From NCBI RefSeq assembly GCF_000233955.1, contig NZ_JH376609.1:1-64000 (forward strand): a stretch of 64,000 nt of DNA, given 5' to 3'. Shown in pieces: positions 1 to 64,000 of the stretch. The stretch comes from Paraprevotella clara YIT 11840. Its GTDB lineage: Bacteria; Bacteroidota; Bacteroidia; Bacteroidales; Bacteroidaceae. The notes below the pieces were generated by a model. The model had not been told where the DNA came from, did no database searches, and was given only the letters and a program-made list of their open reading frames with translations. How positions within the stretch are numbered: the stretch's first letter is position 1; each line of letters begins with the position of its first letter. The translations under genes were made by a program, and so were the position numbers.

Positions 1-1
1 C

Positions 2-1495
2 GAATGGAAAGAGATGGCGGGAATTGAAGCCTTTTCATTACGGTTTCTGCCCGAAAAGTCACAGACTATAGAAGGACAGGTGAATCATACCTATTCATTA
101 TATAAAGACAATGATTTCGGAGAAAAAGCATGGATAACCTCATTAATGAGAAAAGATGCACATGACAACCAAAAAGAAGAAGTTAAACCCATTGATTTCT
201 ATACCACAGAAATATGCGCCTCTAAATTCAAAGGTAAAACACTACAGGACTTGTACGCTCCATCCATCTCAAAAATGAAGAAGGAAGTACATGTCATAGC
301 TTCTTTCCTCCAAGGAGAAAGCACGCTTGAACTAATGCAGAAAACCCAACAAAGTACATTCTACATGGTTACCCCAAAATTTTATGAAGATTGCGTATTA
401 AACCTCATGGCTTCTGATGCCAAAGACCCAGTAAGGGATGCCATAAAAAAACAGAGAAAGGGATTCATGGATGAAACAGAATATCCCGATTTTTACGTAA
501 AGCTCAACCATTTCTATCCCAATTTCCCTAAACCGTACACATTTTACCAAGACAAAGAATATGAAACGAACTATCCTGACAGTCTATACACCGTTTCTGG
601 CGTATTCAACGGGCGTAAACTTCCCACTGTAACCATTCGCAACAAACGAAATGGATTACGACGATTCAACAACAGCAAACCCACCATCATCATAGATGCT
701 TATAAAGCTTTCAACCTCATAACCGACCATGGATTGAACGGAGGAAAACATGATTGGAGAACTTTCTCACAACAAATCGCTTTTAGTTTTGCGAATGACA
801 TGGGACAAGACAGACGGTACTCTATCAAAGAATGGTTTGACGGAATCCCATTAAAAATGAATCCAAATGAAAATACCAGGAATGACCAAGACTTCAACAG
901 CCAAGAAGACTACGCCATTGTCAGTTCCAATAAATCGGGAATTCTCCTTTCTGATAAATATGAAGAACCGGAGCATGACGAAAAAAGTCCAACCCCAATA
1001 GGATCCAATTTCAGTATTTCCAAACAAAAGCTCAAGAAATACCGCCTGCTCCGTTACCTTGACAAAATCTATATCTACACCGATTATGCCCCTCGCGAAC
1101 AAGGCAGTTGGAAGTATGCACAAGACAACCAGCCCGAAGTCATCATAGACTACCGCCTCTTCCCCAACGACGGATACCAAAGGACTTATCGGGACCGGCA
1201 TTACGTCCTGCGAGGCTATGCCGTCTGCGAGGATTTCTACAGCCCCGATTACAGCCGGAAACCTCTGCCCGAAACCAAGGACTACCGACGTACACTACTC
1301 TGGATTCCGGAAGTCAAGTTCGATGAGAAAGGAGAAGCTACCGTACGGCTCTTCAACAACAGCAAACAGACCGTCATTTCCGTAGAAGCGGAAGGCATCA
1401 CTGGGAAAGGAAGACCTATCGTATGGAAGTCTGACGTTTGTACAATGAGCAAAAGGAACAAAGATTACCTTTATAAAACTATAACGATTAAATAA
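2..1495 (+). CDS. C-terminal part of a large Bacteroidales surface protein (MG2/TonB-plug type), 5' end outside window
   Basis: The reading frame is open to the left window edge (residues E-W-K-E precede the first Met at 14), so this is the 3' part of a longer gene. About 497 residues are visible. The last 100 residues have a pattern I recognise from large Bacteroidales proteins that combine an alpha-2-macroglobulin-like MG2 domain with a TonB-plug-like region: 'LLWIPEV', then 'GEATVRLFNNSKQT', then a short tail. Those proteins are exported and thought to sit at the outer membrane; their substrate is unknown. The stop is 7 nt before a small membrane protein gene, so the two are probably co-transcribed. 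The family call is from memory of the C-terminal pattern; the defining N-terminal domains are not in the window. Confidence 0.6.
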   Translation, partial: EWKEMAGIEAFSLRFLPEKSQTIEGQVNHTYSLYKDNDFGEKAWITSLMRKDAHDNQKEEVKPIDFYTTEICASKFKGKTLQDLYAPSISKMKKEVHVIASFLQGESTLELMQKTQQSTFYMVTPKFYEDCVLNLMASDAKDPVRDAIKKQRKGFMDETEYPDFYVKLNHFYPNFPKPYTFYQDKEYETNYPDSLYTVSGVFNGRKLPTVTIRNKRNGLRRFNNSKPTIIIDAYKAFNLITDHGLNGGKHDWRTFSQQIAFSFANDMGQDRRYSIKEWFDGIPLKMNPNENTRNDQDFNSQEDYAIVSSNKSGILLSDKYEEPEHDEKSPTPIGSNFSISKQKLKKYRLLRYLDKIYIYTDYAPREQGSWKYAQDNQPEVIIDYRLFPNDGYQRTYRDRHYVLRGYAVCEDFYSPDYSRKPLPETKDYRRTLLWIPEVKFDEKGEATVRLFNNSKQTVISVEAEGITGKGRPIVWKSDVCTMSKRNKDYLYKTITIK

Positions 1496-1502
1496 AGACC
1501 AT

Positions 1503-1787
1503 ATGAAAAAAGATTTCAACCGTATTATATACTACTTTATGGGGATAATCATCCTTACCGCATATTCTTTAGAGGGAACCAACCTACACTCGGATTTCAC
1601 TACCACATTAGTATCCTATATCATACTTATCTCTGCGTTATCCCAATTTTATGAATGGGGGTACGGCAAGAAGAATTACAAAAAGGAAGAAACTCCTAAT
1701 AGCATAAAGTATATTGAACGTTCCGAACGCGTTACAGGTGTACTATTTTTGATATTATTCATATATAATGTGTTTTTCACTCAATGA
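1503..1787 (+). CDS. small membrane protein of unknown function (94 aa)
   Basis: Three hydrophobic segments are visible, at about residues 9-26, 33-50 and 76-92. A charged lysine/glutamate-rich stretch (about 55-75) lies between the second and third. It starts 7 nt after the upstream surface-protein gene and is followed after 54 nt by another membrane protein, so it probably belongs to the same transcript. No family motif was recognised. The AT-rich codon use matches the upstream gene more than the following transglutaminase gene. Confidence 0.6.
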   Translation: MKKDFNRIIYYFMGIIILTAYSLEGTNLHSDFTTTLVSYIILISALSQFYEWGYGKKNYKKEETPNSIKYIERSERVTGVLFLILFIYNVFFTQ

Positions 1788-1841
1788 TACGAATAGAATA
1801 TCTAAATAACAAATGGAATACTCCTTTAATCTTTTAAACAC

Positions 1842-2495
1842 ATGAATACTCAAATCAAACTTATCCTACGCGCCCTATTGCCATTACTGTTCATTGGAGC
1901 GAACAGAATAGGCCAGCACATAGCCCGCCCTCATTTCATCCCGGACGATGCCGCAGTAAGGGTAGAAGTATTGTTCCCCGCATTTTTGCTCTTCTTCTTC
2001 CCTATCATCCTGCTCATACACGGATGTATTTGTTATATAAACCAACGTCATAAGTTTAACCTGAAACGTCTGGCTTACGCTTTGGCCATCCTGTTCATTC
2101 TAATGTCCATTCCAACCCTTTTCCTTTCGGACAACCCATTATCTGCTAAAATATGGGAAGCATCGGAAAACCTTTTTGGCGCGGTAATACTTTGGCTGTA
2201 CCTTTATGGGATGAACGCCACGAGACAGGTTAACGTCCCGGAATGGAATAGCAAATCCGGCGTGGCATGGTTCTGCATCAGCTTATGCCTCATCGTAGGA
2301 ATTCTCATTTCGTCTTGCCTGTTTCATTATGGAGTCATAGGAAGCATGCCATTCAGATTGTACAGCCCGCTCATCCTGTCATACGGATGGTTCGGACTTA
2401 TATGGCTTTTGCAAAACAAATGGATAAAAGCCGGGCTTTTAATTCTGGCCGTTTTCTCTTTCGTCTACATGTTCAACATGTCCACTATTCCATAA
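1842..2495 (+). CDS. polytopic membrane protein of unknown function (217 aa)
   Basis: About six hydrophobic segments can be seen (roughly residues 8-24, 44-66, 77-95, 108-125, 142-165, 175-213), separated by short polar loops, so this is an inner-membrane protein. No catalytic or transport motif was recognised. It lies between a 94-aa membrane protein and a transglutaminase-like lipoprotein, with 17 nt to the latter, which suggests one operon whose products act at the envelope. A frame overlapping its 3' half continues into the next gene, but the downstream ATG with a lipoprotein signal is the better start for that gene. Confidence 0.65.
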   Translation: MNTQIKLILRALLPLLFIGANRIGQHIARPHFIPDDAAVRVEVLFPAFLLFFFPIILLIHGCICYINQRHKFNLKRLAYALAILFILMSIPTLFLSDNPLSAKIWEASENLFGAVILWLYLYGMNATRQVNVPEWNSKSGVAWFCISLCLIVGILISSCLFHYGVIGSMPFRLYSPLILSYGWFGLIWLLQNKWIKAGLLILAVFSFVYMFNMSTIP

Positions 2496-2512
2496 CATTA
2501 AAATCAACTGCA

Positions 2513-4450
2513 ATGAAAAACCTTCTTCTTTGCTGCCTTGCTGCAACCTTAGCCGTCTCCTCCTGCCAGAAAACGAGCATCAGGCAGACGCTGGAAAAAG
2601 CCGGTGAAAACCGCCGGGAACTGGAAACCGTATTGGAACATTACAAAAATGAGCCGCTCAAAGAGAAAGCCGCACGCTTCCTTCTGGAAAACATGGACGG
2701 GCATTTCGCCCACACCGGTGAAGCCGTCGACGTGTACGACAATTACATGGACAGTGTGTTCCGCCATTGCAACGGAGACCGTGTGTTCTGGATCATGAAA
2801 TACGATACTATCTTGCAACGAACAGGCCTGGATTTGGAATTAAGCCAAGACGAACGCCTGTACGATGCCCAATCCGTCACGGCAGACTTCCTGACCGAAC
2901 ATATCGACAGTGCATTCACCGTATGGCAACAGAACTGGAACAAACAATACAGTTTCGAAATGTTCTGCCGCTATGTGCTGCCTTACCGTATCGGGAATGA
3001 AAAGACAAGTCTTTGGAGGAAGACATTCACCGTGCCTTCATGGGTGCGCGAAGCATACGCCCCCAACCAAGACAACTCCACCTATGCCTATGGCATGGCC
3101 AACGACATTCTGGGAGGCATGCGTTCCGTCATTTACTATCCTCCGCAATTCCTTCCCGACCTTCCCCTCACGGCACTCGAACATGTCAAGTCGGCTTCCT
3201 GCAAGGAATATGCACACCTGTGCGTGGCCGTACTGAGGGCGCATGGCCTGCCTGCCACCATCGACTTCACACCACAGTGGGGCAACCGCGGATTGGGGCA
3301 TGAATGGTGCGTGTTCTTTCCCGACAACCATTCTTTCATCCCTTTCAATCCGGGGGAACGGCTCGGCGACCACTTCATGAAACGGAAGGAAGACCGGCTG
3401 ACCAAAGTGTTCCGCCAAACCTACGAGAAACAGCCGGAATCGCTCTATATGCAGAATAAGGGGGAAGAGGAGATTCCCGACCTTTTCGACACACCTTATA
3501 TCATGGATGTGACAAGGGAATACACGGCCACTTCCGATGTGGAAGTGGAGTTGTACGACGACGTTGAAAGCGGCAGGTTCGTCTACCTGTCCGTCTTCGA
3601 CAACCAAGACTGGAGCATCGTGCATTGGGGTACGCGCCACGGACGGAAAGCCACCTTCCGGGACATGGCACGAAACGTAGTGTACATGCCCGTACATTAT
3701 TCCGAAGAAAACGGCACGGTTCCGGCCGGAGACGCTTTCCTTTTAGACCCGCGAGGAAATATCCATAAAATGACAGCCGACACCACACAACGCACGACGG
3801 TGGAAGTGAAACGCAAATTCCGCGACGTACGTTCCAACCAATTCCTTCAGGGCGTAATCGGCGGGAAGTTCCAAGTGGCCAACCAGGAAGACTTCAGCGA
3901 TTCGCTGACCATACATGTCATCCCGCACCTGAAGGACAACAAATTCCATGTCGTCCATCCCCGTTACATCGGCGAATACAGATATTTCCGTTACCTGTCG
4001 CCGGACTGGTCGAGGGGCAACATGGCCGAACTTTATACGTTCAATGCCGCCGGCGACACGCTGAAGCATAAACGGCTGATGGGCAACTTCCACGTACGTC
4101 CCTGGTGTGGGCCGGAAAACCTGTTCGACGGTAATGTCCTTTCCTTCTACGACTCCCACGACGTGTACGGCGTATGGTACGGATGGGAACTGGAACAGCC
4201 GGAAAACGTGGCACGTATCGTATTCCTGCCGCGTAACGATGACAACTTCATCCGCGAAGGCGAAGAATACGAATTGTTCTATTGGAACCACGGGACATGG
4301 ATGTCATTAGGGCGCAAGACGGGGAATTTCGAGGCGGTATTGAAATACGACAACGTCCCGGCCCAGGCCTTGTTCCGCCTGCACAACCGTACCAAAGGCT
4401 CGGAAGAAAGAATCTTCACTTACGAAGACGGAAAGCAAATCTGGTGGTAA
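2513..4450 (+). CDS. transglutaminase-like domain lipoprotein (645 aa)
   Basis: The start at 2513 is chosen because it gives a clean lipoprotein signal: M-K-N-L-L-L, a hydrophobic run, then the lipobox V-S-S-C with Cys at residue 18. A longer frame from 2267 only reads through the previous gene. A transglutaminase-like (papain-fold) core lies near residues 225-285: the putative catalytic Cys is in 'SASCKEYAHL' (about residue 229) and the His in 'GLGHEW' (about 263); an Asn occupies the usual third position in 'IPFNP'. The C-terminal 350 residues look like beta-sandwich domains, ending in a region resembling discoidin-type modules. In Bacteroidales such lipoproteins are usually annotated as transglutaminase-domain proteins; their real substrate is unknown. 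It is the last gene of the 1-4450 group. Confidence 0.75.
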   Translation: MKNLLLCCLAATLAVSSCQKTSIRQTLEKAGENRRELETVLEHYKNEPLKEKAARFLLENMDGHFAHTGEAVDVYDNYMDSVFRHCNGDRVFWIMKYDTILQRTGLDLELSQDERLYDAQSVTADFLTEHIDSAFTVWQQNWNKQYSFEMFCRYVLPYRIGNEKTSLWRKTFTVPSWVREAYAPNQDNSTYAYGMANDILGGMRSVIYYPPQFLPDLPLTALEHVKSASCKEYAHLCVAVLRAHGLPATIDFTPQWGNRGLGHEWCVFFPDNHSFIPFNPGERLGDHFMKRKEDRLTKVFRQTYEKQPESLYMQNKGEEEIPDLFDTPYIMDVTREYTATSDVEVELYDDVESGRFVYLSVFDNQDWSIVHWGTRHGRKATFRDMARNVVYMPVHYSEENGTVPAGDAFLLDPRGNIHKMTADTTQRTTVEVKRKFRDVRSNQFLQGVIGGKFQVANQEDFSDSLTIHVIPHLKDNKFHVVHPRYIGEYRYFRYLSPDWSRGNMAELYTFNAAGDTLKHKRLMGNFHVRPWCGPENLFDGNVLSFYDSHDVYGVWYGWELEQPENVARIVFLPRNDDNFIREGEEYELFYWNHGTWMSLGRKTGNFEAVLKYDNVPAQALFRLHNRTKGSEERIFTYEDGKQIWW

Positions 4451-4539
4451 CCCTTTGGGTATCTACACAGGGATTTTACAAAAAGATCCTTCATCTTTCA
4501 GGCTTCATGGTAATCCGTTCATAATATTGACGTTACAGA

Positions 4540-4566
4540 CTGAAGGATGTTTCAGGCATCCTTCAG
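4540..4566. repeat. short hairpin repeat, CTGAAGGATG type
   Basis: Perfect 10-bp arms CTGAAGGATG and CATCCTTCAG enclose a 7-nt loop. No T-tract follows on either strand, so it is not a standard intrinsic terminator. A second hairpin with nearly the same arms lies at 44276-44301, in another non-coding stretch. Confidence 0.6.
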
Positions 4567-4588
4567 CCAAGCCTCATTTCGTTCGGCA

Positions 4589-4669
4589 CAGAACGGAAAA
4601 TCGTTCGCCTGAGATTGAAAAATCATTCGGCTGAGATTCGTTTTTCGTTCTCAGCCGAATGATTTTTCA
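4589..4669. repeat. intergenic palindromic repeat, copy A (GGCTGAGA family)
   Basis: Two perfect 21-nt arms at 4616-4636 and 4649-4669, built around ATTCGGCTGAGA and TCTCAGCCGAAT, enclose a 12-nt loop. Immediately upstream, 4589-4618 is a 30-nt block that matches 12857-12886 with a single mismatch. Related units occur at 12852, 25871 and 44024, always between genes. This looks like a dispersed palindromic family of the REP type. Confidence 0.7.
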
Positions 4670-4849
4670 TTTGCCTCATGATGAAAATCCGCTTTCTGCA
4701 ATGAAAGGAAACTGAAAGATGGCCTCCCTATTCTTCATCCCATAACAAACTATACGACAAAGCGTTGACATGTCGCCTGAAAGATGAAGGCTCTTTTCTG
4801 AAAAACCTTGGGAGGGAAAGCATGCGGGACGTGGAAGCTATAAACACAT

Positions 4850-4884
4850 AAAAAAAGCATCCATAATCCTTGGATTACCGATGC
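4850..4884 (-). terminator. intrinsic terminator of tRNA-Pro
   Basis: Read on the minus strand, GCATCGGTAATCC pairs with GGATTATGGATGC (one mismatch, one G-U pair) and is followed by seven Ts. It lies 13 nt downstream of the 3' end of tRNA-Pro. Confidence 0.7.
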
Positions 4885-4896
4885 CTTTATATTTTG

Positions 4897-4971
4897 TCGG
4901 GATGACTGGATTCGAACCAGCGACCACTCGCCCCCCAGACGAGTACTCTAACCGGACTGAGCTACATCCCG
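4897..4971 (-). tRNA. tRNA-Pro (anticodon GGG)
   Basis: On the minus strand the 75-nt sequence folds as a cloverleaf. The 7-bp acceptor stem is CGGGATG with CATCCCG plus discriminator A. The anticodon stem CTCGT/GCGAG (one T-G pair) encloses loop CTGGGGG, giving anticodon GGG. The T-loop contains GGTTCGAATCC. CCA is not encoded. A promoter lies directly upstream (4982-5013) and a terminator downstream (4850-4884), so it is its own transcription unit. Confidence 0.93.
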
Positions 4972-4981
4972 TTTGCGGGTG

Positions 4982-5013
4982 CAAAAGTAGAAATTGTTTT
5001 TGAATTCTCCAAA
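4982..5013 (-). promoter_or_regulatory. promoter of tRNA-Pro
   Basis: Minus strand: TACTTTTG (4982-4989) fits the Bacteroidetes -7 element TAnnTTTG, and TTTG (5010-5013) lies 20 nt further upstream as the -33 element. The predicted start falls just before the tRNA. It overlaps the aroA promoter on the other strand. Confidence 0.75.
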
Positions 5014-5029
5014 TAAATTTCTACTTTTG
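4999..5029 (+). promoter_or_regulatory. promoter of aroA
   Basis: TTTG (4999-5002), 19 nt, then TACTTTTG (5022-5029) matches the Bacteroidetes primary sigma consensus. The predicted start (about 5036) lies downstream of the ATG at 4994, which supports the aroA start at 5060. The two divergent promoters share the 4999-5013 segment. Confidence 0.75.
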
Positions 5030-5059
5030 TGCTGGTATAACCCACATTTTAGGCAAAAC

Positions 5060-6307
5060 ATGCAAATCAGACTTACCGCGCCGCTACACCTGCGGCATAA
5101 AACCATACTGCCGGCCAGCAAAAGCATCAGCAACCGGGCCCTCATCATCCATGCACTGGCCGGAGGAAAAGACTTGCCGAGAAATGTGTCGGACTGCGAC
5201 GACACATTCGTTATGGTAAGGGCACTGACGCAAACCGACGACCCCATCGACATCATGGCGGCCGGTACGGCCATGCGTTTCCTTTCGGCTTACTGGTCTG
5301 TGAACGAGGGAACACATACCCTGACCGGTACAGCCCGGATGAAACAACGCCCCATCGGCATCTTGGTAAATGCCTTGCGGACACTGGGCGCACAAATAGA
5401 ATATGTGGAAACGGAAGGTTATCCCCCCCTGCGTATTTCCGGCGGACTGCATGAGGGAGGCCGGCTCAGCCTGCCGGGAGACATGAGTTCCCAATACATT
5501 TCCGCTTTGCTGATGATCGGTCCGGTCCTAAGAAAGGGGTTGGAACTGGAACTGACCGGACAGGTCATTTCACGCCCCTACATCGACCTGACCCTGAAAC
5601 TGATGAAAGACTTCGGTGCACAAGCGGAATGGACAGACGAACGACACATCAAGGTGGAACCGCAACCTTACCGTCCGACACCCTATTATATAGAAAACGA
5701 CTGGAGCGCGGCATCCTACTGGTATGAAATGATGGCTCTGACGCCCGACAAAGACGCGGAAATCGTCCTGACCGGCCTGTTCGCAGACAGTGCCCAAGGA
5801 GATTCTGCCGTACACGACCTGTTCGAACCGATAGGCGTGCACACGGAATTCTTCTGCGACGACGACGGAATACCATGTGTCAGACTGACCAAACAACCCA
5901 TCGCCACGGAACGCCTGGAGTATGATTTCGTCAACCAACCGGACTTGGCACAGACATTTGTAGTCACGTGTGCCATGTTGGGGCTCCCGTTCCGTTTCAC
6001 GGGTCTGCAAAGCCTGAAAATCAAGGAAACCGACCGCATCTCCGCACTTATCCGCGAACTGGACAAACTGGGGTATCCCTTGCATGAAGCCTGCGGATCA
6101 GAACTATCTTGGGACGGGCAACGCACTGAAGTCCGGCCACATCCGGCCATCGACACCTACGAAGACCATCGCATGGCCATGGCGTTTGCACCTTGCTGTT
6201 TCGTCGTTCCCGAAATATATATCAATCATCCGCAAGTGGTCAGCAAATCTTATCCCCATTATTGGGACCACTTGAAAGAAGCGGGATTTGAAATTACGGC
6301 CTTATGA
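5060..6307 (+). CDS. aroA: 3-phosphoshikimate 1-carboxyvinyltransferase (EPSP synthase)
   Basis: Catalyses transfer of enolpyruvate from PEP to shikimate-3-phosphate, the sixth step of the shikimate pathway to aromatic amino acids, in the cytoplasm. Family signatures are visible: 'PASKSISNRAL' near the N-terminus (substrate-binding Lys, Ser and Arg), 'AAGTAMRFL', 'SSQYISALL', and 'LKIKETDRI' near the C-terminus containing the conserved Glu and Asp. The 415-aa length is slightly short of the usual 430. The start at 5060 is preferred over 4994 because the promoter would place transcription start at about 5036. The stop overlaps the next gene by 4 nt (ATGA), so translation is probably coupled. 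It is the first gene of a six-gene run to tsaE. Confidence 0.95.
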   Translation: MQIRLTAPLHLRHKTILPASKSISNRALIIHALAGGKDLPRNVSDCDDTFVMVRALTQTDDPIDIMAAGTAMRFLSAYWSVNEGTHTLTGTARMKQRPIGILVNALRTLGAQIEYVETEGYPPLRISGGLHEGGRLSLPGDMSSQYISALLMIGPVLRKGLELELTGQVISRPYIDLTLKLMKDFGAQAEWTDERHIKVEPQPYRPTPYYIENDWSAASYWYEMMALTPDKDAEIVLTGLFADSAQGDSAVHDLFEPIGVHTEFFCDDDGIPCVRLTKQPIATERLEYDFVNQPDLAQTFVVTCAMLGLPFRFTGLQSLKIKETDRISALIRELDKLGYPLHEACGSELSWDGQRTEVRPHPAIDTYEDHRMAMAFAPCCFVVPEIYINHPQVVSKSYPHYWDHLKEAGFEITAL

Positions 6308-6735
6308 TTATCATTTACATTCTTATAGCCCTTGCCGCCGCGGCCGTCATTGCTTTCGTGGCCGGCAGTTTGCGCAACCGCTCACTGAAAAAGAAACTGG
6401 CACAAGGCGAAATCAGCGAAATGCCGACCGTGGTACAACCGCCACAGGAATGTTGCGGACAGCACGAAGTATGCGAAAAAGAAAGCCTGCTGGCTGCCGT
6501 AAGCAAACAAATAGAGTATTACAACGATGAAGAACTCGACCGTTTCCGGGGAAAGGACGCTTCCGCGTATAGCGAGACGGAAACGGACGAGTTCAGAGAT
6601 GTCCTCTACACGATGCGCGACGACGAAGTGGCCGGATGGGTACGCAGCCTGCAACTGCGCGGCGTTCCCCTACCCGACGCATTGAAAGACGAAGTATTCC
6701 TTATTATCGGAGAAAGGAGATTCGACCACGCATGA
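6304..6735 (+). CDS. membrane-anchored protein with Cys/His cluster, unknown function (143 aa)
   Basis: One N-terminal transmembrane segment (residues 2-22) is followed by a basic stretch (R-N-R-S-L-K-K-K), giving an N-out, C-in topology by the positive-inside rule. Next comes a short cluster 'ECCGQHEVCEK' (about residues 49-59) with three Cys and one His that could bind a metal. The rest is acidic and probably helical. It overlaps both neighbours by 4 nt (aroA upstream, metal permease downstream), so it is tightly coupled to them. Its position before a Zn/Mn-type permease and its Cys/His cluster suggest, without proof, a role linked to metal. I do not recognise an assigned family. Confidence 0.7.
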   Translation: MIIIYILIALAAAAVIAFVAGSLRNRSLKKKLAQGEISEMPTVVQPPQECCGQHEVCEKESLLAAVSKQIEYYNDEELDRFRGKDASAYSETETDEFRDVLYTMRDDEVAGWVRSLQLRGVPLPDALKDEVFLIIGERRFDHA

Positions 6736-7547
6736 GCATCCTGTCTTACACTTTCTTCCAGAATGCCCTGTTGGGCAGTCTGTTGGCCAGTATCCTTTGC
6801 GGGCTGATAGGCACTTATATCGTTGCACGGAGGTTGGTCTTCATCAGCGGCGGCATCACCCATGCCTCGTTCGGCGGTATAGGTATCGGAGTTTACCTCG
6901 GATTTTCTCCCATACTCTCTGCAGCCGTGTTTTCCGTATTGTCCGCCTGCGGCATACAATGGTTCAGCCACCGCCGCGACATGCGCGAAGATTCGGCCAT
7001 CGCCATTTTCTGGACTTTAGGCATGAGCATCGGCATCATTTGCAGTTTCTTGGCACCGGGCTTCACCCCGGAGCTGTCCTCCTATCTGTTCGGCAACATA
7101 TTGACCGTGACACCCTTGGACCTTTATTTGTTAGGCACATTGGCACTCATCGCCATTGTGGCTTTCACATGTTTCCTTCGTCCGCTCGTTTCCATTGCTT
7201 TCGATGCCGAATTCGCCCGTTCGCAACACCTTCCAGTCATCACGGTGGAATATCTGATGATGGCCTTCATCGCACTGACTATTGTTGCCTGCCTGCGTAT
7301 GGTGGGCATCGTGTTGGTCATCTCCCTACTGACCATCCCTCAAGTGACGGCCAATATTTTCACGCATAGTTTCAAACGTATGGCACTGCTCTCCATCGTG
7401 ACAGGTTACAGCGGCTGTCTGGGCGGCCTTTACCTGTCGTACCATTACAATATACCGTCGGGCGCCTCCATCATTTTCGTCTCCATACTCATCTATTTGG
7501 TGTGCAAAGGAATTTCATGGTCGATTATTCGATGGAGAAGGCAATAA
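6732..7547 (+). CDS. metal ABC transporter permease (ZnuB/MntB type, ABC-3 family)
   Basis: Integral membrane permease of 271 aa with about eight hydrophobic segments. The ABC-3 family pattern is clear: 'ARRLVFISGGITHASFGGIGIG' near residues 33-54, 'LFGNILTVTPLDL', and 'MVGIVLVISLLTIPQVTANIFT' (about 199-220). Members move Zn2+, Mn2+ or Fe2+ with an ATPase and a periplasmic binding protein. Neither partner is encoded nearby, so they must lie elsewhere. The start at 6732 overlaps the previous stop by 4 nt; an upstream frame from 6636 is only read-through of the previous gene. The metal cannot be told from sequence. Confidence 0.88.
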   Translation: MSILSYTFFQNALLGSLLASILCGLIGTYIVARRLVFISGGITHASFGGIGIGVYLGFSPILSAAVFSVLSACGIQWFSHRRDMREDSAIAIFWTLGMSIGIICSFLAPGFTPELSSYLFGNILTVTPLDLYLLGTLALIAIVAFTCFLRPLVSIAFDAEFARSQHLPVITVEYLMMAFIALTIVACLRMVGIVLVISLLTIPQVTANIFTHSFKRMALLSIVTGYSGCLGGLYLSYHYNIPSGASIIFVSILIYLVCKGISWSIIRWRRQ

Positions 7548-7587
7548 AATACATGTTTTTCAGTTATCTAACTGTGTAAAGAACGCA

Positions 7588-10497
7588 TTGGGAAAAAGGA
7601 TTCTACATATCATCACCTCCGGACTCGTCCTCCTGTCCGTCCTGACGGCGTGTTCCACGAAAAAGAACACGTCGGGCACTCGTTTTTACCATGCCATGAC
7701 GGCACGGTTCAATACGTACTTTAACGGGTCGGAGGCCTTCAAAGAAGGAGTCCTCGAACAACAAAAAGGACATAAGGACAATTACACGACCTTATTGCCC
7801 ATGTATGCCGTGCGAAATAAATCTACGGCAGCCATGGGAAAGTCCAACTTCGAGACCGCCATCGAAAAATGCGAGAAAGCCATCAAGCTGCACTCCATAA
7901 AGGCGCGACCGAAATCGAACGTCAACAAGCGGAAAACGGCCAAGGAAAAAGCGTATATGGCCCGTAAGGAGTTCAACCCATTCTTGCGGCACGCCTGGCT
8001 GCTCATGGGGAAAGCCCAATTCCAGCAGGGCAATTTCATCGAAGCGGCCTCCACGTTCAATTATATCAGCGGGCTGTATGCCGGACAACCTGAAATCGTG
8101 TCCGTGGCCCGGGCCTATCTGGCCCGTTGCTACGTAGAACTGGAATGGCCTTACGATGCCGAGGATGTCTTTCATAAAATACAACGTGACAGTATCGGAA
8201 GTGAAGGAAAACGGGAATTCAACGCTTCATACGCCGATTACCTCATCTTCGTGAAACAATATAAAGAGGCTATTCCTTATTTGCAAAAAGCCGTCAAGAA
8301 GGAAAAAAGCAAACTGCAACGTGCACGCCTGAACTTCCTGCTGGGACAGTTGTACCACGAAACGGGAAACAAAGCAGAAGCCTACAAGGCCTTGCGGCGT
8401 GTCATACGTGCCAATCCTCCATACGAATTGTCTTTCAACGCCCGTATCCTGCAAACCGAGGCCATGGCCAGCGGAAACCACAATAAAATGGTGAAGAAAT
8501 TGCGACGCATGGCCAAGAACAAGAAAAACAAGGACTATCAGGACCAGATTTATTATGCCATCGGCAATATCTATCTGGCCAACCGGGATACCGCCCGGTG
8601 TATCGGGGCATACGAAACCGGTGCCAAAGAAAGTACACAGAACGGCATTGCCAAAGCCATGGTATTGTTGCGCCTGGGTGAGATTTATTGGGACAAGGAG
8701 GATTATATCAACGCACAACGCTGTTACGCCGAACTGGTCGGCATATTGGACAAAGAAAACGAAGCTTACAAAGAGGCGGAACGCCGCTCAGGCATCCTGA
8801 CCGAACTGGAACCTCATTTGTCGGCCATCAAACTGCAAGACAGCCTGCAATGGTTGGCCAAGTTGCCCGAAAACGAACGTAACGAGGCCATCGACAAAGT
8901 CATCGAGGCCTTGAAGAAGCAAGAGAAAGAAGAAGCACGCAAGGCCATGCAGGCCGAAATGGCTGCCAATATGCCCAAAACTCCGACAGTCACACCCACC
9001 CTGCCTACGGGAAACCGCGGGGCGCAGGCGGGAGCTTCCGGACAAACCGGCACGTGGTATTTCTATAACCCGTCGGTCGTAGCCCAAGGCAAACGTCAGT
9101 TCCAACGTACGTGGGGCAAACGCCCGTTGGAAGACAACTGGCGGAGAAGCCATAAGAACGAGGACCGCACGGAAGATTTCGGAGAATATGACTACAGCGA
9201 AGAGAGCGACAGCCTGATGGCGGCACAAGCCGACAGCATCGCCTTGGCCGACAGCATTGCCGAAGCCCAGGAGCGTATGGCCGACTCATTGGCCAGCGAC
9301 CCGCACAACCGGGAATATTACCTGCAACAAATCCCGTTCACGGAAGAGCAGTTGCAAGCCTCCAACGACATCCTGCGTGATGCGCTTTATCAAGCCGGCA
9401 TCCTGGAAATGGAGAGACTGGAAAATTTCGGTTTGGCACGGCGTACCCTGTTGCGTCTTATCGAAACGTTCCCGGACGTAGCCGACAAAGACAACGTGTA
9501 CTACCATCTATTCCTTATCAACGGCCGACTGAATGACATGGCCGAAGCCGAACAGTATAAACAGCGGCTCATCGAGGAGTTCCCAGACAGCCGGTATGCC
9601 ATCATGCTGGCCAACCCCAAATACGAGCTTTACGCAAGGCAGGGCAAGCACATAGAGGATTCTCTGTATGCCGCCACATACGAAGCTTACGGCAAGAACG
9701 AATATGAGGAAGTGTTCCGCAATTATTCCATTTCGACTTCGGATTTCCCGGAGGGGGCACACCGCGCTAAATTCATGTTCATACAAGCCATGAGCCAACT
9801 GTACGGCGGAGAACGGGACAGCTTCTTGGTCACGTTGAAACAAGTCATCGAGAAATATCCGAAAGACGAAGTAACGGAAATTGCACAAAGCATCGTGAAA
9901 GGCATTCAGGAAGGCCGGTCGCTGACCGACGGGAAATACGCGGCAAGCGACATCTGGAGCCGGCGTTCGCTGACGGCTCTGCAAGACTCCACAGCCGAAG
10001 CGCAGCAATTAAGCGACGAACGCCTCAGCAACTTCGTATTCCTGTTGGCCTATCCGGAAAACAGTCTGGACGAGGACCAACTGTTATATGAGATGGCCCT
10101 GTATAATTTCACCAGTTTTATGGTACGCAATTTCGACATCGACATCGTGAAGGCCGACGGACTGGCACAAATGCGCGTCAGCGGTTTCCTCAACTATGAC
10201 GAGGCACACGCTTACGCCCAAAAGCTGTATGCCGATCCGCACATGAGTGTCGTGCTTAAAAACATACGTTCTGTCATCATCTCCGAAAGCAACCTGAAGC
10301 TGCTGGGCACGGTCTTCAGTTTCGACGATTACAAGAAGTTCTACGATGAGAAGTTCGCACCGCTGCAAGTGCCGGAGGACCTGAGACTGGACGAACCTAC
10401 TTCCATCGAAATCCGTACGCCGGACGACGAACCGCCTGCCGGAGACGAAGAATACGAAGAAGAGGAGGAAGACACGGACAGCGGTATTATTTTCTAA
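7588..10497 (+). CDS. porW: TPR lipoprotein of the PorW/SprE type (T9SS-associated)
   Basis: A 969-aa outer-membrane-type lipoprotein. Residues 1-22 form a lipoprotein signal with lipobox L-T-A-C (Cys22), followed by 'STKKNTSGTRFYHAMTARFN', which is typical of the PorW/SprE family. Tetratricopeptide-like helical repeats fill about residues 120-410 and 590-800. A proline/threonine-rich linker and an acidic, aspartate/serine-rich region lie near 470-570, and the C-terminus is very acidic. In Porphyromonas and Flavobacterium this family supports type IX secretion and gliding. The start is a TTG: there is no in-frame ATG upstream and the signal peptide begins here. The next gene, 17 nt on, is porX, the regulator of T9SS, which strengthens the call. 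No other T9SS core gene is in the window. Confidence 0.8.
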   Translation: MGKRILHIITSGLVLLSVLTACSTKKNTSGTRFYHAMTARFNTYFNGSEAFKEGVLEQQKGHKDNYTTLLPMYAVRNKSTAAMGKSNFETAIEKCEKAIKLHSIKARPKSNVNKRKTAKEKAYMARKEFNPFLRHAWLLMGKAQFQQGNFIEAASTFNYISGLYAGQPEIVSVARAYLARCYVELEWPYDAEDVFHKIQRDSIGSEGKREFNASYADYLIFVKQYKEAIPYLQKAVKKEKSKLQRARLNFLLGQLYHETGNKAEAYKALRRVIRANPPYELSFNARILQTEAMASGNHNKMVKKLRRMAKNKKNKDYQDQIYYAIGNIYLANRDTARCIGAYETGAKESTQNGIAKAMVLLRLGEIYWDKEDYINAQRCYAELVGILDKENEAYKEAERRSGILTELEPHLSAIKLQDSLQWLAKLPENERNEAIDKVIEALKKQEKEEARKAMQAEMAANMPKTPTVTPTLPTGNRGAQAGASGQTGTWYFYNPSVVAQGKRQFQRTWGKRPLEDNWRRSHKNEDRTEDFGEYDYSEESDSLMAAQADSIALADSIAEAQERMADSLASDPHNREYYLQQIPFTEEQLQASNDILRDALYQAGILEMERLENFGLARRTLLRLIETFPDVADKDNVYYHLFLINGRLNDMAEAEQYKQRLIEEFPDSRYAIMLANPKYELYARQGKHIEDSLYAATYEAYGKNEYEEVFRNYSISTSDFPEGAHRAKFMFIQAMSQLYGGERDSFLVTLKQVIEKYPKDEVTEIAQSIVKGIQEGRSLTDGKYAASDIWSRRSLTALQDSTAEAQQLSDERLSNFVFLLAYPENSLDEDQLLYEMALYNFTSFMVRNFDIDIVKADGLAQMRVSGFLNYDEAHAYAQKLYADPHMSVVLKNIRSVIISESNLKLLGTVFSFDDYKKFYDEKFAPLQVPEDLRLDEPTSIEIRTPDDEPPAGDEEYEEEEEDTDSGIIF

Positions 10498-10514
10498 CAT
10501 ACGAAACCATTACA

Positions 10515-12071
10515 ATGATGAACAACGGTTTATTACTTTGGGTAGACGATGAAATAGAATTGCTGAAAGCGCATATTCTTTTTCTCGAAAAGAAAGGATA
10601 CGAGGTAGAAACCGTATCCAACGGGCAGGATGCACTGGACAAGTGCAGCGAAACGACCTACGACCTGATTCTGCTGGACGAGAACATGCCCGGCCTGAGC
10701 GGGCTGGAAACCTTGTCGCGCATCAAGGAAATCACACCGGTCACGCCGGTGGTCATGGTGACGAAGAGCGAAGAGGAGAATATCATGGACCAGGCCATCG
10801 GTTCCAAAATTGCCGACTATCTCATCAAGCCCGTCAACCCCACGCAAATCCTCCTGACCCTGAAAAAGAACATCCATAAGAAAGAAATCGTCACGGAGGT
10901 GGCTCAAAACGCCTATCAACAAAACTTCGGCAAGATTGGCATGCAAATCAATGACTCATTGACGTTCGAGGACTGGAAAGAGGTGTACAAACGATTGGTA
11001 TACTGGGAACTGGAGCTGTCCGAGACCGACAGCAACATGGACGAAATGCTGGGCATGCAGAAAACGGAAGCCAACCTGGCTTTTGCCAAATTCATACGCA
11101 AACACTACGAAGAGTGGATCACCCACCCCGAAGACCGCCCGCTGATGAGTCCGGATATCTTCAAAACCAAAATATTCCCCCTGCTGAACCAAGGGGAAAA
11201 GGTGTTTCTCATCGTTCTGGACAACTTCCGTTACGACCAATGGCGGACACTCAGTACGGAACTGGCGGATGCGTTCCTCATCGACGAAGATATTTATTGC
11301 AGCATCTTGCCCACGGCCACACAATATGCGCGCAACGCCATCTTTTCCGGTCTGATGCCGGACAAAATCGCCCAAATGTACCCGGACCTCTGGGTGGACG
11401 AAGACGAAGAAGAGGGCAAGAACCTGAACGAAGGGCCTCTCATCCAGACCCAATTGGACCGTTACCGCCGTAAGAATACATTCAGTTACCATAAAATCAA
11501 TGATTCGACTACGGCCGATAAACTTATCGGCCAGTTCAAACAGTTGGAAAAATATGACTTGAACGTCATTGTGCTCAACTTTATCGACATGCTTTCCCAT
11601 GCTCGTACGGAATCGAAAATGGTGCGTGAACTGGCTTCCAACGAGGCAGCCTATCGTAGCATCACCCAAAGCTGGTTCCGGCATTCTGCCGTGAAAGACC
11701 TATTCAAAGCCCTGGCCGCAAGCGACTACAAAATCATCGTCACGACCGACCACGGCAGTATCCGCGTGAAGTCACCGGTCAAAGTCATCGGGGACAAGAA
11801 CACGAACACGAACTTGCGCTACAAACTGGGGAAGAATCTGAAATACAACCCCAAAGAAGTCTTTGAAATCAAAGACCCACGTAAAGTCCTGCTCCCGGCT
11901 CCCAACCTGAGTACGGCCTACATCTTTGCTTCGGGCGACAATTTCTTTGCCTATCCCAATAATTACAATTATTATGTGTCTTACTATCGCGACACATTCC
12001 AACACGGCGGCATCTCTATGGAGGAAATGCTCATACCGCTGATAACCCTGCAAAGCAAGAAACGAAATTAA
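10515..12071 (+). CDS. porX: PorX-type response regulator with PglZ (alkaline-phosphatase-like) output domain
   Basis: The N-terminal receiver domain (residues 5-120) has all key residues: acidic pair D11-D12, phospho-acceptor D55 in 'ILLDENMPG', T83 and K105 ('LIKP'). There is no DNA-binding domain. From about residue 200 to 510 is a PglZ/alkaline-phosphatase-superfamily domain, with 'LDNFRYDQW', '[15 protein letters not shown]' (candidate catalytic Thr) and 'VTTDHG' as likely metal and active-site segments. PorX of Porphyromonas partners with the kinase PorY, affects T9SS gene expression, and its PglZ domain is a reported zinc-dependent phosphodiesterase. PorX homologues also occur in gut Bacteroidales that lack full T9SS. 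No PorY-type kinase is in the window. It sits between the porW-like gene and tsaE (14 nt gap). Confidence 0.9.
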
Positions 12072-12085
12072 AAACAAAAAGCTAT

Positions 12086-12496
12086 ATGGAGATTAGAATA
12101 GACTCTTTAGACCACATCCACGAGGCTGCCCGGGAATTCATCGCAGCCATGGGCGACAACACCGTCTTTGCCATGTACGGCAAGATGGGAGCCGGTAAGA
12201 CCACCTTCACCAAAGCCGTATGCGAATGCCTCGGCGTGGAGGACGTCATCAACTCGCCCACCTTCGCCATCGTCAATGAATACCGTTCGGACAGCGGCGA
12301 ACTGATTTACCATTTCGACTTCTACCGTATCAAAAAACTGGAAGAAGTATACGACATGGGCTACGAAGACTATTTTTACAGCGGTGCGCTTTGCTTCATC
12401 GAATGGCCGGAACTGGTGGAAGAACTTCTTCCGGGTAATACGGTGAAAGTAACCATCGAAGAAAACGAAGACGGTTCACGCACAGTGAGCTTCTAA
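12086..12496 (+). CDS. tsaE: tRNA threonylcarbamoyladenosine biosynthesis ATPase TsaE
   Basis: P-loop ATPase that works with TsaB, TsaC and TsaD to make the t6A modification on ANN-decoding tRNAs. Seen: Walker [10 protein letters not shown] (residues 32-40), 'SPTF' (57-60), 'HFDFYR' (76-81) and 'FIEWPE' (104-109), all standard TsaE signatures; the length of 136 aa is typical. It is 14 nt downstream of porX and is the last gene of the run begun by aroA. No clear terminator follows; the next element is an independent promoter at 12543. Confidence 0.94.
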
Positions 12497-12542
12497 AAGT
12501 TTGAAAAGTTCATAATAAAGGAAAAAATAATAGATATTTTCC

Positions 12543-12573
12543 TTTGAGTTATCAAAAAGAATGCCTATATTTG
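12543..12573 (+). promoter_or_regulatory. promoter of candidate small RNA
   Basis: TTTG (12543-12546), 19 nt, then TATATTTG (12566-12573): a full match to the Bacteroidetes promoter consensus with ideal spacing. No conventional gene follows in this direction before an intrinsic terminator at 12692. Confidence 0.75.
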
Positions 12574-12642
12574 CAACATAGCAGAAAAGAACAAGAAACA
12601 GTAGTTCAATATTCTGTGAATGTTCTTTCATAAACCTTAATT

Positions 12643-12687
12643 ATGCAAAAATATACTTTCTCATATCAATATGGGAAATGCCCCTGA
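12643..12687 (+). CDS. possible 14-aa peptide (MQKYTFSYQYGKCP)
   Basis: ATG to TGA within the candidate small transcript, ending 4 nt before the terminator stem. The peptide is rich in aromatic and polar residues (three Tyr, one Phe, one Cys). There is no Shine-Dalgarno, which is normal in this phylum. Coding status is unproven; a random 14-codon ORF is quite likely by chance. Confidence 0.3.
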   Translation: MQKYTFSYQYGKCP

Positions 12688-12691
12688 TGTA

Positions 12692-12725
12692 ATAGGGCGT
12701 GGAAGTGATTCCGCGCCCTATTTTT
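12692..12725 (+). terminator. intrinsic terminator of the small RNA
   Basis: ATAGGGCGTGGAA pairs with TTCCGCGCCCTAT (13 bp with one G-U pair) around a 4-nt loop GTGA, followed by a run of five Ts that begins inside the 3' arm. Confidence 0.85.
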
Positions 12726-12851
12726 ATGCCTTCTTCAACCAAAGACATGACGCGCACTTGGAAAACAGGTATACCCATAACAAAACATCTCACCTTACCA
12801 AACCAAGAAGCAATCCTCTAATTTACAACTGAATACGAAACAAGAAAAAAT

Positions 12852-12925
12852 CTCCGCAGAACGGAAAATCGTTCGGCTGAGATTGATTTTTCAATCGGCT
12901 GAGAAACGTTTTCAGTTCTGCGGAG
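12852..12925. repeat. intergenic palindromic repeat, copy B (GGCTGAGA family)
   Basis: Outer arms CTCCGCAGAAC (12852-12862) and GTTCTGCGGAG (12915-12925) enclose two GGCTGAGA words and a short GATTGATTTTTCAATC palindrome. Positions 12857-12886 repeat 4589-4618 with one mismatch. It lies between tsaE (plus) and the convergent acidic-protein gene (minus). Confidence 0.7.
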
Positions 12926-13012
12926 GTTGATTTTCCAAATGGAGCAACGGTAGTTTTGTCTTACATTTTTTACAGAATCGAACCGCTGCCGTCATAAACT
13001 TATAAATCAGGA

Positions 13013-13351
13013 TTAATCCTCCTCGCCGAAAGATTCCCCGTATTCCAACTCGCCCTGGACCACCCACAGGATATCTTCAGCCGCAAAGTCGCCCATCTTG
13101 TCTTTACGGGCCTGACTGATGACGTAATCCACTATTTTGTCCTGGTCGATTTCTATATAGCCGTCCTTGTCGGGCGCCGCATCCAGAATACCGCTATTGG
13201 CATAGTACTCCACGATGACATCCAAAAAGTAATAAAGCTCTTCGTCCGTAAACTTGTCTTTTACTTCTTGCGGCAAGTAATGTTTGATGAACTCCACCGT
13301 GCGTGCATCGTCCTCAGCATCTTGCAGGAGTTCCTGTTCCAAACTGTCCAT
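13013..13351 (-). CDS. acidic conserved small protein of unknown function (112 aa)
   Basis: A strongly acidic, soluble protein with no signal peptide or membrane segment; predicted mostly helical with 'ELYYFLDVIVEYY' as its aromatic core. It follows trxA by 11 nt on the minus strand, so it is probably in the dnaE-trxA region's transcript. Homologues next to thioredoxin are familiar to me from Bacteroidales genomes, but no function is known. No catalytic motif is visible. Confidence 0.7.
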   Translation of the reverse strand: MDSLEQELLQDAEDDARTVEFIKHYLPQEVKDKFTDEELYYFLDVIVEYYANSGILDAAPDKDGYIEIDQDKIVDYVISQARKDKMGDFAAEDILWVVQGELEYGESFGEED

Positions 13352-13362
13352 AACTTATATCT

Positions 13363-13677
13363 TTAAAGGATGGCCTTCAGCTTTTCCTCGAAAGTACTCT
13401 TCGGAGCTGCACCGACTTGTTTGTCCACCACTTCACCGTTTTTAATGAAGATCACAGTAGGCACGTTGCGCACACCGAAACGCATGGCCAAGCCGTCGTT
13501 TTCCTCCACATCGCACTTGCCGATGACTGCTTGTTCCTTATATTCTTCTGCCAATGCCTCGATATCCGGTCCGATTTTCTTGCACGGGCCACACCATGTC
13601 GCCCAGAAATCTACCACCACAGGCTTACCTGAAGCCAACAACTCTTCAAAATTTGAATCTGTAATTGCTAATGCCAT
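13363..13677 (-). CDS. trxA: thioredoxin
   Basis: A 104-aa cytoplasmic disulfide reductase with the active site WCGPC at residues 28-32, the buried Asp at residue 23 ('VVDFWA') and the cis-proline at residue 73 ('NVPTV'). It reduces ribonucleotide reductase, peroxiredoxins and other partners using thioredoxin reductase. It lies 42 nt downstream of the dnaE stop on the same strand, with its own probable -7 element at 13712-13719, and 11 nt upstream of the acidic small protein gene. Confidence 0.96.
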   Translation of the reverse strand: MALAITDSNFEELLASGKPVVVDFWATWCGPCKKIGPDIEALAEEYKEQAVIGKCDVEENDGLAMRFGVRNVPTVIFIKNGEVVDKQVGAAPKSTFEEKLKAIL

Positions 13678-13711
13678 TGTATTATTCCTTTTAATCGTTT
13701 GTTATTACTGA

Positions 13712-13719
13712 CAAATATA
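13712..13719 (-). promoter_or_regulatory. probable promoter (-7 element) of trxA
   Basis: Minus-strand TATATTTG fits TAnnTTTG and lies 34 nt before the trxA start. No TTTG is present at the expected -33 distance, so this is a weaker assignment. Confidence 0.45.
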
Positions 13720-16700
13720 CTAATTTATTTTATATGACAGGACGGGTTTGCTTTGAATATAAGAAATTAAATCCTTTTTAACTGACACTTTCGCCAACTT
13801 GGATTGCATCGTCAGGTTCATCTGTCCCAACGGGTCGAGAATGTGGAAATAAAGGTCGGTATTGCCGGGACACTCCTTCACGATGTCGGAAAGCGAAAGC
13901 ACGATGTCCTCATCCAACGCATCCAGAGCCACGGATATCGTAATCCTTTCCACCAGAGTGTCTTTCACATCTGCCAGAAAATCAATGCGCCCGATACGGA
14001 AATCCAGTTTGGAAGGATCCCATTGCCGGGGCTGGCATTTAGCCGTAATATAGAGCGTATTCCCCACATCCATATATGAGCCCCATGTAGGCCAATCCTG
14101 TCCGAACAAAGCCAGCTCGTATGCTCCCGTGAAATCCTCCATCGTCACGATGCCATACGGCTTACCTGTCTTGGAGATACCCTTCCGTACGGCCGTGACC
14201 ATGCCGCCCAGCGTGAGGTCCATATTGACAAACTGTTCCAAATCTTTCAAATCCGCCATGTGCACGTTGCACACATTTTGAAGTATGACGGCATAATCGT
14301 CCAACGGATGGGCGGACAGATAAATGCCGACCAAGTCGCGCTCCTTGTTCAAACGCTCCAACGAACTCCACGGTTCGGCCTGCGGCACTTCCGGCGTGGC
14401 GATTTCCACCATGTCCATATCCCCGAAAAGTGAATTCTGCACGGCATCCTTGTCGGTCTGGTAGCGCGAGCCGTAACGTGCCAACTGGTCGATAAAGCTT
14501 TCCCCTTTGGCATTCACGCCGAAATACTGTTCGCGGGTGATGCCGTCGAAACAATCGAAAGCCCCCGAAAGCACCAGGCTTTCCAGGTTATTCCGTTTCA
14601 CGGCTCCGCTCGGCACACGTTGAATGAAGTCGAAAATGTTCTTATAAGGCCCGTGGGCTTCCCTTTCTTTCACGATGGCGTCCACAGCCGAATCGCCCAA
14701 GCCTTTGACGGCACCCAAGCCGAAACGGATGTTTCCGTCTACGTCCACACTGAACTTCCGGCGGCTGATGTTGACGTCCGGTCCCAAGGTATTGATACCG
14801 ATACTTTTGCACTCGCTCATCAGCTTTGTGATGTCGGTAATGTTCGCCAAACTTCGACTCATTACGGCCGCCATATACTGGGCGGGGAAATTGGCTTTCA
14901 GGTAGGCCGTCTGATAGGCAACCCAAGAGTAGCACGTGGCATGGCTCTTATTGAACGCATACGAGGCAAACTTCTTCCAGTCCGCCCAAATCTTTTCCAG
15001 CACTTTCGGGTCGTGGCCATTCTTCTTTCCGCCCTCGATGAACTTGGGATACATGTGATTCAGCTTTTCTATCAGCTTCTTACCCATAGCCTTACGCAAT
15101 GTATCGCTCTCGCCTCGCGTAAAATCGGCCAACTGACGGGACAGCAACATCACCTGCTCCTGATACACCGTGATACCGTATGTGTCTTTCAGATACTTCT
15201 CCATACACGGTATGTCGTATTCCACCGGTTTACGTCCTTGTTTACGGTCGATAAAGTCGGGTATATAGTCCATCGGTCCCGGACGGTAAAGCGCATTCAT
15301 GGCAATAAGGTCCTCGAATGTGGAAGGCTGCAATTCGCGCAAATACTTCTGCATGCCGGGGGATTCGAACTGGAACGTCCCGATGGTGCGTCCGTCGCAA
15401 TACAGACGATAGGTGGCCGGGTCCGTAATGTCCAATGCGTCCACGTCTATTTCCATCCCGAGACTGTCGTAGATGTTGGCCTGGCATTCCTTGATGATGG
15501 AAAGGGTCTTCAGCCCCAAAAAGTCCATCTTGATCAATCCCGTGTCTTCAATCACGGAACCTTCGTACTGCGTACAGCGGAGCTTCTCTCCCGTTTCCTT
15601 GTCCTCGGCTGTGCTGACCGGCACCCAATCGGACACGTCGTCACGACAGATGATTACACCGCAGGCATGCACGCCCGTGTTCCGCACATTACCCTCCAGC
15701 ATCCGGGCATAACGGATGGTGTCGCGCAACAAAGGATTCGGCGATGCCTCGGCCTGTTGCAACTCCGGAATACACGAGATGGCATTCGGGAGATTCATTT
15801 TACGCGACTTGCCGTTTTCGTCGTCCGGCAACTTGTCCGGTATGAGCTTACACAATCCGTTGGAAATGTCCAACGGCAGCTTTTCCACCCGAGCCACATC
15901 CTTTATGGCCAGTTTCGTAGCCATCGTACCATAAGTAATAATATGCGCCACTTTCTCTTCACCGTATTTCTGCGTCACCCAACTCAAGACCTTTCCGCGT
16001 CCGTCATCGTCGAAATCCACGTCGATATCGGGCAATGAAATACGGTCGGGGTTCAGGAAACGTTCAAACAGCAAATCGTATTCAATGGGATCTATCTTCG
16101 TGATACCCAAACAATAAGCCACCGCAGAACCGGCAGCCGACCCACGTCCCGGCCCCACGGACACGTTCAACTCGTGACGTGCAGCATTGATATAATCTTG
16201 CACGATGAGGAAGTAACCGGGGAAACCCATCGTCTTCATCACGTGCAACTCGAAGTTGATACGTTCCCGTACATGTTCCGGCAGCGGGTCGCCATAAAGC
16301 TTGGCCGCCCCGATATAGGTCAGTTCAGCCAGATAATCGGCTTCCAACTTCAAACGGTAAAGCTTGTCACAGCCACCCAGTTTCTTCACTTTCTGTTCGG
16401 CGTCCTCGCGGCTGAGCACCACGTTGCCGTTTTCGTCGCGGGTAAACTCTTCAAACAAGTCCTCATCGGTATATTTCTTCCGATAGCCTTCTTCGGTTCC
16501 AAATTCTTCCGGAATGGCAAAGTTCGGCATAATCGGCGCATGGTCGATGCTGTAAAACTCCACTTGGTCGCAAATGTCGCAAGTGTTGGCCAATGCCTCC
16601 GGCACGTCTGCAAACACTTCGTTCATTTCCGCCCGCGTCTTGAACCATTCCTGTTTGGAATAAAGCATACGTTTCGGGTCGTCCAAATCACGGTTGGTGC

Positions 16701-17670
16701 TCAAGCAGATCAAACGGTCGTGTGCTTCGGCATCCTCCTGTTCCACAAAATGGCAGTCGTTCGTACAGACCAACTTCACGTCATATTTACGGGCCAGTTC
16801 TATTAATTGCGCATTGGCTCGTTGCTGCAACGGGAAAGTCTCACGGTTGGCCCGTTGGTTCGGATCTTTCACCTCATGGCGCTGAAGTTCCAGATAATAG
16901 TTGTCTCCAAACACGCGTTTGTACCACTGCACCGCTTCTTCAGCCCCTTCAAGGTCGCCCGACAGTATTTTCCGGGGAACTTCACCGGCTATACAAGCCG
17001 AACAGACAATCAAACCTTCACTGTGTGCCTCCAATTCAAAGCGGTCCGTACGCGGACGCACATAAAAACCGTCTGTCCACGACTTGGAGACCAATTTGAC
17101 CAAGTTATGATACCCCATTTCGTTTTTAGCCAACACGATTAAATGATACCGCCGGCCGTCCTTCTCTTTTTCCATCTGATCCAGACGACGAGGCGCCACA
17201 TACATTTCACAACCGAATATCGGTTTGAACAAACGTTTCCGAGCCGCCACCAACTCCACGCGAGCCGTGGCCAACTGGTCGGCAATCGGAGGAAACTCCG
17301 GTTGCGCCTCCGGCACGAAATTCGCCTCAGCCGGTATCGGCTCGTCATTCGCTTCTGCCCGCCTTCTCAGTTCATCGGCTTCTTTCTGCTTCTTTTTCTG
17401 CCCGTCCACCCATTCTTTCAGGGCCGCATCCTCACCGTTCTCCAACAAAGCGATACGCTTCTTCCACATTTTGATGTCCGCATTCGTACCGCTGTTCTTT
17501 TTGGTCGTATAATTAAAAAACTCCTTGATGGCCATCATGTTACCATGATCGGTGATGGCCATTCCGCGCATACCGTCTTTCATCGCCTTGTCAACCAAGC
17601 GCGACACGCTGGCCTGACCGTCGAGGATGGAATATTGAGTATGCACATGAAGATGTACGAAATCCTGCAT
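13720..17670 (-). CDS. dnaE: DNA polymerase III alpha subunit
   Basis: Replicative polymerase, 1316 aa. The N-terminal PHP domain starts with 'FVHLHVHTQYSILDG' (metal-binding His residues) and continues with 'AITDHGNM'. A charged Lys/Glu/Ala-rich insertion (about residues 80-135) is inside the PHP region. The palm has 'SVGPGRGSAAGS' and the catalytic 'PDIDVDFDDDGR' (about residues 540-552), plus 'YRPGPMDYIPDFI'. Helix-hairpin-helix and OB-fold regions occupy the last third. The length is within the usual range for Bacteroidales DnaE. It is the first gene of a minus-strand group with trxA. The upstream minus-strand TAACTTTA near 17710 may be a weak -7 element. Confidence 0.97.
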   Translation of the reverse strand: MQDFVHLHVHTQYSILDGQASVSRLVDKAMKDGMRGMAITDHGNMMAIKEFFNYTTKKNSGTNADIKMWKKRIALLENGEDAALKEWVDGQKKKQKEADELRRRAEANDEPIPAEANFVPEAQPEFPPIADQLATARVELVAARKRLFKPIFGCEMYVAPRRLDQMEKEKDGRRYHLIVLAKNEMGYHNLVKLVSKSWTDGFYVRPRTDRFELEAHSEGLIVCSACIAGEVPRKILSGDLEGAEEAVQWYKRVFGDNYYLELQRHEVKDPNQRANRETFPLQQRANAQLIELARKYDVKLVCTNDCHFVEQEDAEAHDRLICLSTNRDLDDPKRMLYSKQEWFKTRAEMNEVFADVPEALANTCDICDQVEFYSIDHAPIMPNFAIPEEFGTEEGYRKKYTDEDLFEEFTRDENGNVVLSREDAEQKVKKLGGCDKLYRLKLEADYLAELTYIGAAKLYGDPLPEHVRERINFELHVMKTMGFPGYFLIVQDYINAARHELNVSVGPGRGSAAGSAVAYCLGITKIDPIEYDLLFERFLNPDRISLPDIDVDFDDDGRGKVLSWVTQKYGEEKVAHIITYGTMATKLAIKDVARVEKLPLDISNGLCKLIPDKLPDDENGKSRKMNLPNAISCIPELQQAEASPNPLLRDTIRYARMLEGNVRNTGVHACGVIICRDDVSDWVPVSTAEDKETGEKLRCTQYEGSVIEDTGLIKMDFLGLKTLSIIKECQANIYDSLGMEIDVDALDITDPATYRLYCDGRTIGTFQFESPGMQKYLRELQPSTFEDLIAMNALYRPGPMDYIPDFIDRKQGRKPVEYDIPCMEKYLKDTYGITVYQEQVMLLSRQLADFTRGESDTLRKAMGKKLIEKLNHMYPKFIEGGKKNGHDPKVLEKIWADWKKFASYAFNKSHATCYSWVAYQTAYLKANFPAQYMAAVMSRSLANITDITKLMSECKSIGINTLGPDVNISRRKFSVDVDGNIRFGLGAVKGLGDSAVDAIVKEREAHGPYKNIFDFIQRVPSGAVKRNNLESLVLSGAFDCFDGITREQYFGVNAKGESFIDQLARYGSRYQTDKDAVQNSLFGDMDMVEIATPEVPQAEPWSSLERLNKERDLVGIYLSAHPLDDYAVILQNVCNVHMADLKDLEQFVNMDLTLGGMVTAVRKGISKTGKPYGIVTMEDFTGAYELALFGQDWPTWGSYMDVGNTLYITAKCQPRQWDPSKLDFRIGRIDFLADVKDTLVERITISVALDALDEDIVLSLSDIVKECPGNTDLYFHILDPLGQMNLTMQSKLAKVSVKKDLISYIQSKPVLSYKIN

Positions 17671-17804
17671 AATAGTTACAATTTGGTAAAACAGAAATTA
17701 CGGGCTAAAGTTACGCCACATTGAGGAAACCAACAAAATAAACCTTCGTTTTTTAACATAAAAGACTTTTTAGGGGTCGGCCTTTGAAAAAGAAAGTAGG
17801 GAAT

Positions 17805-17835
17805 TTTGCATTTTAACGGAATATAGCTACCTTTG
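17805..17835 (+). promoter_or_regulatory. promoter of psd-pssA
   Basis: TTTG (17805-17808), 19 nt, then TACCTTTG (17828-17835), 26 nt before the psd start. Full match to the Bacteroidetes consensus. Confidence 0.8.
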
Positions 17836-17860
17836 TCCGCTAATACAAGGGGAAAACTCC

Positions 17861-18547
17861 ATGGGACGCAAATTGAATAAATTAAAAAAAATCAGAATAC
17901 ATCGGGAAGGAACGCACACGCTCATCGCGGGTGCAGGGGTGTTGTTGCTGTTCAACGCCTGCCTTTACTATGCTTTTGAATGCAAGCTCCCGTTCTATAT
18001 TTCTGCAACCGTATGCACGGTCATCTACCTTATCGTAGTCAATTTCTTCCGATGCCCGGTCAGACGTTTCGAAGGGGACACGGAAAACGTTGTCGTAGCT
18101 CCGGCCGACGGTAAAATCGTCGTGATAGAAGAGGTGGACGAAAATGAATATTTCCATGACCGCCGACTGATGGTTTCCATATTCATGAGCTTGACCAACG
18201 TACATGCCAACTGGATTCCGGTGGACGGAACCGTAAGGCTGGTGGAACACCATGACGGAAACTTTCATAAGGCTTGGCTGCCGAAGGCCAGCATTGAGAA
18301 TGAACGTTCCACTATCGTCATCGAAACACCGGACGGGGTCTTCATCATGGCCCGGCAGATTGCCGGTGCCATGGCTCGACGCATCGTGACATACGCCCGC
18401 GAAGACGAAGACTGTTATATCGACGAACACATGGGATTCATCAAGTTCGGTTCCAGAGTAGACCTTTTCCTTCCGGTCGGGACCAAAGTCAACGTCAAAT
18501 TGGGGCAAAAGACGGTGGGTAACGAAACTATCATCGCCAAATTATAA
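17861..18547 (+). CDS. psd: phosphatidylserine decarboxylase proenzyme
   Basis: Converts phosphatidylserine to phosphatidylethanolamine at the inner membrane. The 228-aa length fits the short (Psd-B/archaeal-like) class. Two hydrophobic segments occupy about residues 20-40 and 43-62. The pyruvoyl group comes from self-cleavage at G197-S198 in '[10 protein letters not shown]'. Other conserved parts are 'APADGKIV' and '[10 protein letters not shown]', which carries the conserved His. It is 11 nt upstream of pssA, the enzyme that makes its substrate, so the two steps of the pathway are in one operon. Confidence 0.95.
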
Positions 18548-18558
18548 TAAAATGTTAT

Positions 18559-19272
18559 ATGGCAAATATCATCATACGACAGATTCCCAACAGCATTACT
18601 TGCTGCAACCTGATTTCCGGCTGTATGGCTACGGGTGCAGCTTTCTACGGTAATTACAGTTGGGCGTTTCTGCTCATTGTCATAGGAGCCGTATTCGATT
18701 TCTTCGACGGGATGTCGGCTCGCGTGCTGAAAGTATCCTCCCCCATAGGAAAGGAATTGGATTCGTTGGCAGATGTAGTGACCTTTGGAGTAGCCCCTTC
18801 GGCCATGATATTCCATCTGTTCCATCGGGTGGTCTACCCCGACTTCATGGAACCGCTACGCGACGTGATGCCCTATACGGCTTTCCTTATGGCGGCTTTT
18901 TCGGCTTTGCGATTAGCCAAATTCAATATAGACACGCGGCAAACATCGTCTTTCATCGGCGTACCTACCCCGGCCAACACCTTGTTTTGGGCTTCGCTGA
19001 TTGTGGGCAATTACGGTTTTTTGGTTTCAGAAAAGTTCAATGCTTTCTTCCTTTTCATGTTCATGTTGCTATCCTGTTTCCTTTTGGTAGCGGAGATTCC
19101 CATGTTCGCCCTCAAATTCAAGAACCTTTCCTGGCAAGACAATAAAATTAAGTTTATTTTTATCTTGACTTGTATTCCCATGATTATCTTTCTGGGGTTC
19201 AGTTGTTTTGCAGCCATCATCGCATGGTATGTCATTCTTTCCGTCCTGACTTCGCGACAGAAAACACACTGA
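18559..19272 (+). CDS. pssA: CDP-diacylglycerol--serine O-phosphatidyltransferase
   Basis: Inner-membrane enzyme that makes phosphatidylserine from CDP-diacylglycerol and serine. The CDP-alcohol phosphotransferase motif D-G-x2-A-R-x8-G-x3-D-x3-D is complete (D50, G51, A54, R55, G64, D68, D72). Several hydrophobic segments follow. It is 237 aa, usual for the family. It sits in an operon with psd upstream and the DUF4834 gene 55 nt downstream. Confidence 0.95.
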   Translation: MANIIIRQIPNSITCCNLISGCMATGAAFYGNYSWAFLLIVIGAVFDFFDGMSARVLKVSSPIGKELDSLADVVTFGVAPSAMIFHLFHRVVYPDFMEPLRDVMPYTAFLMAAFSALRLAKFNIDTRQTSSFIGVPTPANTLFWASLIVGNYGFLVSEKFNAFFLFMFMLLSCFLLVAEIPMFALKFKNLSWQDNKIKFIFILTCIPMIIFLGFSCFAAIIAWYVILSVLTSRQKTH

Positions 19273-19327
19273 TTTTGGCATGGTTCTTGTTTATAAGTCC
19301 GGCAACAAAGCATAAAAAATTATATTT

Positions 19328-19588
19328 ATGACAGGTCCTTTCGGATGTTTATTCGGTTTACTTTTTGCCTTTTTGGCCTTCCTACTCATTATGGTTCTTA
19401 ATATAGCCAGAAGAGTACGGAACATCATGTCTTCATTTTCTCCCAAGAACCATAAACAACAGTCTTCATCCGGTAATCCCCACGGACAAACCACGTCGCA
19501 AAATCATTCTCAATCCTCGTCCCACGGTTCGCACAAAATATTCGACGACAACGAAGGGGAATATGTGGACTACGAGGAAATCAAATAA
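19328..19588 (+). CDS. DUF4834 family small membrane protein (86 aa)
   Basis: An N-terminal Gly/Phe/Leu-rich transmembrane segment (residues 4-27), a short basic stretch (A-R-R-V-R), a Ser/Gln/His-rich low-complexity middle, and a conserved acidic C-terminus ending 'GEYVDYEEIK'. This pattern is DUF4834, restricted to Bacteroidetes and of unknown function. It follows pssA and ends 8 nt before the convergent tadA stop. Confidence 0.75.
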   Translation: MTGPFGCLFGLLFAFLAFLLIMVLNIARRVRNIMSSFSPKNHKQQSSSGNPHGQTTSQNHSQSSSHGSHKIFDDNEGEYVDYEEIK

Positions 19589-19595
19589 AAGGAAC

Positions 19596-20030
19596 CTAAC
19601 GTTTCCCCTTAAAGAAATCTTTCAGCAAAGCCATGGACTCGTCCGCCATCACACCACTCACCACTTCCGTTCGCGGATGTATGGCTTGCGGTGCAAACAT
19701 CCTGTATCCTCTTTTTTCATCCGTTGCCCCGTAGACCAGGCGTTTCACTTGTGCCCATCCGATGGCCCCCGCACACATCACACACGGTTCCAGGGTTACG
19801 TAAAGCGTACATTCGTTCAAATACTTTCCGCCTAAAGCATTGGCAGCCGCCGTAATCACCTGCATCTCGGCATGGGCCGTCACATCCGTCAACGTTTCCG
19901 TCAGATTATGTGCACGTGCCAGAATACGGTCGCCGCAAACGACTACGGCTCCTACCGGTATTTCATCCTCTTCATAAGCACGCCGCGCCTCTTCCAGCGC
20001 TTTTTTCATGTAAAAAGCATCAGTTGCCAT
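19596..20030 (-). CDS. tadA: tRNA-specific adenosine deaminase
   Basis: Zinc deaminase that converts A34 to inosine in tRNA-Arg(ACG). Active-site motifs: 'TAHAEM' with zinc ligand His53 and catalytic Glu55, and 'PCVMC' with Cys83 and Cys86. Length is 144 aa, typical. The start at 20030 is chosen over an in-frame TTG at 20054, because that TTG lies inside the promoter -7 element (20052-20059) and could not be transcribed. Related guanine or cytosine deaminases share the fold, but the bacterial TadA pattern is clear. Confidence 0.9.
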   Translation of the reverse strand: MATDAFYMKKALEEARRAYEEDEIPVGAVVVCGDRILARAHNLTETLTDVTAHAEMQVITAAANALGGKYLNECTLYVTLEPCVMCAGAIGWAQVKRLVYGATDEKRGYRMFAPQAIHPRTEVVSGVMADESMALLKDFFKGKR

Positions 20031-20051
20031 ATCTTCACAATTTAGTACATG

Positions 20052-20059
20052 CAAAAGTA
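20052..20059 (-). promoter_or_regulatory. promoter (-7 element) of tadA
   Basis: Minus-strand TACTTTTG, matching TAnnTTTG, 21 nt before the tadA ATG. The -33 site is only a partial match. Its position rules out the upstream TTG start. Confidence 0.6.
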
Positions 20060-20091
20060 AGATTTCTGCAAGGATTCACCAATATTTTTAA

Positions 20092-20099
20092 TAAATTTG
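20092..20099 (+). promoter_or_regulatory. probable promoter (-7 element) of yraN-birA-pyrH
   Basis: TAAATTTG, a TAnnTTTG match, 25 nt before the yraN ATG. No exact -33 TTTG is present. It is divergent from the tadA promoter 33 nt away. Confidence 0.5.
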
Positions 20100-20124
20100 C
20101 AACACGGGAATCCAACAAATCGAT

Positions 20125-20493
20125 ATGGCCGCGCACAATGAACTGGGAAAAGAGGGAGAACTACTGGCTGCAAATCATCTGCAATCAGAAGGTTATGTCA
20201 TCCGACACCGGAACTGGAGGTGCGGACACAAGGAATTGGACATCGTGGCCGAAAAAGACGGCACGCTGGTCTTCGTGGAAGTAAAAACCAGAAAAGACGT
20301 TTTATTCGGACTCCCCGAAGACGCCGTCACAAACGGGAAAATACGACGCATTGTCAGTTCGGCCGATGCCTACTTGCGCAAATACGCCATCGACCTTCCG
20401 GTACGCTTCGACCTTATCACCATCGTAACGGGAGAAAACGGGCTTCCCCGGCTAAGGCATATAGAGGACGCCTTTTACCCGCCGCTATACTGA
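20125..20493 (+). CDS. yraN: YraN family protein (UPF0102, PD-(D/E)XK nuclease-like)
   Basis: Small cytoplasmic protein of 122 aa. Family signatures: 'LGKEGELLAANHL', 'NWRCGHKELDIVA' and 'LVFVEVKTR', the last two giving the Asp and Glu-x-Lys of the PD-(D/E)XK nuclease core. A genuine nuclease activity has not been established for the family, which is linked to DNA recombination by position and fold. It is first in a group with birA (28 nt) and pyrH. Confidence 0.9.
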   Translation: MAAHNELGKEGELLAANHLQSEGYVIRHRNWRCGHKELDIVAEKDGTLVFVEVKTRKDVLFGLPEDAVTNGKIRRIVSSADAYLRKYAIDLPVRFDLITIVTGENGLPRLRHIEDAFYPPLY

Positions 20494-20521
20494 CCTGCAA
20501 CACGATTAGAATATTTTGAAT

Positions 20522-21322
20522 ATGACGCATTCACTTTACATATTGGACGATTCGCCATGGTTTGAATGGATACGACTCCACTCGACAGACTCCACCATCG
20601 ATTTCCTGAAACACTATCGTCCTGTGTCTCCGAAAGACATGATTCTGGTCACGGCAGACTTCCAGACTGCCGGACGCGGACAAGCCGGCAACTCTTGGGA
20701 GTCGGAAGCCGGTAAGAATCTTTTGTTCGGCCTGCTCTTCCATCCCCGCGAAGTGGAAGCCAACCGACAGTTCATCCTGTCCCAGGCCGTGGCACTGTCT
20801 ATCTGCGAAACGTTGTCCGACTACGCCGAAGACATCCGCATCAAATGGCCGAACGACATCTACTGGAAGGACCGGAAAATCTGCGGCATGCTCATCGAAA
20901 ACACCTTGGTAGGACGATGTATCGAGAATTGCATCATAGGAGCCGGCATCAATATAAACCAACAAACGTTCTGTAGCGATGCCCCCAATCCGGTCTCGCT
21001 CCGGCAAATCACGGGAAAAGAACAAGAACCGGTATTCATCTTAGCCGACACCATCAAACGCTTCAAGGACTATTATCGGAAAATCCAACAAGGCCAAACG
21101 GAGGACATCGTCCGTAACTACCGGGAACGGCTTTACCGGCACAACGGTTTTCATCTTTACCAAGACGCGGACGGCGTTTTCGAAGCTGAAATCCACGACG
21201 TGGAACCCACCGGGCATCTGGTCCTGGCAGACAGGGACGGCGTTACACGAAGATATGCCTTCAAGGAAGTAAGCCACCTGATACCGTCGGACACAGCCCT
21301 GTCCGCCCCATTCGTACTTTAA
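20522..21322 (+). CDS. birA: biotin--[acetyl-CoA-carboxylase] ligase
   Basis: Makes biotinyl-AMP and attaches biotin to carrier proteins. Signatures: 'DSTIDFL' near the N-terminus, 'TAGRGQAGNSW' (biotinyl-AMP loop, with Asn where many have Arg), 'IKWPNDIYW', 'KICGMLIE' and 'GAGININ'. There is no N-terminal DNA-binding domain, so this is the catalytic-only group II form and not a repressor. The ATG at 20522 is preferred to a TTG at 20516. It is 19 nt upstream of pyrH. Confidence 0.94.
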   Translation: MTHSLYILDDSPWFEWIRLHSTDSTIDFLKHYRPVSPKDMILVTADFQTAGRGQAGNSWESEAGKNLLFGLLFHPREVEANRQFILSQAVALSICETLSDYAEDIRIKWPNDIYWKDRKICGMLIENTLVGRCIENCIIGAGININQQTFCSDAPNPVSLRQITGKEQEPVFILADTIKRFKDYYRKIQQGQTEDIVRNYRERLYRHNGFHLYQDADGVFEAEIHDVEPTGHLVLADRDGVTRRYAFKEVSHLIPSDTALSAPFVL

Positions 21323-21341
21323 CCCACCAAAATACTTTATT

Positions 21342-22052
21342 ATGGCTAAATTCAAAAGAATACTCCTCAAACTGAGCGGCGAGAGCCTCATGGGAGAACA
21401 ACGTTACGGCATCGACGAAAAGCGTCTGGCCGAATATGCGGAACAAATCAAAGAAGTGCACGACATGGGCGTGCAAATCGGCATCGTCATCGGCGGCGGC
21501 AACATATTCCGCGGCCTGAGTGGTGCAGGAAAGGGATTCGACCGTGTCAAAGGCGACCAAATGGGCATGTGCGCCACGGTCATCAATTCGCTCGGACTGA
21601 GCAGCGCTCTGGGAGCCATCGGTGTAAAAAGCCGCGTGCTGACCGCCATCCGCATGGAGCCTATCGGCGAGTTTTACAGCAAATGGAAAGCCATCGAGTG
21701 CATGGAAGCCGGAGAAGTGGTTATCATGAGCGCCGGTACGGGCAACCCTTATTTCACGACCGACACGGGTTCCTCGTTGCGCGGCATTGAAATCGAAGCC
21801 GACGTGATGCTTAAAGGGACGCGTGTGGACGGCGTGTACACGGCCGACCCGGAAAAAGACCCCACGGCCACGAAGTTCAGTGAAATCACATACGATGAAA
21901 TCTACCACAAAGGCCTGAAAGTAATGGACCTCACCGCAACTACGATGTGCAAGGAAAACCATCTGCCCATCTACGTTTTCAACATGGACGTGTACGGCAA
22001 CCTGAAAAAAGTAATGGAAGGAGAAAACATCGGGACTTTGGTACACAACTGA
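21342..22052 (+). CDS. pyrH: UMP kinase
   Basis: Amino-acid-kinase-fold enzyme that phosphorylates UMP to UDP. Seen: 'RILLKLSGESLMG' at the N-terminus, 'IGIVIGGGNIFRG' (glycine-rich loop), 'MCATVINSLGL', 'GTGNPYFTTDT' and 'DGVYTADPEKDP'. The 236-aa length is standard. It is the last gene of yraN-birA-pyrH and is followed by a strong terminator at 22091. Confidence 0.97.
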   Translation: MAKFKRILLKLSGESLMGEQRYGIDEKRLAEYAEQIKEVHDMGVQIGIVIGGGNIFRGLSGAGKGFDRVKGDQMGMCATVINSLGLSSALGAIGVKSRVLTAIRMEPIGEFYSKWKAIECMEAGEVVIMSAGTGNPYFTTDTGSSLRGIEIEADVMLKGTRVDGVYTADPEKDPTATKFSEITYDEIYHKGLKVMDLTATTMCKENHLPIYVFNMDVYGNLKKVMEGENIGTLVHN

Positions 22053-22090
22053 TTCCATATCCGCCTCGGAACGACCGACAAATAAAACGC

Positions 22091-22130
22091 AATGCCCGTC
22101 ATGTCGCACACATGACGGGCATTTTATATT
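22091..22130. terminator. terminator between pyrH and the convergent SMR gene
   Basis: Perfect 14-bp arms AATGCCCGTCATGT and ACATGACGGGCATT around a 5-nt loop, followed by TTTATATT on the plus strand. It can serve pyrH and, less well, the convergent SMR gene, which ends at 22144. Confidence 0.85.
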
Positions 22131-22143
22131 CCAATAACGGCAA

Positions 22144-22479
22144 TCAGTGGGATACAGAATCCGAGAACACGTTAATCACCACCACGCCGGCAATAATCAA
22201 AGCCAGCCCCAACACGGCCGGCCAGTCAAGATGCTGTTTGAACACCGTGAAACCGATGACGGCTATCAGCACGATTCCCACGCCCGACCAAATGGCGTAT
22301 GCAATGCCCACCGGAATGTGTTTCAGCACCAAACTAAGACAATAAAAAGCCGCCGCATACCCGGCTACCGTCACCACCGAAGGCCAAAACTTCGTGAACT
22401 GCTCGCTTTGTTTCAGAAAAGAAGTCGCCACTGTTTCAAAAACAATAGCCATCAACAATACCAAATAACTCTTCAGCAT
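22144..22479 (-). CDS. small multidrug resistance (SMR/EmrE-type) efflux protein
   Basis: A 111-aa inner-membrane protein with four transmembrane segments (about residues 3-22, 33-50, 58-79, 85-104). The essential glutamate of helix 1 is present at residue 15 in 'IVFETVATSFLK', and 'GIAYAIWSGVGI' is the conserved segment of helix 3. The family exchanges protons for quaternary ammonium compounds, guanidinium or polyamines as a dimer; which of these it exports is not clear. It has its own promoter at 22506-22537. Confidence 0.9.
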   Translation of the reverse strand: MLKSYLVLLMAIVFETVATSFLKQSEQFTKFWPSVVTVAGYAAAFYCLSLVLKHIPVGIAYAIWSGVGIVLIAVIGFTVFKQHLDWPAVLGLALIIAGVVVINVFSDSVSH

Positions 22480-22505
22480 ATCCCTCTCTTTTTAGAATGA
22501 AACTA

Positions 22506-22537
22506 CAAAGATAGGTTTTTAAAAGAAAAAGAGCAAA
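22506..22537 (-). promoter_or_regulatory. promoter of the SMR efflux gene
   Basis: Minus strand: TTTG (22534-22537), 20 nt, TATCTTTG (22506-22513), 26 nt before the ATG. Full consensus match. Confidence 0.75.
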
Positions 22538-22593
22538 TAAGATGAAAACGAGTACCGTGCCAGAAGACTTTCCGATAATTCCTCCTCCGTTTT

Positions 22594-22625
22594 ATTGCAG
22601 ATGAATAAAAAATCCGCTACTTTTG
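22594..22625 (+). promoter_or_regulatory. promoter of frr-rsgA-nfeD-floA
   Basis: TACTTTTG (22618-22625) matches the -7 element; ATTG (22594-22597), 20 nt upstream, is a 3/4 match to the -33 TTTG. Confidence 0.65.
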
Positions 22626-22676
22626 TTTTTTAAAGTATCATAGTATCAATATATCATCTTAACAAAAGAACAGATT

Positions 22677-23237
22677 ATGGCAGATTCAAAGACTATCCTT
22701 GACGAAGCGCAGGAGAAAATGGACATGGCGGTAATGTATCTGGACGAAGCCTTGGCGCACATCCGTGCGGGAAAGGCTGACATCCGTTTGCTCGACGGCA
22801 TCCGTGTGGATTCCTACGGTTCCATGGTACCTATCAATAATGTGGCAGCCGTCAACACGCCCGATGCCCGCAGCATCGCCATCAAGCCGTGGGACAAAAA
22901 CATGTTCCGCGTCATTGAAAAAGCGATTATAGATTCCGAATTGGGCATCATGCCGGAAAACAACGGTGAAATTATCCGTATCGGTATCCCGCCCTTGACC
23001 GAGGAACGCCGCAAACAACTGGCCAAACAATGTAAGGCCGAATGCGAAACGGCAAAGGTCAGCGTACGCAATGCACGCCGCGACGCCATCGACGCCCTGA
23101 AAAAAGCCGTGAAAGACGGTATGGCCGAAGACGAACAAAAGAACTCGGAAGCCAAACTGCAAAAGGTGCACGACAAGTATATCAAACAAATCGATGACTT
23201 GTACGCGGCCAAAGACAAAGAAATCATGACCGTCTGA
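22677..23237 (+). CDS. frr: ribosome recycling factor
   Basis: Splits post-termination ribosomes with EF-G. The 186-aa length and the motifs '[26 protein letters not shown]' region, '[26 protein letters not shown]' region and the '[10 protein letters not shown]' helix are characteristic. It is first in the operon and its stop codon overlaps the rsgA start by one base (TGATG), so translation of a ribosome assembly GTPase is coupled to it. Confidence 0.97.
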
Positions 23238-24169
23238 TGCGAGGGCTCGTCATCCGTAATACAGGAAGCTGGTACGTCGTCCGCACGGACGACGGCCAGT
23301 TTGTCGATTCTAAAATCAAAGGTAACTTCCGCCTGAAAGGCATACGCAGCACCAACCCGGTGGCCGTAGGCGATTTTGTGCAGATTACCGTTAATGCGGA
23401 GGGGACGGCTTTCATCACAGAGATAGAAGACCGTAAGAACTACATCATTCGGAAAGCTTCCAACCTGTCCAAACAAAGCCACATCATCGCAGCCAACGTA
23501 GACCAGGCTTTTTTAATCGTGACCGTCAGCCATCCGGAGACTTCCACCACCTTCATCGACCGTTTCCTGGCTTCGGCCGAAGCGTACCGCGTCCCGGTAT
23601 CGCTCGTTTTCAACAAGACCGACTGTTACGATGCCGACGACCTCCGCTACATGGAAGGCATGATGCACCTGTACACCACCATCGGTTATCCCTGCCATGC
23701 CTGTTCTGCATTGCAGTCCCTCGGTATCGACGCGCTGCGCGACAGCCTGAAAGGCCGGACCACTTTGCTCTCGGGCCATTCCGGCGTAGGAAAGTCCACT
23801 TTGCTGAACACGTTGATACCCGACTTGAACGTACGGACGGCAGAAATATCCGCCGCACACGACACGGGCATGCACACCACGACATTCAGCGAAATGTTCA
23901 GTCTGCCCGGCGGCGGTTATGTCATCGACACCCCGGGCATCAAAGGATTCGGCACGTTCGACTTCGAAAAAGAAGAAATGGCACACTACTTCCGCGAAAT
24001 TTTCCGGATTTCGGCAGACTGCAAATACAACAACTGCACGCACACCCATGAACCGGGTTGCGCCGTGCGCCGCGCCGTAGAGGAACATCTCATCAGCGAA
24101 AGCCGCTATGCCTCTTACCTGAACATGCTGGAAGACCGGCATGAAAGCAAATACCGGCAAGGTTATTAA
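23237..24169 (+). CDS. rsgA: ribosome small subunit-dependent GTPase A
   Basis: Late 30S assembly GTPase with an N-terminal OB-fold (residues 1-75) and a circularly permuted G domain: G4 'VFNKTDCYD' comes first, then G1 '[12 protein letters not shown]' and G3 'DTPGIKGFG'. The C-terminal zinc site is formed by Cys, Cys, His and Cys in '[14 protein letters not shown]'. The 310-aa length is normal. It overlaps frr by 1 nt. Confidence 0.96.
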
Positions 24170-24186
24170 CATTTCAACTACTCTCC

Positions 24187-24651
24187 ATGGAAATCATTAC
24201 CATCATCATCCTGTTTCTGTTCTGCACCCTTCTGTTGGCCGCAGAACTGTTCATCCTGCCGGGCACAGGCGTGGCCGGCATCGCCGCAATCTGTTGTCTG
24301 GTGGGTGCCAATTACTTCACCTTCGTCTGGTTCGGGCTTACCACAGGACTTTGGTTATCCGCCGCGTCGCTCGTGGCCTGCATCCTCGTAGGCTATTGGA
24401 TGCTACGCTCCAAGACACTGGAAAAATATTCGTTGCACAAATCCATCGACTCTACCGCCGCCACACAGGACCAACTTTCCATACAACCCGGCGACGAAGG
24501 AGTAGCCGTCACCCGCCTGGCCCTCATCGGCAATGCAGACATCGGAGGCCGGTTAGTGGAAGTCAAATCTGCCGACGGTTTTCTGGACGAAGGTACTCCC
24601 GTAATAGTAGTTCGCGTAGAGGAAGCCCAAATCACAGTCAAAAAGAAATAA
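24187..24651 (+). CDS. NfeD family membrane protein (short form)
   Basis: A 154-aa protein with three or four N-terminal hydrophobic segments (about residues 3-22, 26-45, 50-75) and a C-terminal OB-fold ('PGDEGVAVTRLALIGNADIGG', 'GTPVIVVRVEEAQITVKK'). This is the NfeD1b short form, which is commonly encoded next to flotillin-like proteins. The gene for FloA follows after 32 nt, confirming the usual pair. NfeD/flotillin pairs are thought to organise membrane microdomains. The long-form protease domain is absent. Confidence 0.88.
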   Translation: MEIITIIILFLFCTLLLAAELFILPGTGVAGIAAICCLVGANYFTFVWFGLTTGLWLSAASLVACILVGYWMLRSKTLEKYSLHKSIDSTAATQDQLSIQPGDEGVAVTRLALIGNADIGGRLVEVKSADGFLDEGTPVIVVRVEEAQITVKKK

Positions 24652-24683
24652 ACATATTATTCACCCTTTAATTTTCTGATATC

Positions 24684-25682
24684 ATGTTATTAGATCCAGT
24701 TGTTTTTCCGGTATTCATTGCCATTGTCGCCATCGTTATCCTGGCGATATTTTTCCATTTCGTACCGTTCTTCCTTTGGCTTTCCGCCAAAGTCTCCGGC
24801 GTACACATTTCGCTCATCCAGCTATTCCTGATGCGCATCCGTAACGTGCCGCCCGGCGTCATCGTGCCAAGCCTCATCGAAGCCCATAAGGCCGGCCTGA
24901 AGAACATCACCCGCGACAATCTGGAAGCCCACTACATGACGGGCGGACATGTGCAACGCGTGGTACATGCCTTGGTTTCGGCATCGAAAGCCAACATCGA
25001 CCTACCTTTTGAAAAGGCCACGGCCATAGACCTGGCCGGCCGCGACGTGTTCGAGGCCGTGCAGACTTCCGTCAATCCGAAGGTAATCGACACGCCACCC
25101 GTAGCCGCCGTAGCCAAAAACGGTATCCAGTTGATAGCGAAGGCCCGTGTCACCGTACGCGCCAACATCCACCAGCTTGTGGGAGGTGCAGGCGAGGACA
25201 CCATCCTGGCCCGTGTAGGCGAAGGTATCGTTTCTTCCATCGGATCAGCCGAAAACCACGAGCAAGTTCTGGAAAATCCGGACTCTATCTCCAAATTGGT
25301 ACTCAAAAAGGGTCTGGATGCCGGTACGGCTTTTGAAATCCTGTCCATCGACATTGCCGACATCGACGTAGGTAAAAACATCGGTGCCACCCTGCAAATC
25401 GACCAAGCCAACGCCGACAAAAACATCGCACAGGCCAAGGCCGAGGAACGCCGTGCCATGGCTATCGCCGCCGAACAGGAAATGAAAGCCAAGGCGCAGG
25501 AAGCACGTGCCGAAGTCATTCAGGCCGAAGCCGAAGTGCCCAAAGCTTTGGCACAAGCCTTGCGCGACGGTCACATGGGTTTCATGGACTACTACAAACT
25601 GGAAAATCTGAAAGGCGACACAGCCATGCGTGAGAACATCGGCAATCTGACGAAAGACGGAATGAAAGATATTCTGAAGTAA
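24684..25682 (+). CDS. floA: flotillin-like protein FloA
   Basis: A 332-aa scaffold protein with one N-terminal hydrophobic hairpin (residues 5-33), an SPFH/band-7-like domain ('[20 protein letters not shown]'), '[22 protein letters not shown]', and a coiled-coil Ala/Glu-rich stretch ('[26 protein letters not shown]' region). It is last in frr-rsgA-nfeD-floA and followed by a terminator at 25713. Members localise to functional membrane microdomains. Confidence 0.95.
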
Positions 25683-25712
25683 ACCGGGCATCATTTTCCC
25701 GATCACCCCATA

Positions 25713-25757
25713 AACCTCTTTCTTCTCCCCTAAAAAGGAGGAAAGAGGTTTATTCTT
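25713..25757 (+). terminator. terminator after floA
   Basis: AACCTCTTTC and GAAAGAGGTT pair, extended inside by CTCC/GGAG, then TTATTCTTT. It lies 31 nt after the floA stop. Confidence 0.7.
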
Positions 25758-25870
25758 TACCCACGTTCAAACGGCAGGCTCGCCCGGGCAGGCCAAAAGT
25801 AAGGAAATCACATAACAACACTCCGAAATACACCGCTCACATTTTCAAGACGTTATGATGGCTAAAAAAA

Positions 25871-25949
25871 TCTCCTGAGATTGGAAAATCAATCTCAGGA
25901 GAACTTTTTTTCGTTTGGCTGAGAATGAATTTTCAATCTCCGCCAAACG
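25871..25949. repeat. intergenic palindromic repeat, copy C, containing a terminator-like hairpin
   Basis: First hairpin: 13-bp perfect arms TCTCCTGAGATTG (25871-25883) and CAATCTCAGGAGA (25890-25902) with a 6-nt loop, followed by ACTTTTTTT, so it can act as a plus-strand intrinsic terminator. Second unit: arms CGTTTGGC (25912-25919) and GCCAAACG (25942-25949) enclosing GGCTGAGA and GAATTTTCAATCTC words shared with copies A and B. The rest of 25758-26019 shows nothing else. Confidence 0.7.
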
Positions 25950-26019
25950 ATTTGGCGGATTGCGGTGTATATTCTTTTCATGGCATTCCTTTTAATACAA
26001 TCTCACTTCAGTATTAACC

Positions 26020-28782
26020 TTAATGCAGCATAACCTTCCGCACATAAACCTTTCCTTGTATTTCAACACGAACCAAGTATAATCCGACTGGCAGTTTATT
26101 ACAATAGTGGATACCATCCCGTACGCAGCCACTTTCAACAACCCGGCCATCCATACCTATCACTCTAAATCTTGCCTCTTCAGGAGCATAAATACAAATG
26201 CAATGTTCCGCAGGATGGGCCGACACTGACAGGTTCGGGGATAAAACCGTTCCGGTAATTCCATCTTCCTCATCATCTTCCCATTCGGCCGATGCTTCTT
26301 TGTCTTCTTCCTCCATCACCGTATTTACATTAGACCAGATTTCTATTTCGGATATATTGCAAGCAGCCGACCAATTATATACAGCCAGGTACCTGTACTT
26401 TCCCACAGGCCCTACGGTATAGCAACCTTCCGCACCGTCCTCGGTCAGCCAGGTATTCTCTAAAACGGGAATCCCGTCATAAATGTTTCCATTAGTACGC
26501 AAGACATCCTTCGCCTCCGATTGGTTCCATTCTCCTTTGAATCCCCCTTCAGCGGTATTACCTAAAACCTTCATTTGTTCTCTCGTATCTTGCGTCACAC
26601 CGTCATTATAACAAGAAAGCCGGTTTATCTCCAAACCGCCCTCCCCGAAATCGTACACCAAAAAATACTGGTGCCTCAGTCCTATTGGTGTATCCTTAAT
26701 ACCATCGGAGGCCGCTATCAAAGCCGCCTCCGATTCATTGGTCTTGTCATTCCCATTCGCATCATATACATTCACTGCCACAGCCTTCTCATTTATATCC
26801 ACCAGTTTCAGTTCTGACTTCTCCAAAGGCACAATACGAAGTTCTTTTAAATCTAATGTATGCCCCTTTCCTTGCATATACACTCTTAATACGGCAGCCC
26901 CACACCTGACGGTCACGGTTCCCAACAACTTTTCCGTCCAACCATTGGAAGGCTGTAGTTCCTTTCCCTTTTTTTCTCCTCCGTCAACGGCTACAAACAG
27001 TTTTGTTCCGGCTGACGAACTCCGGTAAGTGGCGTACACATTATACCGTTTTTCCACATTTGCGTCCATATTGTCATCCGGTGCCGGGAATACCATGGTA
27101 TAACTCATCCATTCTCCGTGTTCCATGTCCGTCACATAAACCTCGTCCCCCTCTTTTCCTATTTCTACCGTGCCATCCGTCCGGTAAACCGACGACCGCT
27201 CCTTTCCGACATTATGATACGTGTGCATCTCTCCATCTCCTGTATAAAAATCATAGTCGACAGCTTTTATCACACACGGAATCGTAGGCATCCCCGACAC
27301 CCGAACTCCGTCCTTCCATGTCCCGGCGTCGCCGACCATCCAATCCGTACGTTTCTTCGTCAACGTCCCCCAACCGGCCCATTCATAATACCAATTAGGT
27401 GCTACGCCCCAGTTTTCATGCCCATAATCCGCCATCATCTTGTCATAAGCCCGCTGTAGCCAAACATAATCGCTTTCAGGCACTCCTGCCCTAACCCGGT
27501 AATGTTCCAACGCTTGCGTCTTCCATCCACCCGGTCCAAACACTTTACCCCGATCGGCAGATGCCATGCTTTTGGCTTCCCAACGCTTGGAACGGCTTAC
27601 TGCTTGGTAGAATTTACCGTTCTCAAAAGTGCACTCCTCCTCATTGGCCGTGTAAGCCGTAGGTTTCCATGGTTGCATTTGGTCGGGAAAAGACATTATC
27701 CCCGAAAGGTTGTATCGGATGTTGAATTCAATTCCTTTTAGAATCCTGTTATCCAACCAACCATATAAAGAGTCACCTTGATTCCAGGCCATTTCCGCGA
27801 TTGCAGTATAATTCCCGATACCTCCCATCGTATGCCCTTGGTCACGACAAGACTCCTGACACTGTCCGTTACGATAAATATAATAACGCAGTGCCTCATC
27901 GGAATGGTATTCTTCTCCGGAGGCGGGCCATGTCACATTATAATCCCGTTTAAACTCATCCTCGCTAATCAGACTACCCTGTACCGGAGATCCGGCCTGA
28001 TAAGGCAAATCGTCCTTACGTCCGGGCAAGCAAGCCAGATAACGATAACCTCTGTCATACATCGTATCATTATCCAAATAAATCCCCATAGCCATCAAGC
28101 CACGGGCTGCGAACAATCCTTGATTGCCGAAACGTCCCGGGTCGAACTTATAAATATTCCAATAAAAAGACACTCCATTCTTATTGTCATCCGATGACTT
28201 ATAGGAATCTGCCGAGACTTTAGTACTGTAAAACGGATAAACCAGCATTTTCTTGAAGGCTTCTTGATCTTCCGGACGCCATCCTTCATAAGCACGCAAC
28301 AACTCGGCCGCCTCTATCAACATGTATATCTTGCCGTTGTCGAGAGGTGCCGTCCCACGGCTACTGGCATTCACCAAACGATTATACCGGTTCAACCTTT
28401 TCACGGCATCATCTGCATAAGCCTTGTTACCCGTAATATGGTAAAGCAATGCCATATCATGTGCCCGGCGTCCGTCGGCTCCAATGGTTCCATTGAATTT
28501 GCCCTCTTTAATTTGTGTGATATCTGCATAATTACCATCACCGATTTGTGAGTAGCCGTCTTTCAACATGTGCTGAAACGTGGTATAAAACGGCTCCTGC
28601 CGGGCCTCTACCATCGCTTTCATCCTATCCAGGTCTGCCTGTGTGTAAGTGATACCCGGATGGACAAAAGTCCTTTTCTGTGCCTGGCCTTGCAAAAAGA
28701 CGAGCATCCCTAAAGCAAATGCCACTTTCCTCCATACTTTCCCCTTCTTCATTATTCCCAACTTGTTTATCATGGCTTCCAT
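26020..28782 (-). CDS. secreted alginate-lyase-like multidomain protein with T9SS-type C-terminal domain
   Basis: A 920-aa exported protein. A signal peptide ends near 'LQGQAQ' (about residue 35). Residues 40-500 look like the alpha/alpha-barrel of the alginate lyase/chondroitinase superfamily ('HDMALLYHITGN', 'WRPEDQEAFKKML', 'NQGLFAARGLMAMGIYLDND', 'DQGHTMGGIGNYTAIAEMAW' with a conserved His). Residues 530-660 resemble a CBM6-type module ('DMEHGEWMSYTM'). About 665-830 is beta-rich and discoidin-like. After an acidic linker, the last 75 residues resemble a type IX sorting domain, ending 'LPVGLYLVRVEIQGKVYVRK'. The substrate cannot be read from sequence. Alternative start at 28752 (M-K-K-G). 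It follows the GH97 gene by 101 nt and no promoter is seen between them, so they are probably co-transcribed. Confidence 0.65.
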   Translation of the reverse strand: MEAMINKLGIMKKGKVWRKVAFALGMLVFLQGQAQKRTFVHPGITYTQADLDRMKAMVEARQEPFYTTFQHMLKDGYSQIGDGNYADITQIKEGKFNGTIGADGRRAHDMALLYHITGNKAYADDAVKRLNRYNRLVNASSRGTAPLDNGKIYMLIEAAELLRAYEGWRPEDQEAFKKMLVYPFYSTKVSADSYKSSDDNKNGVSFYWNIYKFDPGRFGNQGLFAARGLMAMGIYLDNDTMYDRGYRYLACLPGRKDDLPYQAGSPVQGSLISEDEFKRDYNVTWPASGEEYHSDEALRYYIYRNGQCQESCRDQGHTMGGIGNYTAIAEMAWNQGDSLYGWLDNRILKGIEFNIRYNLSGIMSFPDQMQPWKPTAYTANEEECTFENGKFYQAVSRSKRWEAKSMASADRGKVFGPGGWKTQALEHYRVRAGVPESDYVWLQRAYDKMMADYGHENWGVAPNWYYEWAGWGTLTKKRTDWMVGDAGTWKDGVRVSGMPTIPCVIKAVDYDFYTGDGEMHTYHNVGKERSSVYRTDGTVEIGKEGDEVYVTDMEHGEWMSYTMVFPAPDDNMDANVEKRYNVYATYRSSSAGTKLFVAVDGGEKKGKELQPSNGWTEKLLGTVTVRCGAAVLRVYMQGKGHTLDLKELRIVPLEKSELKLVDINEKAVAVNVYDANGNDKTNESEAALIAASDGIKDTPIGLRHQYFLVYDFGEGGLEINRLSCYNDGVTQDTREQMKVLGNTAEGGFKGEWNQSEAKDVLRTNGNIYDGIPVLENTWLTEDGAEGCYTVGPVGKYRYLAVYNWSAACNISEIEIWSNVNTVMEEEDKEASAEWEDDEEDGITGTVLSPNLSVSAHPAEHCICIYAPEEARFRVIGMDGRVVESGCVRDGIHYCNKLPVGLYLVRVEIQGKVYVRKVMLH

Positions 28783-28883
28783 ATATTACATTACCATTTA
28801 CCCTTATATGATTGTATACGAACGAAGCGGCATATACGCGTAAGCCCGTCTGCGTTTTAACACTATTTATGACGATACACCCG

Positions 28884-30836
28884 TTATAACGCTTCTCCCT
28901 TATACTTTTTGTATTGCCGCGTCTCCTCCCGATTAATTTCCCGCAAATGTATGGCCGCACCTCCACGGGGTCTCAAACGGAATTTCAATACCTGCGAAGC
29001 ATTGACCCGTTTGTATACGCATTTTACATGGGTCCGGGTTTTTACCTCTTCTCCGCCATCCGTATATATTTGAGCCAGATATGTCTTCCCCTCTTCCAAG
29101 AAAGAAAGGGGAACATCTTCCTCCGCCCCGTCATTATTGGTCAAAAGCCCTACAAACCATTCCTTCTCCTTACGCCGGGCCATGACTATCCCCTTACCCG
29201 GATGTCCGGAAAGTACCTTGGAATCATCAAATATCGTAGGCAGGTTCTCAAACCATTCTATTTCCGGTTCTCCTTGATAAGCCGAAGGTTTATCGTACCA
29301 GAAAAGGGTCTGCAACGGACTGTAAAATACCAGCGAAGCTGCCAACTGATGGGCATGTGTATTCTTCAAACGCTCGTCATAATAACAGATGGTGTAGTCT
29401 GCCGCCCCGTTTATCATACGCGTAAAAGGCAGAATGGTGTTGTGCGTTGCATCCGGAAACTCCTCGTTTCCTAAAATACCCTCCTGTGTCAGTAAATTAG
29501 GATAGGTACGACTGAAACCAGAAGGCCGGAACTCATCGTGGATGTTCATCAAAAGATGGTTCTCCGCAGCCAAACGTACCAAATCATGCAACCATGTAGC
29601 CCATCGGTGACTTGCATACTGTACAAAACCCGACTTTACCCCTACTATCCCCCATTCATGCAAGATAGGAAATAATTCACGCGCTTGTTTCATCAATGCA
29701 TGCTGGTTGACATACAACCAGACTCCTACTCCTTTTCCTTTCGCATACTCAACGATACGCGGCATATCCAATGTCTTCACGACCTTTGTGGCATCTCCGT
29801 CATGCGATCCACAAGGCATATACCATTTCCAATCGAAAAGCATATAGGGTATGTGATGATTGGCGCAAAAATCCACTGTTTCTATGGCTCCTTCCGTAGT
29901 CATTGTCACTTCACGCATGATCTTTCCCGGCTTCACCCATTGCGCCGCATCGACAATCTGACATGCAGGATTCAAATTCTGTATGATATCATTATGTTCC
30001 AACAAATCTCCCGGACGGTCAGCCGCCATGATGACTTTCCACGGTGTGGCACAATAGGTCACCACATCCACAGGACTATACATGACAGAAACCAACGTAT
30101 TAGCCTTCTTTTCCGAAGCCACAAATTTAGTCAGACACCAATCATCCACATCCGCATCAACCAAAGCTACCCACTTTCCTCCCGGCAATTCCACGGTCAA
30201 AGCCCGTTCCACCGAATGTTTGATGCTGCTTATGGGCAGATATTCAAACTTAGCTTGCGCCCATTGCTCAGTCCAGGCCATAGAGAATGAAGGAAAAGTA
30301 TATTCCGTTAAATCTGCCGTTACCTTATGAAAAATAGCTTTGGGATGTTCCGGAAGAAAGTAACGGAAAGCAATACCTTCATCGTATGCCCGTACCTCCA
30401 TATTCAGTCGGTAATCCGAACCATCCTTTTTGGAAAGGTACATCGTGGCCGATCTATAATGGTCACGTACCACGCTACGCTCTCCGTACAGTGGATTCCA
30501 GATTTCATCGTGAAGAGGATGATATGTCACAGAATCAACGTCCATATTATCCATCCAACATCCAGGCTGTTCTAAATCACGCACTCCAAGTGACATTTCC
30601 CAGACACGATTGTCCATATCAAGTCCTGCACGAGACGTTTCTATCACAGGAGCTCCCCGATAATCCACACGATAACACAATTCATTCGTCCCCGAAGCCG
30701 TTCGACGTACCTCAAAAGAAACATAATGAGACCCATCGGGAGAAAACAGCTCCATTTTCGGTTCACTCTCAGCCCATAATGCCGATACGCCCCCAAACAT
30801 GAGCACCAACACTTTTACTTTTTTCATTAGTTTCAT
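28884..30836 (-). CDS. GH97 family glycoside hydrolase (SusB-like, secreted)
   Basis: A 650-aa exported enzyme with signal peptide ending 'SALWA'. The N-terminal beta-sandwich ('SPDGSHYVSFEV') is followed by the catalytic barrel with family signatures 'MLFDWKWY', 'GVGVWLYVNQHAL', 'GIVGVKSGFVQ', 'NIHDEFRPSGFSRTYPNLLTQEG' region and 'GNEEFPDATHNTILPFTR'. In 'GVKSGF' a Gly stands where retaining GH97 enzymes have the nucleophile Asp, and 'HDE' supplies a Glu, which is the pattern of inverting, calcium-dependent alpha-glucosidases such as SusB. The start at 30836 (M-K-L-M-K-K) is chosen for the signal peptide; a frame extending to 30977 adds an unlikely N-terminus. Neighbours are the lyase-like protein and GH43. 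Confidence 0.88.
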   Translation of the reverse strand: MKLMKKVKVLVLMFGGVSALWAESEPKMELFSPDGSHYVSFEVRRTASGTNELCYRVDYRGAPVIETSRAGLDMDNRVWEMSLGVRDLEQPGCWMDNMDVDSVTYHPLHDEIWNPLYGERSVVRDHYRSATMYLSKKDGSDYRLNMEVRAYDEGIAFRYFLPEHPKAIFHKVTADLTEYTFPSFSMAWTEQWAQAKFEYLPISSIKHSVERALTVELPGGKWVALVDADVDDWCLTKFVASEKKANTLVSVMYSPVDVVTYCATPWKVIMAADRPGDLLEHNDIIQNLNPACQIVDAAQWVKPGKIMREVTMTTEGAIETVDFCANHHIPYMLFDWKWYMPCGSHDGDATKVVKTLDMPRIVEYAKGKGVGVWLYVNQHALMKQARELFPILHEWGIVGVKSGFVQYASHRWATWLHDLVRLAAENHLLMNIHDEFRPSGFSRTYPNLLTQEGILGNEEFPDATHNTILPFTRMINGAADYTICYYDERLKNTHAHQLAASLVFYSPLQTLFWYDKPSAYQGEPEIEWFENLPTIFDDSKVLSGHPGKGIVMARRKEKEWFVGLLTNNDGAEEDVPLSFLEEGKTYLAQIYTDGGEEVKTRTHVKCVYKRVNASQVLKFRLRPRGGAAIHLREINREETRQYKKYKGEAL

Positions 30837-31151
30837 TTTAATCTTATTAATATCTTCCATGTAAATTATCCAATTATCCACTTCTCCACCCTTGACTATA
30901 CGCCACCTCTGGCAAGAAGACAATATTACTCTTATAATTAAATACGTTTCAGTGATGTTTATTACGCATTCAAACATCCATAATATAGCACAAAATATAT
31001 TAAATCACAGTATTGACAACATAGCAGGCATTATTGGGCATTTTCTCAAATCTCATCCGATAATACCGTGAAAAAACAGAGCGTAACAAATATACGTTCA
31101 AGCTATCTGCTACACTCTCCAATATAAGAATAAGGAAAAAACCTCCTCCCG
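30837..31151 (-). promoter_or_regulatory. upstream region of GH97 gene with a possible promoter
   Basis: A 315-nt AT-rich gap. Minus-strand TATATTTG at 31087-31094 fits the -7 element but has no TTTG at -33 and would give a leader of about 240 nt. No protein-coding frame or strong hairpin was found in the gap. Confidence 0.35.
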
Positions 31152-32222
31152 CTACTTAGCTTCTTGTCCCCGCCGCTTCATCTCGCGATCCGACCATTTC
31201 TGCAGGCGTTTGTATTCCTTTTTGGTCAACCGCATGAAAGAACCATGCTGCGGTGCCTCCACCCCTTCTATGGTGACAGGGGAATGGAAATTCTGCATAC
31301 GTTCGTCGGCCTGACAGATACGATACTGCCGGGGTTTCGTGGAATATTGGATATAGGCCACCCGCCAAGTGCTGTCTCCTATCAGTTGGAAAGCCGAGCA
31401 TCCTTCGCATTTCCGATTGCCCTCGAAACGCACATAGTCCGTTTCGCTCTTAATCCGGTAAGGTCCCGTCAGTTTGTCGGCCACGGCAGCAAAGATTCCC
31501 GGCGTTCCGCCTTCCTTTTTAATCAGCATGTGATACTTGCCGTCGGCCGGGATATAGTTGATGTCCGCGTCAATCGTAGCATAGCCCCAGTCGAACATCA
31601 AGCGGGGCTTGGTCAGTGTCGTAAACGAATGGTCGGCATAAGAATAATACATGCGGTCATACTTTTCTTCCTCTGGGTTCCACAAAGAATAGTAAATCAT
31701 ATATCCGCCTTTCGTCCCGTCCGGCCATACGTAGGCAGGATCCCAAAAAATCTGCGGAGCCCAAACCCGTTTTATCCCGGTATAGTCACGATACACATCC
31801 GGAGAATCCGGATCGGAAAAGACGGAGGGGCCCTTACGAAAATCGAAAGCCACGGATTCCCAGTGTATCAAGTCATCACTGCGAAGCAGGTCTATGCCAT
31901 GGTTGAACCAGGAACGGCTTTTACGGTTGCTCATATCCGTCGTCACCATCACGTACCCTTTGCCGTCGTACGTCCTGCAAATATAAGCATCGCGCGCCCC
32001 TCCCTCTATGGGGGAAAGCTTCTCTACATCGTACACGGGATCACCTCCTAACAGGTCTTCGTAATGCAAGCCGTCCCGACTCAAGGCGTATGCCGTCCAT
32101 TCTCCACGGCCGCTCATGTGACAGTATAAATAACCGTAATCTCCCTTTTGAAGATTTTGCGCTGCAAGCGGGGCGCATGCCATCCAGACCGCACAACCCC
32201 ATGCCCACCATTTGTTTCTCAT
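31152..32222 (-). CDS. secreted GH43-like (five-bladed beta-propeller) glycoside hydrolase
   Basis: A 356-aa exported protein with signal peptide ending 'APLAAQ'. Five-bladed propeller features of clan GH-F are visible: 'GGARDAYICRTYDGKGYVMVTTD', 'SDDLIHWE', 'RVWAPQIFWDP' followed by 'GGYMIYYS', and 'NRKCEGCSAFQL' carrying a candidate acid Glu. GH43 enzymes are mostly arabinofuranosidases, arabinanases, xylosidases or galactosidases; the specificity here is not determinable. A plain 'glycosyl hydrolase' role fits the nearby GH97 and lyase-like genes. Confidence 0.8.
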   Translation of the reverse strand: MRNKWWAWGCAVWMACAPLAAQNLQKGDYGYLYCHMSGRGEWTAYALSRDGLHYEDLLGGDPVYDVEKLSPIEGGARDAYICRTYDGKGYVMVTTDMSNRKSRSWFNHGIDLLRSDDLIHWESVAFDFRKGPSVFSDPDSPDVYRDYTGIKRVWAPQIFWDPAYVWPDGTKGGYMIYYSLWNPEEEKYDRMYYSYADHSFTTLTKPRLMFDWGYATIDADINYIPADGKYHMLIKKEGGTPGIFAAVADKLTGPYRIKSETDYVRFEGNRKCEGCSAFQLIGDSTWRVAYIQYSTKPRQYRICQADERMQNFHSPVTIEGVEAPQHGSFMRLTKKEYKRLQKWSDREMKRRGQEAK

Positions 32223-32245
32223 GTTTCTTTCTGTTTTTGAAGATT

Positions 32246-32282
32246 AAAAAAACCGCTGCACAGAATCACTTCTCCGCAGCGG
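32246..32282 (-). terminator. terminator after the fumarase gene
   Basis: Minus strand: CCGCTGC (32276-32282) pairs with GCAGCGG (32253-32259), followed by a run of seven Ts (32246-32252). It lies about 70 nt after the fumarase stop and upstream of the GH43 start. Confidence 0.75.
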
Positions 32283-32353
32283 CAAAAAACGGTGACACTA
32301 TAAACCTATATACCATAAAAACGCCACCGTTATTCTTTTATCTGTATGAAAGA

Positions 32354-33997
32354 TTATTTCTTACAGACGTTCCAAGGTTTGATTTGCTTGAAGAAATCGT
32401 TGCCTTTGTTGTCCACCAGGATAAATGCAGGGAAGTCTTCCACTTCAATTTTCCAGATGGCTTCCATCCCCAACTCAGGGTATTCCACGCACTCGATGCT
32501 CTTGATGTTGTTCTGCGCAAGGATGGCCGCCGGACCACCAATAGAACCGAGGTAGAAGCCGCCGTGCTTCTTGCAGGCATCGGTCACTACCTGACTGCGG
32601 TTTCCCTTAGCCAACATGATCATGGAACCGCCGTGGCTCTGGAACAAGTCTACATACGGGTCCATACGGTTGGCCGTAGTCGGCCCCATGGAACCGCAAG
32701 CCATACCCGACGGGGTCTTGGCCGGACCGGCATAATAAATAGGATGGTCCTTGATGTATTGCGGCAAGTCTTCGCCACGGTCGAGACGCTCTTTCAGCTT
32801 GGCATGGGCGATGTCGCGGCCTACGATAATCGTACCGTTCAAAGACAAGCGGGTAGCCACCGGATACTGATCCAACTGTGCCAGAATCTCTTTCATCGGA
32901 CGGTTCAAATCCACACGTACCACATCGCCCTCGCCGGCCTGACGCAACTCTTCCGGAATCAGTTCGCCCGGATTGCTGTCGAGTTTTTCAATCCAGATAC
33001 CGTCCTTGTCAATTTTACATTTGATATTACGGTCGGCCGAGCAAGACACACCTAAACCCACCGGACAAGACGCACCGTGGCGTGGCAAACGGATGATACG
33101 CACATCGTGTGCGAGGTACTTGCCGCCGAACTGTGCACCGAGACCGACCTTATGCGCCTCTTCCAAAACTTGCTTTTCGAGTTCCACGTCGCGGAATGCG
33201 CGCCCCGTGGCATCACCCGTAGTCGGCAGGTTGTCATAATAATGAGTAGAAGCCAGCTTCACGGTGAGCAGGTTCTTTTCGGCCGATGTGCCGCCGATAA
33301 CGAATGCGATATGATAAGGAGGACAAGCAGCCGTACCGAGGCTCTTCATCTTCTCAATCATGAACGGTACCAAAGTAGCCGGATTGAGGATGGCTTTCGT
33401 CTCCTGATACAAATAAGTCTTATTGGCAGACCCACCGCCTTTGGTCACGCACAAGAAACGGTACTCCATTCCTTCGGTGGCTTCGATGTCGATTTGTGCC
33501 GGGAGGTTGCACTTGGTATTCACCTCTTCGTACATGCTCAACGGGGCATTCTGGCTATAACGCAGGTTTTCTTCGGTATAAGTCTTATAAACACCTTTCG
33601 ACAAAGCCTCTTCGTCGCAATAACCGGTCCACACCTGTTGGCCTTTTTCGCCATGGATGATGGCCGTACCCGTATCCTGACAGAACGGAAGAACGCCCTT
33701 GCATGCCACTTCCGCATTGCGCAGGAACGTCAACGCCACATACTTGTCATTGTCGCTGGCCTCAGGGTCGTGCAAAATCTTCGCCACTTGTTCATTATGA
33801 GAACGACGCAACATGAACGACACATCGCGGAACGCCGCGTTTGCCATCGCCGTCAATCCCTCGGGAGCCACCTTCAACACGGGGTGCCCTTCAAACTCGC
33901 CGACCGACACATAGTCTTTGGTCAGCAAATAATATTCAGTATCGTCCTTACCCATCTGGAACATCGGAGCGTACTTGAACTCAGGTGCATTTGCCAT
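32354..33997 (-). CDS. fum: class I (iron-sulfur) fumarate hydratase
   Basis: Interconverts fumarate and malate using an oxygen-sensitive [4Fe-4S] cluster. N-terminal (alpha) and C-terminal (beta) domains are fused, as in E. coli FumA/FumB; length is 547 aa. Likely cluster Cys residues are in 'LPFCQDTGT', 'GTAACPPYH' and 'GVSCSADRN'; other signatures are '[10 protein letters not shown]'-like '[12 protein letters not shown]' and '[15 protein letters not shown]'. The start at 33997 (M-A-N-A-P) is chosen because a promoter -7 element at 34042-34049 lies downstream of the longer frame's start at 34072. In anaerobic Bacteroidales it works in the reductive branch to succinate. Confidence 0.96.
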
Positions 33998-34041
33998 AAT
34001 CGTTTTTGTTTTAAATTGAGATATTTCTTGTTTCGTACTTG

Positions 34042-34073
34042 CAAAGATAGTGAAAGGCGAGCGCAGAGACAAG
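34042..34073 (-). promoter_or_regulatory. promoter of the fumarase gene
   Basis: Minus strand: TATCTTTG (34042-34049) with CTTG (34070-34073), a 3/4 match to TTTG, 20 nt upstream. It makes a start at 34072 impossible and supports 33997. Confidence 0.65.
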
Positions 34074-34119
34074 CGAAAATGGAGTTTTCATGCTTGGCTA
34101 TACCCTGTTTTTCCCGACC

Positions 34120-35379
34120 CTACGCCCCTTCTTCGTCGTATTTCTCAAAAAGGAAATCATTGTAGGGGTATTTCTGCACGTGAAGTTCGCGTACTTTGTC
34201 GTACAACACTTTCTTCAATTCCTCCAAATTGGTCTTCTCACGGGCTGAAATGAAAATACAGTTGTCGTTGCGACGAGCCATCCATGTCTTCATCAGGTCG
34301 TCCAGCGACACGTTTTCTTTCGTGGCCGGCGTCAGGTCGTCTTCCTCTTTTTCCACCCAGTCGTAAGCGTCTATCTTGTTGAACACAATCATGCACGGCT
34401 TGTCGCTGCATCCCAAGTCGCCCAACGTCTTCTCCACCACCTGAATCTGGTCTTCGAAGTCTGGGTGGGCGATGTCTACCACATGCAACAGCAAGTCGGC
34501 CTCGCGCACCTCGTCCAACGTGCTTTTGAAAGAATCCACCAAGTCGGTCGGCAATTTACGGATAAAACCGACCGTATCGGACAGCAGGAAGGGCAGATTG
34601 TCGATGATAACCTTACGCACCGTCGTGTCCAACGTAGCGAACAGCTTGTTCTCGGCAAACACGTCACTCTTCGAGAGCAGGTTCATCAGCGTGCTTTTCC
34701 CCACGTTGGTGTAGCCCACCAACGCCACCCGGATCATACGTCCGCGATTGCTCCGCTGCGTCGTCTTCTGGCGGTCGATTTCGGCCAGACGTTGCTTCAG
34801 AAGCGACATCCGGTTCAGGATGATACGGCGGTCCATCTCCAACTGTGTCTCACCCGGACCGCGCAACCCCACGGAACCCTTCCCGCCGCCAGAGCCGGAA
34901 CCGCCTCCCTGACGCTCCAAATGCGTCCACAAGCGTTGCAGACGGGGCAGCATGTAACGGTACTGGGCCAACTCCACTTGCGTCTTGGCATTCGCCGTCT
35001 GGGCACGCATGGCGAAGATGTCGAGTATCAACGACGTACGGTCGAGTATCTTGACTTTCAATTCCTTTTCTATATTACGTAATTGCTTGGCAGAAAGTTC
35101 GTCATCGAAAATCACCATACCGATTTCTCGTTCCGCTTCTTCTTCCGCCTCTATGTATGCACGGATTTCTTCCAACTTCCCCTTGCCCACATACGTCACG
35201 GAGTTCGGGCCGTTCACTTTCTGCGTGAACCGCTTCACCGTCACGGCACCGGCCGTATGGGCCAAGAACTCCAGTTCGTCCAAATATTCGTTCGTCTTGC
35301 GTTCGTTCTGCGTTTGCGTAATCAAACCGACCAGGACCGCCGTTTCGGCCTGTGCGTCGGAAATCACAAATTCTTTCAT
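34120..35379 (-). CDS. hflX: ribosome-associated GTPase HflX
   Basis: A 419-aa GTPase that splits stalled or stress-damaged 70S ribosomes. The N-terminal HflX domain ('NGPNSVTYVGKGKLEEI', 'FDDELSAKQLRNIEKEL') and a Gly-rich linker ('GGGSGSGGGKGSVGLRGPGE') precede the G domain: G1 'GYTNVGKSTLMN', G3 'DTVGFI' and G4 'NKID'. It has its own promoter (35405-35436). Confidence 0.96.
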   Translation of the reverse strand: MKEFVISDAQAETAVLVGLITQTQNERKTNEYLDELEFLAHTAGAVTVKRFTQKVNGPNSVTYVGKGKLEEIRAYIEAEEEAEREIGMVIFDDELSAKQLRNIEKELKVKILDRTSLILDIFAMRAQTANAKTQVELAQYRYMLPRLQRLWTHLERQGGGSGSGGGKGSVGLRGPGETQLEMDRRIILNRMSLLKQRLAEIDRQKTTQRSNRGRMIRVALVGYTNVGKSTLMNLLSKSDVFAENKLFATLDTTVRKVIIDNLPFLLSDTVGFIRKLPTDLVDSFKSTLDEVREADLLLHVVDIAHPDFEDQIQVVEKTLGDLGCSDKPCMIVFNKIDAYDWVEKEEDDLTPATKENVSLDDLMKTWMARRNDNCIFISAREKTNLEELKKVLYDKVRELHVQKYPYNDFLFEKYDEEGA

Positions 35380-35404
35380 TCAAAAAACTTTCTTTATTCG
35401 GTGA

Positions 35405-35436
35405 CAAAAATACATAAAACCCCGTTGGAAAACAAA
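35405..35436 (-). promoter_or_regulatory. promoter of hflX
   Basis: Minus strand: TTTG (35433-35436), 20 nt, TATTTTTG (35405-35412), 26 nt before the hflX ATG. Full consensus match. Confidence 0.75.
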
Positions 35437-35462
35437 TAGAAAGGGGAGGAATTTAAAAAAGC

Positions 35463-35492
35463 AAAAGAGGCTGCGCAAACGCAGCCTCTTTT
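35463..35492. terminator. symmetrical intrinsic terminator upstream of hflX
   Basis: Perfect 13-bp arms AAAAGAGGCTGCG and CGCAGCCTCTTTT with loop CAAA. The As and Ts at both ends allow termination in either direction. It ends the rsmI-lipoprotein transcript before hflX. Confidence 0.85.
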
Positions 35493-35551
35493 CTATTCAT
35501 TTAAACCTAAAATACCTGCGCGGACATTCCTCCCCCGCAGAAAAAACGGCC

Positions 35552-36406
35552 TTATTTCACTTGGATAACCAGATACTTACTTACGCTCCAGAATGTTTCG
35601 GGCGCGGTAATATGTAACACATATTGTCCCTTGTTGTCTTTCTCCAACTTATAAGAACCAGCCGGATGGTTGGTCAGCAGTTTGGCGCTCTTGGAATACA
35701 ACTTGATTTCCTTGTCGTAACGGATATCCACTTTCGTAAAATAATCCTTATTGAAATCATTGCCTTTCAGCACATCACCTTTCTGCAAGATTTTCTGTTC
35801 TTTCAATTCCGATTTCGTACCAAATACATACCATGCCGTATGGAGCTGCTTGTCCTGCTCGGTCACGGTCTGGTTTTTTGCCTTGTTTTCTTCCGTCAAC
35901 GTATTCACGTTCTCATTCAAAGACGTAATGGCCTCACCTTGTTGGGCTATCACAATATCCTTTTCAGCCAATTGTGCTTCTAACTCCTGCACCCTTTGCT
36001 TCTGGGCTTCAAGCTGGGCGGACAAGTCGTCCACCATCTTTTTCAGTTTATCCCCCCCGATGGTACTCGTACGAAGCTTCTCTTTCAACTGACTGATTTT
36101 GTCCCGGTTTTGCGCCATGGCATCCTGAATGTACTGCATGTTCTCCCGAATGGCTTGTTTGGAAGTTTCCGATTCCATATTCCCGTCGTTCACGGTGATA
36201 CGTCCCTCCGCCTCATTAATGCGCCGGAAGCCCTCCTGAATCTCGTTCACCGTTCCCATGATTTCATTCAATTCGGTATCTTTGTCGTTGATGACTTGCA
36301 TCAGCGAATCCCGTTCCTCGGCAAAAGCCTGGTCTTTCTTATTCGCCCCGTTGTTACATGCGGTCAAAGCCGCTGCACACATCACACATAAAAAAATCTT
36401 TTTCAT
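35552..36406 (-). CDS. coiled-coil lipoprotein of unknown function (284 aa)
   Basis: Lipoprotein signal with lipobox L-T-A-C (Cys17). Residues 25-190 are charged heptad-like helices ('KMVDDLSAQLEAQKQRVQEL', 'SLNENVNTLTEENKAKNQTV'), a long coiled coil. The C-terminal 80 residues form a small globular part ('TAWYVFGTKSELKEQKILQK', 'DYFTKVDIRYDKEIKLYSK'). I know similar proteins from many Bacteroidales but not a function. It lies 12 nt downstream of rsmI on the same strand, so they form an operon. Confidence 0.75.
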   Translation of the reverse strand: MKKIFLCVMCAAALTACNNGANKKDQAFAEERDSLMQVINDKDTELNEIMGTVNEIQEGFRRINEAEGRITVNDGNMESETSKQAIRENMQYIQDAMAQNRDKISQLKEKLRTSTIGGDKLKKMVDDLSAQLEAQKQRVQELEAQLAEKDIVIAQQGEAITSLNENVNTLTEENKAKNQTVTEQDKQLHTAWYVFGTKSELKEQKILQKGDVLKGNDFNKDYFTKVDIRYDKEIKLYSKSAKLLTNHPAGSYKLEKDNKGQYVLHITAPETFWSVSKYLVIQVK

Positions 36407-36418
36407 ACGTTTCTATTT

Positions 36419-37123
36419 TTATTCGTTCATATTCTTTTTCTTACTCTCTTTCTCTTCGCATCCGGCCAGCACGATGACGAACTCTCCGCGCGGTTCCGTT
36501 TCTGTGAAATGAACCAACACCTCTTCCAACGTTCCCCGCACGCTTTCCTCATGCACCTTGGAAATCTCACGGCACACGGCAACTTGGCGCTCCGGCCCGA
36601 AAGTTTCAACGAACTGCGTCAACGTCTTGACCAAACGGTGAGGCGATTCATAAAAAACAAGGGTCCTGGATTCTGAAGACAAGGCCGCCAAACGGGTGGC
36701 CCGGCCTTTCTTAACCGGAAGAAAACCTTCAAAGCAAAAACGGTCGCAAGGAAGCCCCGAAGCGACCAAAGCCGGTACAAAAGCCGTGGCGCCCGGCAGA
36801 CAAATCACTTCCACACCGGCCTTTACGGCTTCACGCGCCACCAAAAAACCGGGATCGGAAATACCCGGAGTGCCGGCATCGGATACGACTGCCACCGTCT
36901 CTCCGGCATTTAAACGACTGACCACACTGGAAACCGTCTGATGCTCATTAAACTTATGATAAGACAACATTGCATTCTTTATCTCAAAATGCTTCAGCAG
37001 AATACCCGTCGTACGCGTGTCCTCCGCCAGTATCAAATCGGCTTCCTTCAATATGCGCAAAGCACGATATGTAATATCTTCCAAGTTCCCCACCGGAGTA
37101 GGTACCAAATATAAGATTCCCAT
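36419..37123 (-). CDS. rsmI: 16S rRNA (cytidine(1402)-2'-O)-methyltransferase
   Basis: A 234-aa SAM-dependent methylase of the tetrapyrrole methylase fold, which modifies C1402 in the decoding centre. Signatures: 'LYLVPTPVGNLEDIT' at the N-terminus, 'AEDTRTTGILL', 'VSDAGTPGISDPG', 'LPGATAFVPALVASGLP' and 'FYESPHRL'. Length is typical except for a short Lys-rich C-terminal tail. A -7 element lies at 37144-37151. Confidence 0.95.
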   Translation of the reverse strand: MGILYLVPTPVGNLEDITYRALRILKEADLILAEDTRTTGILLKHFEIKNAMLSYHKFNEHQTVSSVVSRLNAGETVAVVSDAGTPGISDPGFLVAREAVKAGVEVICLPGATAFVPALVASGLPCDRFCFEGFLPVKKGRATRLAALSSESRTLVFYESPHRLVKTLTQFVETFGPERQVAVCREISKVHEESVRGTLEEVLVHFTETEPRGEFVIVLAGCEEKESKKKNMNE

Positions 37124-37143
37124 CAGTCTATTGTCAATATGGA

Positions 37144-37151
37144 CAAAAGTA
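37144..37151 (-). promoter_or_regulatory. probable promoter (-7 element) of rsmI
   Basis: Minus-strand TACTTTTG, 20 nt before the rsmI ATG; no TTTG at the -33 distance. Confidence 0.45.
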
Positions 37152-37247
37152 AGAATAAAACATTATCCGCTACACTACACACGTCAATATTTAACAGATG
37201 TTTGCGAATTTGCCTTTTTTTTTATCCTATTATCCACCCTTAATTCT

Positions 37248-37255
37248 TATTTTTG
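37248..37255 (+). promoter_or_regulatory. promoter (-7 element) of tdk
   Basis: TATTTTTG matches TAnnTTTG and lies 29 nt before the ATG at 37285. It lies downstream of an in-frame ATG at 37198, so that start would not be transcribed from it. The -33 region is only T-rich. Confidence 0.55.
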
Positions 37256-37284
37256 CAGAGAATTATAATCAAAAACATCCGCAC

Positions 37285-37887
37285 ATGAGTCCGATAACCG
37301 AACGAAACGGGGAAATGATGCGCAGAGGACGGATTGAAGTCATCTGCGGTTCCATGTTCTCCGGCAAGACCGAAGAACTGATCCGAAGATTGAAACGAGC
37401 CGAATTCGCCCGCCAAAGCGTAGAAATATTCAAACCGTCCATCGACACGCGCTATGCCGAACAAGACGTGGTGTCGCACGAAGGAAACTCCATTCCCTCC
37501 ACCCCCGTAGATTCTTCTGCCAGTATCCTGCTGCTTGGTTCGGACACGGACGTAGTGGGCATAGACGAAGCGCAATTCTTCGACGAGAATCTGATTGACG
37601 TATGCAACGAATTGGCCAATCGCGGCACACGCGTAATCGTGGCCGGACTGGACTTGGACTTCAAAGGCGTGCCTTTCGGCCCCATGCCGGGATTATGCGC
37701 CGTGGCGGACGAAGTGACCAAGGTGCATGCCATTTGTGTGCGTTGCGGTGCGCTGGCCTACGTGTCCCACCGTACGGTCGACGACGAGAAACGAGTGCTT
37801 TTAGGGGAACAAACAGCATACGAGCCGCTCTGCCGTGCCTGTTACCAAAAAGCGATAGAAAAAGATAATCTAAAACATCAAGTCTAA
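37285..37887 (+). CDS. tdk: thymidine kinase
   Basis: Salvage enzyme that phosphorylates thymidine with ATP (type II, tetrameric). Seen: P-loop '[12 protein letters not shown]' near residue 21, '[10 protein letters not shown]' with the catalytic Glu region, the lasso-domain zinc Cys pairs 'CVRCG' and 'CRAC'. Length of 200 aa from the chosen start is usual. The start at 37285 (M-S-P-I-T) is chosen because the promoter -7 element at 37248 lies after the alternative ATG at 37198. The next gene starts 13 nt later. Confidence 0.95.
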
Positions 37888-37900
37888 CTCCTGCTTCATT

Positions 37901-39163
37901 ATGTTTGAAAAAGAAATAACGTTCGACCGGTTTATCCGAGGATTGATGGTTGTAGCCGGGTTGGGACTGGCCATATACATCATCAATCTGCTCAGCGCAG
38001 TACTCCTGCCTTTTTTCATCGCCTGGTTCCTGGCCTATATGATATATCCCACAGTGAAGTTTTTCCAGTACAAACTTCATCTCCATAACCGAATCTTGTG
38101 TATCGCCATTACCTTATTATTAATATTGGCAGCCATAGCCGGTTTCTTTTGGCTCATCATCCCTCCGGCCATCGCCGAATTTGTGAGATTCCGTGATTTA
38201 ATAGCCGACTTCATCAAAGAGACAGGAAATTCCACCATAGCCCGCAATATCGAAATTTTCTTCCAACAGAATATCGACCAAAATGCTTTCATACGGTTGC
38301 TGCACGAGAACAACGTGATGGAAGCGTTGAAAGTGGCCGTCAACCAACTATGGAGCCTGGTTTCGCAAACATTCGACATCATCATTGCACTACTCGGTTT
38401 TTGCATGGTGCTCCTCTATCTTTTTTTCATCTTGTTGGATTACGAAAAATTATCTGAAGGTTGGATCAAGTTAGTCCCTAAGCGTAGCAGGCGTTTTGCA
38501 GCGGCATTGGTGGATGATGTACAACACGGGATGAATTCATACTTCCGCGGTCAAGCCCTTGTCGCCTTTTTAGTAGGAGTCTTGTTCAGCATCGGGTTTC
38601 TCATCATTGACTTTCCTTTAGCCATAGGTTTGGGAATGTTTATCGGTTTTCTGAATCTCGTACCTTACATGCAAGGATTCGGCTTCATCCCCACAGTTTT
38701 GCTCGCCCTATTAAAAGCCAACGACACAGGGGAAAATTTCTGGCTCATTTTACTTTCAGCTTGTATCGTCTTTATCGTCGTACAAAGCATACAAGATGCC
38801 TTTCTCGTCCCTAAAATCATGGGCAAGCTCATGGGATTGAATCCGGCTGTCATCCTGTTGTCGCTATCCGTGTGGGGTTCTTTATTAGGTTTAATCGGCC
38901 TCATCATCGCACTTCCCTTGACAACCCTCCTGCTTTCCTATTACCGTCGCTTCATAGAGCGGGACGAACGCAAAGTCATACTGGCAGAAGAAAGGCGACG
39001 TAAACGTCCTTTATCTTCTCAATCCTTTTCAAGCGAATCCTCCGATGCTTTCCCTCCCATCCCCACAACATCTAACCGCAACGGTGAGTCCACACCAAAG
39101 GAAGAACACATGCATGCTTCTGAAAGTGGAAAAAGCTCTTCCGTAGAGGGTGAAAAGGATTAA
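37901..39163 (+). CDS. AI-2E family transporter (PerM/YdiK-like permease)
   Basis: A 420-aa membrane protein with about seven or eight hydrophobic segments: two N-terminal, a helical extracytoplasmic domain (about residues 90-155), then several tightly packed segments with the family patterns 'GQALVAFLVGVLFSIGF', 'FIGFLNLVPYMQGFG' and 'LMGLNPAVILLSLSVWGSLLGLIG'. The C-terminal 60 residues are polar and Ser-rich. The family name comes from E. coli TqsA, but most members move other solutes or ions, so the substrate is unknown. It follows tdk by 13 nt. Confidence 0.85.
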   Translation: MFEKEITFDRFIRGLMVVAGLGLAIYIINLLSAVLLPFFIAWFLAYMIYPTVKFFQYKLHLHNRILCIAITLLLILAAIAGFFWLIIPPAIAEFVRFRDLIADFIKETGNSTIARNIEIFFQQNIDQNAFIRLLHENNVMEALKVAVNQLWSLVSQTFDIIIALLGFCMVLLYLFFILLDYEKLSEGWIKLVPKRSRRFAAALVDDVQHGMNSYFRGQALVAFLVGVLFSIGFLIIDFPLAIGLGMFIGFLNLVPYMQGFGFIPTVLLALLKANDTGENFWLILLSACIVFIVVQSIQDAFLVPKIMGKLMGLNPAVILLSLSVWGSLLGLIGLIIALPLTTLLLSYYRRFIERDERKVILAEERRRKRPLSSQSFSSESSDAFPPIPTTSNRNGESTPKEEHMHASESGKSSSVEGEKD

Positions 39164-39218
39164 AAGACATCATCTCTACGAAAAAAAGCCCCCATTATGA
39201 AAAAAAACGGGCAAATCG

Positions 39219-39249
39219 TTTGCTATTCTCAGAAAAAGCCGTACCTTTG
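39219..39249 (+). promoter_or_regulatory. promoter of tRNA-Lys
   Basis: TTTG (39219-39222), 19 nt, TACCTTTG (39242-39249), about 35 nt before the tRNA 5' end. Full consensus match. Confidence 0.8.
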
Positions 39250-39283
39250 CACTCGCAATCAGGAATGATGCATAATAGAGGTC

Positions 39284-39356
39284 GATTCGTTAGCTCAGCA
39301 GGTAGAGCACAACACTTTTAATGTTGGGGTCTTGGGTTCGAGCCCCAAACGAATCA
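39284..39356 (+). tRNA. tRNA-Lys (anticodon TTT)
   Basis: A 73-nt cloverleaf: acceptor stem GATTCGT/ACGAATC plus discriminator A; anticodon stem CAACA/TGTTG with loop CTTTTAA giving anticodon TTT; T-loop GGTTCGAGCCC. CCA is not encoded. Promoter and terminator flank it, so it is a single-gene unit. Confidence 0.95.
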
Positions 39357-39365
39357 CTGAAAGAA

Positions 39366-39400
39366 AGACAGTTTTCATTTTTCAGAAAACTGTCTTTTTG
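39366..39400 (+). terminator. terminator of tRNA-Lys
   Basis: AAGACAGTTTTC pairs perfectly with GAAAACTGTCTT around an 8-nt loop, and a T-run follows. Confidence 0.85.
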
Positions 39401-39470
39401 TTTATAGATACTACATTTAGCCTTTTTATGTAGACGCCAATTATAAATCTATTAAAATCGGATTCACCTG

Positions 39471-40157
39471 CTATTTCTTGCGGGCTGCCACTGCCAAAAT
39501 GACACCTAAAGCCACTCCCAACAAAGCCGCGAAAAGCACGCGCACCTCTCCCGGCAAGAGGAAAGTTACCGTATGTGCAGGAAACCAGAACAAGGGTATC
39601 GTCTTCTTGAACACGAACTCCCATTGTACACGCCAATTCAATCCCTGCATAATCTCGCCCATAGGGATGGGACTGAACAGGCCACGCAGGGTACCACCGG
39701 TCATCAGGATATGCGTGTCGGTGATTTTGTGGAACGTCATGAACACGGGCGCAAAAATACTGTTCATGGTAACGGAGATGGCAAAAGCCAGTAACACTTT
39801 GCCCCAGCTAAATGCACCTTCCATAATGGCAGCGGGATTATCCACACCCAAATAGGCGGCAAAAGCAGGCACTCCGGTAGAAAACACCACAAAAGCCATA
39901 TTGATACCCATTCCTAAAAAGCCCCATACCACAGCACGGGGCAAGACGCCGAACCCCTTACGGAAATAATGCCCCGAACTGATACGTAGACCCAACAGCT
40001 CACCCATAGTGGACAGTATGGAGAATTTGACAAAGCTCATCACCATACCATGCGCAGCATTAAACGACTGATACCCTTCATAAAGCGTGCGGGACAAGAA
40101 AAAAGGTACAAAGAATGCGGCCACCACCAAAGCAAAATATAAATCAGCGCGTTTCAT
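39471..40157 (-). CDS. integral membrane protein of unknown function (228 aa)
   Basis: About five hydrophobic segments (near residues 7-22, 77-95, 118-135, 165-180 region weakly, 203-225). Conserved-looking parts are 'EGYQSFNAAHGMVMSFVKFSILSTMGELLG', 'AFSWGKVLLAFAISVTMNSIFAPVFM' and 'FKKTIPLFWFPAHTVTFLLPGEVRVL'. The layout faintly recalls Mpv17/PMP22 proteins, but I would not rely on that. No partner gene is nearby; a hairpin at 40187 separates it from the DUF362 gene upstream. Confidence 0.6.
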   Translation of the reverse strand: MKRADLYFALVVAAFFVPFFLSRTLYEGYQSFNAAHGMVMSFVKFSILSTMGELLGLRISSGHYFRKGFGVLPRAVVWGFLGMGINMAFVVFSTGVPAFAAYLGVDNPAAIMEGAFSWGKVLLAFAISVTMNSIFAPVFMTFHKITDTHILMTGGTLRGLFSPIPMGEIMQGLNWRVQWEFVFKKTIPLFWFPAHTVTFLLPGEVRVLFAALLGVALGVILAVAARKK

Positions 40158-40186
40158 GATATTCTAATTTTGTATTAATAAATTCT

Positions 40187-40214
40187 CCGGAATCGTATCT
40201 TTCTACGATTCCGG
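40187..40214 (-). terminator. hairpin after the DUF362 gene (probable terminator)
   Basis: CCGGAATCGTA and TACGATTCCGG form a perfect 11-bp stem with a 6-nt loop; on the minus strand it is followed by AGAATTTATT, a weak T-tract. It lies 14 nt after the DUF362 stop. Confidence 0.55.
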
Positions 40215-40228
40215 CATTCCTCTTAAAA

Positions 40229-41212
40229 CTATTTCAACTCCACCAACTCATATTGCTGACTGCCCAACCCGATTTGCTCGGCATAGTCCAACGTATGCAT
40301 GCCGTGCCGGGAGTCTATGCGTTCAATCAGGTGTATCTTTCCATGGTCTTCCGAAGCACGTACCTGGTCCACACAAGCCCGGTCGAGTGCCACGGGGTCG
40401 AGCGAAGCCAGGATTCCGATGTCCCCCATCTTCGGATCTTCGGGCGTGGCCACGCAATCGCAATCCACCGAAAGTTTATTGGCCACGCTGATATACAAGA
40501 TACGGTCGCCGCAATGGTCGGCCACAGCTTTGGCCGCTTCGGCCATCGACTCTAAGAAATCGTCCTGCGGAGGCAATTTGCCCCACACTTCTTTCACGCT
40601 CTTCGTTTTTCCGGCGGAATGAATGTAAGCCTTCCCCGAAGAAGAAGCGATACCGATGGAGATATTCTTGATAGCCCCACCGAAACCGCCCATCGGGTGA
40701 CCTTTGAAATGGGACAACACTACGGTAAAGTCATATTCCGGATACGCCTTTCCCACAAAATCTTCTTTCAAATGCTTTCCCCCTTTCACGGGCAACGAAA
40801 CTTCTCCGTCCGCATCCATGATGACTACCGGGGCTATGGCCGTAAAGCCGTGGTCTTTGGCCGCTTTCAGATGCTTTTCCGTATCGGAACGTCCGCCGCC
40901 GTAGGCCGTATTGCACTCCACGATAGTGCCGTCCACCTTCTGCACCAACCCTTTTATCAATGCCGGATCGAGGTAATTGTTATTTCCGGGTTCGCCGGTG
41001 GAAAGCTTCACCGCCACTTTTCCGGTAGCCTTCCGCCCGAGCGCTTCATACACTTTCATCAGGCTCTCCGGACTGATTTCTTTTATCATATACACTTTGG
41101 CCGGTACTTTTTCCGACCGTGTCTCACAAGCAGTCCCCTGTCCCTTCACACTGGAAGCCCACAGGGAAAGACCTGCCCACGCGCAAACCGCGAATAAAAA
41201 CAAACGTTTCAT
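40229..41212 (-). CDS. DUF362 domain-containing exported protein
   Basis: A 327-aa protein with a signal peptide ('LFLFAVCAWAGLSLWASS'). DUF362 patterns: 'KVAVKLSTGEPGNNNYLDP', 'VVLSHFKGHPMGGFGGAIKNISIG' and 'CDCVATPEDPKMGDIGILASLDPVALDRACVD'. DUF362 proteins often carry ferredoxin-type Cys clusters; this one has only the D-C-D-C pair, so no iron-sulfur site is evident. Function unknown. The start at 41212 is chosen for the signal peptide; the longer frame to 41275 runs into the upstream gene. It follows the metallo-hydrolase gene by 20 nt, so they are likely one operon. Confidence 0.85.
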   Translation of the reverse strand: MKRLFLFAVCAWAGLSLWASSVKGQGTACETRSEKVPAKVYMIKEISPESLMKVYEALGRKATGKVAVKLSTGEPGNNNYLDPALIKGLVQKVDGTIVECNTAYGGGRSDTEKHLKAAKDHGFTAIAPVVIMDADGEVSLPVKGGKHLKEDFVGKAYPEYDFTVVLSHFKGHPMGGFGGAIKNISIGIASSSGKAYIHSAGKTKSVKEVWGKLPPQDDFLESMAEAAKAVADHCGDRILYISVANKLSVDCDCVATPEDPKMGDIGILASLDPVALDRACVDQVRASEDHGKIHLIERIDSRHGMHTLDYAEQIGLGSQQYELVELK

Positions 41213-41232
41213 GACCCTATATTTTAAAAAAC

Positions 41233-42321
41233 TCATTTTACACTCCATTCCACCACTTCTCCAATCATCGGACACAAGACTTCCAGCGAGCTGTCCTCAG
41301 CCAGCTTACGGACGTTCTCCAACGGTTCGTCCCAACGGTGGCGTGCCAACGCGTATTTGGAATGGTGCACCGTGAGCACCCGTCGGGCACCCAAAGCTTC
41401 AGCTTCCGCATGCTGGTATTTGGGCAACGTGTGGATATAACGCCAGTCTACGTTGTACTGCCCGTTCTCCAACACGGCCAGATCTATCCCCGGAAAACGT
41501 TTCCCGATGTCGGCATAGTGCGCTCCGTAGCCGCCGTCCCCACCGATGTACACCTTACGCCCCGCCGCTTCTACCAGAAAAGACGCCCACAGGGTACGGT
41601 TCGACCGCAAACCACGGCCGGAGAAATGACGGGCAGGCAAGCAATGTACCGTCACACCGCCGCCCAACGTAGCCGTCTCGTTCCAATCCAACTCCACCAA
41701 CCGTTCCGGTTCGTAGCCCCAGTACTCGAAATGTTCGCCCACACCCAAAGGACACACCACCTTACGGACACGCCCCTTCAGGCGCGTCACCGTCCCGTAA
41801 TCCAAATGGTCCCAATGGTCATGCGTAATCACCAGGCAATCTATATCCGGCATATCTTCCGGACGATAGATATCCGTCCCCGGAAAAGGCTTATTCAGGA
41901 AAGATACCGGAGCGGCACCGCAAAACACGGGGTCTACCAAAATACGCTTGCCGCCCAGTTGAAACAAATAGGAAGAATGCCCGAACCATACCAAAAGCTC
42001 CCTATCCGGGTCGAGTGCACGCAAATCCGTCTTCACCGACGGAACCGGATGTTCCGGACGCAATCCTTCCGGCGACTTTTTGAAAACGAAATCCAGCATG
42101 GCCCCCCATTTCCCCTTTTCCGAAGTCATCAGGACGGTAGGTTCCATGTTACGGAACTCCCCGTCCCTGAAATTCGGCGACCGCTTGATACGTTCCAACC
42201 GTTCGCCACGCGGCAAACGCCCGAACGACGGCGTCTGAAGGAAAAGGACCACAGCCACAATTGCCACAGCTATGACACACAATATGACGAGCAATATCTT
42301 TATCATTTTCTTCCGATACAT
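41233..42321 (-). CDS. metallo-beta-lactamase-fold hydrolase (NAPE-PLD/UlaG-like), membrane-anchored
   Basis: A 362-aa protein with one N-terminal transmembrane segment (residues 7-29). The metal-binding motif is 'ITHDHWDHLDYG' (H-x-H-x-D-H), with further ligands likely in 'CLPARHFSGRG' and 'GGDGGYGAH', and a C-terminal His in 'TVHHSKYAL'. The arrangement resembles N-acylphosphatidylethanolamine phospholipase D-like bacterial enzymes more than class B beta-lactamases, so a lipid or phosphodiester substrate is possible. An alternative start is at 42306. A -7 element lies at 42355. Confidence 0.82.
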   Translation of the reverse strand: MYRKKMIKILLVILCVIAVAIVAVVLFLQTPSFGRLPRGERLERIKRSPNFRDGEFRNMEPTVLMTSEKGKWGAMLDFVFKKSPEGLRPEHPVPSVKTDLRALDPDRELLVWFGHSSYLFQLGGKRILVDPVFCGAAPVSFLNKPFPGTDIYRPEDMPDIDCLVITHDHWDHLDYGTVTRLKGRVRKVVCPLGVGEHFEYWGYEPERLVELDWNETATLGGGVTVHCLPARHFSGRGLRSNRTLWASFLVEAAGRKVYIGGDGGYGAHYADIGKRFPGIDLAVLENGQYNVDWRYIHTLPKYQHAEAEALGARRVLTVHHSKYALARHRWDEPLENVRKLAEDSSLEVLCPMIGEVVEWSVK

Positions 42322-42354
42322 GTCTTTTTTAAACTTTATCTCCTAATGTCCCGG

Positions 42355-42362
42355 CAAAGATA
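42355..42362 (-). promoter_or_regulatory. probable promoter (-7 element) of the metallo-hydrolase gene
   Basis: Minus-strand TATCTTTG, 33 nt before the ATG; -33 element not evident. Confidence 0.5.
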
Positions 42363-42449
42363 AGCGTTCGCCCGGAAATATCCTATACCTTTTTTACTTG
42401 ATTTACAACCGGAATTACTTCCCGGCCTTCCGAATGCGGATTCCGGTCC

Positions 42450-43178
42450 TCATCCTTTCATCATCCTGACATACAGCCACCCCGGTATATGACGATACAC
42501 CCAAGCAGCCAGTCTCCAGCGTCGGGTGACATATACGACCTTACGCCGCCGGTCGATACCTCGTGCGATTTGCCGACAAGCCTTGTCCACCGGAGCGACC
42601 CAAAACAGCCCCTCCCCCTTGGCCATGGCCGTATCTACAAAACCGGGACGGATGTCTGTCACCTCTATCGGCAGCCGCCGCACGGCCACACGCTGACGCA
42701 ACCCTTCCAAATAATTCATCTGGAAAGATTTTGTGGCATTATAGGCCGGTGCCGCCCCACTGCCGCGCAGGCCGCCCACCGAGGTGACAGTTGCCAGATG
42801 CCCCTGTCCCCGGTTTTCAAAATACCGTATGGCCCAGTCCGCCACGCAAGTCCACCCCGTCACGTTCGTATCCAACGTGCAACGCTCTACGGCATAATCC
42901 AGCTCCGGATTCAAGTCTCCCGTCCCGGAAGCAAGCACCAGAATATCCACTCCTCCCAAGCGGGACGCCAAACGCTCCAATGCCACCGGAAGCGCCTCCG
43001 TGTCCGTCACATCACACACCTCTGCTTCAAACACATCCGGACGCGACGCACACAAGTCTTTCAAACGGCCCGACCGACGCCCCATCACTCCGATTTTCAC
43101 CTCTCCGCGTTCCGCATACAAACGAGCCAATCCCTCACCGATACCGGACGTGGCTCCCACAATCAAAATTCTCTTCAT
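42450..43178 (-). CDS. short-chain dehydrogenase/reductase (SDR)
   Basis: A 242-aa Rossmann-fold oxidoreductase. Cofactor motif 'VGATSGIGEG' (T-G-x3-G-x-G type) is at residues 7-16; 'RRSGR' after the second strand suggests NADPH preference. 'VLASGTGD' stands in for the usual NNAG. The catalytic set is Ser in 'TSVGG', Tyr and Lys in 'YNATK'. The C-terminus is hydrophobic and basic ('WRLAAWVYRHIPGWLY'), suggesting membrane contact. Substrate unknown. Preceded by a -7 element at 43216. Confidence 0.9.
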   Translation of the reverse strand: MKRILIVGATSGIGEGLARLYAERGEVKIGVMGRRSGRLKDLCASRPDVFEAEVCDVTDTEALPVALERLASRLGGVDILVLASGTGDLNPELDYAVERCTLDTNVTGWTCVADWAIRYFENRGQGHLATVTSVGGLRGSGAAPAYNATKSFQMNYLEGLRQRVAVRRLPIEVTDIRPGFVDTAMAKGEGLFWVAPVDKACRQIARGIDRRRKVVYVTRRWRLAAWVYRHIPGWLYVRMMKG

Positions 43179-43215
43179 GGTCGTTTACATTTTATTTCCA
43201 CTTTCGATTTTCGGG

Positions 43216-43223
43216 CAAAGTTA
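43216..43223 (-). promoter_or_regulatory. probable promoter (-7 element) of the SDR gene
   Basis: Minus-strand TAACTTTG, 37 nt before the SDR ATG and just after the stop of the Crp/Fnr gene; -33 element not evident. Confidence 0.5.
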
Positions 43224-43255
43224 AAAGGGAGCCGCCGGATTTTCCTTGAAGTATT

Positions 43256-43837
43256 TCAAGAAATTCCGGACTTCAACAATTTTTTCCGGATGGCACTCAC
43301 CGTTTCGGGCGTCACCCCGATAAACGAAGCGATTTCTTTCAGCGGACGCTGTTCTTTCAGTTCGGGATAACGCCTCATCAAGTCCATATAACGCTCTTCG
43401 GGCGTACAACAATAACTGTCCATCAAACGGCGGTAGGTCATGACGAACAGTTGCTCAGCCACGATGCGCCCCAAACGCTGATGTTCAGGAGACATTTCCC
43501 AGTAACGCCTCAGCTTTTCGTAAGGCAAGACGTAAAGCGTGCTTCTCACGATAGCCTGCACGTCCGCCAACGCCGGACGGCTACAAAGGCACGAGGTGTA
43601 TTCGGCCACGAAACTGTCGCGGAAGCTATACCCGACGATATGCTCCCCACCTTTCGTGTCCGTCCGCACGAAACGGAACATGCCGTCTTCCACATAGGCC
43701 ACACGCCCCGACCGTCCGCCTTGCCGCACAAAATAATCCTGCTTTTCCAATATCCGCCGCTCCCCTTGTTCCAAAAAGAACCGTTTCATGGCCGAGAGGT
43801 CCAGCTCTTCCATATAATAATCATTTATCGCATCCAT
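43256..43837 (-). CDS. Crp/Fnr family transcriptional regulator
   Basis: A 193-aa regulator: cyclic-nucleotide-binding-like beta-roll (residues 20-120, 'GGRSGRVAYVEDGMFRFV', 'FRDSFVAEYTS') and a C-terminal winged helix ('PLKEIASFIGVTPETVSAIRKKL'). It lacks the Fnr Cys set and a standard cAMP pocket signature, so the signal is unknown. It lies 77 nt upstream of the SDR gene in the same direction and may regulate it. A promoter -7 element at 43842-43849 is only 4 nt before this ATG, so the message may be leaderless or start at the Met at 43813. Confidence 0.9.
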   Translation of the reverse strand: MDAINDYYMEELDLSAMKRFFLEQGERRILEKQDYFVRQGGRSGRVAYVEDGMFRFVRTDTKGGEHIVGYSFRDSFVAEYTSCLCSRPALADVQAIVRSTLYVLPYEKLRRYWEMSPEHQRLGRIVAEQLFVMTYRRLMDSYCCTPEERYMDLMRRYPELKEQRPLKEIASFIGVTPETVSAIRKKLLKSGIS

Positions 43838-43841
43838 GCCG

Positions 43842-43849
43842 CAAAATTA
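43842..43849 (-). promoter_or_regulatory. promoter (-7 element) of the Crp/Fnr gene
   Basis: Minus-strand TAATTTTG. A normal start about 7 nt downstream would fall at the annotated ATG, implying a leaderless mRNA or a start at 43813. Confidence 0.45.
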
Positions 43850-44023
43850 ATATTTTCCGCGTATACCCGCACATTTATTTCCCCAACCTATCAATTTATC
43901 AGATTGTCAATATCCCCCCACACAAGACGACACTTCCGGCAAATTCAAATTGGTTTTGAAAGAAGGGGACAAGTGAAGGATGCCGGAGTGCCCTTCGTTG
44001 TCCTTTTCTGTCTCTTGTTTTTG

Positions 44024-44071
44024 CCGCACACTGGAAAATCATTGTGCTGTGATTGATTTTCCGGTTTGCGG
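44024..44071. repeat. intergenic palindromic repeat, copy D (divergent)
   Basis: Arms around GGAAAATCA (ending 44041) and TGATTTTCC (starting 44054) pair perfectly for 9 bp and extend imperfectly to CCGCA/TGCGG. The GGAAAATC word is shared with copies A, B and C, though GGCTGAGA is missing. Confidence 0.5.
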
Positions 44072-44275
44072 TAATTGTTTTTGGTTTCTTTGCTTGTCTT
44101 TCTATGCCTCTCCCCTCCATACAGGGAGATATGTGGAAAAATCCATTCGCATCCTTCATACTTATTGGCTTACAGGTTGTTAAGGTGAACTTTCTTCATC
44201 TATAGGGTTCACCGGGTATTCACCAGAGAGGGGTATGAAGATGTCGGTTGTGGATGATTGTCGCTGAAAGAAGGC

Positions 44276-44301
44276 TGAAGGATGGATGAGTACATCCTTC
44301 A
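44276..44301. repeat. short hairpin repeat, TGAAGGATG type
   Basis: Arms TGAAGGATG and CATCCTTCA with an 8-nt loop, the same arms as the hairpin at 4540-4566. Another half unit (CTGAAGGATGAAACATG) follows near 44340. Confidence 0.55.
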
Positions 44302-44441
44302 CCATAACCTGTTGTATTCCAGAAGCTTGAAAAGCTTCCTGAAGGATGAAACATGTTTTTGAAAACTTGCTGTGTATGTCCATTTGGAGGGATGTTTCAG
44401 GTCTGTGCCAACCCGTATTACCATGCCGCAGGCGTAAATTT

Positions 44442-44453
44442 CCCGTTAACGGG
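44442..44453. repeat. perfect 12-bp palindrome CCCGTTAACGGG
   Basis: A dyad without loop, about 100 bp upstream of the first cassette peptide. It could be a regulator-binding site; no second copy was noticed in the window. Confidence 0.35.
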
Positions 44454-44550
44454 GTTAGTAAATATTAGTAAAAAAAGCACAGCGGTTGACATTGTCCTTT
44501 GGAAATTTTGTAATTACTTTGCCTCCGAATCCCATGCAGGTAGTCGGTAT

Positions 44551-44652
44551 AAAATAGCGTAAAGCCGCGAAATCTGCAAAGGGTATAATTTTAAAAATCA
44601 AGTGTTATGAAGAAGAAGTTCCTCGCGCCCTTGACGGGCGCAGTGGCGTTGG
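44551..44652 (+). repeat. 102-bp direct repeat, copy 1 (leader plus start of NVEALA-like peptide)
   Basis: This block and 46083-46184 align without gaps over 102 bp with about 8 mismatches by eye. It includes 56 bp before the ATG and the first 15 codons of the peptide gene. It marks the repeated unit of the two tandem cassettes. Confidence 0.85.
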
Positions 44653-44744
44653 TTGCAAACAAGGACGTTACAATATATTTGAAGAATGACAATGAATGTT
44701 TTATTGCAATCTTGAAAAAAGCTTTTAACTTTAGAAATTATTAG
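44607..44744 (+). pseudogene. degenerate NVEALA-like exported peptide, copy 1 (45 aa)
   Basis: Starts M-K-K-K-F-L-A-P-L-T-G-A-V-A like NVEALA-domain peptides of Bacteroidales, which have a short signal-like N-terminus, a central NVEALA motif and a Cys-rich tail. After residue 18 the similarity to copy 2 ends and there is no NVEALA motif and no paired Cys; the frame stops after 45 codons. It is therefore probably a broken or deleted gene. The beta-propeller lipoprotein gene starts 47 nt later. NVEALA peptides have no established function. Confidence 0.55.
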
Positions 44745-44791
44745 AGTTAAGTTGTGTTTGTTTTTATATTTTACATATCAAGTAGATTCTT

Positions 44792-45910
44792 ATGAGAAAA
44801 AACAATCTGATGAAATTGGGATTTTTTGTCAATATCCTTTTTTTCTTGTTATCCTGCGGGGGAAAGCAACAGGGCGGTATTCCTGTTCATTCGGTAGACG
44901 TACTGCAAAGAGACAGTGTAAACCATTTCTTTTCCGGTTATGAATATGTCATGTTGGAAACCAATGAAAATTGTTTGTTGGGTGAGGTAAAAGGTATGAA
45001 AGTCTATGACTCGGTGATAGGCATAAGGGAGCGTGAAAGAATACTTCTGTTCGGACATGACGGAAAGTTTATTTCTAAAATAGATAAAAAGGGACGTGGA
45101 GCAGGAGAGTACCTGTCTGTGGAGGACTTTTGCGTCAGGGATTCTTTGGTATATGTGCTCTCAGGTGCTTATAAATCTATCTTAGTATACGGCATGAGCG
45201 GTACTTTTGTACGTAAAATAGAACTAGGTGATTGGTATGGGCATTTTGAGGTTCTGGATGACGAATTGATGTTCCTTTCCTCTGAATATAACAATGAAAA
45301 ACGATATAACTTTGTGGTGTTCAATTATGTCAAACAGGAGGATGCGGCTGTCTTTTCCCCTTTCGAGACAAATGAAGGCGTTGCATTCGGGGACTTTCTT
45401 CCATTTTGTGGAACCTATGACAATGGCCGGTATGCGATCCTTCCTTTTGATTGTACCTATACGGTATATCAGTTGGACAAGTCCGGCTTTACGTCTCATT
45501 GCCGATTTGAGTTCAATACAGAAGATCGGCTTGAAGAAGGTATGCCATTATTCGATTTATACCAGAGGACTAGTGGCAGGGATGTAGTGCGTTATTTGGG
45601 GCTTTATGAAGAATGTAACGGTTCCATATATGTGACATTTGAACTTTTTACGACCAAGGGAGGTATAGGTACTTTTGTATATAAGGTCGGATCGGACAAA
45701 AAGTCCTACCTCATGCGGTTGCAAGAAAAGCACATCCCTACATATCCCTACGTATCAAGTCCTTATGGGGTATATAAAGGCTCATTCTATTCCATTGTAG
45801 AACCTTCCACTATAATGTATATAGAAAATCAGTATGGTCTGTCCTTATTTCGTGACAAAGGGCTGACGGAAGAAAGCAACCCCGTGGTATTCTTTCATAA
45901 ATTGAAATGA
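44792..45910 (+). CDS. 6-bladed beta-propeller lipoprotein (372 aa)
   Basis: Lipoprotein signal with 'FFLLSC' and Cys22. The body has repeated beta-strand patterns of the Bacteroidales 6-bladed propeller family: 'MLETNENCLLGEVKGMKVYDSVIGI', 'ILLFGHDGKFISKIDKKGRGAGEYLSVEDF' (the G-x-G-x-G-E-Y/F turn is diagnostic) and 'YNFVVFNYVKQ'. Ligand unknown; such proteins often accompany NVEALA peptides. The stop overlaps the start of the next short CxxC frame by 4 nt (ATGA). Codon use is more AT-rich than the housekeeping genes. Alternative start at 44810. Confidence 0.8.
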   Translation: MRKNNLMKLGFFVNILFFLLSCGGKQQGGIPVHSVDVLQRDSVNHFFSGYEYVMLETNENCLLGEVKGMKVYDSVIGIRERERILLFGHDGKFISKIDKKGRGAGEYLSVEDFCVRDSLVYVLSGAYKSILVYGMSGTFVRKIELGDWYGHFEVLDDELMFLSSEYNNEKRYNFVVFNYVKQEDAAVFSPFETNEGVAFGDFLPFCGTYDNGRYAILPFDCTYTVYQLDKSGFTSHCRFEFNTEDRLEEGMPLFDLYQRTSGRDVVRYLGLYEECNGSIYVTFELFTTKGGIGTFVYKVGSDKKSYLMRLQEKHIPTYPYVSSPYGVYKGSFYSIVEPSTIMYIENQYGLSLFRDKGLTEESNPVVFFHKLK

Positions 45911-46089
45911 AATATGAGGCATACCGATGTTTTATGTTGCCGATGTTCCTTGCTTCGTATCGTGGCGGGGAAGCATGTTCTTCTTGCGGGTTGAAGGCAA
46001 TGTACTTGCGGGACGGGCGGATTCATGATTGGGAGCCGTATGGCAAGAGTGTGTCTCCTTGTTTTATCTTCATGCCATTGCAAAAATAG
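45907..46089 (+). pseudogene. truncated CxxC thioredoxin-like protein, copy 1 (60 aa)
   Basis: Starts on the ATGA overlap with the propeller gene. It has 'ACSSCGLKAM' (CxxC) and ends 'CFIFMPLQK'. The 47468 fragment has matching parts, 'TCSSCALRKM' and 'CFIFRPLPK', so the two are homologous. The stop (TAG) is supplied by the first bases of the 102-bp repeat at 46083, which means the 3' part of the gene was probably lost at the duplication junction. Full-length relatives likely continue beyond 'FRPLPKD'. It may act as a small redox protein if expressed, but it is probably a remnant. Confidence 0.55.
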
Positions 46090-46184
46090 CGTGAAGCCGC
46101 GAAACTTGCAAAGGGTATAATTTTAAAAATCAAGTGTTATGAAGAAGAAATTCTTCGCGCCCTTGACGAGTGCAGTGGTGTTGG
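46083..46184 (+). repeat. 102-bp direct repeat, copy 2
   Basis: Second copy of the block at 44551-44652 (about 8 mismatches in 102 bp, no gaps). Its 5' end coincides with the truncated 3' end of the CxxC gene. Confidence 0.85.
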
Positions 46185-46361
46185 GCTCGCCGGTCTACGC
46201 CGGGTATTGCACTTATGATACGTACCATGGAGTGAGTGAGAGTGGTTTGTTATTGGAAATCCAAGGTAAGAACAGGATATACTTATTATGATTGCGGTTC
46301 CTGTGACAGGGTATATGATGAGCAAGGAAAAGGAAGTACATCCAAATGCCTTCCTAAGTAA
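46139..46361 (+). pseudogene. frameshifted NVEALA-like Cys-rich peptide, copy 2
   Basis: Frame 0 gives 50 codons: M-K-K-K-F-F-A-P-L-T, a small hydrophobic stretch, then 'AGYCTYDTYHGVSESGLLLE' and a stop at 46289. In the +1 frame, after about 46260, a convincing Cys-rich tail continues: 'RTGYTYYDCGSCDRVYDEQG' and ends '...CLPK' at 46361. This tail is typical of NVEALA peptides. One lost base near 46260, where the NVEALA-like motif should be, would explain both. Sequencing error or phase-type slippage cannot be excluded, though there is no long homopolymer at the site. Confidence 0.65.
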
Positions 46362-46443
46362 AAGTGTTTAATAAATTAATTCATGGAGGAGAAGGTTTGA
46401 TAAGGACTTGCTTCTTCTGTTTCCTAATTAAAAATAAGAATAA

Positions 46444-47466
46444 ATGTTGAGCGATAAGTTTAAAAGTAACAAAGGAGTGGTATTTTCTCTTGTTATTTTA
46501 TTATTAGTTTGTTGTAAGGGGCGGGAGAACGTGAAGCTTGTGGAAGGATTCCCGTCGGAATATGATTTAAAAGCGACAGGAATAGATTCCCTTAATCGTT
46601 ATCCCGGTACTTATGCCATTTCTATGGTGAGAGATAAATTTATCGGGATGAGAAAGGCAGACCATTTCTTTTTCGCGTTGAACAATGATTTCTCTTTGAT
46701 ATCCGAAATCGCAGCCAAGGGACATGGCAATGGAGAGTTCATGGCCCCTCTTTATTGTGGCCAGCATGTGGAGGAAAGTGGGAAAGAATATGTGTACATA
46801 TTGGAACGTCCAAAGCGTAAATTATATAAGGTCGCATTGGATGAGTCAGAACAGAATGAATGTATATTTGAGATCCCTATGTCATGGAACATAGAACCGT
46901 CTTTTCTTTTTCTCCACGGGAAAGATAGTTGTCTGGGAGTGAACAATTTGTATAGTTGCAATTTCTTTGTGGCAGATTTGTCCCAAGATGAAGCGGAGGA
47001 ACAGGACGCTGTATATGAATTTTCGGGAACGGAGGAGGATATTTTCAACGTGGCACAAAGCACGGCTTCTTATTCAGCCGAGAATTCCCGCGTAGCTATG
47101 GCGTATTTCAATCTTCCGGAGATAGATATCCGTGCTTCGGATGGACGTTTGATACAATCTGTTTTTTATGAAGATGTGATGAAACCGTCAGAAATAAACC
47201 CGTATGAACCACGTATGTTTTTTGCTTATGTCACTTCCACCTCTCGTCATATTTATGCTTTATATATTGGAGATGAAGAAGAACAGGATGCAGGTAAAAG
47301 CCTGATTTTGGTTTTTGATTGGGACGGCAATCCTGTTTGCCGTTTGAGGATTGATGCAAGCGTATGTTTTGCGATTGATACGAAAAACCATCGGATAGTT
47401 TCCATTAATGAAGCCGACACCCATTTTGTAGCTTCGGAGTATAGGTTGCCTGACATATTGCAGTAG
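46444..47466 (+). CDS. TolB-like beta-propeller lipoprotein (BF3164 type, 340 aa)
   Basis: Exported lipoprotein: hydrophobic 'VVFSLVILLLVCCKG' with Cys at about residue 24-25. Propeller-type patterns 'FFFALNNDFSLISEIAAKGHGNGEFMAP' (G-x-G-x-G-E-F turn), 'YVYILERPKRKLYKVAL' and 'LVFDWDGNPVCRLRID'. It is related in plan, but not closely in sequence, to the propeller gene at 44792. It is the middle gene of the second cassette and is followed immediately by the CxxC remnant at 47468. Confidence 0.75.
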   Translation: MLSDKFKSNKGVVFSLVILLLVCCKGRENVKLVEGFPSEYDLKATGIDSLNRYPGTYAISMVRDKFIGMRKADHFFFALNNDFSLISEIAAKGHGNGEFMAPLYCGQHVEESGKEYVYILERPKRKLYKVALDESEQNECIFEIPMSWNIEPSFLFLHGKDSCLGVNNLYSCNFFVADLSQDEAEEQDAVYEFSGTEEDIFNVAQSTASYSAENSRVAMAYFNLPEIDIRASDGRLIQSVFYEDVMKPSEINPYEPRMFFAYVTSTSRHIYALYIGDEEEQDAGKSLILVFDWDGNPVCRLRIDASVCFAIDTKNHRIVSINEADTHFVASEYRLPDILQ

Positions 47467-47467
47467 T

Positions 47468-47679
47468 ATGAAGTTGGTTGTATATACGGATACAGCGACT
47501 TGTTCTTCGTGTGCCTTGCGAAAGATGCACTTGTGGAATGGGTATTGACTGATTTAGCACTTTATAAAGGGGCCATTCAATGCTGTTTCATATTTCGTCC
47601 CTTGCCTAAAGACATGAATGGCGGAAGAGGACGCAGGGCAGCCTACTGGAAAGCCCTTATTCTAAAAAGGATTTTTTAA
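47468..47679 (+). pseudogene. frameshifted CxxC thioredoxin-like protein, copy 2
   Basis: The ATG is one base after the stop of the propeller gene. Frame 0 reads 'MKLVVYTDTATCSSCALRKM' and stops after 26 codons at 47548. From 47545 the +2 frame continues 'LTDLALYKGAIQCCFIFRPL' and runs to a stop at 47679. Together they match the fragment at 45907 (CSSC, then C-x-I-F-x-P-L). A single frameshift around 47545 thus splits the gene. The protein would be a short thioredoxin-like domain without a signal peptide. Confidence 0.6.
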
Positions 47680-47688
47680 CGCGAGCGG

Positions 47689-47720
47689 ATTGCATATATT
47701 TCCTCAATACCTTAACTTTG
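47689..47720 (+). promoter_or_regulatory. promoter of the alpha/beta hydrolase gene
   Basis: TAACTTTG (47713-47720) matches the -7 element; ATTG (47689-47692), 20 nt upstream, is a 3/4 match to TTTG. Confidence 0.65.
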
Positions 47721-47746
47721 AATATCGACTTTAAAACCTTTTCGCC

Positions 47747-49177
47747 ATGAAAAAGATGATATTGGGATGTTTTTTGTATGGGACGGCCATAGGATTATAT
47801 GCACAAGCCCCACAAGGAGACTTCAAAGGCTCAATACAAATAGGGCAAACGACAATGCCTATCGTGTTCCACTTCGGACAGCAGAACGGCCAACCGACAA
47901 CCACCATGGACAGTCCTGCACAAGGAGTTTTCGGTTTCCCAGTACAATCGTCTGAATGTATTTCCGACGGAGAATTAACCCTGAAAATCCCACAAATACA
48001 GTTCCGCTATGTAGGCAAAGTACGCAGCGACTCCCTGATAGAGGGGACGGTGACGCAAGCCGGGCAGTCCCTTCCGCTGAATTTGGTACGCACGGCCCGG
48101 AAAGCCGGTGTGTCGTCTGAACCGGAAAGGCCCGGCACCCCAAAACCGCCCTTCCCCTACCGGGAAGAAGAGGTAAGCGTCACAACAAAAGACGGCATAA
48201 AATTATCGGGTTCACTGACTTTGCCCGAAGGGGAAGGGCCATTCCCTGCCGTGCTCCTTATTTCCGGCAGCGGGCCGCAAGATCGGAATGAAGAGGCATG
48301 GAAGTACAAACCGTTTCTCATGATAGCCGACTGCCTGACCCGGCAAGGCATCGCCGTACTCCGCATGGATGACCGCGGGACCGGCAAGTCCGGAGGCCGC
48401 TATGCCGACGCCACCTTGCAACTCGCTGCCACGGATGCGGAATGTGCCTTGGATTATCTTCTCCGACGGAAAGACATCCGACGCGGTAAGACCGGACTGG
48501 CCGGACACAGCATGGGCGGCACCATCGCTTTCCGTATAACCGCGCAACGTCCGCAAGACGTGGCTTTCGTACTTTCATTGGCCGGAGCCGCCATTCCGGG
48601 AAAAGACCTGATGATGCACCAATGTGAGAAGATCATCCTTTCGCAACTCCCTGCCACCACAAGCGACAGCCTGCGCACCCTGTACGAGGAACTGTACGGC
48701 ACCATGGCGCTCCCCCTTCCGCTCGACTCCATACGCCACAGGAGCACTCCTCTCATGGTCTCCATTTGGCAGCATCTCGGCATAAACGAAGACACCTACC
48801 GGGAAAACCTCACGGACAGCATCCGCCGACGCAAGGCCCGCCAACTCACCGGACAAGCCATAAGTCCGGAAATAGCCAGTATCATACAATATGACCCGAG
48901 CCATGACTTAAGCCGGGTGCAATGCCCCGTATGGGCCGTCAATGGAGCAAAAGACCTGCAAGTATTGCCCGAAGAGAACCTGAAAGCCATCAAAACGCTC
49001 GCAAAAGGAAGCCCGCAAGTCGTCACGCACATTTATCCCGGCCTGAACCACCTGTTCATGGAAGCCCCCACCGGGCATCCCTCGGAATACGGACTTCTAA
49101 AAGGGAATTTCAGTCAGGAAGTGCTGCAAGACATGGCGGAATGGATCAGGAAAACCGTAGGGGCACCGGCTGATTAA
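47747..49177 (+). CDS. exported alpha/beta hydrolase (esterase/acylaminopeptidase-like)
   Basis: A 476-aa protein with signal peptide ending 'GLYAQA'. Residues 22-125 form a beta-rich N-terminal domain common to Bacteroidales serine hydrolases of this type. The catalytic domain starts at 'EEVSVTTKDGIKLSGSLTLP'. Oxyanion region 'LISGSGPQDRNEE', 'MDDRGTGKSGG', nucleophile Ser in 'GLAGHSMGGTIAF', Asp probably in 'NGAKDLQV', His in 'GLNHLF'. Likely a periplasmic esterase or peptidase; substrate unknown. It converges on the GH95-like gene with only 4 nt between the stops. Confidence 0.88.
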   Translation: MKKMILGCFLYGTAIGLYAQAPQGDFKGSIQIGQTTMPIVFHFGQQNGQPTTTMDSPAQGVFGFPVQSSECISDGELTLKIPQIQFRYVGKVRSDSLIEGTVTQAGQSLPLNLVRTARKAGVSSEPERPGTPKPPFPYREEEVSVTTKDGIKLSGSLTLPEGEGPFPAVLLISGSGPQDRNEEAWKYKPFLMIADCLTRQGIAVLRMDDRGTGKSGGRYADATLQLAATDAECALDYLLRRKDIRRGKTGLAGHSMGGTIAFRITAQRPQDVAFVLSLAGAAIPGKDLMMHQCEKIILSQLPATTSDSLRTLYEELYGTMALPLPLDSIRHRSTPLMVSIWQHLGINEDTYRENLTDSIRRRKARQLTGQAISPEIASIIQYDPSHDLSRVQCPVWAVNGAKDLQVLPEENLKAIKTLAKGSPQVVTHIYPGLNHLFMEAPTGHPSEYGLLKGNFSQEVLQDMAEWIRKTVGAPAD

Positions 49178-49181
49178 ACAT

Positions 49182-51680
49182 CTACCTCCCGTCCAAGGGA
49201 CGGAGTATGTACGTCTTGCCGGATTCTGTCCTGAAAGTTATTTCCGCCCCCTCTTTCACATTCCCTCGCACAAGGCCTTCCACTTGCACGCGGCATCCCG
49301 GCCACGGATTCCGTACGCGGCATATCCCGCCACGTTCGCTGTACACTTCCACCGGCTGCACCTCACCGTCACGCAACGAGGCACTGACCAAGAATGCTCC
49401 CCTCGCACGCAACGTACGGAACGAAGCGTCGGAGGCTTTGTCCCAGTTAGGAAACAGGCGAATCTGCCCGTCGTAACTTTGCATCAGGCATTCATTAATG
49501 ACAGCCGGTAAGGCAAAGTTCTCAAACCAGACTCCCATCCCTCCCATGTACATATAATCTGTCAGGTCGTTATAACGCCCGCCGATCTGCAATACGGCAT
49601 CCGTCACCGTTCCGCCAGGCAGGGTGGCATAACGGACTTGCCGCTTGAAAGCTTCCAGGTCGAGGATACCGAGACGGGACTTTTGCAGGTTCAAGAATAC
49701 AATGTCATTGCCTCCTTCGTTCTGATGCGCCCGGCATGTATTCAGCAACCACTGCCGGATGCTATCGGGAGCACTGAGTCCGTATTCCTCTCCGGGAAAC
49801 ACATGAGTAAGGTTAGCAGGCACGTTATACACGATTTCGTCCCGTTCGCCGGGCACAGACACATATATCCGCCCGTATTTCTCCGATTCGTACATAGGAT
49901 AATCCGGCATACGTCCCAACACGTGCCGCACATCGCGTACCAGATTCCGTTCTTCCTTACGCAAATCCAATATCTCCACTGCCTCCAGATAAGCCTTAAA
50001 GACGAATTTGGCCAGCGCAAGGTCTATCTGCGTGTCGTAGTTGAACTTAAAGCCGGGTTGCAAGCCGTACAGTTCCGGCGGCACGGAAGGAAATATATGG
50101 TAACGGTCGTCGCCCCACTCTTCCCCATGCGCCTCCTTGCGGGTCATGTAATCCGTAAGGAACAGTACGGCATCCCTTATCGGAACAAAGGCACGCCTGC
50201 GCAAAAAATCGGTGTCGCCGGAATACAGGTAATGCCACCACAGCCCCTGCACCATCCACGGCGTCTCGAAAACCTCCCATCCCCAGTCCGGCACCGGATA
50301 GGGATGCAGGTTCATTTCCACGGGATAAGCCGAATGAGGGAAAAACGCCCCACGCATCCCGTAATACTCTTTTGCCCATTTGCGGCTGACAGGCAAGAGA
50401 TGGTCTACCAAATCCGCATAGACCAGATTCTTGTCCAAATGGTTGGAAGAGAATGTCACCCAAAAGGGCTGTTGCGTATTATAGTTCAAATGATAGTCTC
50501 CATGCCAGGCCGTCCCGATATTCCCGTAACTCCAATTGGCGAAAATACCGGGACAAGTCGCTCCCGGACGAAGCGCGCAATTAAAGAAATAAAGGTTACG
50601 ATACCAGATTTCTTCTAAATCCTTATCGGCCAACGAAACGGAAGAACATCCCCAATAACGCTTCCACACGTCCCGGTTCCGCTCTTCACTTTTCCGGGCC
50701 TCTTCCACCGAAGGCTCCAAATCCCGCACCATCCGGCCTTGTACTTCTGTAGCCATCCCCTCGCGCAAGGCCACCCTGACGCAAAACGGCTCCCAGGAGG
50801 AAGACACATAACGCTCCATATCCGCCAGATTTTCTTTGATGCCCAAAGTCGTCGTACGCTGTCCCCTCTCCAACCTTTGGCTGGCATAAACCTGCAAAGC
50901 GAAAGCCTTGTCTTTCTCCGGACGGGGCTGTACGGTGGAATAAGGCAGCTCCTGATAGAAACCCAAACGGTTCTCACCGGATTCCCACACACGGTAACGG
51001 GGAATGTCGCCGGGGGTGGACGGGTCGGGAATCACACGAAGCCGGTTGAAACAAGAAGCCGCCGGACGGCCTTGCCCGTCGGTCAGGACAAGCCAAGCCT
51101 CATCCTTCTCCATATCAGTATATACCAAAAGCTCATGCCTCTCTCCTCCAACCGACAAAGAAATATGACATACACCATCGGATATATCCAAGGAATAACC
51201 CAAAAGTTCTACCTCGCGGCGGTCGAATCCCAACAGAAGCGTACCGCAAGGGAAAGGACGGGGATAAGGACTACGGTAATTGTCGGCCGTCAACGAAAGA
51301 TAGTCCGAAAATTCTTTATCATGGTGGATAGACGGAAGCGAATCCGGCAGAAGGGAAGCTTTCCGGAACACTTCAGCAAACGTCCCGATCTTGTCTTGAT
51401 GGTTTTCCGTGACGCGGATATCCCATACATTGTTATGCCCGAAGTGCAGACAAACGGCATCAGGCCGGGTGGTCACCACCACTCCCATGCCTCCGTTTCC
51501 CAACAATGCCCCTTCGAAGAAGCCGGGCGCAGGCTTGTCCATCACAATAGGGTAACGGGCAGCCGTCTGCATCCCCACACTATCTTCCGCCTGCAACGGC
51601 ATCCCTTGAAGCATGCACAAGCAGCCCCATATCCATGCAATACCTCTACGCATAAGTAAGTTTTGTTTCTTTTGATTCAA
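49182..51680 (-). CDS. exported six-hairpin glycoside hydrolase, GH95-like
   Basis: An 832-aa protein with a signal peptide ('IWGCLCMLQGMPLQA'). The N-terminal beta-sandwich begins 'PAPGFFEGALLGNGGMGVVV', as in GH95/GH65-type enzymes. The (alpha/alpha)6 catalytic part has 'LEEIWYRNLYFFNCALRPGATCPGIFANW' region, 'WHGDYHLNYNTQQPFW' and 'FFPHSAYP'. GH95 members are alpha-L-fucosidases or alpha-L-galactosidases, but several unclassified families share these motifs, so the specificity is open. Candidate acid: the Glu in 'NPANLTHVFPGEEYG' region or 'NEGGND'. Alternative start 51653. Promoter at 51708. Confidence 0.72.
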   Translation of the reverse strand: MNQKKQNLLMRRGIAWIWGCLCMLQGMPLQAEDSVGMQTAARYPIVMDKPAPGFFEGALLGNGGMGVVVTTRPDAVCLHFGHNNVWDIRVTENHQDKIGTFAEVFRKASLLPDSLPSIHHDKEFSDYLSLTADNYRSPYPRPFPCGTLLLGFDRREVELLGYSLDISDGVCHISLSVGGERHELLVYTDMEKDEAWLVLTDGQGRPAASCFNRLRVIPDPSTPGDIPRYRVWESGENRLGFYQELPYSTVQPRPEKDKAFALQVYASQRLERGQRTTTLGIKENLADMERYVSSSWEPFCVRVALREGMATEVQGRMVRDLEPSVEEARKSEERNRDVWKRYWGCSSVSLADKDLEEIWYRNLYFFNCALRPGATCPGIFANWSYGNIGTAWHGDYHLNYNTQQPFWVTFSSNHLDKNLVYADLVDHLLPVSRKWAKEYYGMRGAFFPHSAYPVEMNLHPYPVPDWGWEVFETPWMVQGLWWHYLYSGDTDFLRRRAFVPIRDAVLFLTDYMTRKEAHGEEWGDDRYHIFPSVPPELYGLQPGFKFNYDTQIDLALAKFVFKAYLEAVEILDLRKEERNLVRDVRHVLGRMPDYPMYESEKYGRIYVSVPGERDEIVYNVPANLTHVFPGEEYGLSAPDSIRQWLLNTCRAHQNEGGNDIVFLNLQKSRLGILDLEAFKRQVRYATLPGGTVTDAVLQIGGRYNDLTDYMYMGGMGVWFENFALPAVINECLMQSYDGQIRLFPNWDKASDASFRTLRARGAFLVSASLRDGEVQPVEVYSERGGICRVRNPWPGCRVQVEGLVRGNVKEGAEITFRTESGKTYILRPLDGR

Positions 51681-51707
51681 CAGATGTACTTTTTATCTAT
51701 TCTGTTG

Positions 51708-51739
51708 CAAAAGTAAAAAGAACCCGAGGCGGATTCAAG
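51708..51739 (-). promoter_or_regulatory. promoter of the GH95-like gene
   Basis: Minus strand: TACTTTTG (51708-51715) and CTTG (51736-51739), 20 nt upstream, a 3/4 match to TTTG. Confidence 0.6.
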
Positions 51740-51777
51740 TAGGTTTTCGTTAAGAATTAAAAGGTTTGCTGCAAACG

Positions 51778-54066
51778 TCACTTCACGGTTTGCGTCCGCA
51801 AATACCTCTTGAACTGTTCCTCCGAACCATTGAATACGTCGATGTCCACATCACCCTGGATACCACGGACCCGGCCGTCGGGCGAGAGCTGCCAATAGAG
51901 CAAATGCACGTATGGCTTGTATTCCCCGTAACGGGCCACCCATACGGGATAGGCTTTCAACTCTTCCGGCGCGAACGGCATATAACGATTGACAAAATCC
52001 TGGCTCACATATATAATAGGTGTGGTGCCGCTCCGGCGACCTACCTCTTTCAACCATACCAGCATTTCACGGAACAGCACGTCACGGCCTCCCATCGCCG
52101 CAATCCGCCTGTCGGACAGCTCCACGTCGAGCATCGGCGGAAGATCGCCTTTCTGCAAGCGGGACTTCTTCAGGAAATAGTCTGCCTGGCGCATCGCCGG
52201 ACGGGTGGAAAAGAAGTGATAGGCTCCGACCGGAAATCCATACCGGCGCGCGGCACGTACATCCCGCGTATAATAAGGATTGAACACCGTCAGCCCCTCC
52301 GTGGATTTGATGTACACGAAAGAGACCGGATAATCCACCGCTCCCAACGCATTCCGGTCTGCCGTATGCCCCAAACGTGTAATGCGTAGGTTCCTCCAGT
52401 CTATACCGTACACCCGCCGCTTGTGCACATGCTGATATTTGGAAATGTCGATGCCGTATATCCGTTCCGAATGGTACAGCATTTGTTCGCCCCGGAACCG
52501 TCCCTTCGCCCACACTCCGCACTTGACCACCTCGTGAGGAGCTACTGAAAAGCCGAAGCCGTCACGCCGCCCGTCCTTCCATTTCCCTACATAGTACCCT
52601 CCGTCGTTCGCCGTGAACTCTCCCTCGCCATGCTCTTCCATCCGTCGGTTGAAGAGACCTTCATACGTCCCCTCTTTTGCCCGAAGTCGTCCGCGCCGCA
52701 AAGAATCCCCGCGCCAATATCCGCTGTACGTGCGCCCCAAGGAGTCGGTATACTCCCCGTATCCTTTCCGGATGCCCGCATGCCAACTGCCACGGTACAC
52801 CCCGCCATCGGGATAACGCATCACGCCCTCACCTTCCGGAAGCCCACCGGCCAACTGTCCGTAGAACAGCGTATCCCGACGCGTATAAGTACCGTAGACC
52901 GGTCCTGTTTCCGACACGTCTTTTTCTCCGGTAAAGTTAAAACGGAACCCTGTGCGCCAACCGGAAACCCAGGCTTTCAAATCTTCCCATACACACTCCG
53001 GCCAAGACGCATGGGACAAACTCAAAGCATACAACCCGGCAGCCGGATAAAAACGGCCACCGACCCACATGCCGTTCAGATTCCTCCAAGGCCCGAACAC
53101 AGGAGCACCCTCTGCCCCCTGAATTAAAGGAATTTCCGGACAACTGTCTTCCATCCGGATGCTCACCGGCGAAGCTTCAGCTTCTTGCCTACGGGACGCC
53201 GCACCCGGCCATCCCCAATGCCCCCACCATGTATAATACGGCGAAAAGATATGGAACCAACCATAGGGAAACGGATTCAACCGAAAACGGCGGCAACCGT
53301 CGGGTAACTTACCGCCTGCCACCTGCCACACGGACGGACCTCCCGGCCTTTGCGCCAACCGTCGGCAAACGACCGTCCAGCCACCCGCTGCACGGCCTGT
53401 TTCCGCATGGATGCGCAACGTCCGCTCCTCACGCAAATACGCATCTTCTCCCCCTGCGGCCAGCAACCTGTCCAAAGCTTGCTTGCAACGTGCCAGTTCT
53501 CCACACTGCGCCTTCACCCATTCGTTATGAGCCATGACTTCATGAAATCCTTCGTCCACCACCGAATGCGTCCGGCCATAATACTCCATTTCCTCCAACA
53601 TCCTCCGAAAACCGGCCAAACGCACAGACAACAGTCGCGACTCTTTCTGCAAGGCAGGAAGCAAGGTCTCACGATTCAGCCGTTCCGGTCTCGTCACGGA
53701 ATCGGCAGCCGTCAGCAAACGGCCGGAATAAGAAATGAAAAAGGCATTGGCCCGAAATTCACGCTGTGCAGTTTCGCGCTCTGTAGAAAGCCCTCCCAAG
53801 GTGGAATCGGTACGTAAGACATTAAAATACAAGGTGTCGCCTCCTGGTACTTCCAATTCATACCAAGACACCGTGACAGCCTCTGCCACGCCCTCACGGC
53901 ATGCCCTCTCCGAAGTCGGCCCAAAAAGCAGGCATCCACACAAAATGATTCCTACCGTCGCCGCCCACGCTGTTTTGCAAAATTTGCTCACGCCCGGCAG
54001 AGACAAGCAAGCTTGCCTCTGCTCTCGCTTAATCGCAAATTTCTTTTTATCCCACTTCCACCTCAT
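51778..54066 (-). CDS. GH25 lysozyme with MORN repeats and a degenerate trypsin-like domain
   Basis: A 762-aa single-pass membrane protein. Basic N-terminus, then a transmembrane segment (about residues 32-49). Residues 105-345 resemble a trypsin-like protease that has lost its active site: 'NAFFISYSGRLLTAADSV' has Asp where the catalytic His is expected, and 'IQGAEGAPVFG' has Glu where the Ser is expected. Six MORN repeats follow (about 401-530, for example 'FYGQLAGGLPEGEGVMRYPD'). The C-terminal GH25 muramidase has 'YGIDISKYQ' (Asp540) and 'PPMLDVEL' (Asp647, Glu649). It likely cleaves peptidoglycan in the periplasm. The start at 54066 is chosen because the -7 element at 54115 makes the ATG at 54132 unlikely. 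Confidence 0.82.
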   Translation of the reverse strand: MRWKWDKKKFAIKREQRQACLSLPGVSKFCKTAWAATVGIILCGCLLFGPTSERACREGVAEAVTVSWYELEVPGGDTLYFNVLRTDSTLGGLSTERETAQREFRANAFFISYSGRLLTAADSVTRPERLNRETLLPALQKESRLLSVRLAGFRRMLEEMEYYGRTHSVVDEGFHEVMAHNEWVKAQCGELARCKQALDRLLAAGGEDAYLREERTLRIHAETGRAAGGWTVVCRRLAQRPGGPSVWQVAGGKLPDGCRRFRLNPFPYGWFHIFSPYYTWWGHWGWPGAASRRQEAEASPVSIRMEDSCPEIPLIQGAEGAPVFGPWRNLNGMWVGGRFYPAAGLYALSLSHASWPECVWEDLKAWVSGWRTGFRFNFTGEKDVSETGPVYGTYTRRDTLFYGQLAGGLPEGEGVMRYPDGGVYRGSWHAGIRKGYGEYTDSLGRTYSGYWRGDSLRRGRLRAKEGTYEGLFNRRMEEHGEGEFTANDGGYYVGKWKDGRRDGFGFSVAPHEVVKCGVWAKGRFRGEQMLYHSERIYGIDISKYQHVHKRRVYGIDWRNLRITRLGHTADRNALGAVDYPVSFVYIKSTEGLTVFNPYYTRDVRAARRYGFPVGAYHFFSTRPAMRQADYFLKKSRLQKGDLPPMLDVELSDRRIAAMGGRDVLFREMLVWLKEVGRRSGTTPIIYVSQDFVNRYMPFAPEELKAYPVWVARYGEYKPYVHLLYWQLSPDGRVRGIQGDVDIDVFNGSEEQFKRYLRTQTVK

Positions 54067-54114
54067 ACATTTCCCGCACGAAAAAGCCTCATTGCTTTTC
54101 TGTCTAATTAAAAA

Positions 54115-54122
54115 CAAAAATA
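54115..54122 (-). promoter_or_regulatory. promoter (-7 element) of the GH25 gene
   Basis: Minus-strand TATTTTTG, about 48 nt before the ATG at 54066. It lies downstream of the ATG at 54132 and so excludes that start. The -33 element is unclear. Confidence 0.5.
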
Positions 54123-54165
54123 CAAAAAGCATTTAAAAGATGTTGCGGTTTTAAAAGAATATAAG

Positions 54166-54173
54166 TATTTTCG
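54166..54173 (+). promoter_or_regulatory. weak promoter candidate of the GH51 gene
   Basis: TATTTTCG differs from TAnnTTTG by one base, 44 nt before the GH51 ATG, divergent from the GH25 promoter. Confidence 0.35.
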
Positions 54174-54217
54174 CAGCGATAAATCATTTATTAATTTAAC
54201 TAACGCTCTATTGTATC

Positions 54218-56215
54218 ATGAAAATCAACTCTCTGCTTGCAGGTGTAGCGCTCATGGCAACTTCGTACACGGTTTGCGCACAAGACAATACCGTGACCGT
54301 ACAGACTAAGAAAATCGGAGCCGACATCCAGCCGACCATGTACGGTGTGTTCTTCGAAGACATCAACTTCGGAGCCGACGGCGGTTTGTATGCCGAACTC
54401 GTCAAAAACCGTTCTTTTGAATTTGCCCCCGACCATTACATGGGTTGGAAGATGTTTGGCAACGTTACGTTGCAGAACGACGGTCCCTTCGATAAGAATC
54501 CGCATTACGTCCGTTTAGGTTACGCCGGACATGGCGATATGTGGACGGGCATACAGAACGAAGGCTTCTTCGGCATCGGTCTGAAGAAAGATGCGGAATA
54601 CCGTTTCTCCGTATGGGCACGCGTGCCGGACGGCAAGCCGGTGACGCTGATGGTCCAGTTCATCGACCAGAACACGATGGATGACGCACAGCAGTTTGTC
54701 AGTCAGGACTTGGTTATCGACTCGAAAGAATGGAAAAAATACACGATGGTCATGAAATCCAACCGTACCATCGCCAAGGCCAACCTGCGCATCTTCCTTT
54801 CCAATCCGCAACATCGCTCAGGTACGGGTACCGTAGACTTGGAACATGTATCTCTCTTCCCGGTCGACACTTGGATGGGACATGAGAACGGCATGCGCAA
54901 GGATTTGGCACAAGCTTTATACGACATGCGTCCGGGCGTGTTCCGTTTCCCCGGCGGCTGTATCGTAGAAGGTTCCAATCTGGAAACGCGCTACCAGTGG
55001 AAGCATACCGTGGGGCCGGTGGAAAATCGACCGCTCAACAAGAACCGTTGGGAGTCGACCTTTACCAACCGTTACTATCCGGACTATTTCCAAAGCTATG
55101 GTCTGGGATTCTATGAATACTTCCTGCTGAGCGAGGAAATCGGCGCGGCTCCGCTTCCCGTATTGAATGTAGGTATGGCTTGCCAGTACCAGAATTGGGA
55201 CAATGAGAAAGCCCACGCGGCCTGCAATGCCGAGGATTTGAAGCCTTACATCGACGATGCCCTCGACCTGATCGAGTTCGCCAACGGTTCGACCGACACA
55301 AAATGGGGAAAGTTGCGCGCCGATATGGGCCATCCGGAACCGTTTAACATGAAATACTTAGGCATCGGAAACGAGCAGTGGGATAAGTTCTATTTCGACC
55401 GCCTGAAATTCTTTGTGGAGACTGTCCGCAAAGCCCATCCGGAAATCCTCATCATCGGTTCGTCCGGTCCCGACTCGGAAGGCAAAATGTTCGACCTCGG
55501 TTGGGAAGACATGAAGAAACAGAAAGTAGACCTTGTGGACGAACATTTCTACCGTCCGGTAGACTGGTTCAAAAACAGCATGAACCGCTATGACGACTAC
55601 GACCGTAACGGCCCGAAAGTGTTCGCTGGCGAATATGCCTGCCACGACCACGGCAACCGCATGAAATGGAACCACGCAGGCGCTTCTATCTACGAAGCCG
55701 CTTTCATGACCACATTGGAACGCAACGCCGACATCGTGCACATGGCTACATACGCTCCGCTTTTCGCCCACGTGGAAGGCTGGCAATGGCGTCCCGACCT
55801 GATTTGGTTCGACAACCTCCGCAGCGTGAAGTCCGTAAGCTACTACGTACAGCAGATGTATGCCAAGAACATGGGTACGAATGTCGTACCGGCTACGCTC
55901 GCCACTCCCACTCCCAAAGGTGAGGACGGCCTGTTCACCAGTGCCGTGTTCGACAAGAACACCGGTGAATATATCGTGAAGGTCATCAACACGACGGACA
56001 AGGCGCAAACCGTGGACATCAAGTTCGACGGCTTGAAGAAGATAGAAGGCAATGCCACAACCGTTACCTTGGATTGCAGTGACTACACCTTAGACAACAC
56101 ATTGGATCATCCGAACGCCATCATTCCGCAGGACGGATGGGCAGCAGTAGAAGGCAACGTCATCAAAACTACCGTTCAAGGTAAAAACTTCGTGATTTTC
56201 AAGGTGAAGAAATAA
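54218..56215 (+). CDS. GH51 alpha-L-arabinofuranosidase (exported)
   Basis: A 665-aa enzyme with signal peptide ending 'YTVCAQ'. It removes terminal alpha-L-arabinofuranose from arabinan, arabinoxylan or arabinogalactan. N-terminal 'IGADIQPTMYGVFFEDINFGADGGLYAELVKNRSFE' region is the family signature; residues about 60-210 form a CBM4-like beta-sandwich; the TIM barrel carries the acid/base Glu in 'GIGNEQW' (about residue 387) and the nucleophile Glu in 'FAGEYA' (about 472). The C-terminal beta domain closes the protein. Its own transcript ends at a hairpin at 56249. It fits functionally with the GH43 gene at 31152. Confidence 0.94.
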   Translation: MKINSLLAGVALMATSYTVCAQDNTVTVQTKKIGADIQPTMYGVFFEDINFGADGGLYAELVKNRSFEFAPDHYMGWKMFGNVTLQNDGPFDKNPHYVRLGYAGHGDMWTGIQNEGFFGIGLKKDAEYRFSVWARVPDGKPVTLMVQFIDQNTMDDAQQFVSQDLVIDSKEWKKYTMVMKSNRTIAKANLRIFLSNPQHRSGTGTVDLEHVSLFPVDTWMGHENGMRKDLAQALYDMRPGVFRFPGGCIVEGSNLETRYQWKHTVGPVENRPLNKNRWESTFTNRYYPDYFQSYGLGFYEYFLLSEEIGAAPLPVLNVGMACQYQNWDNEKAHAACNAEDLKPYIDDALDLIEFANGSTDTKWGKLRADMGHPEPFNMKYLGIGNEQWDKFYFDRLKFFVETVRKAHPEILIIGSSGPDSEGKMFDLGWEDMKKQKVDLVDEHFYRPVDWFKNSMNRYDDYDRNGPKVFAGEYACHDHGNRMKWNHAGASIYEAAFMTTLERNADIVHMATYAPLFAHVEGWQWRPDLIWFDNLRSVKSVSYYVQQMYAKNMGTNVVPATLATPTPKGEDGLFTSAVFDKNTGEYIVKVINTTDKAQTVDIKFDGLKKIEGNATTVTLDCSDYTLDNTLDHPNAIIPQDGWAAVEGNVIKTTVQGKNFVIFKVKK

Positions 56216-56248
56216 AACCTCGGGCACGAATCTCTATAAACGTATTTT

Positions 56249-56292
56249 GCGGGTACTCCCTTTACCATGAAGGAAGTACCCGCAAACTTTTT
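56249..56292 (+). terminator. terminator after the GH51 gene
   Basis: GCGGGTACT pairs with AGTACCCGC (extended by CCTT/AAGG across one mismatch), followed by AAACTTTTTG. It lies 34 nt after the GH51 stop. The remainder of the 308-nt gap to metF holds only the metF promoter and a short frame of doubtful value. Confidence 0.65.
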
Positions 56293-56499
56293 GTCAAAGA
56301 ACAAGGACGGTACGGAAAACTCGATGCCGAGAAAGGTGCGACCGTGAACACCTTGTACGGAGAAGTGCAAACCGCCCGTTAACTTTCAAGCCGATATGGG
56401 GCAGCGCGAAAATTGGAGAATGCGCCGGATCCATATCGGCTTTTGAAAAAAACATATCATTCCTTTCCTCTTTTTACCTGCATATTAAGATTCTTTGCG

Positions 56500-56507
56500 T
56501 ATCTTTG
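56500..56507 (+). promoter_or_regulatory. promoter (-7 element) of metF
   Basis: TATCTTTG, 16 nt before the ATG at 56524; -33 is only T-rich. It rules out a longer frame from 56413. Confidence 0.55.
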
Positions 56508-56523
56508 TACAAACGAAGAAAGG

Positions 56524-57477
56524 ATGAACGTCATTGATTTGATTCAGAACCATAAAGGAACGGCTTTTTCTTTCGAAGTACTGCCTCCGTTGAAAGGAGC
56601 AGGCATAGACCGGTTGTTCCATACCATAGATACGCTCAGGGAGTTCAACCCAGCGTATATCAACATTACCAACCACCGCAGCGAGTATGTGTACAAGGAC
56701 TTAGGGGGGGGCATCATGCAACGCCTCCGCATCCGCCGCCGTCCCGGCACCATAGCCGTAGCGGCAGCCATCCAAAGGCATTACGACATACATGTCGTGC
56801 CCCACATCCTATGTAGCGGATATACCCGTGAGGATACGGAGTACATGTTGCTCGACCTGCAATTCCTGGGCATCAGCGACTTGTTGGTGCTGCGCGGTGA
56901 CAAAGCCAAGGAAGACCCGGCCTTCCGTCCCACGGGCGACGGTTATTCGCATGCCACGGAACTCATCGAGCACATCAACCGTTTCAATGAAGGTTTCTTT
57001 GTCGACGGTTCACCTATCAAGTCTCCCGGCACGTCATTTTCATACGGCGTAGCCTGCTACCCGGAAAAACATGAGGAAGCACCCAATCCGGAAGCCGACT
57101 TGGCCGTGCTCAAGCAGAAAGCCGACATGGGTGCCGCATACGCCGTCACCCAGTTGTTCTACGACAATGCGAAGTATTTCGACTTCGTGGACCGTGCACG
57201 CCGGGCCGGCATCACCATCCCCATCATCCCGGGTATCAAGCCGTTTGCCAAACTGTCGCAACTCAACGTAGTACCTAAAACGTTCCATTGCGACCTGCCC
57301 CAAGCTCTGGCTTTGGAAATAGGAAAATGCAAAACGGACGAAGAAGCCAAACAAGTAGGGATAGAGTGGACGGTGGAACAATGCCGCGAGCTGATCGGTC
57401 ACGGTGTGCCGAGCATCCATTTCTATACCGTTTCGGCCGTGGACAGTATCCGCGAAATCGCACGTCAAATCTACTAA
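56524..57477 (+). CDS. metF: methylenetetrahydrofolate reductase
   Basis: FAD-dependent TIM-barrel enzyme that reduces 5,10-methylene-THF to 5-methyl-THF for methionine synthesis. Signatures: 'FSFEVLPPLKG' with the catalytic Glu, 'NITNHRSEYVYKD', 'VPHILCSGYTRED', 'LLVLRGDKAKED', 'FSYGVACYPEKHEEAP' and 'IPIIPGIKPFAKLSQL'. The 317-aa length is slightly longer than in E. coli. The start at 56524 is set by the promoter. It is 4 nt upstream of holB. Confidence 0.96.
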   Translation: MNVIDLIQNHKGTAFSFEVLPPLKGAGIDRLFHTIDTLREFNPAYINITNHRSEYVYKDLGGGIMQRLRIRRRPGTIAVAAAIQRHYDIHVVPHILCSGYTREDTEYMLLDLQFLGISDLLVLRGDKAKEDPAFRPTGDGYSHATELIEHINRFNEGFFVDGSPIKSPGTSFSYGVACYPEKHEEAPNPEADLAVLKQKADMGAAYAVTQLFYDNAKYFDFVDRARRAGITIPIIPGIKPFAKLSQLNVVPKTFHCDLPQALALEIGKCKTDEEAKQVGIEWTVEQCRELIGHGVPSIHFYTVSAVDSIREIARQIY

Positions 57478-57481
57478 AGCC

Positions 57482-58597
57482 ATGTTCAGCCAGGTTGTAG
57501 GACAAACAGACATCAAAGAACGCCTCCTTCAGGAAGCGCAAGCCGGACGTGTGCCGCATGCCTTGCTCCTGAGCGGACCTTCGGGATGCGGAAAACTGGC
57601 TTTAGCCGTGTCGTATGCCCAATACCTGCTATGCCACCGTCCGGGGACGCACGATGCCTGCGGAGAATGCCCGTCATGCCGGACTTTCACGCATTTCGTA
57701 CACCCAGACCTCCATTTCGTCTTCCCCATCATCAAATACAAGACGGCGGAAAGTTCCGTATGCGACGTGTATATAGACGCATGGCGCAAACGGCTGCAAG
57801 CCGGGCTTTATTTCGACTTGAACGACTGGTTGGGCGACATGAAGGCTGAAAACCAACAAGCACTCATCTATGCGGCCGAAGCCGCCCAGATACAGCGGAA
57901 ACTGGCACTTAAATCCACCTTGGGCGGACGTAAGGCCATGATTGTTTGGATGCCGGAGAAAATGAATGCGGAATGCGCCAACAAGTTGCTCAAACTCATC
58001 GAAGAACCGCCTGAACAAACGAATTTCCTTTTGGTGAGCGACGAGCCGGAGAAAATCCTGCCCACCATCCTGAGCCGTACCCAACAAATCGAGGTAAAGG
58101 GCATCGACCACGAAAGTTTGGTGGAAGCCCTCCGCAAAACCCATCCCACGGAGGACGTGGAAGCTCTCGCACGCAATGCCAGAGGCAGCTACACCGCAGC
58201 ACTGAAAAGCCTGGATGCCAGCCGGGACAATCTGCTTTTTTTCGATCTGTTCGTCATGCTGATGCGGTTGAGCTACCAACGCAAGATCAAGGATATGCGG
58301 AAATGGAGCGAACAGATTGCCGGCATGGGGCGGGAAAGACAAAAGAACTTCCTGACGTACTGCCAACGGTTGGTGCGCGAAAACTTCATCTATAACTTCC
58401 GCAGGCCGGAACTGAACTACCTGACGGCACAGGAAGGGGATTTCGCCAAAAACTTCGCACGTTTCGTCAACGAGCGGAACGTCATCAAAATCATGGACGA
58501 ACTGAGCGACGCACAACGGGACATCGAGCAAAATGTCAACCCACGAATCGTATTTTTCGACTTTGCCCTGAAGATGATTGTGCTGCTCATACAATAA
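57482..58597 (+). CDS. holB: DNA polymerase III delta' subunit
   Basis: Clamp-loader AAA+ subunit, 371 aa. Seen: 'VVGQTDIKERLLQEA' at the N-terminus, P-loop 'SGPSGCGKLALA' (a full Walker A, with Lys), zinc-module Cys residues in 'CGECPSC', the 'MNAECANKLLKLIEEPPEQTNFLL' region with sensor 1, and 'ILSRTQQIEV' (S-R-x motif). It opens the sliding clamp with the gamma/tau and delta subunits. The ATG at 57482 lies 4 nt after metF; the next gene, ricT, is 23 nt downstream, matching a holB-ricT pair seen in many bacteria. Confidence 0.93.
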   Translation: MFSQVVGQTDIKERLLQEAQAGRVPHALLLSGPSGCGKLALAVSYAQYLLCHRPGTHDACGECPSCRTFTHFVHPDLHFVFPIIKYKTAESSVCDVYIDAWRKRLQAGLYFDLNDWLGDMKAENQQALIYAAEAAQIQRKLALKSTLGGRKAMIVWMPEKMNAECANKLLKLIEEPPEQTNFLLVSDEPEKILPTILSRTQQIEVKGIDHESLVEALRKTHPTEDVEALARNARGSYTAALKSLDASRDNLLFFDLFVMLMRLSYQRKIKDMRKWSEQIAGMGRERQKNFLTYCQRLVRENFIYNFRRPELNYLTAQEGDFAKNFARFVNERNVIKIMDELSDAQRDIEQNVNPRIVFFDFALKMIVLLIQ

Positions 58598-58620
58598 TAT
58601 ATATCAAAAACCGACAACGA

Positions 58621-59949
58621 ATGGAGGAAAAATTCAAACTGAACGGGCCGTGCCGGGGACTTTGCGCCAAAGGTTGCGGACGACAAAATAAACAACTGAA
58701 TACGTACGATTACCTGGCAGACATCCCGGGTAACGCAGAAGCCACCGACCTCGTGGAGGTGCAGTTCAAGAACACGCGCAAGGGATATTACCACAACAGC
58801 AACCGTCTGCCGTTGGAAAAAGGCGACATCGTGGCCGTGGAAGCCACTCCGGGACACGACATCGGTGTGGTCACCCTCACCGGACGCCTCGTCCCCCTTC
58901 AAATCAAGAAGGCCAACCTGAAATCGGAACAGGAAATCAAACGGGTGTACCGCAAAGCCAAACCGGTTGACATGGAAAAGTACGAAGAGGCCAAAAGCCG
59001 TGAGCACGACACCATGATACGTTCGCGCCAGATAGCCAAGGAATTGGGACTGCAAATGAAAATCGGCGATGTGGAATACCAAGGCGACGGGAACAAAGCC
59101 ATTTTCTACTATATCGCGGACGGGCGCGTGGACTTCCGCCAGCTCATCAAGGTATTGGCCGAGACTTTCCACGTACGTATCGAGATGAAACAAATCGGTG
59201 CACGGCAGGAGGCCGGGCGCATCGGCGGTATCGGCCCGTGCGGACGGGAATTGTGTTGTGCCACGTGGATGAAGAACTTCGTTTCCGTCTCCACCGGAGC
59301 AGCCCGCTATCAGGACATTTCCCTGAACCCGCAGAAGCTGGCCGGACAATGTGCCAAACTGAAATGTTGCATGAACTATGAGGTGGACACTTACGTGGAA
59401 GCCGGAAAACGTTTGCCGAGCAAGGAAATCACTTTGCAAACCCAAGATGCCGAATATTATTTCTTCAAAGCCGACATCCTGGCCGGATTAGTCACCTATT
59501 CCACCGACAAGCATTTGGCTGCCAACTTAGTCACCCTCACTACCGCAAGAGTCTTCGAAATCATCAACATGAACCGCCGGGGCGAGAAGCCTCAACGTTT
59601 GGAAAGCGGGGAAGCAGCAGAACCGACCAAACCGGCTGACCTCGTTGAACAGGAGAGCCTGACACGGTTCGACAAGAGACGGAAAAACAAAGGCAAACGC
59701 AAAGACAACGGTAATCCTCGCGGCTCACAATCTTCCAAAGAGACACAAGGCGCGGAACGTCGGGAAGAGAATGCCGGCAAAGACCGCCGTAACCGAAACC
59801 GCGGACGGGACAACAAAGAATACAAAGGCGAACAGGGCGGCAACCGCGAGAACCGCCCCGGCAAGGATAAACGCAAACGGGACAGGGACAATCGCTCGGA
59901 AAAAGCTGTTAAGCCCGCCCCAAACACACCGGCCGAAAAGACGGAATAG
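58621..59949 (+). CDS. ricT: PSP1 domain protein of the RicT/YaaT family with a long basic tail
   Basis: A 442-aa protein. The PSP1 core spans about residues 40-300: 'GDIVAVEATPGHDIGVVTLTG', 'GRVDFRQLIKVLAETFHVRIEMKQIGARQEA', 'GGIGPCGRELCC' and 'GQCAKLKCCMNYE'. The Cys residues match those of RicT, which binds an iron-sulfur cluster with RicA and RicF in Bacillus and affects RNase Y-dependent RNA processing. No RicA/RicF gene is in the window. Residues 345-442 are a low-complexity basic tail (R, K, N, G, E; 'RRKNKGKRKDNGN') that is likely disordered and could bind RNA. It is directly followed by gldH (2 nt gap). Confidence 0.88.
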   Translation: MEEKFKLNGPCRGLCAKGCGRQNKQLNTYDYLADIPGNAEATDLVEVQFKNTRKGYYHNSNRLPLEKGDIVAVEATPGHDIGVVTLTGRLVPLQIKKANLKSEQEIKRVYRKAKPVDMEKYEEAKSREHDTMIRSRQIAKELGLQMKIGDVEYQGDGNKAIFYYIADGRVDFRQLIKVLAETFHVRIEMKQIGARQEAGRIGGIGPCGRELCCATWMKNFVSVSTGAARYQDISLNPQKLAGQCAKLKCCMNYEVDTYVEAGKRLPSKEITLQTQDAEYYFFKADILAGLVTYSTDKHLAANLVTLTTARVFEIINMNRRGEKPQRLESGEAAEPTKPADLVEQESLTRFDKRRKNKGKRKDNGNPRGSQSSKETQGAERREENAGKDRRNRNRGRDNKEYKGEQGGNRENRPGKDKRKRDRDNRSEKAVKPAPNTPAEKTE

Positions 59950-59951
59950 TC

Positions 59952-60419
59952 ATGACCATTCTTCGCACTCCAACGTTCATTGCAGCCGTAAGTATCCTTT
60001 TGTCGCTTACGGGCTGCAATGAGCATGTAATCTATCATTCATACCGCCACGTTCCCGAACAAGGATGGAACAGCCGGGATACCTTCACATTCGACATCGA
60101 CACCGTGCGGACAGCAGCGACCTATCAGTTCGCATTGGGATTGCGTTCGACCGATTCATATCCGTACACCGTTATCTGGCTGGCAGTGGAACGGGAGTTT
60201 TCTCATCCGGACACTCTGCATCGTGACACGGTGAAATGCCAGTTGATGGATTCTGTCACCCATCGTATGGGCAAAGGCATCTATATGTACCAATACGACG
60301 TGCCGCTTCCTCCCATGACATTGCACCGCGGACAAACCGGACAAGTCCGTATCATACATCTCATGCAACGGGAAGTCCTTCCGGGCATACACGATGTGGG
60401 AGTCCTCATCAGCCGCTAA
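59952..60419 (+). CDS. gldH: gliding motility-type lipoprotein GldH
   Basis: A 155-aa lipoprotein: hydrophobic start, lipobox L-T-G-C (Cys22). The core 'RHVPEQGWNSRDTFTFDIDTV', 'GLRSTDSYPYTVIWLAVEREF', 'DTVKCQLMD', 'GKGIYMYQYDVPLP' and 'RGQTGQVRIIHLMQREVLPGIHDVGV' matches GldH. In Flavobacterium GldH is needed for gliding and supports chitin use; many non-gliding Bacteroidetes keep it and its role there is unknown. It follows ricT by 2 nt, and its stop is 4 nt from the convergent rodA stop. Confidence 0.88.
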   Translation: MTILRTPTFIAAVSILLSLTGCNEHVIYHSYRHVPEQGWNSRDTFTFDIDTVRTAATYQFALGLRSTDSYPYTVIWLAVEREFSHPDTLHRDTVKCQLMDSVTHRMGKGIYMYQYDVPLPPMTLHRGQTGQVRIIHLMQREVLPGIHDVGVLISR

Positions 60420-60423
60420 AGCC

Positions 60424-61902
60424 TTAATCCCTCTTGGCCAGATTGCGTCCGGCATCTATACGCAGGAATACGAACAACAAGATGGTGAAGCCCCACAAGG
60501 ATGAACCTCCGTAACTGAAGAACGGCAACGGAATACCGATAACCGGCGTAAGTCCCAACACCATTCCCACGTTGATAAACACATGGAACAGGAAAACACT
60601 CATCACACAATAGCCATAGATACGCCCAAAGGCAAAGGGTTGGCGCTCGGCCAAGTGAATCAAGCGGAGAATGAGCACCAGGAACAACACCAATACTCCG
60701 GCCGCACCCCAGAACCCTTCTTCTTCCCCGACCGTACAGAAAATGAAATCGGTATCCTGTTCCGGCACATACTTCAGCTTGGTTTGCGTTCCGTTCAGGA
60801 AGCCTTTTCCTCGTAATCCTCCGGATCCGATGGCAATCTTGGCCTGATTGACATTGTAACCGGCACCCGAAGGATCGTCCTCCAAGCCCAAAAGCACGTT
60901 GATACGTACCCTTTGGTGGGGTTCCATCACACTGTTCAGCACGTAATCGGCCGAATAAAAGAAAGCCATGGAACCCAAGGCAAACAAGGCAATATAAAAG
61001 TAACGCGTGACACGCTCGCTCAAAGCCACATAGCATAAATACAAGATCATGGCCACGCATACCGTAATCAAAATCCAGGTGATGTCGAAGGGAATGACAA
61101 AGCCGGAAAAGCCAAGAGCCAATGCTATCATGCCCACACCATAAAACAGGATATTCCGTTCCACCGACACCTTGTCACAATAGACATGCACCATACCGAT
61201 CGTAAAAAGAATCACCATCATCAACACCAGAAATTCTCCGGCGCTGGTGGGGATATGCCCTAACATGACGTGCTCGAAACGTACGCCCACCACAAAGTAA
61301 GCCACAGCCGACACCCCGGTAAAAAGCACGGCACCGGGCATCCCCTCCCGATAAAGCATCAGGAAAAAGGCCAGATAGACCAAAGCCGAACCGGTCTCCC
61401 GCTGCAAAATAATCAGGACGATAGGCACGACAATAATGGCCAACGTCACCAAAAAGTCTTTCCACCGCGAAATATTATATCCGTAAGCAGACATGAATTT
61501 GGCCAAAGCCAATGCCGTGGCACATTTGGCAAACTCGGCAGACTGCAAACTGAAAGGTCCTATCTTTATCCACGAATGGGAGCCCTTGATGTCTCGTGCC
61601 AAGAAAGGTGTGACAAACAGCAAGACAAGCAACAGGGCATAAATGACGTATGCAAAGGTATCGTACAACTTCCCGTCGAGCATCAAAAGGATAAAGCCCA
61701 ATGCCAACGAAGTGCCTATCCAGATAATCTGCATCCCCGAACGGGAATCGAATGAAAAGATGTTCCCCTCCATGTCAAAATCGTAGCTGGCTCCGCAAAT
61801 GCTGATCCAACCGAACGCCAGCAAGGCCATATATATAAGGATGGTCCACCAATCCAATGAACGCCACACGCCTTTTTCCTTTTCATCTATCCGCCGTACC
61901 AT
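60424..61902 (-). CDS. rodA: rod shape-determining protein RodA (SEDS glycosyltransferase)
   Basis: Peptidoglycan polymerase of the elongasome, 492 aa with about ten transmembrane segments. SEDS signatures: 'GSHSWIKIGPFSLQSAEFAKCATALALAKF', 'LILLQRETGSALVY'-like 'LIILQRETGSALVYLAFFLMLYREGM', 'EDDPSGAGYNVNQAKIAIGSGGLRGKGFLNGTQTKLKYVPEQDTDFIF' region, and 'GLTPVIGIPLPFFSYGGSSL' at the C-terminus. A longer-than-usual central stretch (residues 185-330) contains extra membrane segments, as in other Bacteroidales. Its start overlaps the end of mrdA by 20 nt. Confidence 0.96.
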   Translation of the reverse strand: MVRRIDEKEKGVWRSLDWWTILIYMALLAFGWISICGASYDFDMEGNIFSFDSRSGMQIIWIGTSLALGFILLMLDGKLYDTFAYVIYALLLVLLFVTPFLARDIKGSHSWIKIGPFSLQSAEFAKCATALALAKFMSAYGYNISRWKDFLVTLAIIVVPIVLIILQRETGSALVYLAFFLMLYREGMPGAVLFTGVSAVAYFVVGVRFEHVMLGHIPTSAGEFLVLMMVILFTIGMVHVYCDKVSVERNILFYGVGMIALALGFSGFVIPFDITWILITVCVAMILYLCYVALSERVTRYFYIALFALGSMAFFYSADYVLNSVMEPHQRVRINVLLGLEDDPSGAGYNVNQAKIAIGSGGLRGKGFLNGTQTKLKYVPEQDTDFIFCTVGEEEGFWGAAGVLVLFLVLILRLIHLAERQPFAFGRIYGYCVMSVFLFHVFINVGMVLGLTPVIGIPLPFFSYGGSSLWGFTILLFVFLRIDAGRNLAKRD

Positions 61903-63730
61903 AACCGATATGTCTTTGTTGATACATCTCCGCCAATTTCTCGCTTTCGGGCGAGAGCTTGCCGTTCAAATACTGTTCCATCATCAATGCCCCGAGAGGC
62001 ACACCGTAGTCTGCCCCCCAACCGCCGTTCTCCACATACACGGCAATGGCTATCTTAGGGTCGTTCATCGGGGCGAATCCCATAAACACGGAATGGTCGT
62101 GTCCACGGTTCTGTGCCGTACCCGTCTTGCCGCAGACTTCTATACCGGGAATGTTGGCTTTACGGCAAGTCCCGGCCAATACGGCCCTCCGCATCCCCTG
62201 CACCACCGTTTCGTAATGCCGGGCTTCCACCTTCGTGTACCTCCGCCGGGTGTAAAGCGTGTCTATCTGCTCGTCTTGTATTTGTTTCACCACGTGCGGC
62301 GTGATAAAGTATCCCCTGTTGGCTATTGTCGCACCGAGATTGGCGATTTGCAAAGGTGTGGCGTTCACTTCGCCCTGTCCGATGGAAATACTGATTACGG
62401 TCAACCCGTTCCATGAACCGCGATAGGCCTTGTCGTAAAAAGGAGCATTCGGAATCAATCCCCGTTTCTCTCCCGGCAGGTCGATACCGAGCTTATACCC
62501 GAACCCCATCGACACCATATAGTCTTTCCACACCGTCATGGCCTCCTGCACATTCTTGTATTTCGTCCGGTTGCCGAACATGTAATAGAGTCCCCAACAA
62601 AAATAAGCATTGCAGGAAGTTCCTATGGCCGGAACCAACTTGGCCGGTGCCGCATGTCCGTGGCATCCCACTTTCAGTCCGCGATAAATAAACCCGTGAT
62701 AACAAGGGTAAGCCGTCTCGGGAGTGATGATGCCTTCCTGAAGGAAAGTCAACGCCTGCGTGGTCTTGAATGTGGAGCCGGGAGGATACTGCCCCATGAT
62801 GGAACGGTTCAGCAAGGGTTTCAGCGGATTACGGCTCAAAGCCAAATGGTTCTTTCCACGCTGCCGGCCCACCATCATACGGGGATCGTAAGTAGGCGAA
62901 GACACCATGCACAACACCTCGCCGGTAGAAGGTTCTATGGCCACGATACTGCCCAGCTTGCCTTCCATCAGACGCTCGCCGAGCGCCTGCAATTCCAGAT
63001 CGAGTCCCAAAGTCAGGTTTTTGCCGGGCACGGTTTTGGTATCCAGCTTTCCGTCCATGTATCGCCCTTTGATACGCCCCCGGGCATCACGCAAAAGTAT
63101 TTGTATCCCCTTTTCGCCCCTCAACTGCTTCTCGTAGGCACGTTCCACACCTTGCTTGCCGATGAAATCACCATTCTGATAATACTCATCTTCCTCCACA
63201 TCCGCAGGCGACACCTCACCGATGTCCCCCAAGACCAATGCGGCATACGGGGACTGGTATTGACGGATGGAGCGACGCTGCACATAAAAACCGGGAAAAC
63301 GGAACAGCTTTTCCTGAAACACACAGAACTCCTCGGAAGACAACTGGCTCATGAAAAGCTGCTGGGTGTAACGCGAATAACCGGGATTGCGGTGCCGGTC
63401 CTTGATTTCGTCCATCCGCTTGATATAATATTCCTTGGTTATTCCGAGGCTCGCACACAAATCCAACGTGTCCACCCCCTGCTGCTCGTTCATGACCACC
63501 ATGATGTCATACGAAGGTTGGTTGTAGACCAACAACTTCCCGTTGCGGTCGGTGATGACTCCCCGCGAAGGATATTGGATTTTCTTTAGGAAAGCATTGG
63601 AGTCGGCATTCTTCTTGTAATCATCACTCATGATTTGCAATGTGAAAAGCCGGACAATATAAATGAGGACGATGCCCGTAGCCACCGCCCCTATTACATA
63701 TTTACGCTTTTCCCTATTATAATCAGCCAT
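61883..63730 (-). CDS. mrdA: penicillin-binding protein 2 (peptidoglycan transpeptidase)
   Basis: Class B PBP of the elongasome, 615 aa. One N-terminal transmembrane helix (residues 10-32), a pedestal domain ('YPSRGVITDRNGKLLVYN'), then the transpeptidase domain with S-x-x-K in 'PPGSTFKTTQAL' (Ser about 315), S-C-N in 'GTSCNAYFC' and K-T-G in 'VCGKTGTAQN' (about 536). It cross-links strands made by RodA; both genes are adjacent and overlap. mreD lies 22 nt upstream in the same direction. Confidence 0.97.
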   Translation of the reverse strand: MADYNREKRKYVIGAVATGIVLIYIVRLFTLQIMSDDYKKNADSNAFLKKIQYPSRGVITDRNGKLLVYNQPSYDIMVVMNEQQGVDTLDLCASLGITKEYYIKRMDEIKDRHRNPGYSRYTQQLFMSQLSSEEFCVFQEKLFRFPGFYVQRRSIRQYQSPYAALVLGDIGEVSPADVEEDEYYQNGDFIGKQGVERAYEKQLRGEKGIQILLRDARGRIKGRYMDGKLDTKTVPGKNLTLGLDLELQALGERLMEGKLGSIVAIEPSTGEVLCMVSSPTYDPRMMVGRQRGKNHLALSRNPLKPLLNRSIMGQYPPGSTFKTTQALTFLQEGIITPETAYPCYHGFIYRGLKVGCHGHAAPAKLVPAIGTSCNAYFCWGLYYMFGNRTKYKNVQEAMTVWKDYMVSMGFGYKLGIDLPGEKRGLIPNAPFYDKAYRGSWNGLTVISISIGQGEVNATPLQIANLGATIANRGYFITPHVVKQIQDEQIDTLYTRRRYTKVEARHYETVVQGMRRAVLAGTCRKANIPGIEVCGKTGTAQNRGHDHSVFMGFAPMNDPKIAIAVYVENGGWGADYGVPLGALMMEQYLNGKLSPESEKLAEMYQQRHIGYGTADR

Positions 63731-63752
63731 CCCTTCTGTCCGAAACTTCCAA

Positions 63753-64000
63753 CTATTTATTACCGCGCATCCTCTCCAATACCAATATCAGTACAATGGA
63801 AAGCGCGCTGCTGCCCAAGTAAGTATAAAGCATGTCCAAAGCACTGAAGAAAGAAAAGATTTCAAGCATCATCACGGACGCCTGCTGCAACAGCACAAGC
63901 AACGTCACATACCAAATGTAATTCCATCCTCCCAACGTCCGGTAGCCCGGCACCATGTCTTCCAGACAGTCTTTGGGCGTAAACAACCGCAAAAGTGGCG
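63753..64000 (-). CDS. mreD: rod shape-determining protein MreD, C-terminal part
   Basis: The frame is open to the right window edge, so only the last 82 or so residues are present. Two or three hydrophobic segments are seen ('YIWYVTLLVLLQQASVMMLEIF', 'LGSSALSIVLILVLER'). Identity rests on size, hydrophobicity and the position directly before mrdA and rodA, the usual mreBCD-mrdA-rodA order. The first codon in the visible frame that could serve as a start (TTG at 63992) is probably internal. Confidence 0.75.
   Translation of the reverse strand, partial: PLLRLFTPKDCLEDMVPGYRTLGGWNYIWYVTLLVLLQQASVMMLEIFSFFSALDMLYTYLGSSALSIVLILVLERMRGNK

Follow-up and report, generated by a model that had tools for sequence, protein, structure and literature searches.

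INTRODUCTION

According to the part of the published description used here (PMC6671954), bacteroidetocins have a 42-residue core with four cysteines and a double-glycine leader of 15-16 residues, and their loci encode a thiol oxidoreductase, a membrane protein and a peptidase-containing ABC transporter. No immunity gene appears in that part of the description, in which Bacteroides are also said to lack general disulfide machinery. In Pfam, NVEALA peptides and DUF5128 propellers are listed as separate families. Searches of the open literature (5.39 million papers) found no paper describing an NVEALA-propeller-thioredoxin system, nor the names NVEALA and DUF5128. Polymorphic toxin-immunity and cassette-switching systems have a conserved delivery end, an exchangeable effector-like end, and both cognate and orphan partners.

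The window analysed here (the whole stretch of 64,000 nucleotides from Paraprevotella clara YIT 11840, contig NZ_JH376609.1) contains two damaged units of a short peptide gene, a propeller lipoprotein gene and a CxxC protein gene. We propose that they are two dead, displaced cassettes belonging to a polymorphic system of exported peptides with the mechanism outlined in the Discussion, and assign this reading a probability of about 55%.

RESULTS

Two tandem units in the window

In the following, N denotes the NVEALA-type peptide, P the propeller lipoprotein, T the thioredoxin-like CxxC lipoprotein, S a signal peptidase I, W a Wzy_C+TPR protein and K a lipoprotein-like protein of about 650 residues. 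The window features are:

2513 to 4447, forward strand: homologue of K (family HMM E 7e-174)
43911 to 47632, no strand: segment differing from the sister species (comparison with G087:C82)
43991 to 44374, no strand: element of about 385 bp without known gene, opening the insert on its 5′ side; 88% identity to C41:113-497 (own genome)
44551 to 44652, forward strand: first copy of a 102-nt repeat, covering the 5′ untranslated region and the first part of the N leader
44607 to 44744, forward strand: N1, NVEALA-type prepeptide remnant, about 15 recognisable leader residues
44792 to 45910, forward strand: P1, open gene of a 6-bladed beta-propeller lipoprotein, 372 aa (PF17170, E 3.6e-32)
45907 to 46089, forward strand: T1, CxxC remnant of a thioredoxin-like lipoprotein (HMM 12.7 bits, 45901-46086)
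46083 to 46184, forward strand: second copy of the 102-nt repeat, paired with the first
46139 to 46291, forward strand: N2 head, leader of a second NVEALA-type peptide (HMM 18.7 bits)
46236 to 46361, forward strand: N2 tail, frame-shifted end of the core with Cys, weakly similar to the L110 and L103 cores
46444 to 47466, forward strand: P2, open propeller lipoprotein gene, 340 aa (PF15869, E 2.5e-7)
47468 to 47545, forward strand: T2, first piece, CxxC remnant (HMM 25.6 bits, 47432-47545, E 1.1e-6)
47500 to 47679, forward strand: T2, second piece, out of frame with the first (read by eye from its ORF)

The initial annotation had described this gene order as occurring twice in tandem at 44551-47679, each unit starting with a 102-bp direct repeat, and both observations hold: the two copies differ at 8 of 102 positions. 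The reported coupling of the CxxC gene to the propeller gene was likewise found, the start of T1 overlapping the stop of P1 by 4 nt (ATGA) and T2 starting 1 nt past the stop of P2. It was also right that four of the six parts are damaged: P1 and P2 are open, while only remnants are left of each peptide gene and each CxxC gene. A promoter pattern search of the region found none upstream of either unit.

The small frames (N1, N2, T1, T2) gave no PF14055, thioredoxin or other convincing Pfam or NCBIfam match, and the names N and T given to the window fragments rest on family HMMs built in this analysis. The chance level of the fragment scores was taken from 200 shuffled copies of the region.

Peptide remnants

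Both peptide remnants have leader homology to living members of the NVEALA family. The first 15 residues of N1 are 80% identical to intact leaders (L093, L117; E 2e-4); by inspection, homology is gone after about 15 residues. The N-family HMM score of N1, which lies in the 102-nt repeat, is 7.0 bits and falls within the shuffled range. It counts against the proposed reading that N1 is too eroded to be identified from its own sequence. The N2 head scored above the best shuffle (8.2 bits) and is 77% identical over 39 residues to the leader of an intact operon on contig C41 of the same genome (E 2e-17). By inspection its frame shifts after about 40 residues; the likeness of the N2 tail to the two cores has E values of 0.02 to 0.15 among 148 N.

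Neither N1 nor N2 reached the curated PF14055 cut-off, and the search of the own genome with this family lists C36 only. The intact C41 peptide is also below this cut-off (20.5 vs 27 bits) and fits the N HMM built here. The first repeat copy is 87% identical to the leader region of the C41 operon. Transposition by way of flanking repeats was considered as a possible origin; the 102-nt repeat is just the common leader region.

CxxC remnants and the T family

The T HMM is a thioredoxin-family profile built from intact relatives. Both CxxC remnants scored above the best of the 200 shuffles (8.7 bits). T1 is without signal peptide and second half, and stops where the second repeat copy starts (46083). 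T2 is split between frames and its second half is absent; its second piece, searched separately, gave no family match. With only 37 and 27 matching residues in T1 and T2, respectively, and no signal peptide seen, neither has a complete thioredoxin domain or an export signal.

The CxxC motif of intact T is invariant in 16 alignment rows. The model of intact T (pLDDT 82) has StoA, DsbE and ResA as best folds, with E about 1e-4 to 2e-4; TM scores by query length are 0.32-0.46 for the top five, which assigns the fold class only. By predicted thioredoxin fold and CxxC, T is a StoA/ResA/TlpA-like thiol oxidoreductase. This fits the earlier suggestion of redox handling of a Cys-rich peptide, which the system may perform. 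Two T members scanned against Pfam gave no significant match, nor did one scanned against NCBIfam; the one longer form tested is fused to DUF1573.

T occurs without a labelled N at L121, L141, L143, L145, L152-L154 and L156, and also on a Phocaeicola plasmid. No T match was found in 50,697 phage records. One IMG/VR contig (L200) carries T and N. By eye these match their Xylanibacter rodentium counterparts completely or almost completely, and the contig may therefore be bacterial; when an N peptide served as query in a second scan of viral sequences, L200 was again the single match. A phage origin was rejected on these grounds.

Propellers

P1 scores 112 bits against PF17170 (cut-off 22.9) and shares 45% protein identity with the propeller in the intact cassette of the sister species. 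Its model has a pLDDT of only 66, with 4raa as the best PDB match, followed by NHL and other propellers. The closest relatives of P1 in other genomes are partnered with one kind of core. P2 scores 30.8 bits against PF15869 (cut-off 29.2), and E 7e-34 with the propeller family HMM. A 63-residue relic directly upstream of the living cassette (C41:4473-4655) is closest to P2 (33%, E 1.7e-5 against 15 loci). Both N-termini have, by eye, lipoprotein-like signals.

Comparison with the sister species

On the two sides of the insert (41000-43910 and 47633-49167) identity to G087:C82 is 95% and 94%, respectively; there, 613 bp of unrelated DNA take the place of the two cassettes. In its own genome the only further strong copy of the 385-bp element is the one at C41, upstream of K and some 4 kb from N; elsewhere there are only short weak matches. 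In the sister genome a counterpart (85%) is located shortly 5′ of the main-locus N leader. The window homologue of K is about 40 kb away from the two cassettes.

The intact operon and its parts in other genomes

The intact C41 operon has the order N-P-T-MauE/DoxX-S-W. The system has parts beyond the three of the initial annotation: MauE, a dedicated signal peptidase I, the Wzy_C+TPR protein and the lipoprotein of about 650 residues.

The next-gene tabulation proposed in the initial annotation placed P directly 3′ of N in 109 of 148 N genes (36 genomes) and T as the next gene in 11 of 148; the HMMs were trained on, and the counts taken from, stretches selected for the presence of a PF14055 match. 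Outside the family, elsewhere in the order, P directly follows N in 20 of 30 cases. T genes of at least 120 residues directly follow P in 22 of 51 cases and N in 11 of 51 (summed by hand). N and T occur together in 29 of 201 genomes (6.4 expected; 36 N-positive, 36 T-positive); relatedness among the genomes, which are no independent samples, makes Fisher values exaggerate the significance. Seven of the 36 N genomes are without T, and seven of the 36 T genomes without N. The postulated three-part cassette stands as a co-oriented group recurring in many genomes of gut Bacteroidales, and the refuting condition set in the initial annotation thus came out against a local accident. Its composition is, however, not fixed at three genes: the pair that repeats is N-P, T is labelled in only some clusters, and the parts are not strictly obligate. 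Few of the clusters, less than half, have a labelled MauE, and T or S is absent from many stretches. A wider contig scan gave 7 loci only.

The S genes of the clusters form one clade separate from other signal peptidases (21 vs 20 rows, support 99/97). S matches the Peptidase_S26 family PF10502 (E 2.7e-25); in the clusters the Ser-containing motif is present in 20/21 rows and a narrow Lys pattern in 16/21. A strong W subfamily, delimited by a cut picked after viewing the list, occurs in 27 genomes, 25 of them N-positive; at E 1e-20 a W-type protein is found in 69 genomes, 38 without a PF14055 match. A published table places in B. thetaiotaomicron an O-antigen-ligase-family gene (BT0662) near in numbering to a 6-bladed propeller gene (BT0664), a putative cluster of this kind. 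K was found in many N-P clusters, and a transglutaminase-like enzyme was considered as a tentative identity. The C-terminal half of K matches carbohydrate-binding modules; 6g49 was found only at E 0.12 (sequence search).

Core diversity and pairing with the propeller

In N, a leader specific to the lineage precedes a Cys-rich core of diverse sequence (median 43.5 residues, most often four Cys, an even Cys number in 74 of 100). Cys content is 7.3% in the cores vs 1.9% in the propellers. Leaders end in NVEALA-like motifs and are not of the double-glycine type that marks class II bacteriocins. The NVEALA motif contains A-x-A and was considered as a candidate signal-peptidase site; it lies, by eye, some 20 residues past the hydrophobic stretch, and many leaders have a possible cleavage site directly past that stretch also.

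Core type and propeller type are correlated across genomes (0.565, 100 pairs; 0 of 500 within-genome shuffles as high), and remain so with near-copies dropped (r=0.36, 92 pairs; 0 of 2000). The variable part thus travels with a cognate partner, as in toxin-immunity systems. At the main locus the N core and P differ between two sister species and the ends are conserved. DNA identity, own vs sister, is 88% in the leader, 38% in the core, 48% in P, 52% in the 5′ part and 66% in the 3′ part of T, and 96% at the start of MauE. Core and P identities are no better than those of shuffled sequence, and the T 5′ part is slightly above. A point against the proposed reading is that the swap at this locus is based on two or three genomes of one genus.

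DISCUSSION

In the proposed mechanism N is a prepeptide whose conserved membrane leader runs up to the NVEALA motif, followed by a core that is variable and Cys-rich. The dedicated signal peptidase S would remove the leader; T, recharged by the MauE/DoxX membrane protein, would form or edit the disulfides of the core, and the cognate P would bind its own particular core. Recombination between conserved ends, namely the leader on one side and the T end with MauE on the other, may exchange what lies between them: the core of N, the whole of P and the beginning of T. Displaced cassettes would then decay elsewhere, as in the window.

More broadly, Bacteroidales may possess a recombining, so far undescribed arsenal of disulfide peptides exported by Sec. 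Each would have a cognate propeller for immunity or display, and all would be matured by the same set of proteins: the dedicated signal peptidase I, the thioredoxin-like lipoprotein, MauE and the Wzy_C protein. An active locus would exchange cassettes with scattered decaying copies, two of them in the window. We hold this wider claim at slightly under even odds.

Molecules under conflict or recognition are expected to show diverse cores, cognate pairs, solitary partners and an exchange of cassettes. Least certain of all is what the peptides are used for; antagonism between bacteria, or recognition of self among them, is the most likely use. The cores could be narrow-spectrum antibacterial disulfide peptides, with the cognate propellers as immunity proteins and solitary propellers as kept immunity genes, a serious if doubtful candidate. 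The diverse cores each have a cognate P, and P is kept with N and T lost at two sites, the window and an apparent trp operon at C39. The C39 propeller has a dN/dS of 0.13, similar to that of two flanking genes, but this figure includes the time before T was lost. Another P lies less than 150 bp ahead in 18 of 154 full-length P genes, the distribution is patchy (19 of 344 genomes of the order), and a large array is found in a sequence submitted as a plasmid of P. massiliensis. However, a 350-residue propeller is unusually large for an immunity protein, and no bacteriocin-type peptide exporter is labelled among the neighbours, which were partly annotated. Cores of about 43 residues, mostly with four Cys, resemble bacteroidetocins, but bacteroidetocin producers themselves have no immunity gene in the part of the description used here (PMC6671954).

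We consider it unlikely that P is an outer-membrane scaffold displaying its own core for adhesion, with phage, host or immune pressure driving variation and W perhaps glycosylating or ligating the product. The lipoprotein-like P is one-to-one with N, there are tandem arrays, W is tied to the clusters, and differing cassettes at one locus are reminiscent of antigenic variation; surface location and glycosylation are conjecture, and W could be chemically unrelated to the peptide. Signalling, with the core as pheromone, P as receptor or carrier and a gene of about 215 codons beside the main locus as regulator, appears improbable. A peptide is indeed paired with a putative binder, and the 215-residue protein, with no convincing family match, lies between K and N in the own and the sister genome, but it has no recognised regulator domain and one genome holds many different pairs. 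That unrelated small ORFs by accident adjoin two duplicated propellers, as the four damaged parts and their lack of convincing Pfam or NCBIfam matches might suggest, is scarcely credible and refuted by the recurring gene order, with intact counterparts in the own genome and many others and with N2, T1 and T2 scores exceeding all shuffles.

If the displaced-cassette reading is correct, one system with a dedicated signal peptidase, a redox pair and a Wzy_C protein would give both Pfam families a testable job. It would address how Bacteroides oxidise exported peptides and point to a layer of interaction in the gut, competitive or self-recognising, that has gone unexplored.

With bacteroidetocins, as far as the part of their description used here extends (PMC6671954), the system has in common a small leader peptide, a Cys core, a thiol oxidoreductase, a membrane protein and a Bacteroidales host; it differs in that the leader is a long membrane leader carrying the NVEALA motif, and in having signal peptidase I, the cognate propeller lipoprotein, tandem arrays and the Wzy_C partner. 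T resembles the StoA/ResA/TlpA oxidoreductases in fold (modest scores) and in the invariant CxxC, but, unlike typical members, is a lipoprotein-like subfamily tied to N-P clusters. Unlike in polymorphic toxin-immunity systems, the variable part is a short Cys-rich peptide, its partner a large propeller, and toxicity only putative; the likeness lies in a conserved end, an exchangeable end with cognate partner, and orphan partners. Many living N match the NVEALA family PF14055, and motif and leader are those of the family. That name covers the short protein only, whereas the propeller pairing, the core diversity and the partner genes were worked out here.

Remnants of two cassettes in the window

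The two cassettes at 44551-47679 each consist of an NVEALA-type prepeptide gene (N; leader and Cys-rich core), a propeller lipoprotein gene (P) and a gene for a thioredoxin-like CxxC lipoprotein (T), N and T being remnants. The initial annotation had claimed a 102-nt direct repeat in both units, two intact propeller genes and tight coupling of the propeller and CxxC genes. All three were confirmed: the repeat lies at 44551 and 46083 (8 mismatches), P1 and P2 are both open with Pfam matches, and T1 starts on a 4-nt overlap with P1, T2 1 nt past P2.

Window features
2513-4447, homologue of K (~650-aa lipoprotein-like protein), family HMM match
P1, cassette 1, open, 372 aa, PF17170 (E 3.6e-32)
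P2, cassette 2, open, 340 aa, PF15869 (E 2.5e-7)

The small frames of the cassettes had no convincing Pfam or NCBIfam match (best E 0.03). Family HMMs for N, T and their partners, built from genes of the intact-operon type described below, were run on the window. The T2 remnant scored 25.6 bits and T1 12.7 (best of 200 shuffled copies 8.7), and the N2 remnant scored 18.7 bits and N1 only 7.0 (best of 200 shuffled copies 8.2); the putative identity of N1 rests on 15 leader residues and the 102-nt repeat. MauE (MauE/DoxX membrane protein) had no match anywhere in the window in this search, and the best matches to signal peptidase (24935-25519, E 0.013) and Wzy_C (E 0.81) were taken for chance rather than for parts of the system.

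The K family, which has no NCBIfam match, has one Cys and one His invariant across 8 aligned rows, and its C-terminal half resembles carbohydrate-binding modules. A ~385-bp element (window 43991-44374, L117 113-497, L138 2848-3291) accompanies cassettes or lies near K; other places in the genome match it short and weakly.

An intact operon in the same genome

The genome (4.23 Mb, 165 contigs) has 17 PF17170 matches, 16 of them above the cut-off. Around one of these, on contig C41 (stretch L117), lies an intact operon in the order listed, with K upstream.

Operon on C41
K, lipoprotein-like, upstream, 653 aa
N, 98 aa
P, 372 aa
T, 190 aa
MauE/DoxX, 346 aa, PF07291 (E 4.7e-14)
signal peptidase I (S), 299 aa, PF10502 (E 2.7e-25)
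W-type protein (W, Wzy_C and TPR), 579 aa, TPR match, Wzy_C match below cut-off

Relatives of the 579-aa protein in stretches L062, L087 and L105 exceed the Wzy_C cut-off. T of this type had no significant Pfam or NCBIfam match. At 1e-20, an alignment of W found matches in 69/201 genomes, including 31 that are N-positive. The subfamily with the strongest matches (E <1e-120, a cut chosen after the list was seen) comprised, by hand count, 27 genomes, 25 of them N-positive and 21 with N on the same contig. In a tree with labels assigned by locus, from which 4 pieces <240 aa were removed, the 21 cluster signal peptidases formed one clade (support 99/97) apart from 20 others; one further gene is included twice (L185, L197), and two of the cluster rows (L172, L184) are next to T with no labelled N nearby. 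The Ser-containing motif was present in 20/21 cluster enzymes, a narrow Lys pattern in 16/21.

Distribution and gene order

The NVEALA family (PF14055) was matched in 36/201 genomes of the bacterial family and 19/344 of the order. Neighbourhoods were taken for 34 of the 36 genomes (G038 and G125 left out) and for some T matches, giving 148 labelled N genes in 36 genomes. The tabulation of NVEALA neighbours proposed in the initial annotation upheld the propeller pairing and, in part, the place of T. After N, P came next in 109/148, T and a further N in 11 each, and unlabelled genes of 300-450 aa in 7; 2 N genes preceded some other gene, 3 a gene on the opposite strand, and 5 were last in their stretch. 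T of at least 120 aa came directly after P in 22/51 and directly after N in 11/51 (hand sum). One of these T genes, in L081, could be an ordinary TlpA, its score being only 18.9 bits. T also occurs without a labelled N (L152-L154, L156), in other stretches together with P (L121, L141, L143, L145). Of two plasmids of Phocaeicola vulgatus and dorei, the first scanned has T with neither N nor P labelled, and the second has T with N and P absent among its annotated names.

T, whose CxxC is invariant in the 16 rows of its alignment, matched 36/201 genomes of the family (up to 16 candidates per genome scored). N and T occurred together in 29/201 genomes against 6.4 expected (Fisher 6e-22, relatedness ignored); by genus, N was found in 12/30, T in 12/30 and both in 11. 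Elsewhere in the order, in 20 stretches belonging to other families, P directly followed 20 of 30 mapped N genes, and T, S, W and K recurred; the map showed no N for two of the stretches (L220, L225). By eye, a long T of DUF1573-fusion length is immediately preceded in several genomes (L067, L068, L070, L078 and others) by an N subtype whose core resembles CxGxGSVxCP. A long N-P array (L203 296-23492) that includes two T genes of nearly full length as well as signal peptidase genes lies on a 159-kb record, deposited as a P. massiliensis plasmid and typed as non-mobilizable; the record is a possible mobile carrier of such arrays.

Probable cassette replacement between sister species

The main locus of the sister species (G087; K-215aa-N-P-T-MauE) has the same gene order as C41 but carries another core in N, another P and, over much of its first part, another T; its P is a relative of window P1. 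DNA identity is 82% in the untranslated region, 88% in the leader, 38% in the core, 48% in P, 52% and 66% in the 5′ and 3′ parts of T and 96% at the start of MauE. Realigned alone, P (46%) and core (46%) fall within the range for shuffled sister sequence (41-51% and 39-58%) and are thus unrelated at the DNA level; the 5′ part of T (54%) slightly exceeds its shuffles (39-50%). At the window site, between flanks 95% and 94% identical, G087 has 613 bp of unrelated DNA in place of a 3.7-kb segment; gain in our genome and loss in G087 fit the two genomes equally. Directly upstream of the living N on C41, an N leader runs into a propeller fragment (L117 4470-4676; 63 aa, nearest P2, 33%, E 1.7e-5 against 15 loci), the scar of an earlier cassette.

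In both species P-type genes are inserted between trpG- and trpD-like genes of an apparent trp operon (names assigned by inspection of the proteins). In our genome a single P and the tail of a T are left (C39, L023 2600-3886); G087 has P-P-T (C1, L141 2047-4988). The dN/dS of P, 0.13, equals that of the trpG- and trpD-like genes (trpC-like 0.21). Since its dS (0.81) far exceeds that of the flanks (0.12-0.33), this P, too, looks like a replaced allele.

Peptide cores and propellers vary together

Of the 109 N-P pairs, 100 (35 genomes) were usable (motif matched by pattern, core at least 15 residues, P >250 aa). The core after the motif, cut too early in a few pairs, had a median length of 43.5 residues and a Cys content of 7.3%, versus 1.9% in propellers; 43/100 cores had four Cys and 74/100 an even number. 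Leaders were more alike within than between genomes (median normalised score 0.53 vs 0.22), cores hardly (0.00 vs -0.02). Across genomes, core similarity followed propeller similarity (r 0.565 vs 0.075 in within-genome shuffles, 0/500 as high), also with near-copies dropped (92 pairs; r 0.36 vs 0.087, sd 0.027, 0/2000 as high). Core types recur in different bacterial families under different leaders (best pair: core 0.60, leader 0.22), 42/2800 comparisons exceeding the best score of once-shuffled cores.

Among 159 propellers, the three nearest P1 (identities 45%, 34% and 32%, from three genera) have partner cores that are alike, two of them clearly (score 0.53), the third as judged by eye. N1 therefore probably encoded a core of this type originally. 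P2 has distant relatives only (best 23%).

Possible function and relation to known systems

Searches for NVEALA, DUF5128, DUF4934 and BT_3928 found no paper in the open literature, and combined searches nothing relevant there; because subscription papers, preprints and supplements lay outside their scope, novelty is 'not found' rather than 'proved'. A table of iron-dependent B. thetaiotaomicron genes lists BT0662, of the O-antigen ligase family, and BT0664, a 6-bladed beta-propeller, and the passage containing them names no system (PMC10434189). In a RiPP survey of Bacteroidales, word searches of the main text gave no hit for thioredoxin, propeller, signal peptidase or DoxX (PMC10352776).

T is predicted to be StoA/ResA-like: its best PDB sequence match is StoA (E 0.001), and the best folds for its model (pLDDT 82) include StoA, DsbE and ResA, with modest TM values (normalised by query length, 0.32-0.46 for the five best). 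From this fold and the bacteroidetocin precedent we infer that N would be exported through its membrane leader, cleaved by the dedicated signal peptidase, oxidised in its core by T with MauE and bound there by P. W, judged by its Wzy_C domain, could ligate or glycosylate the product. An immunity role would fit the two sites of our genome where P has outlasted N and T, although a propeller is large for such a role.

Bacteroidetocins offer a precedent for a Cys-rich core served by a thiol oxidoreductase: their cores have 42 aa and four Cys, deletion of the oxidoreductase attenuates toxin activity, and Bacteroides, according to the authors, are without general disulfide machinery (PMC6671954).
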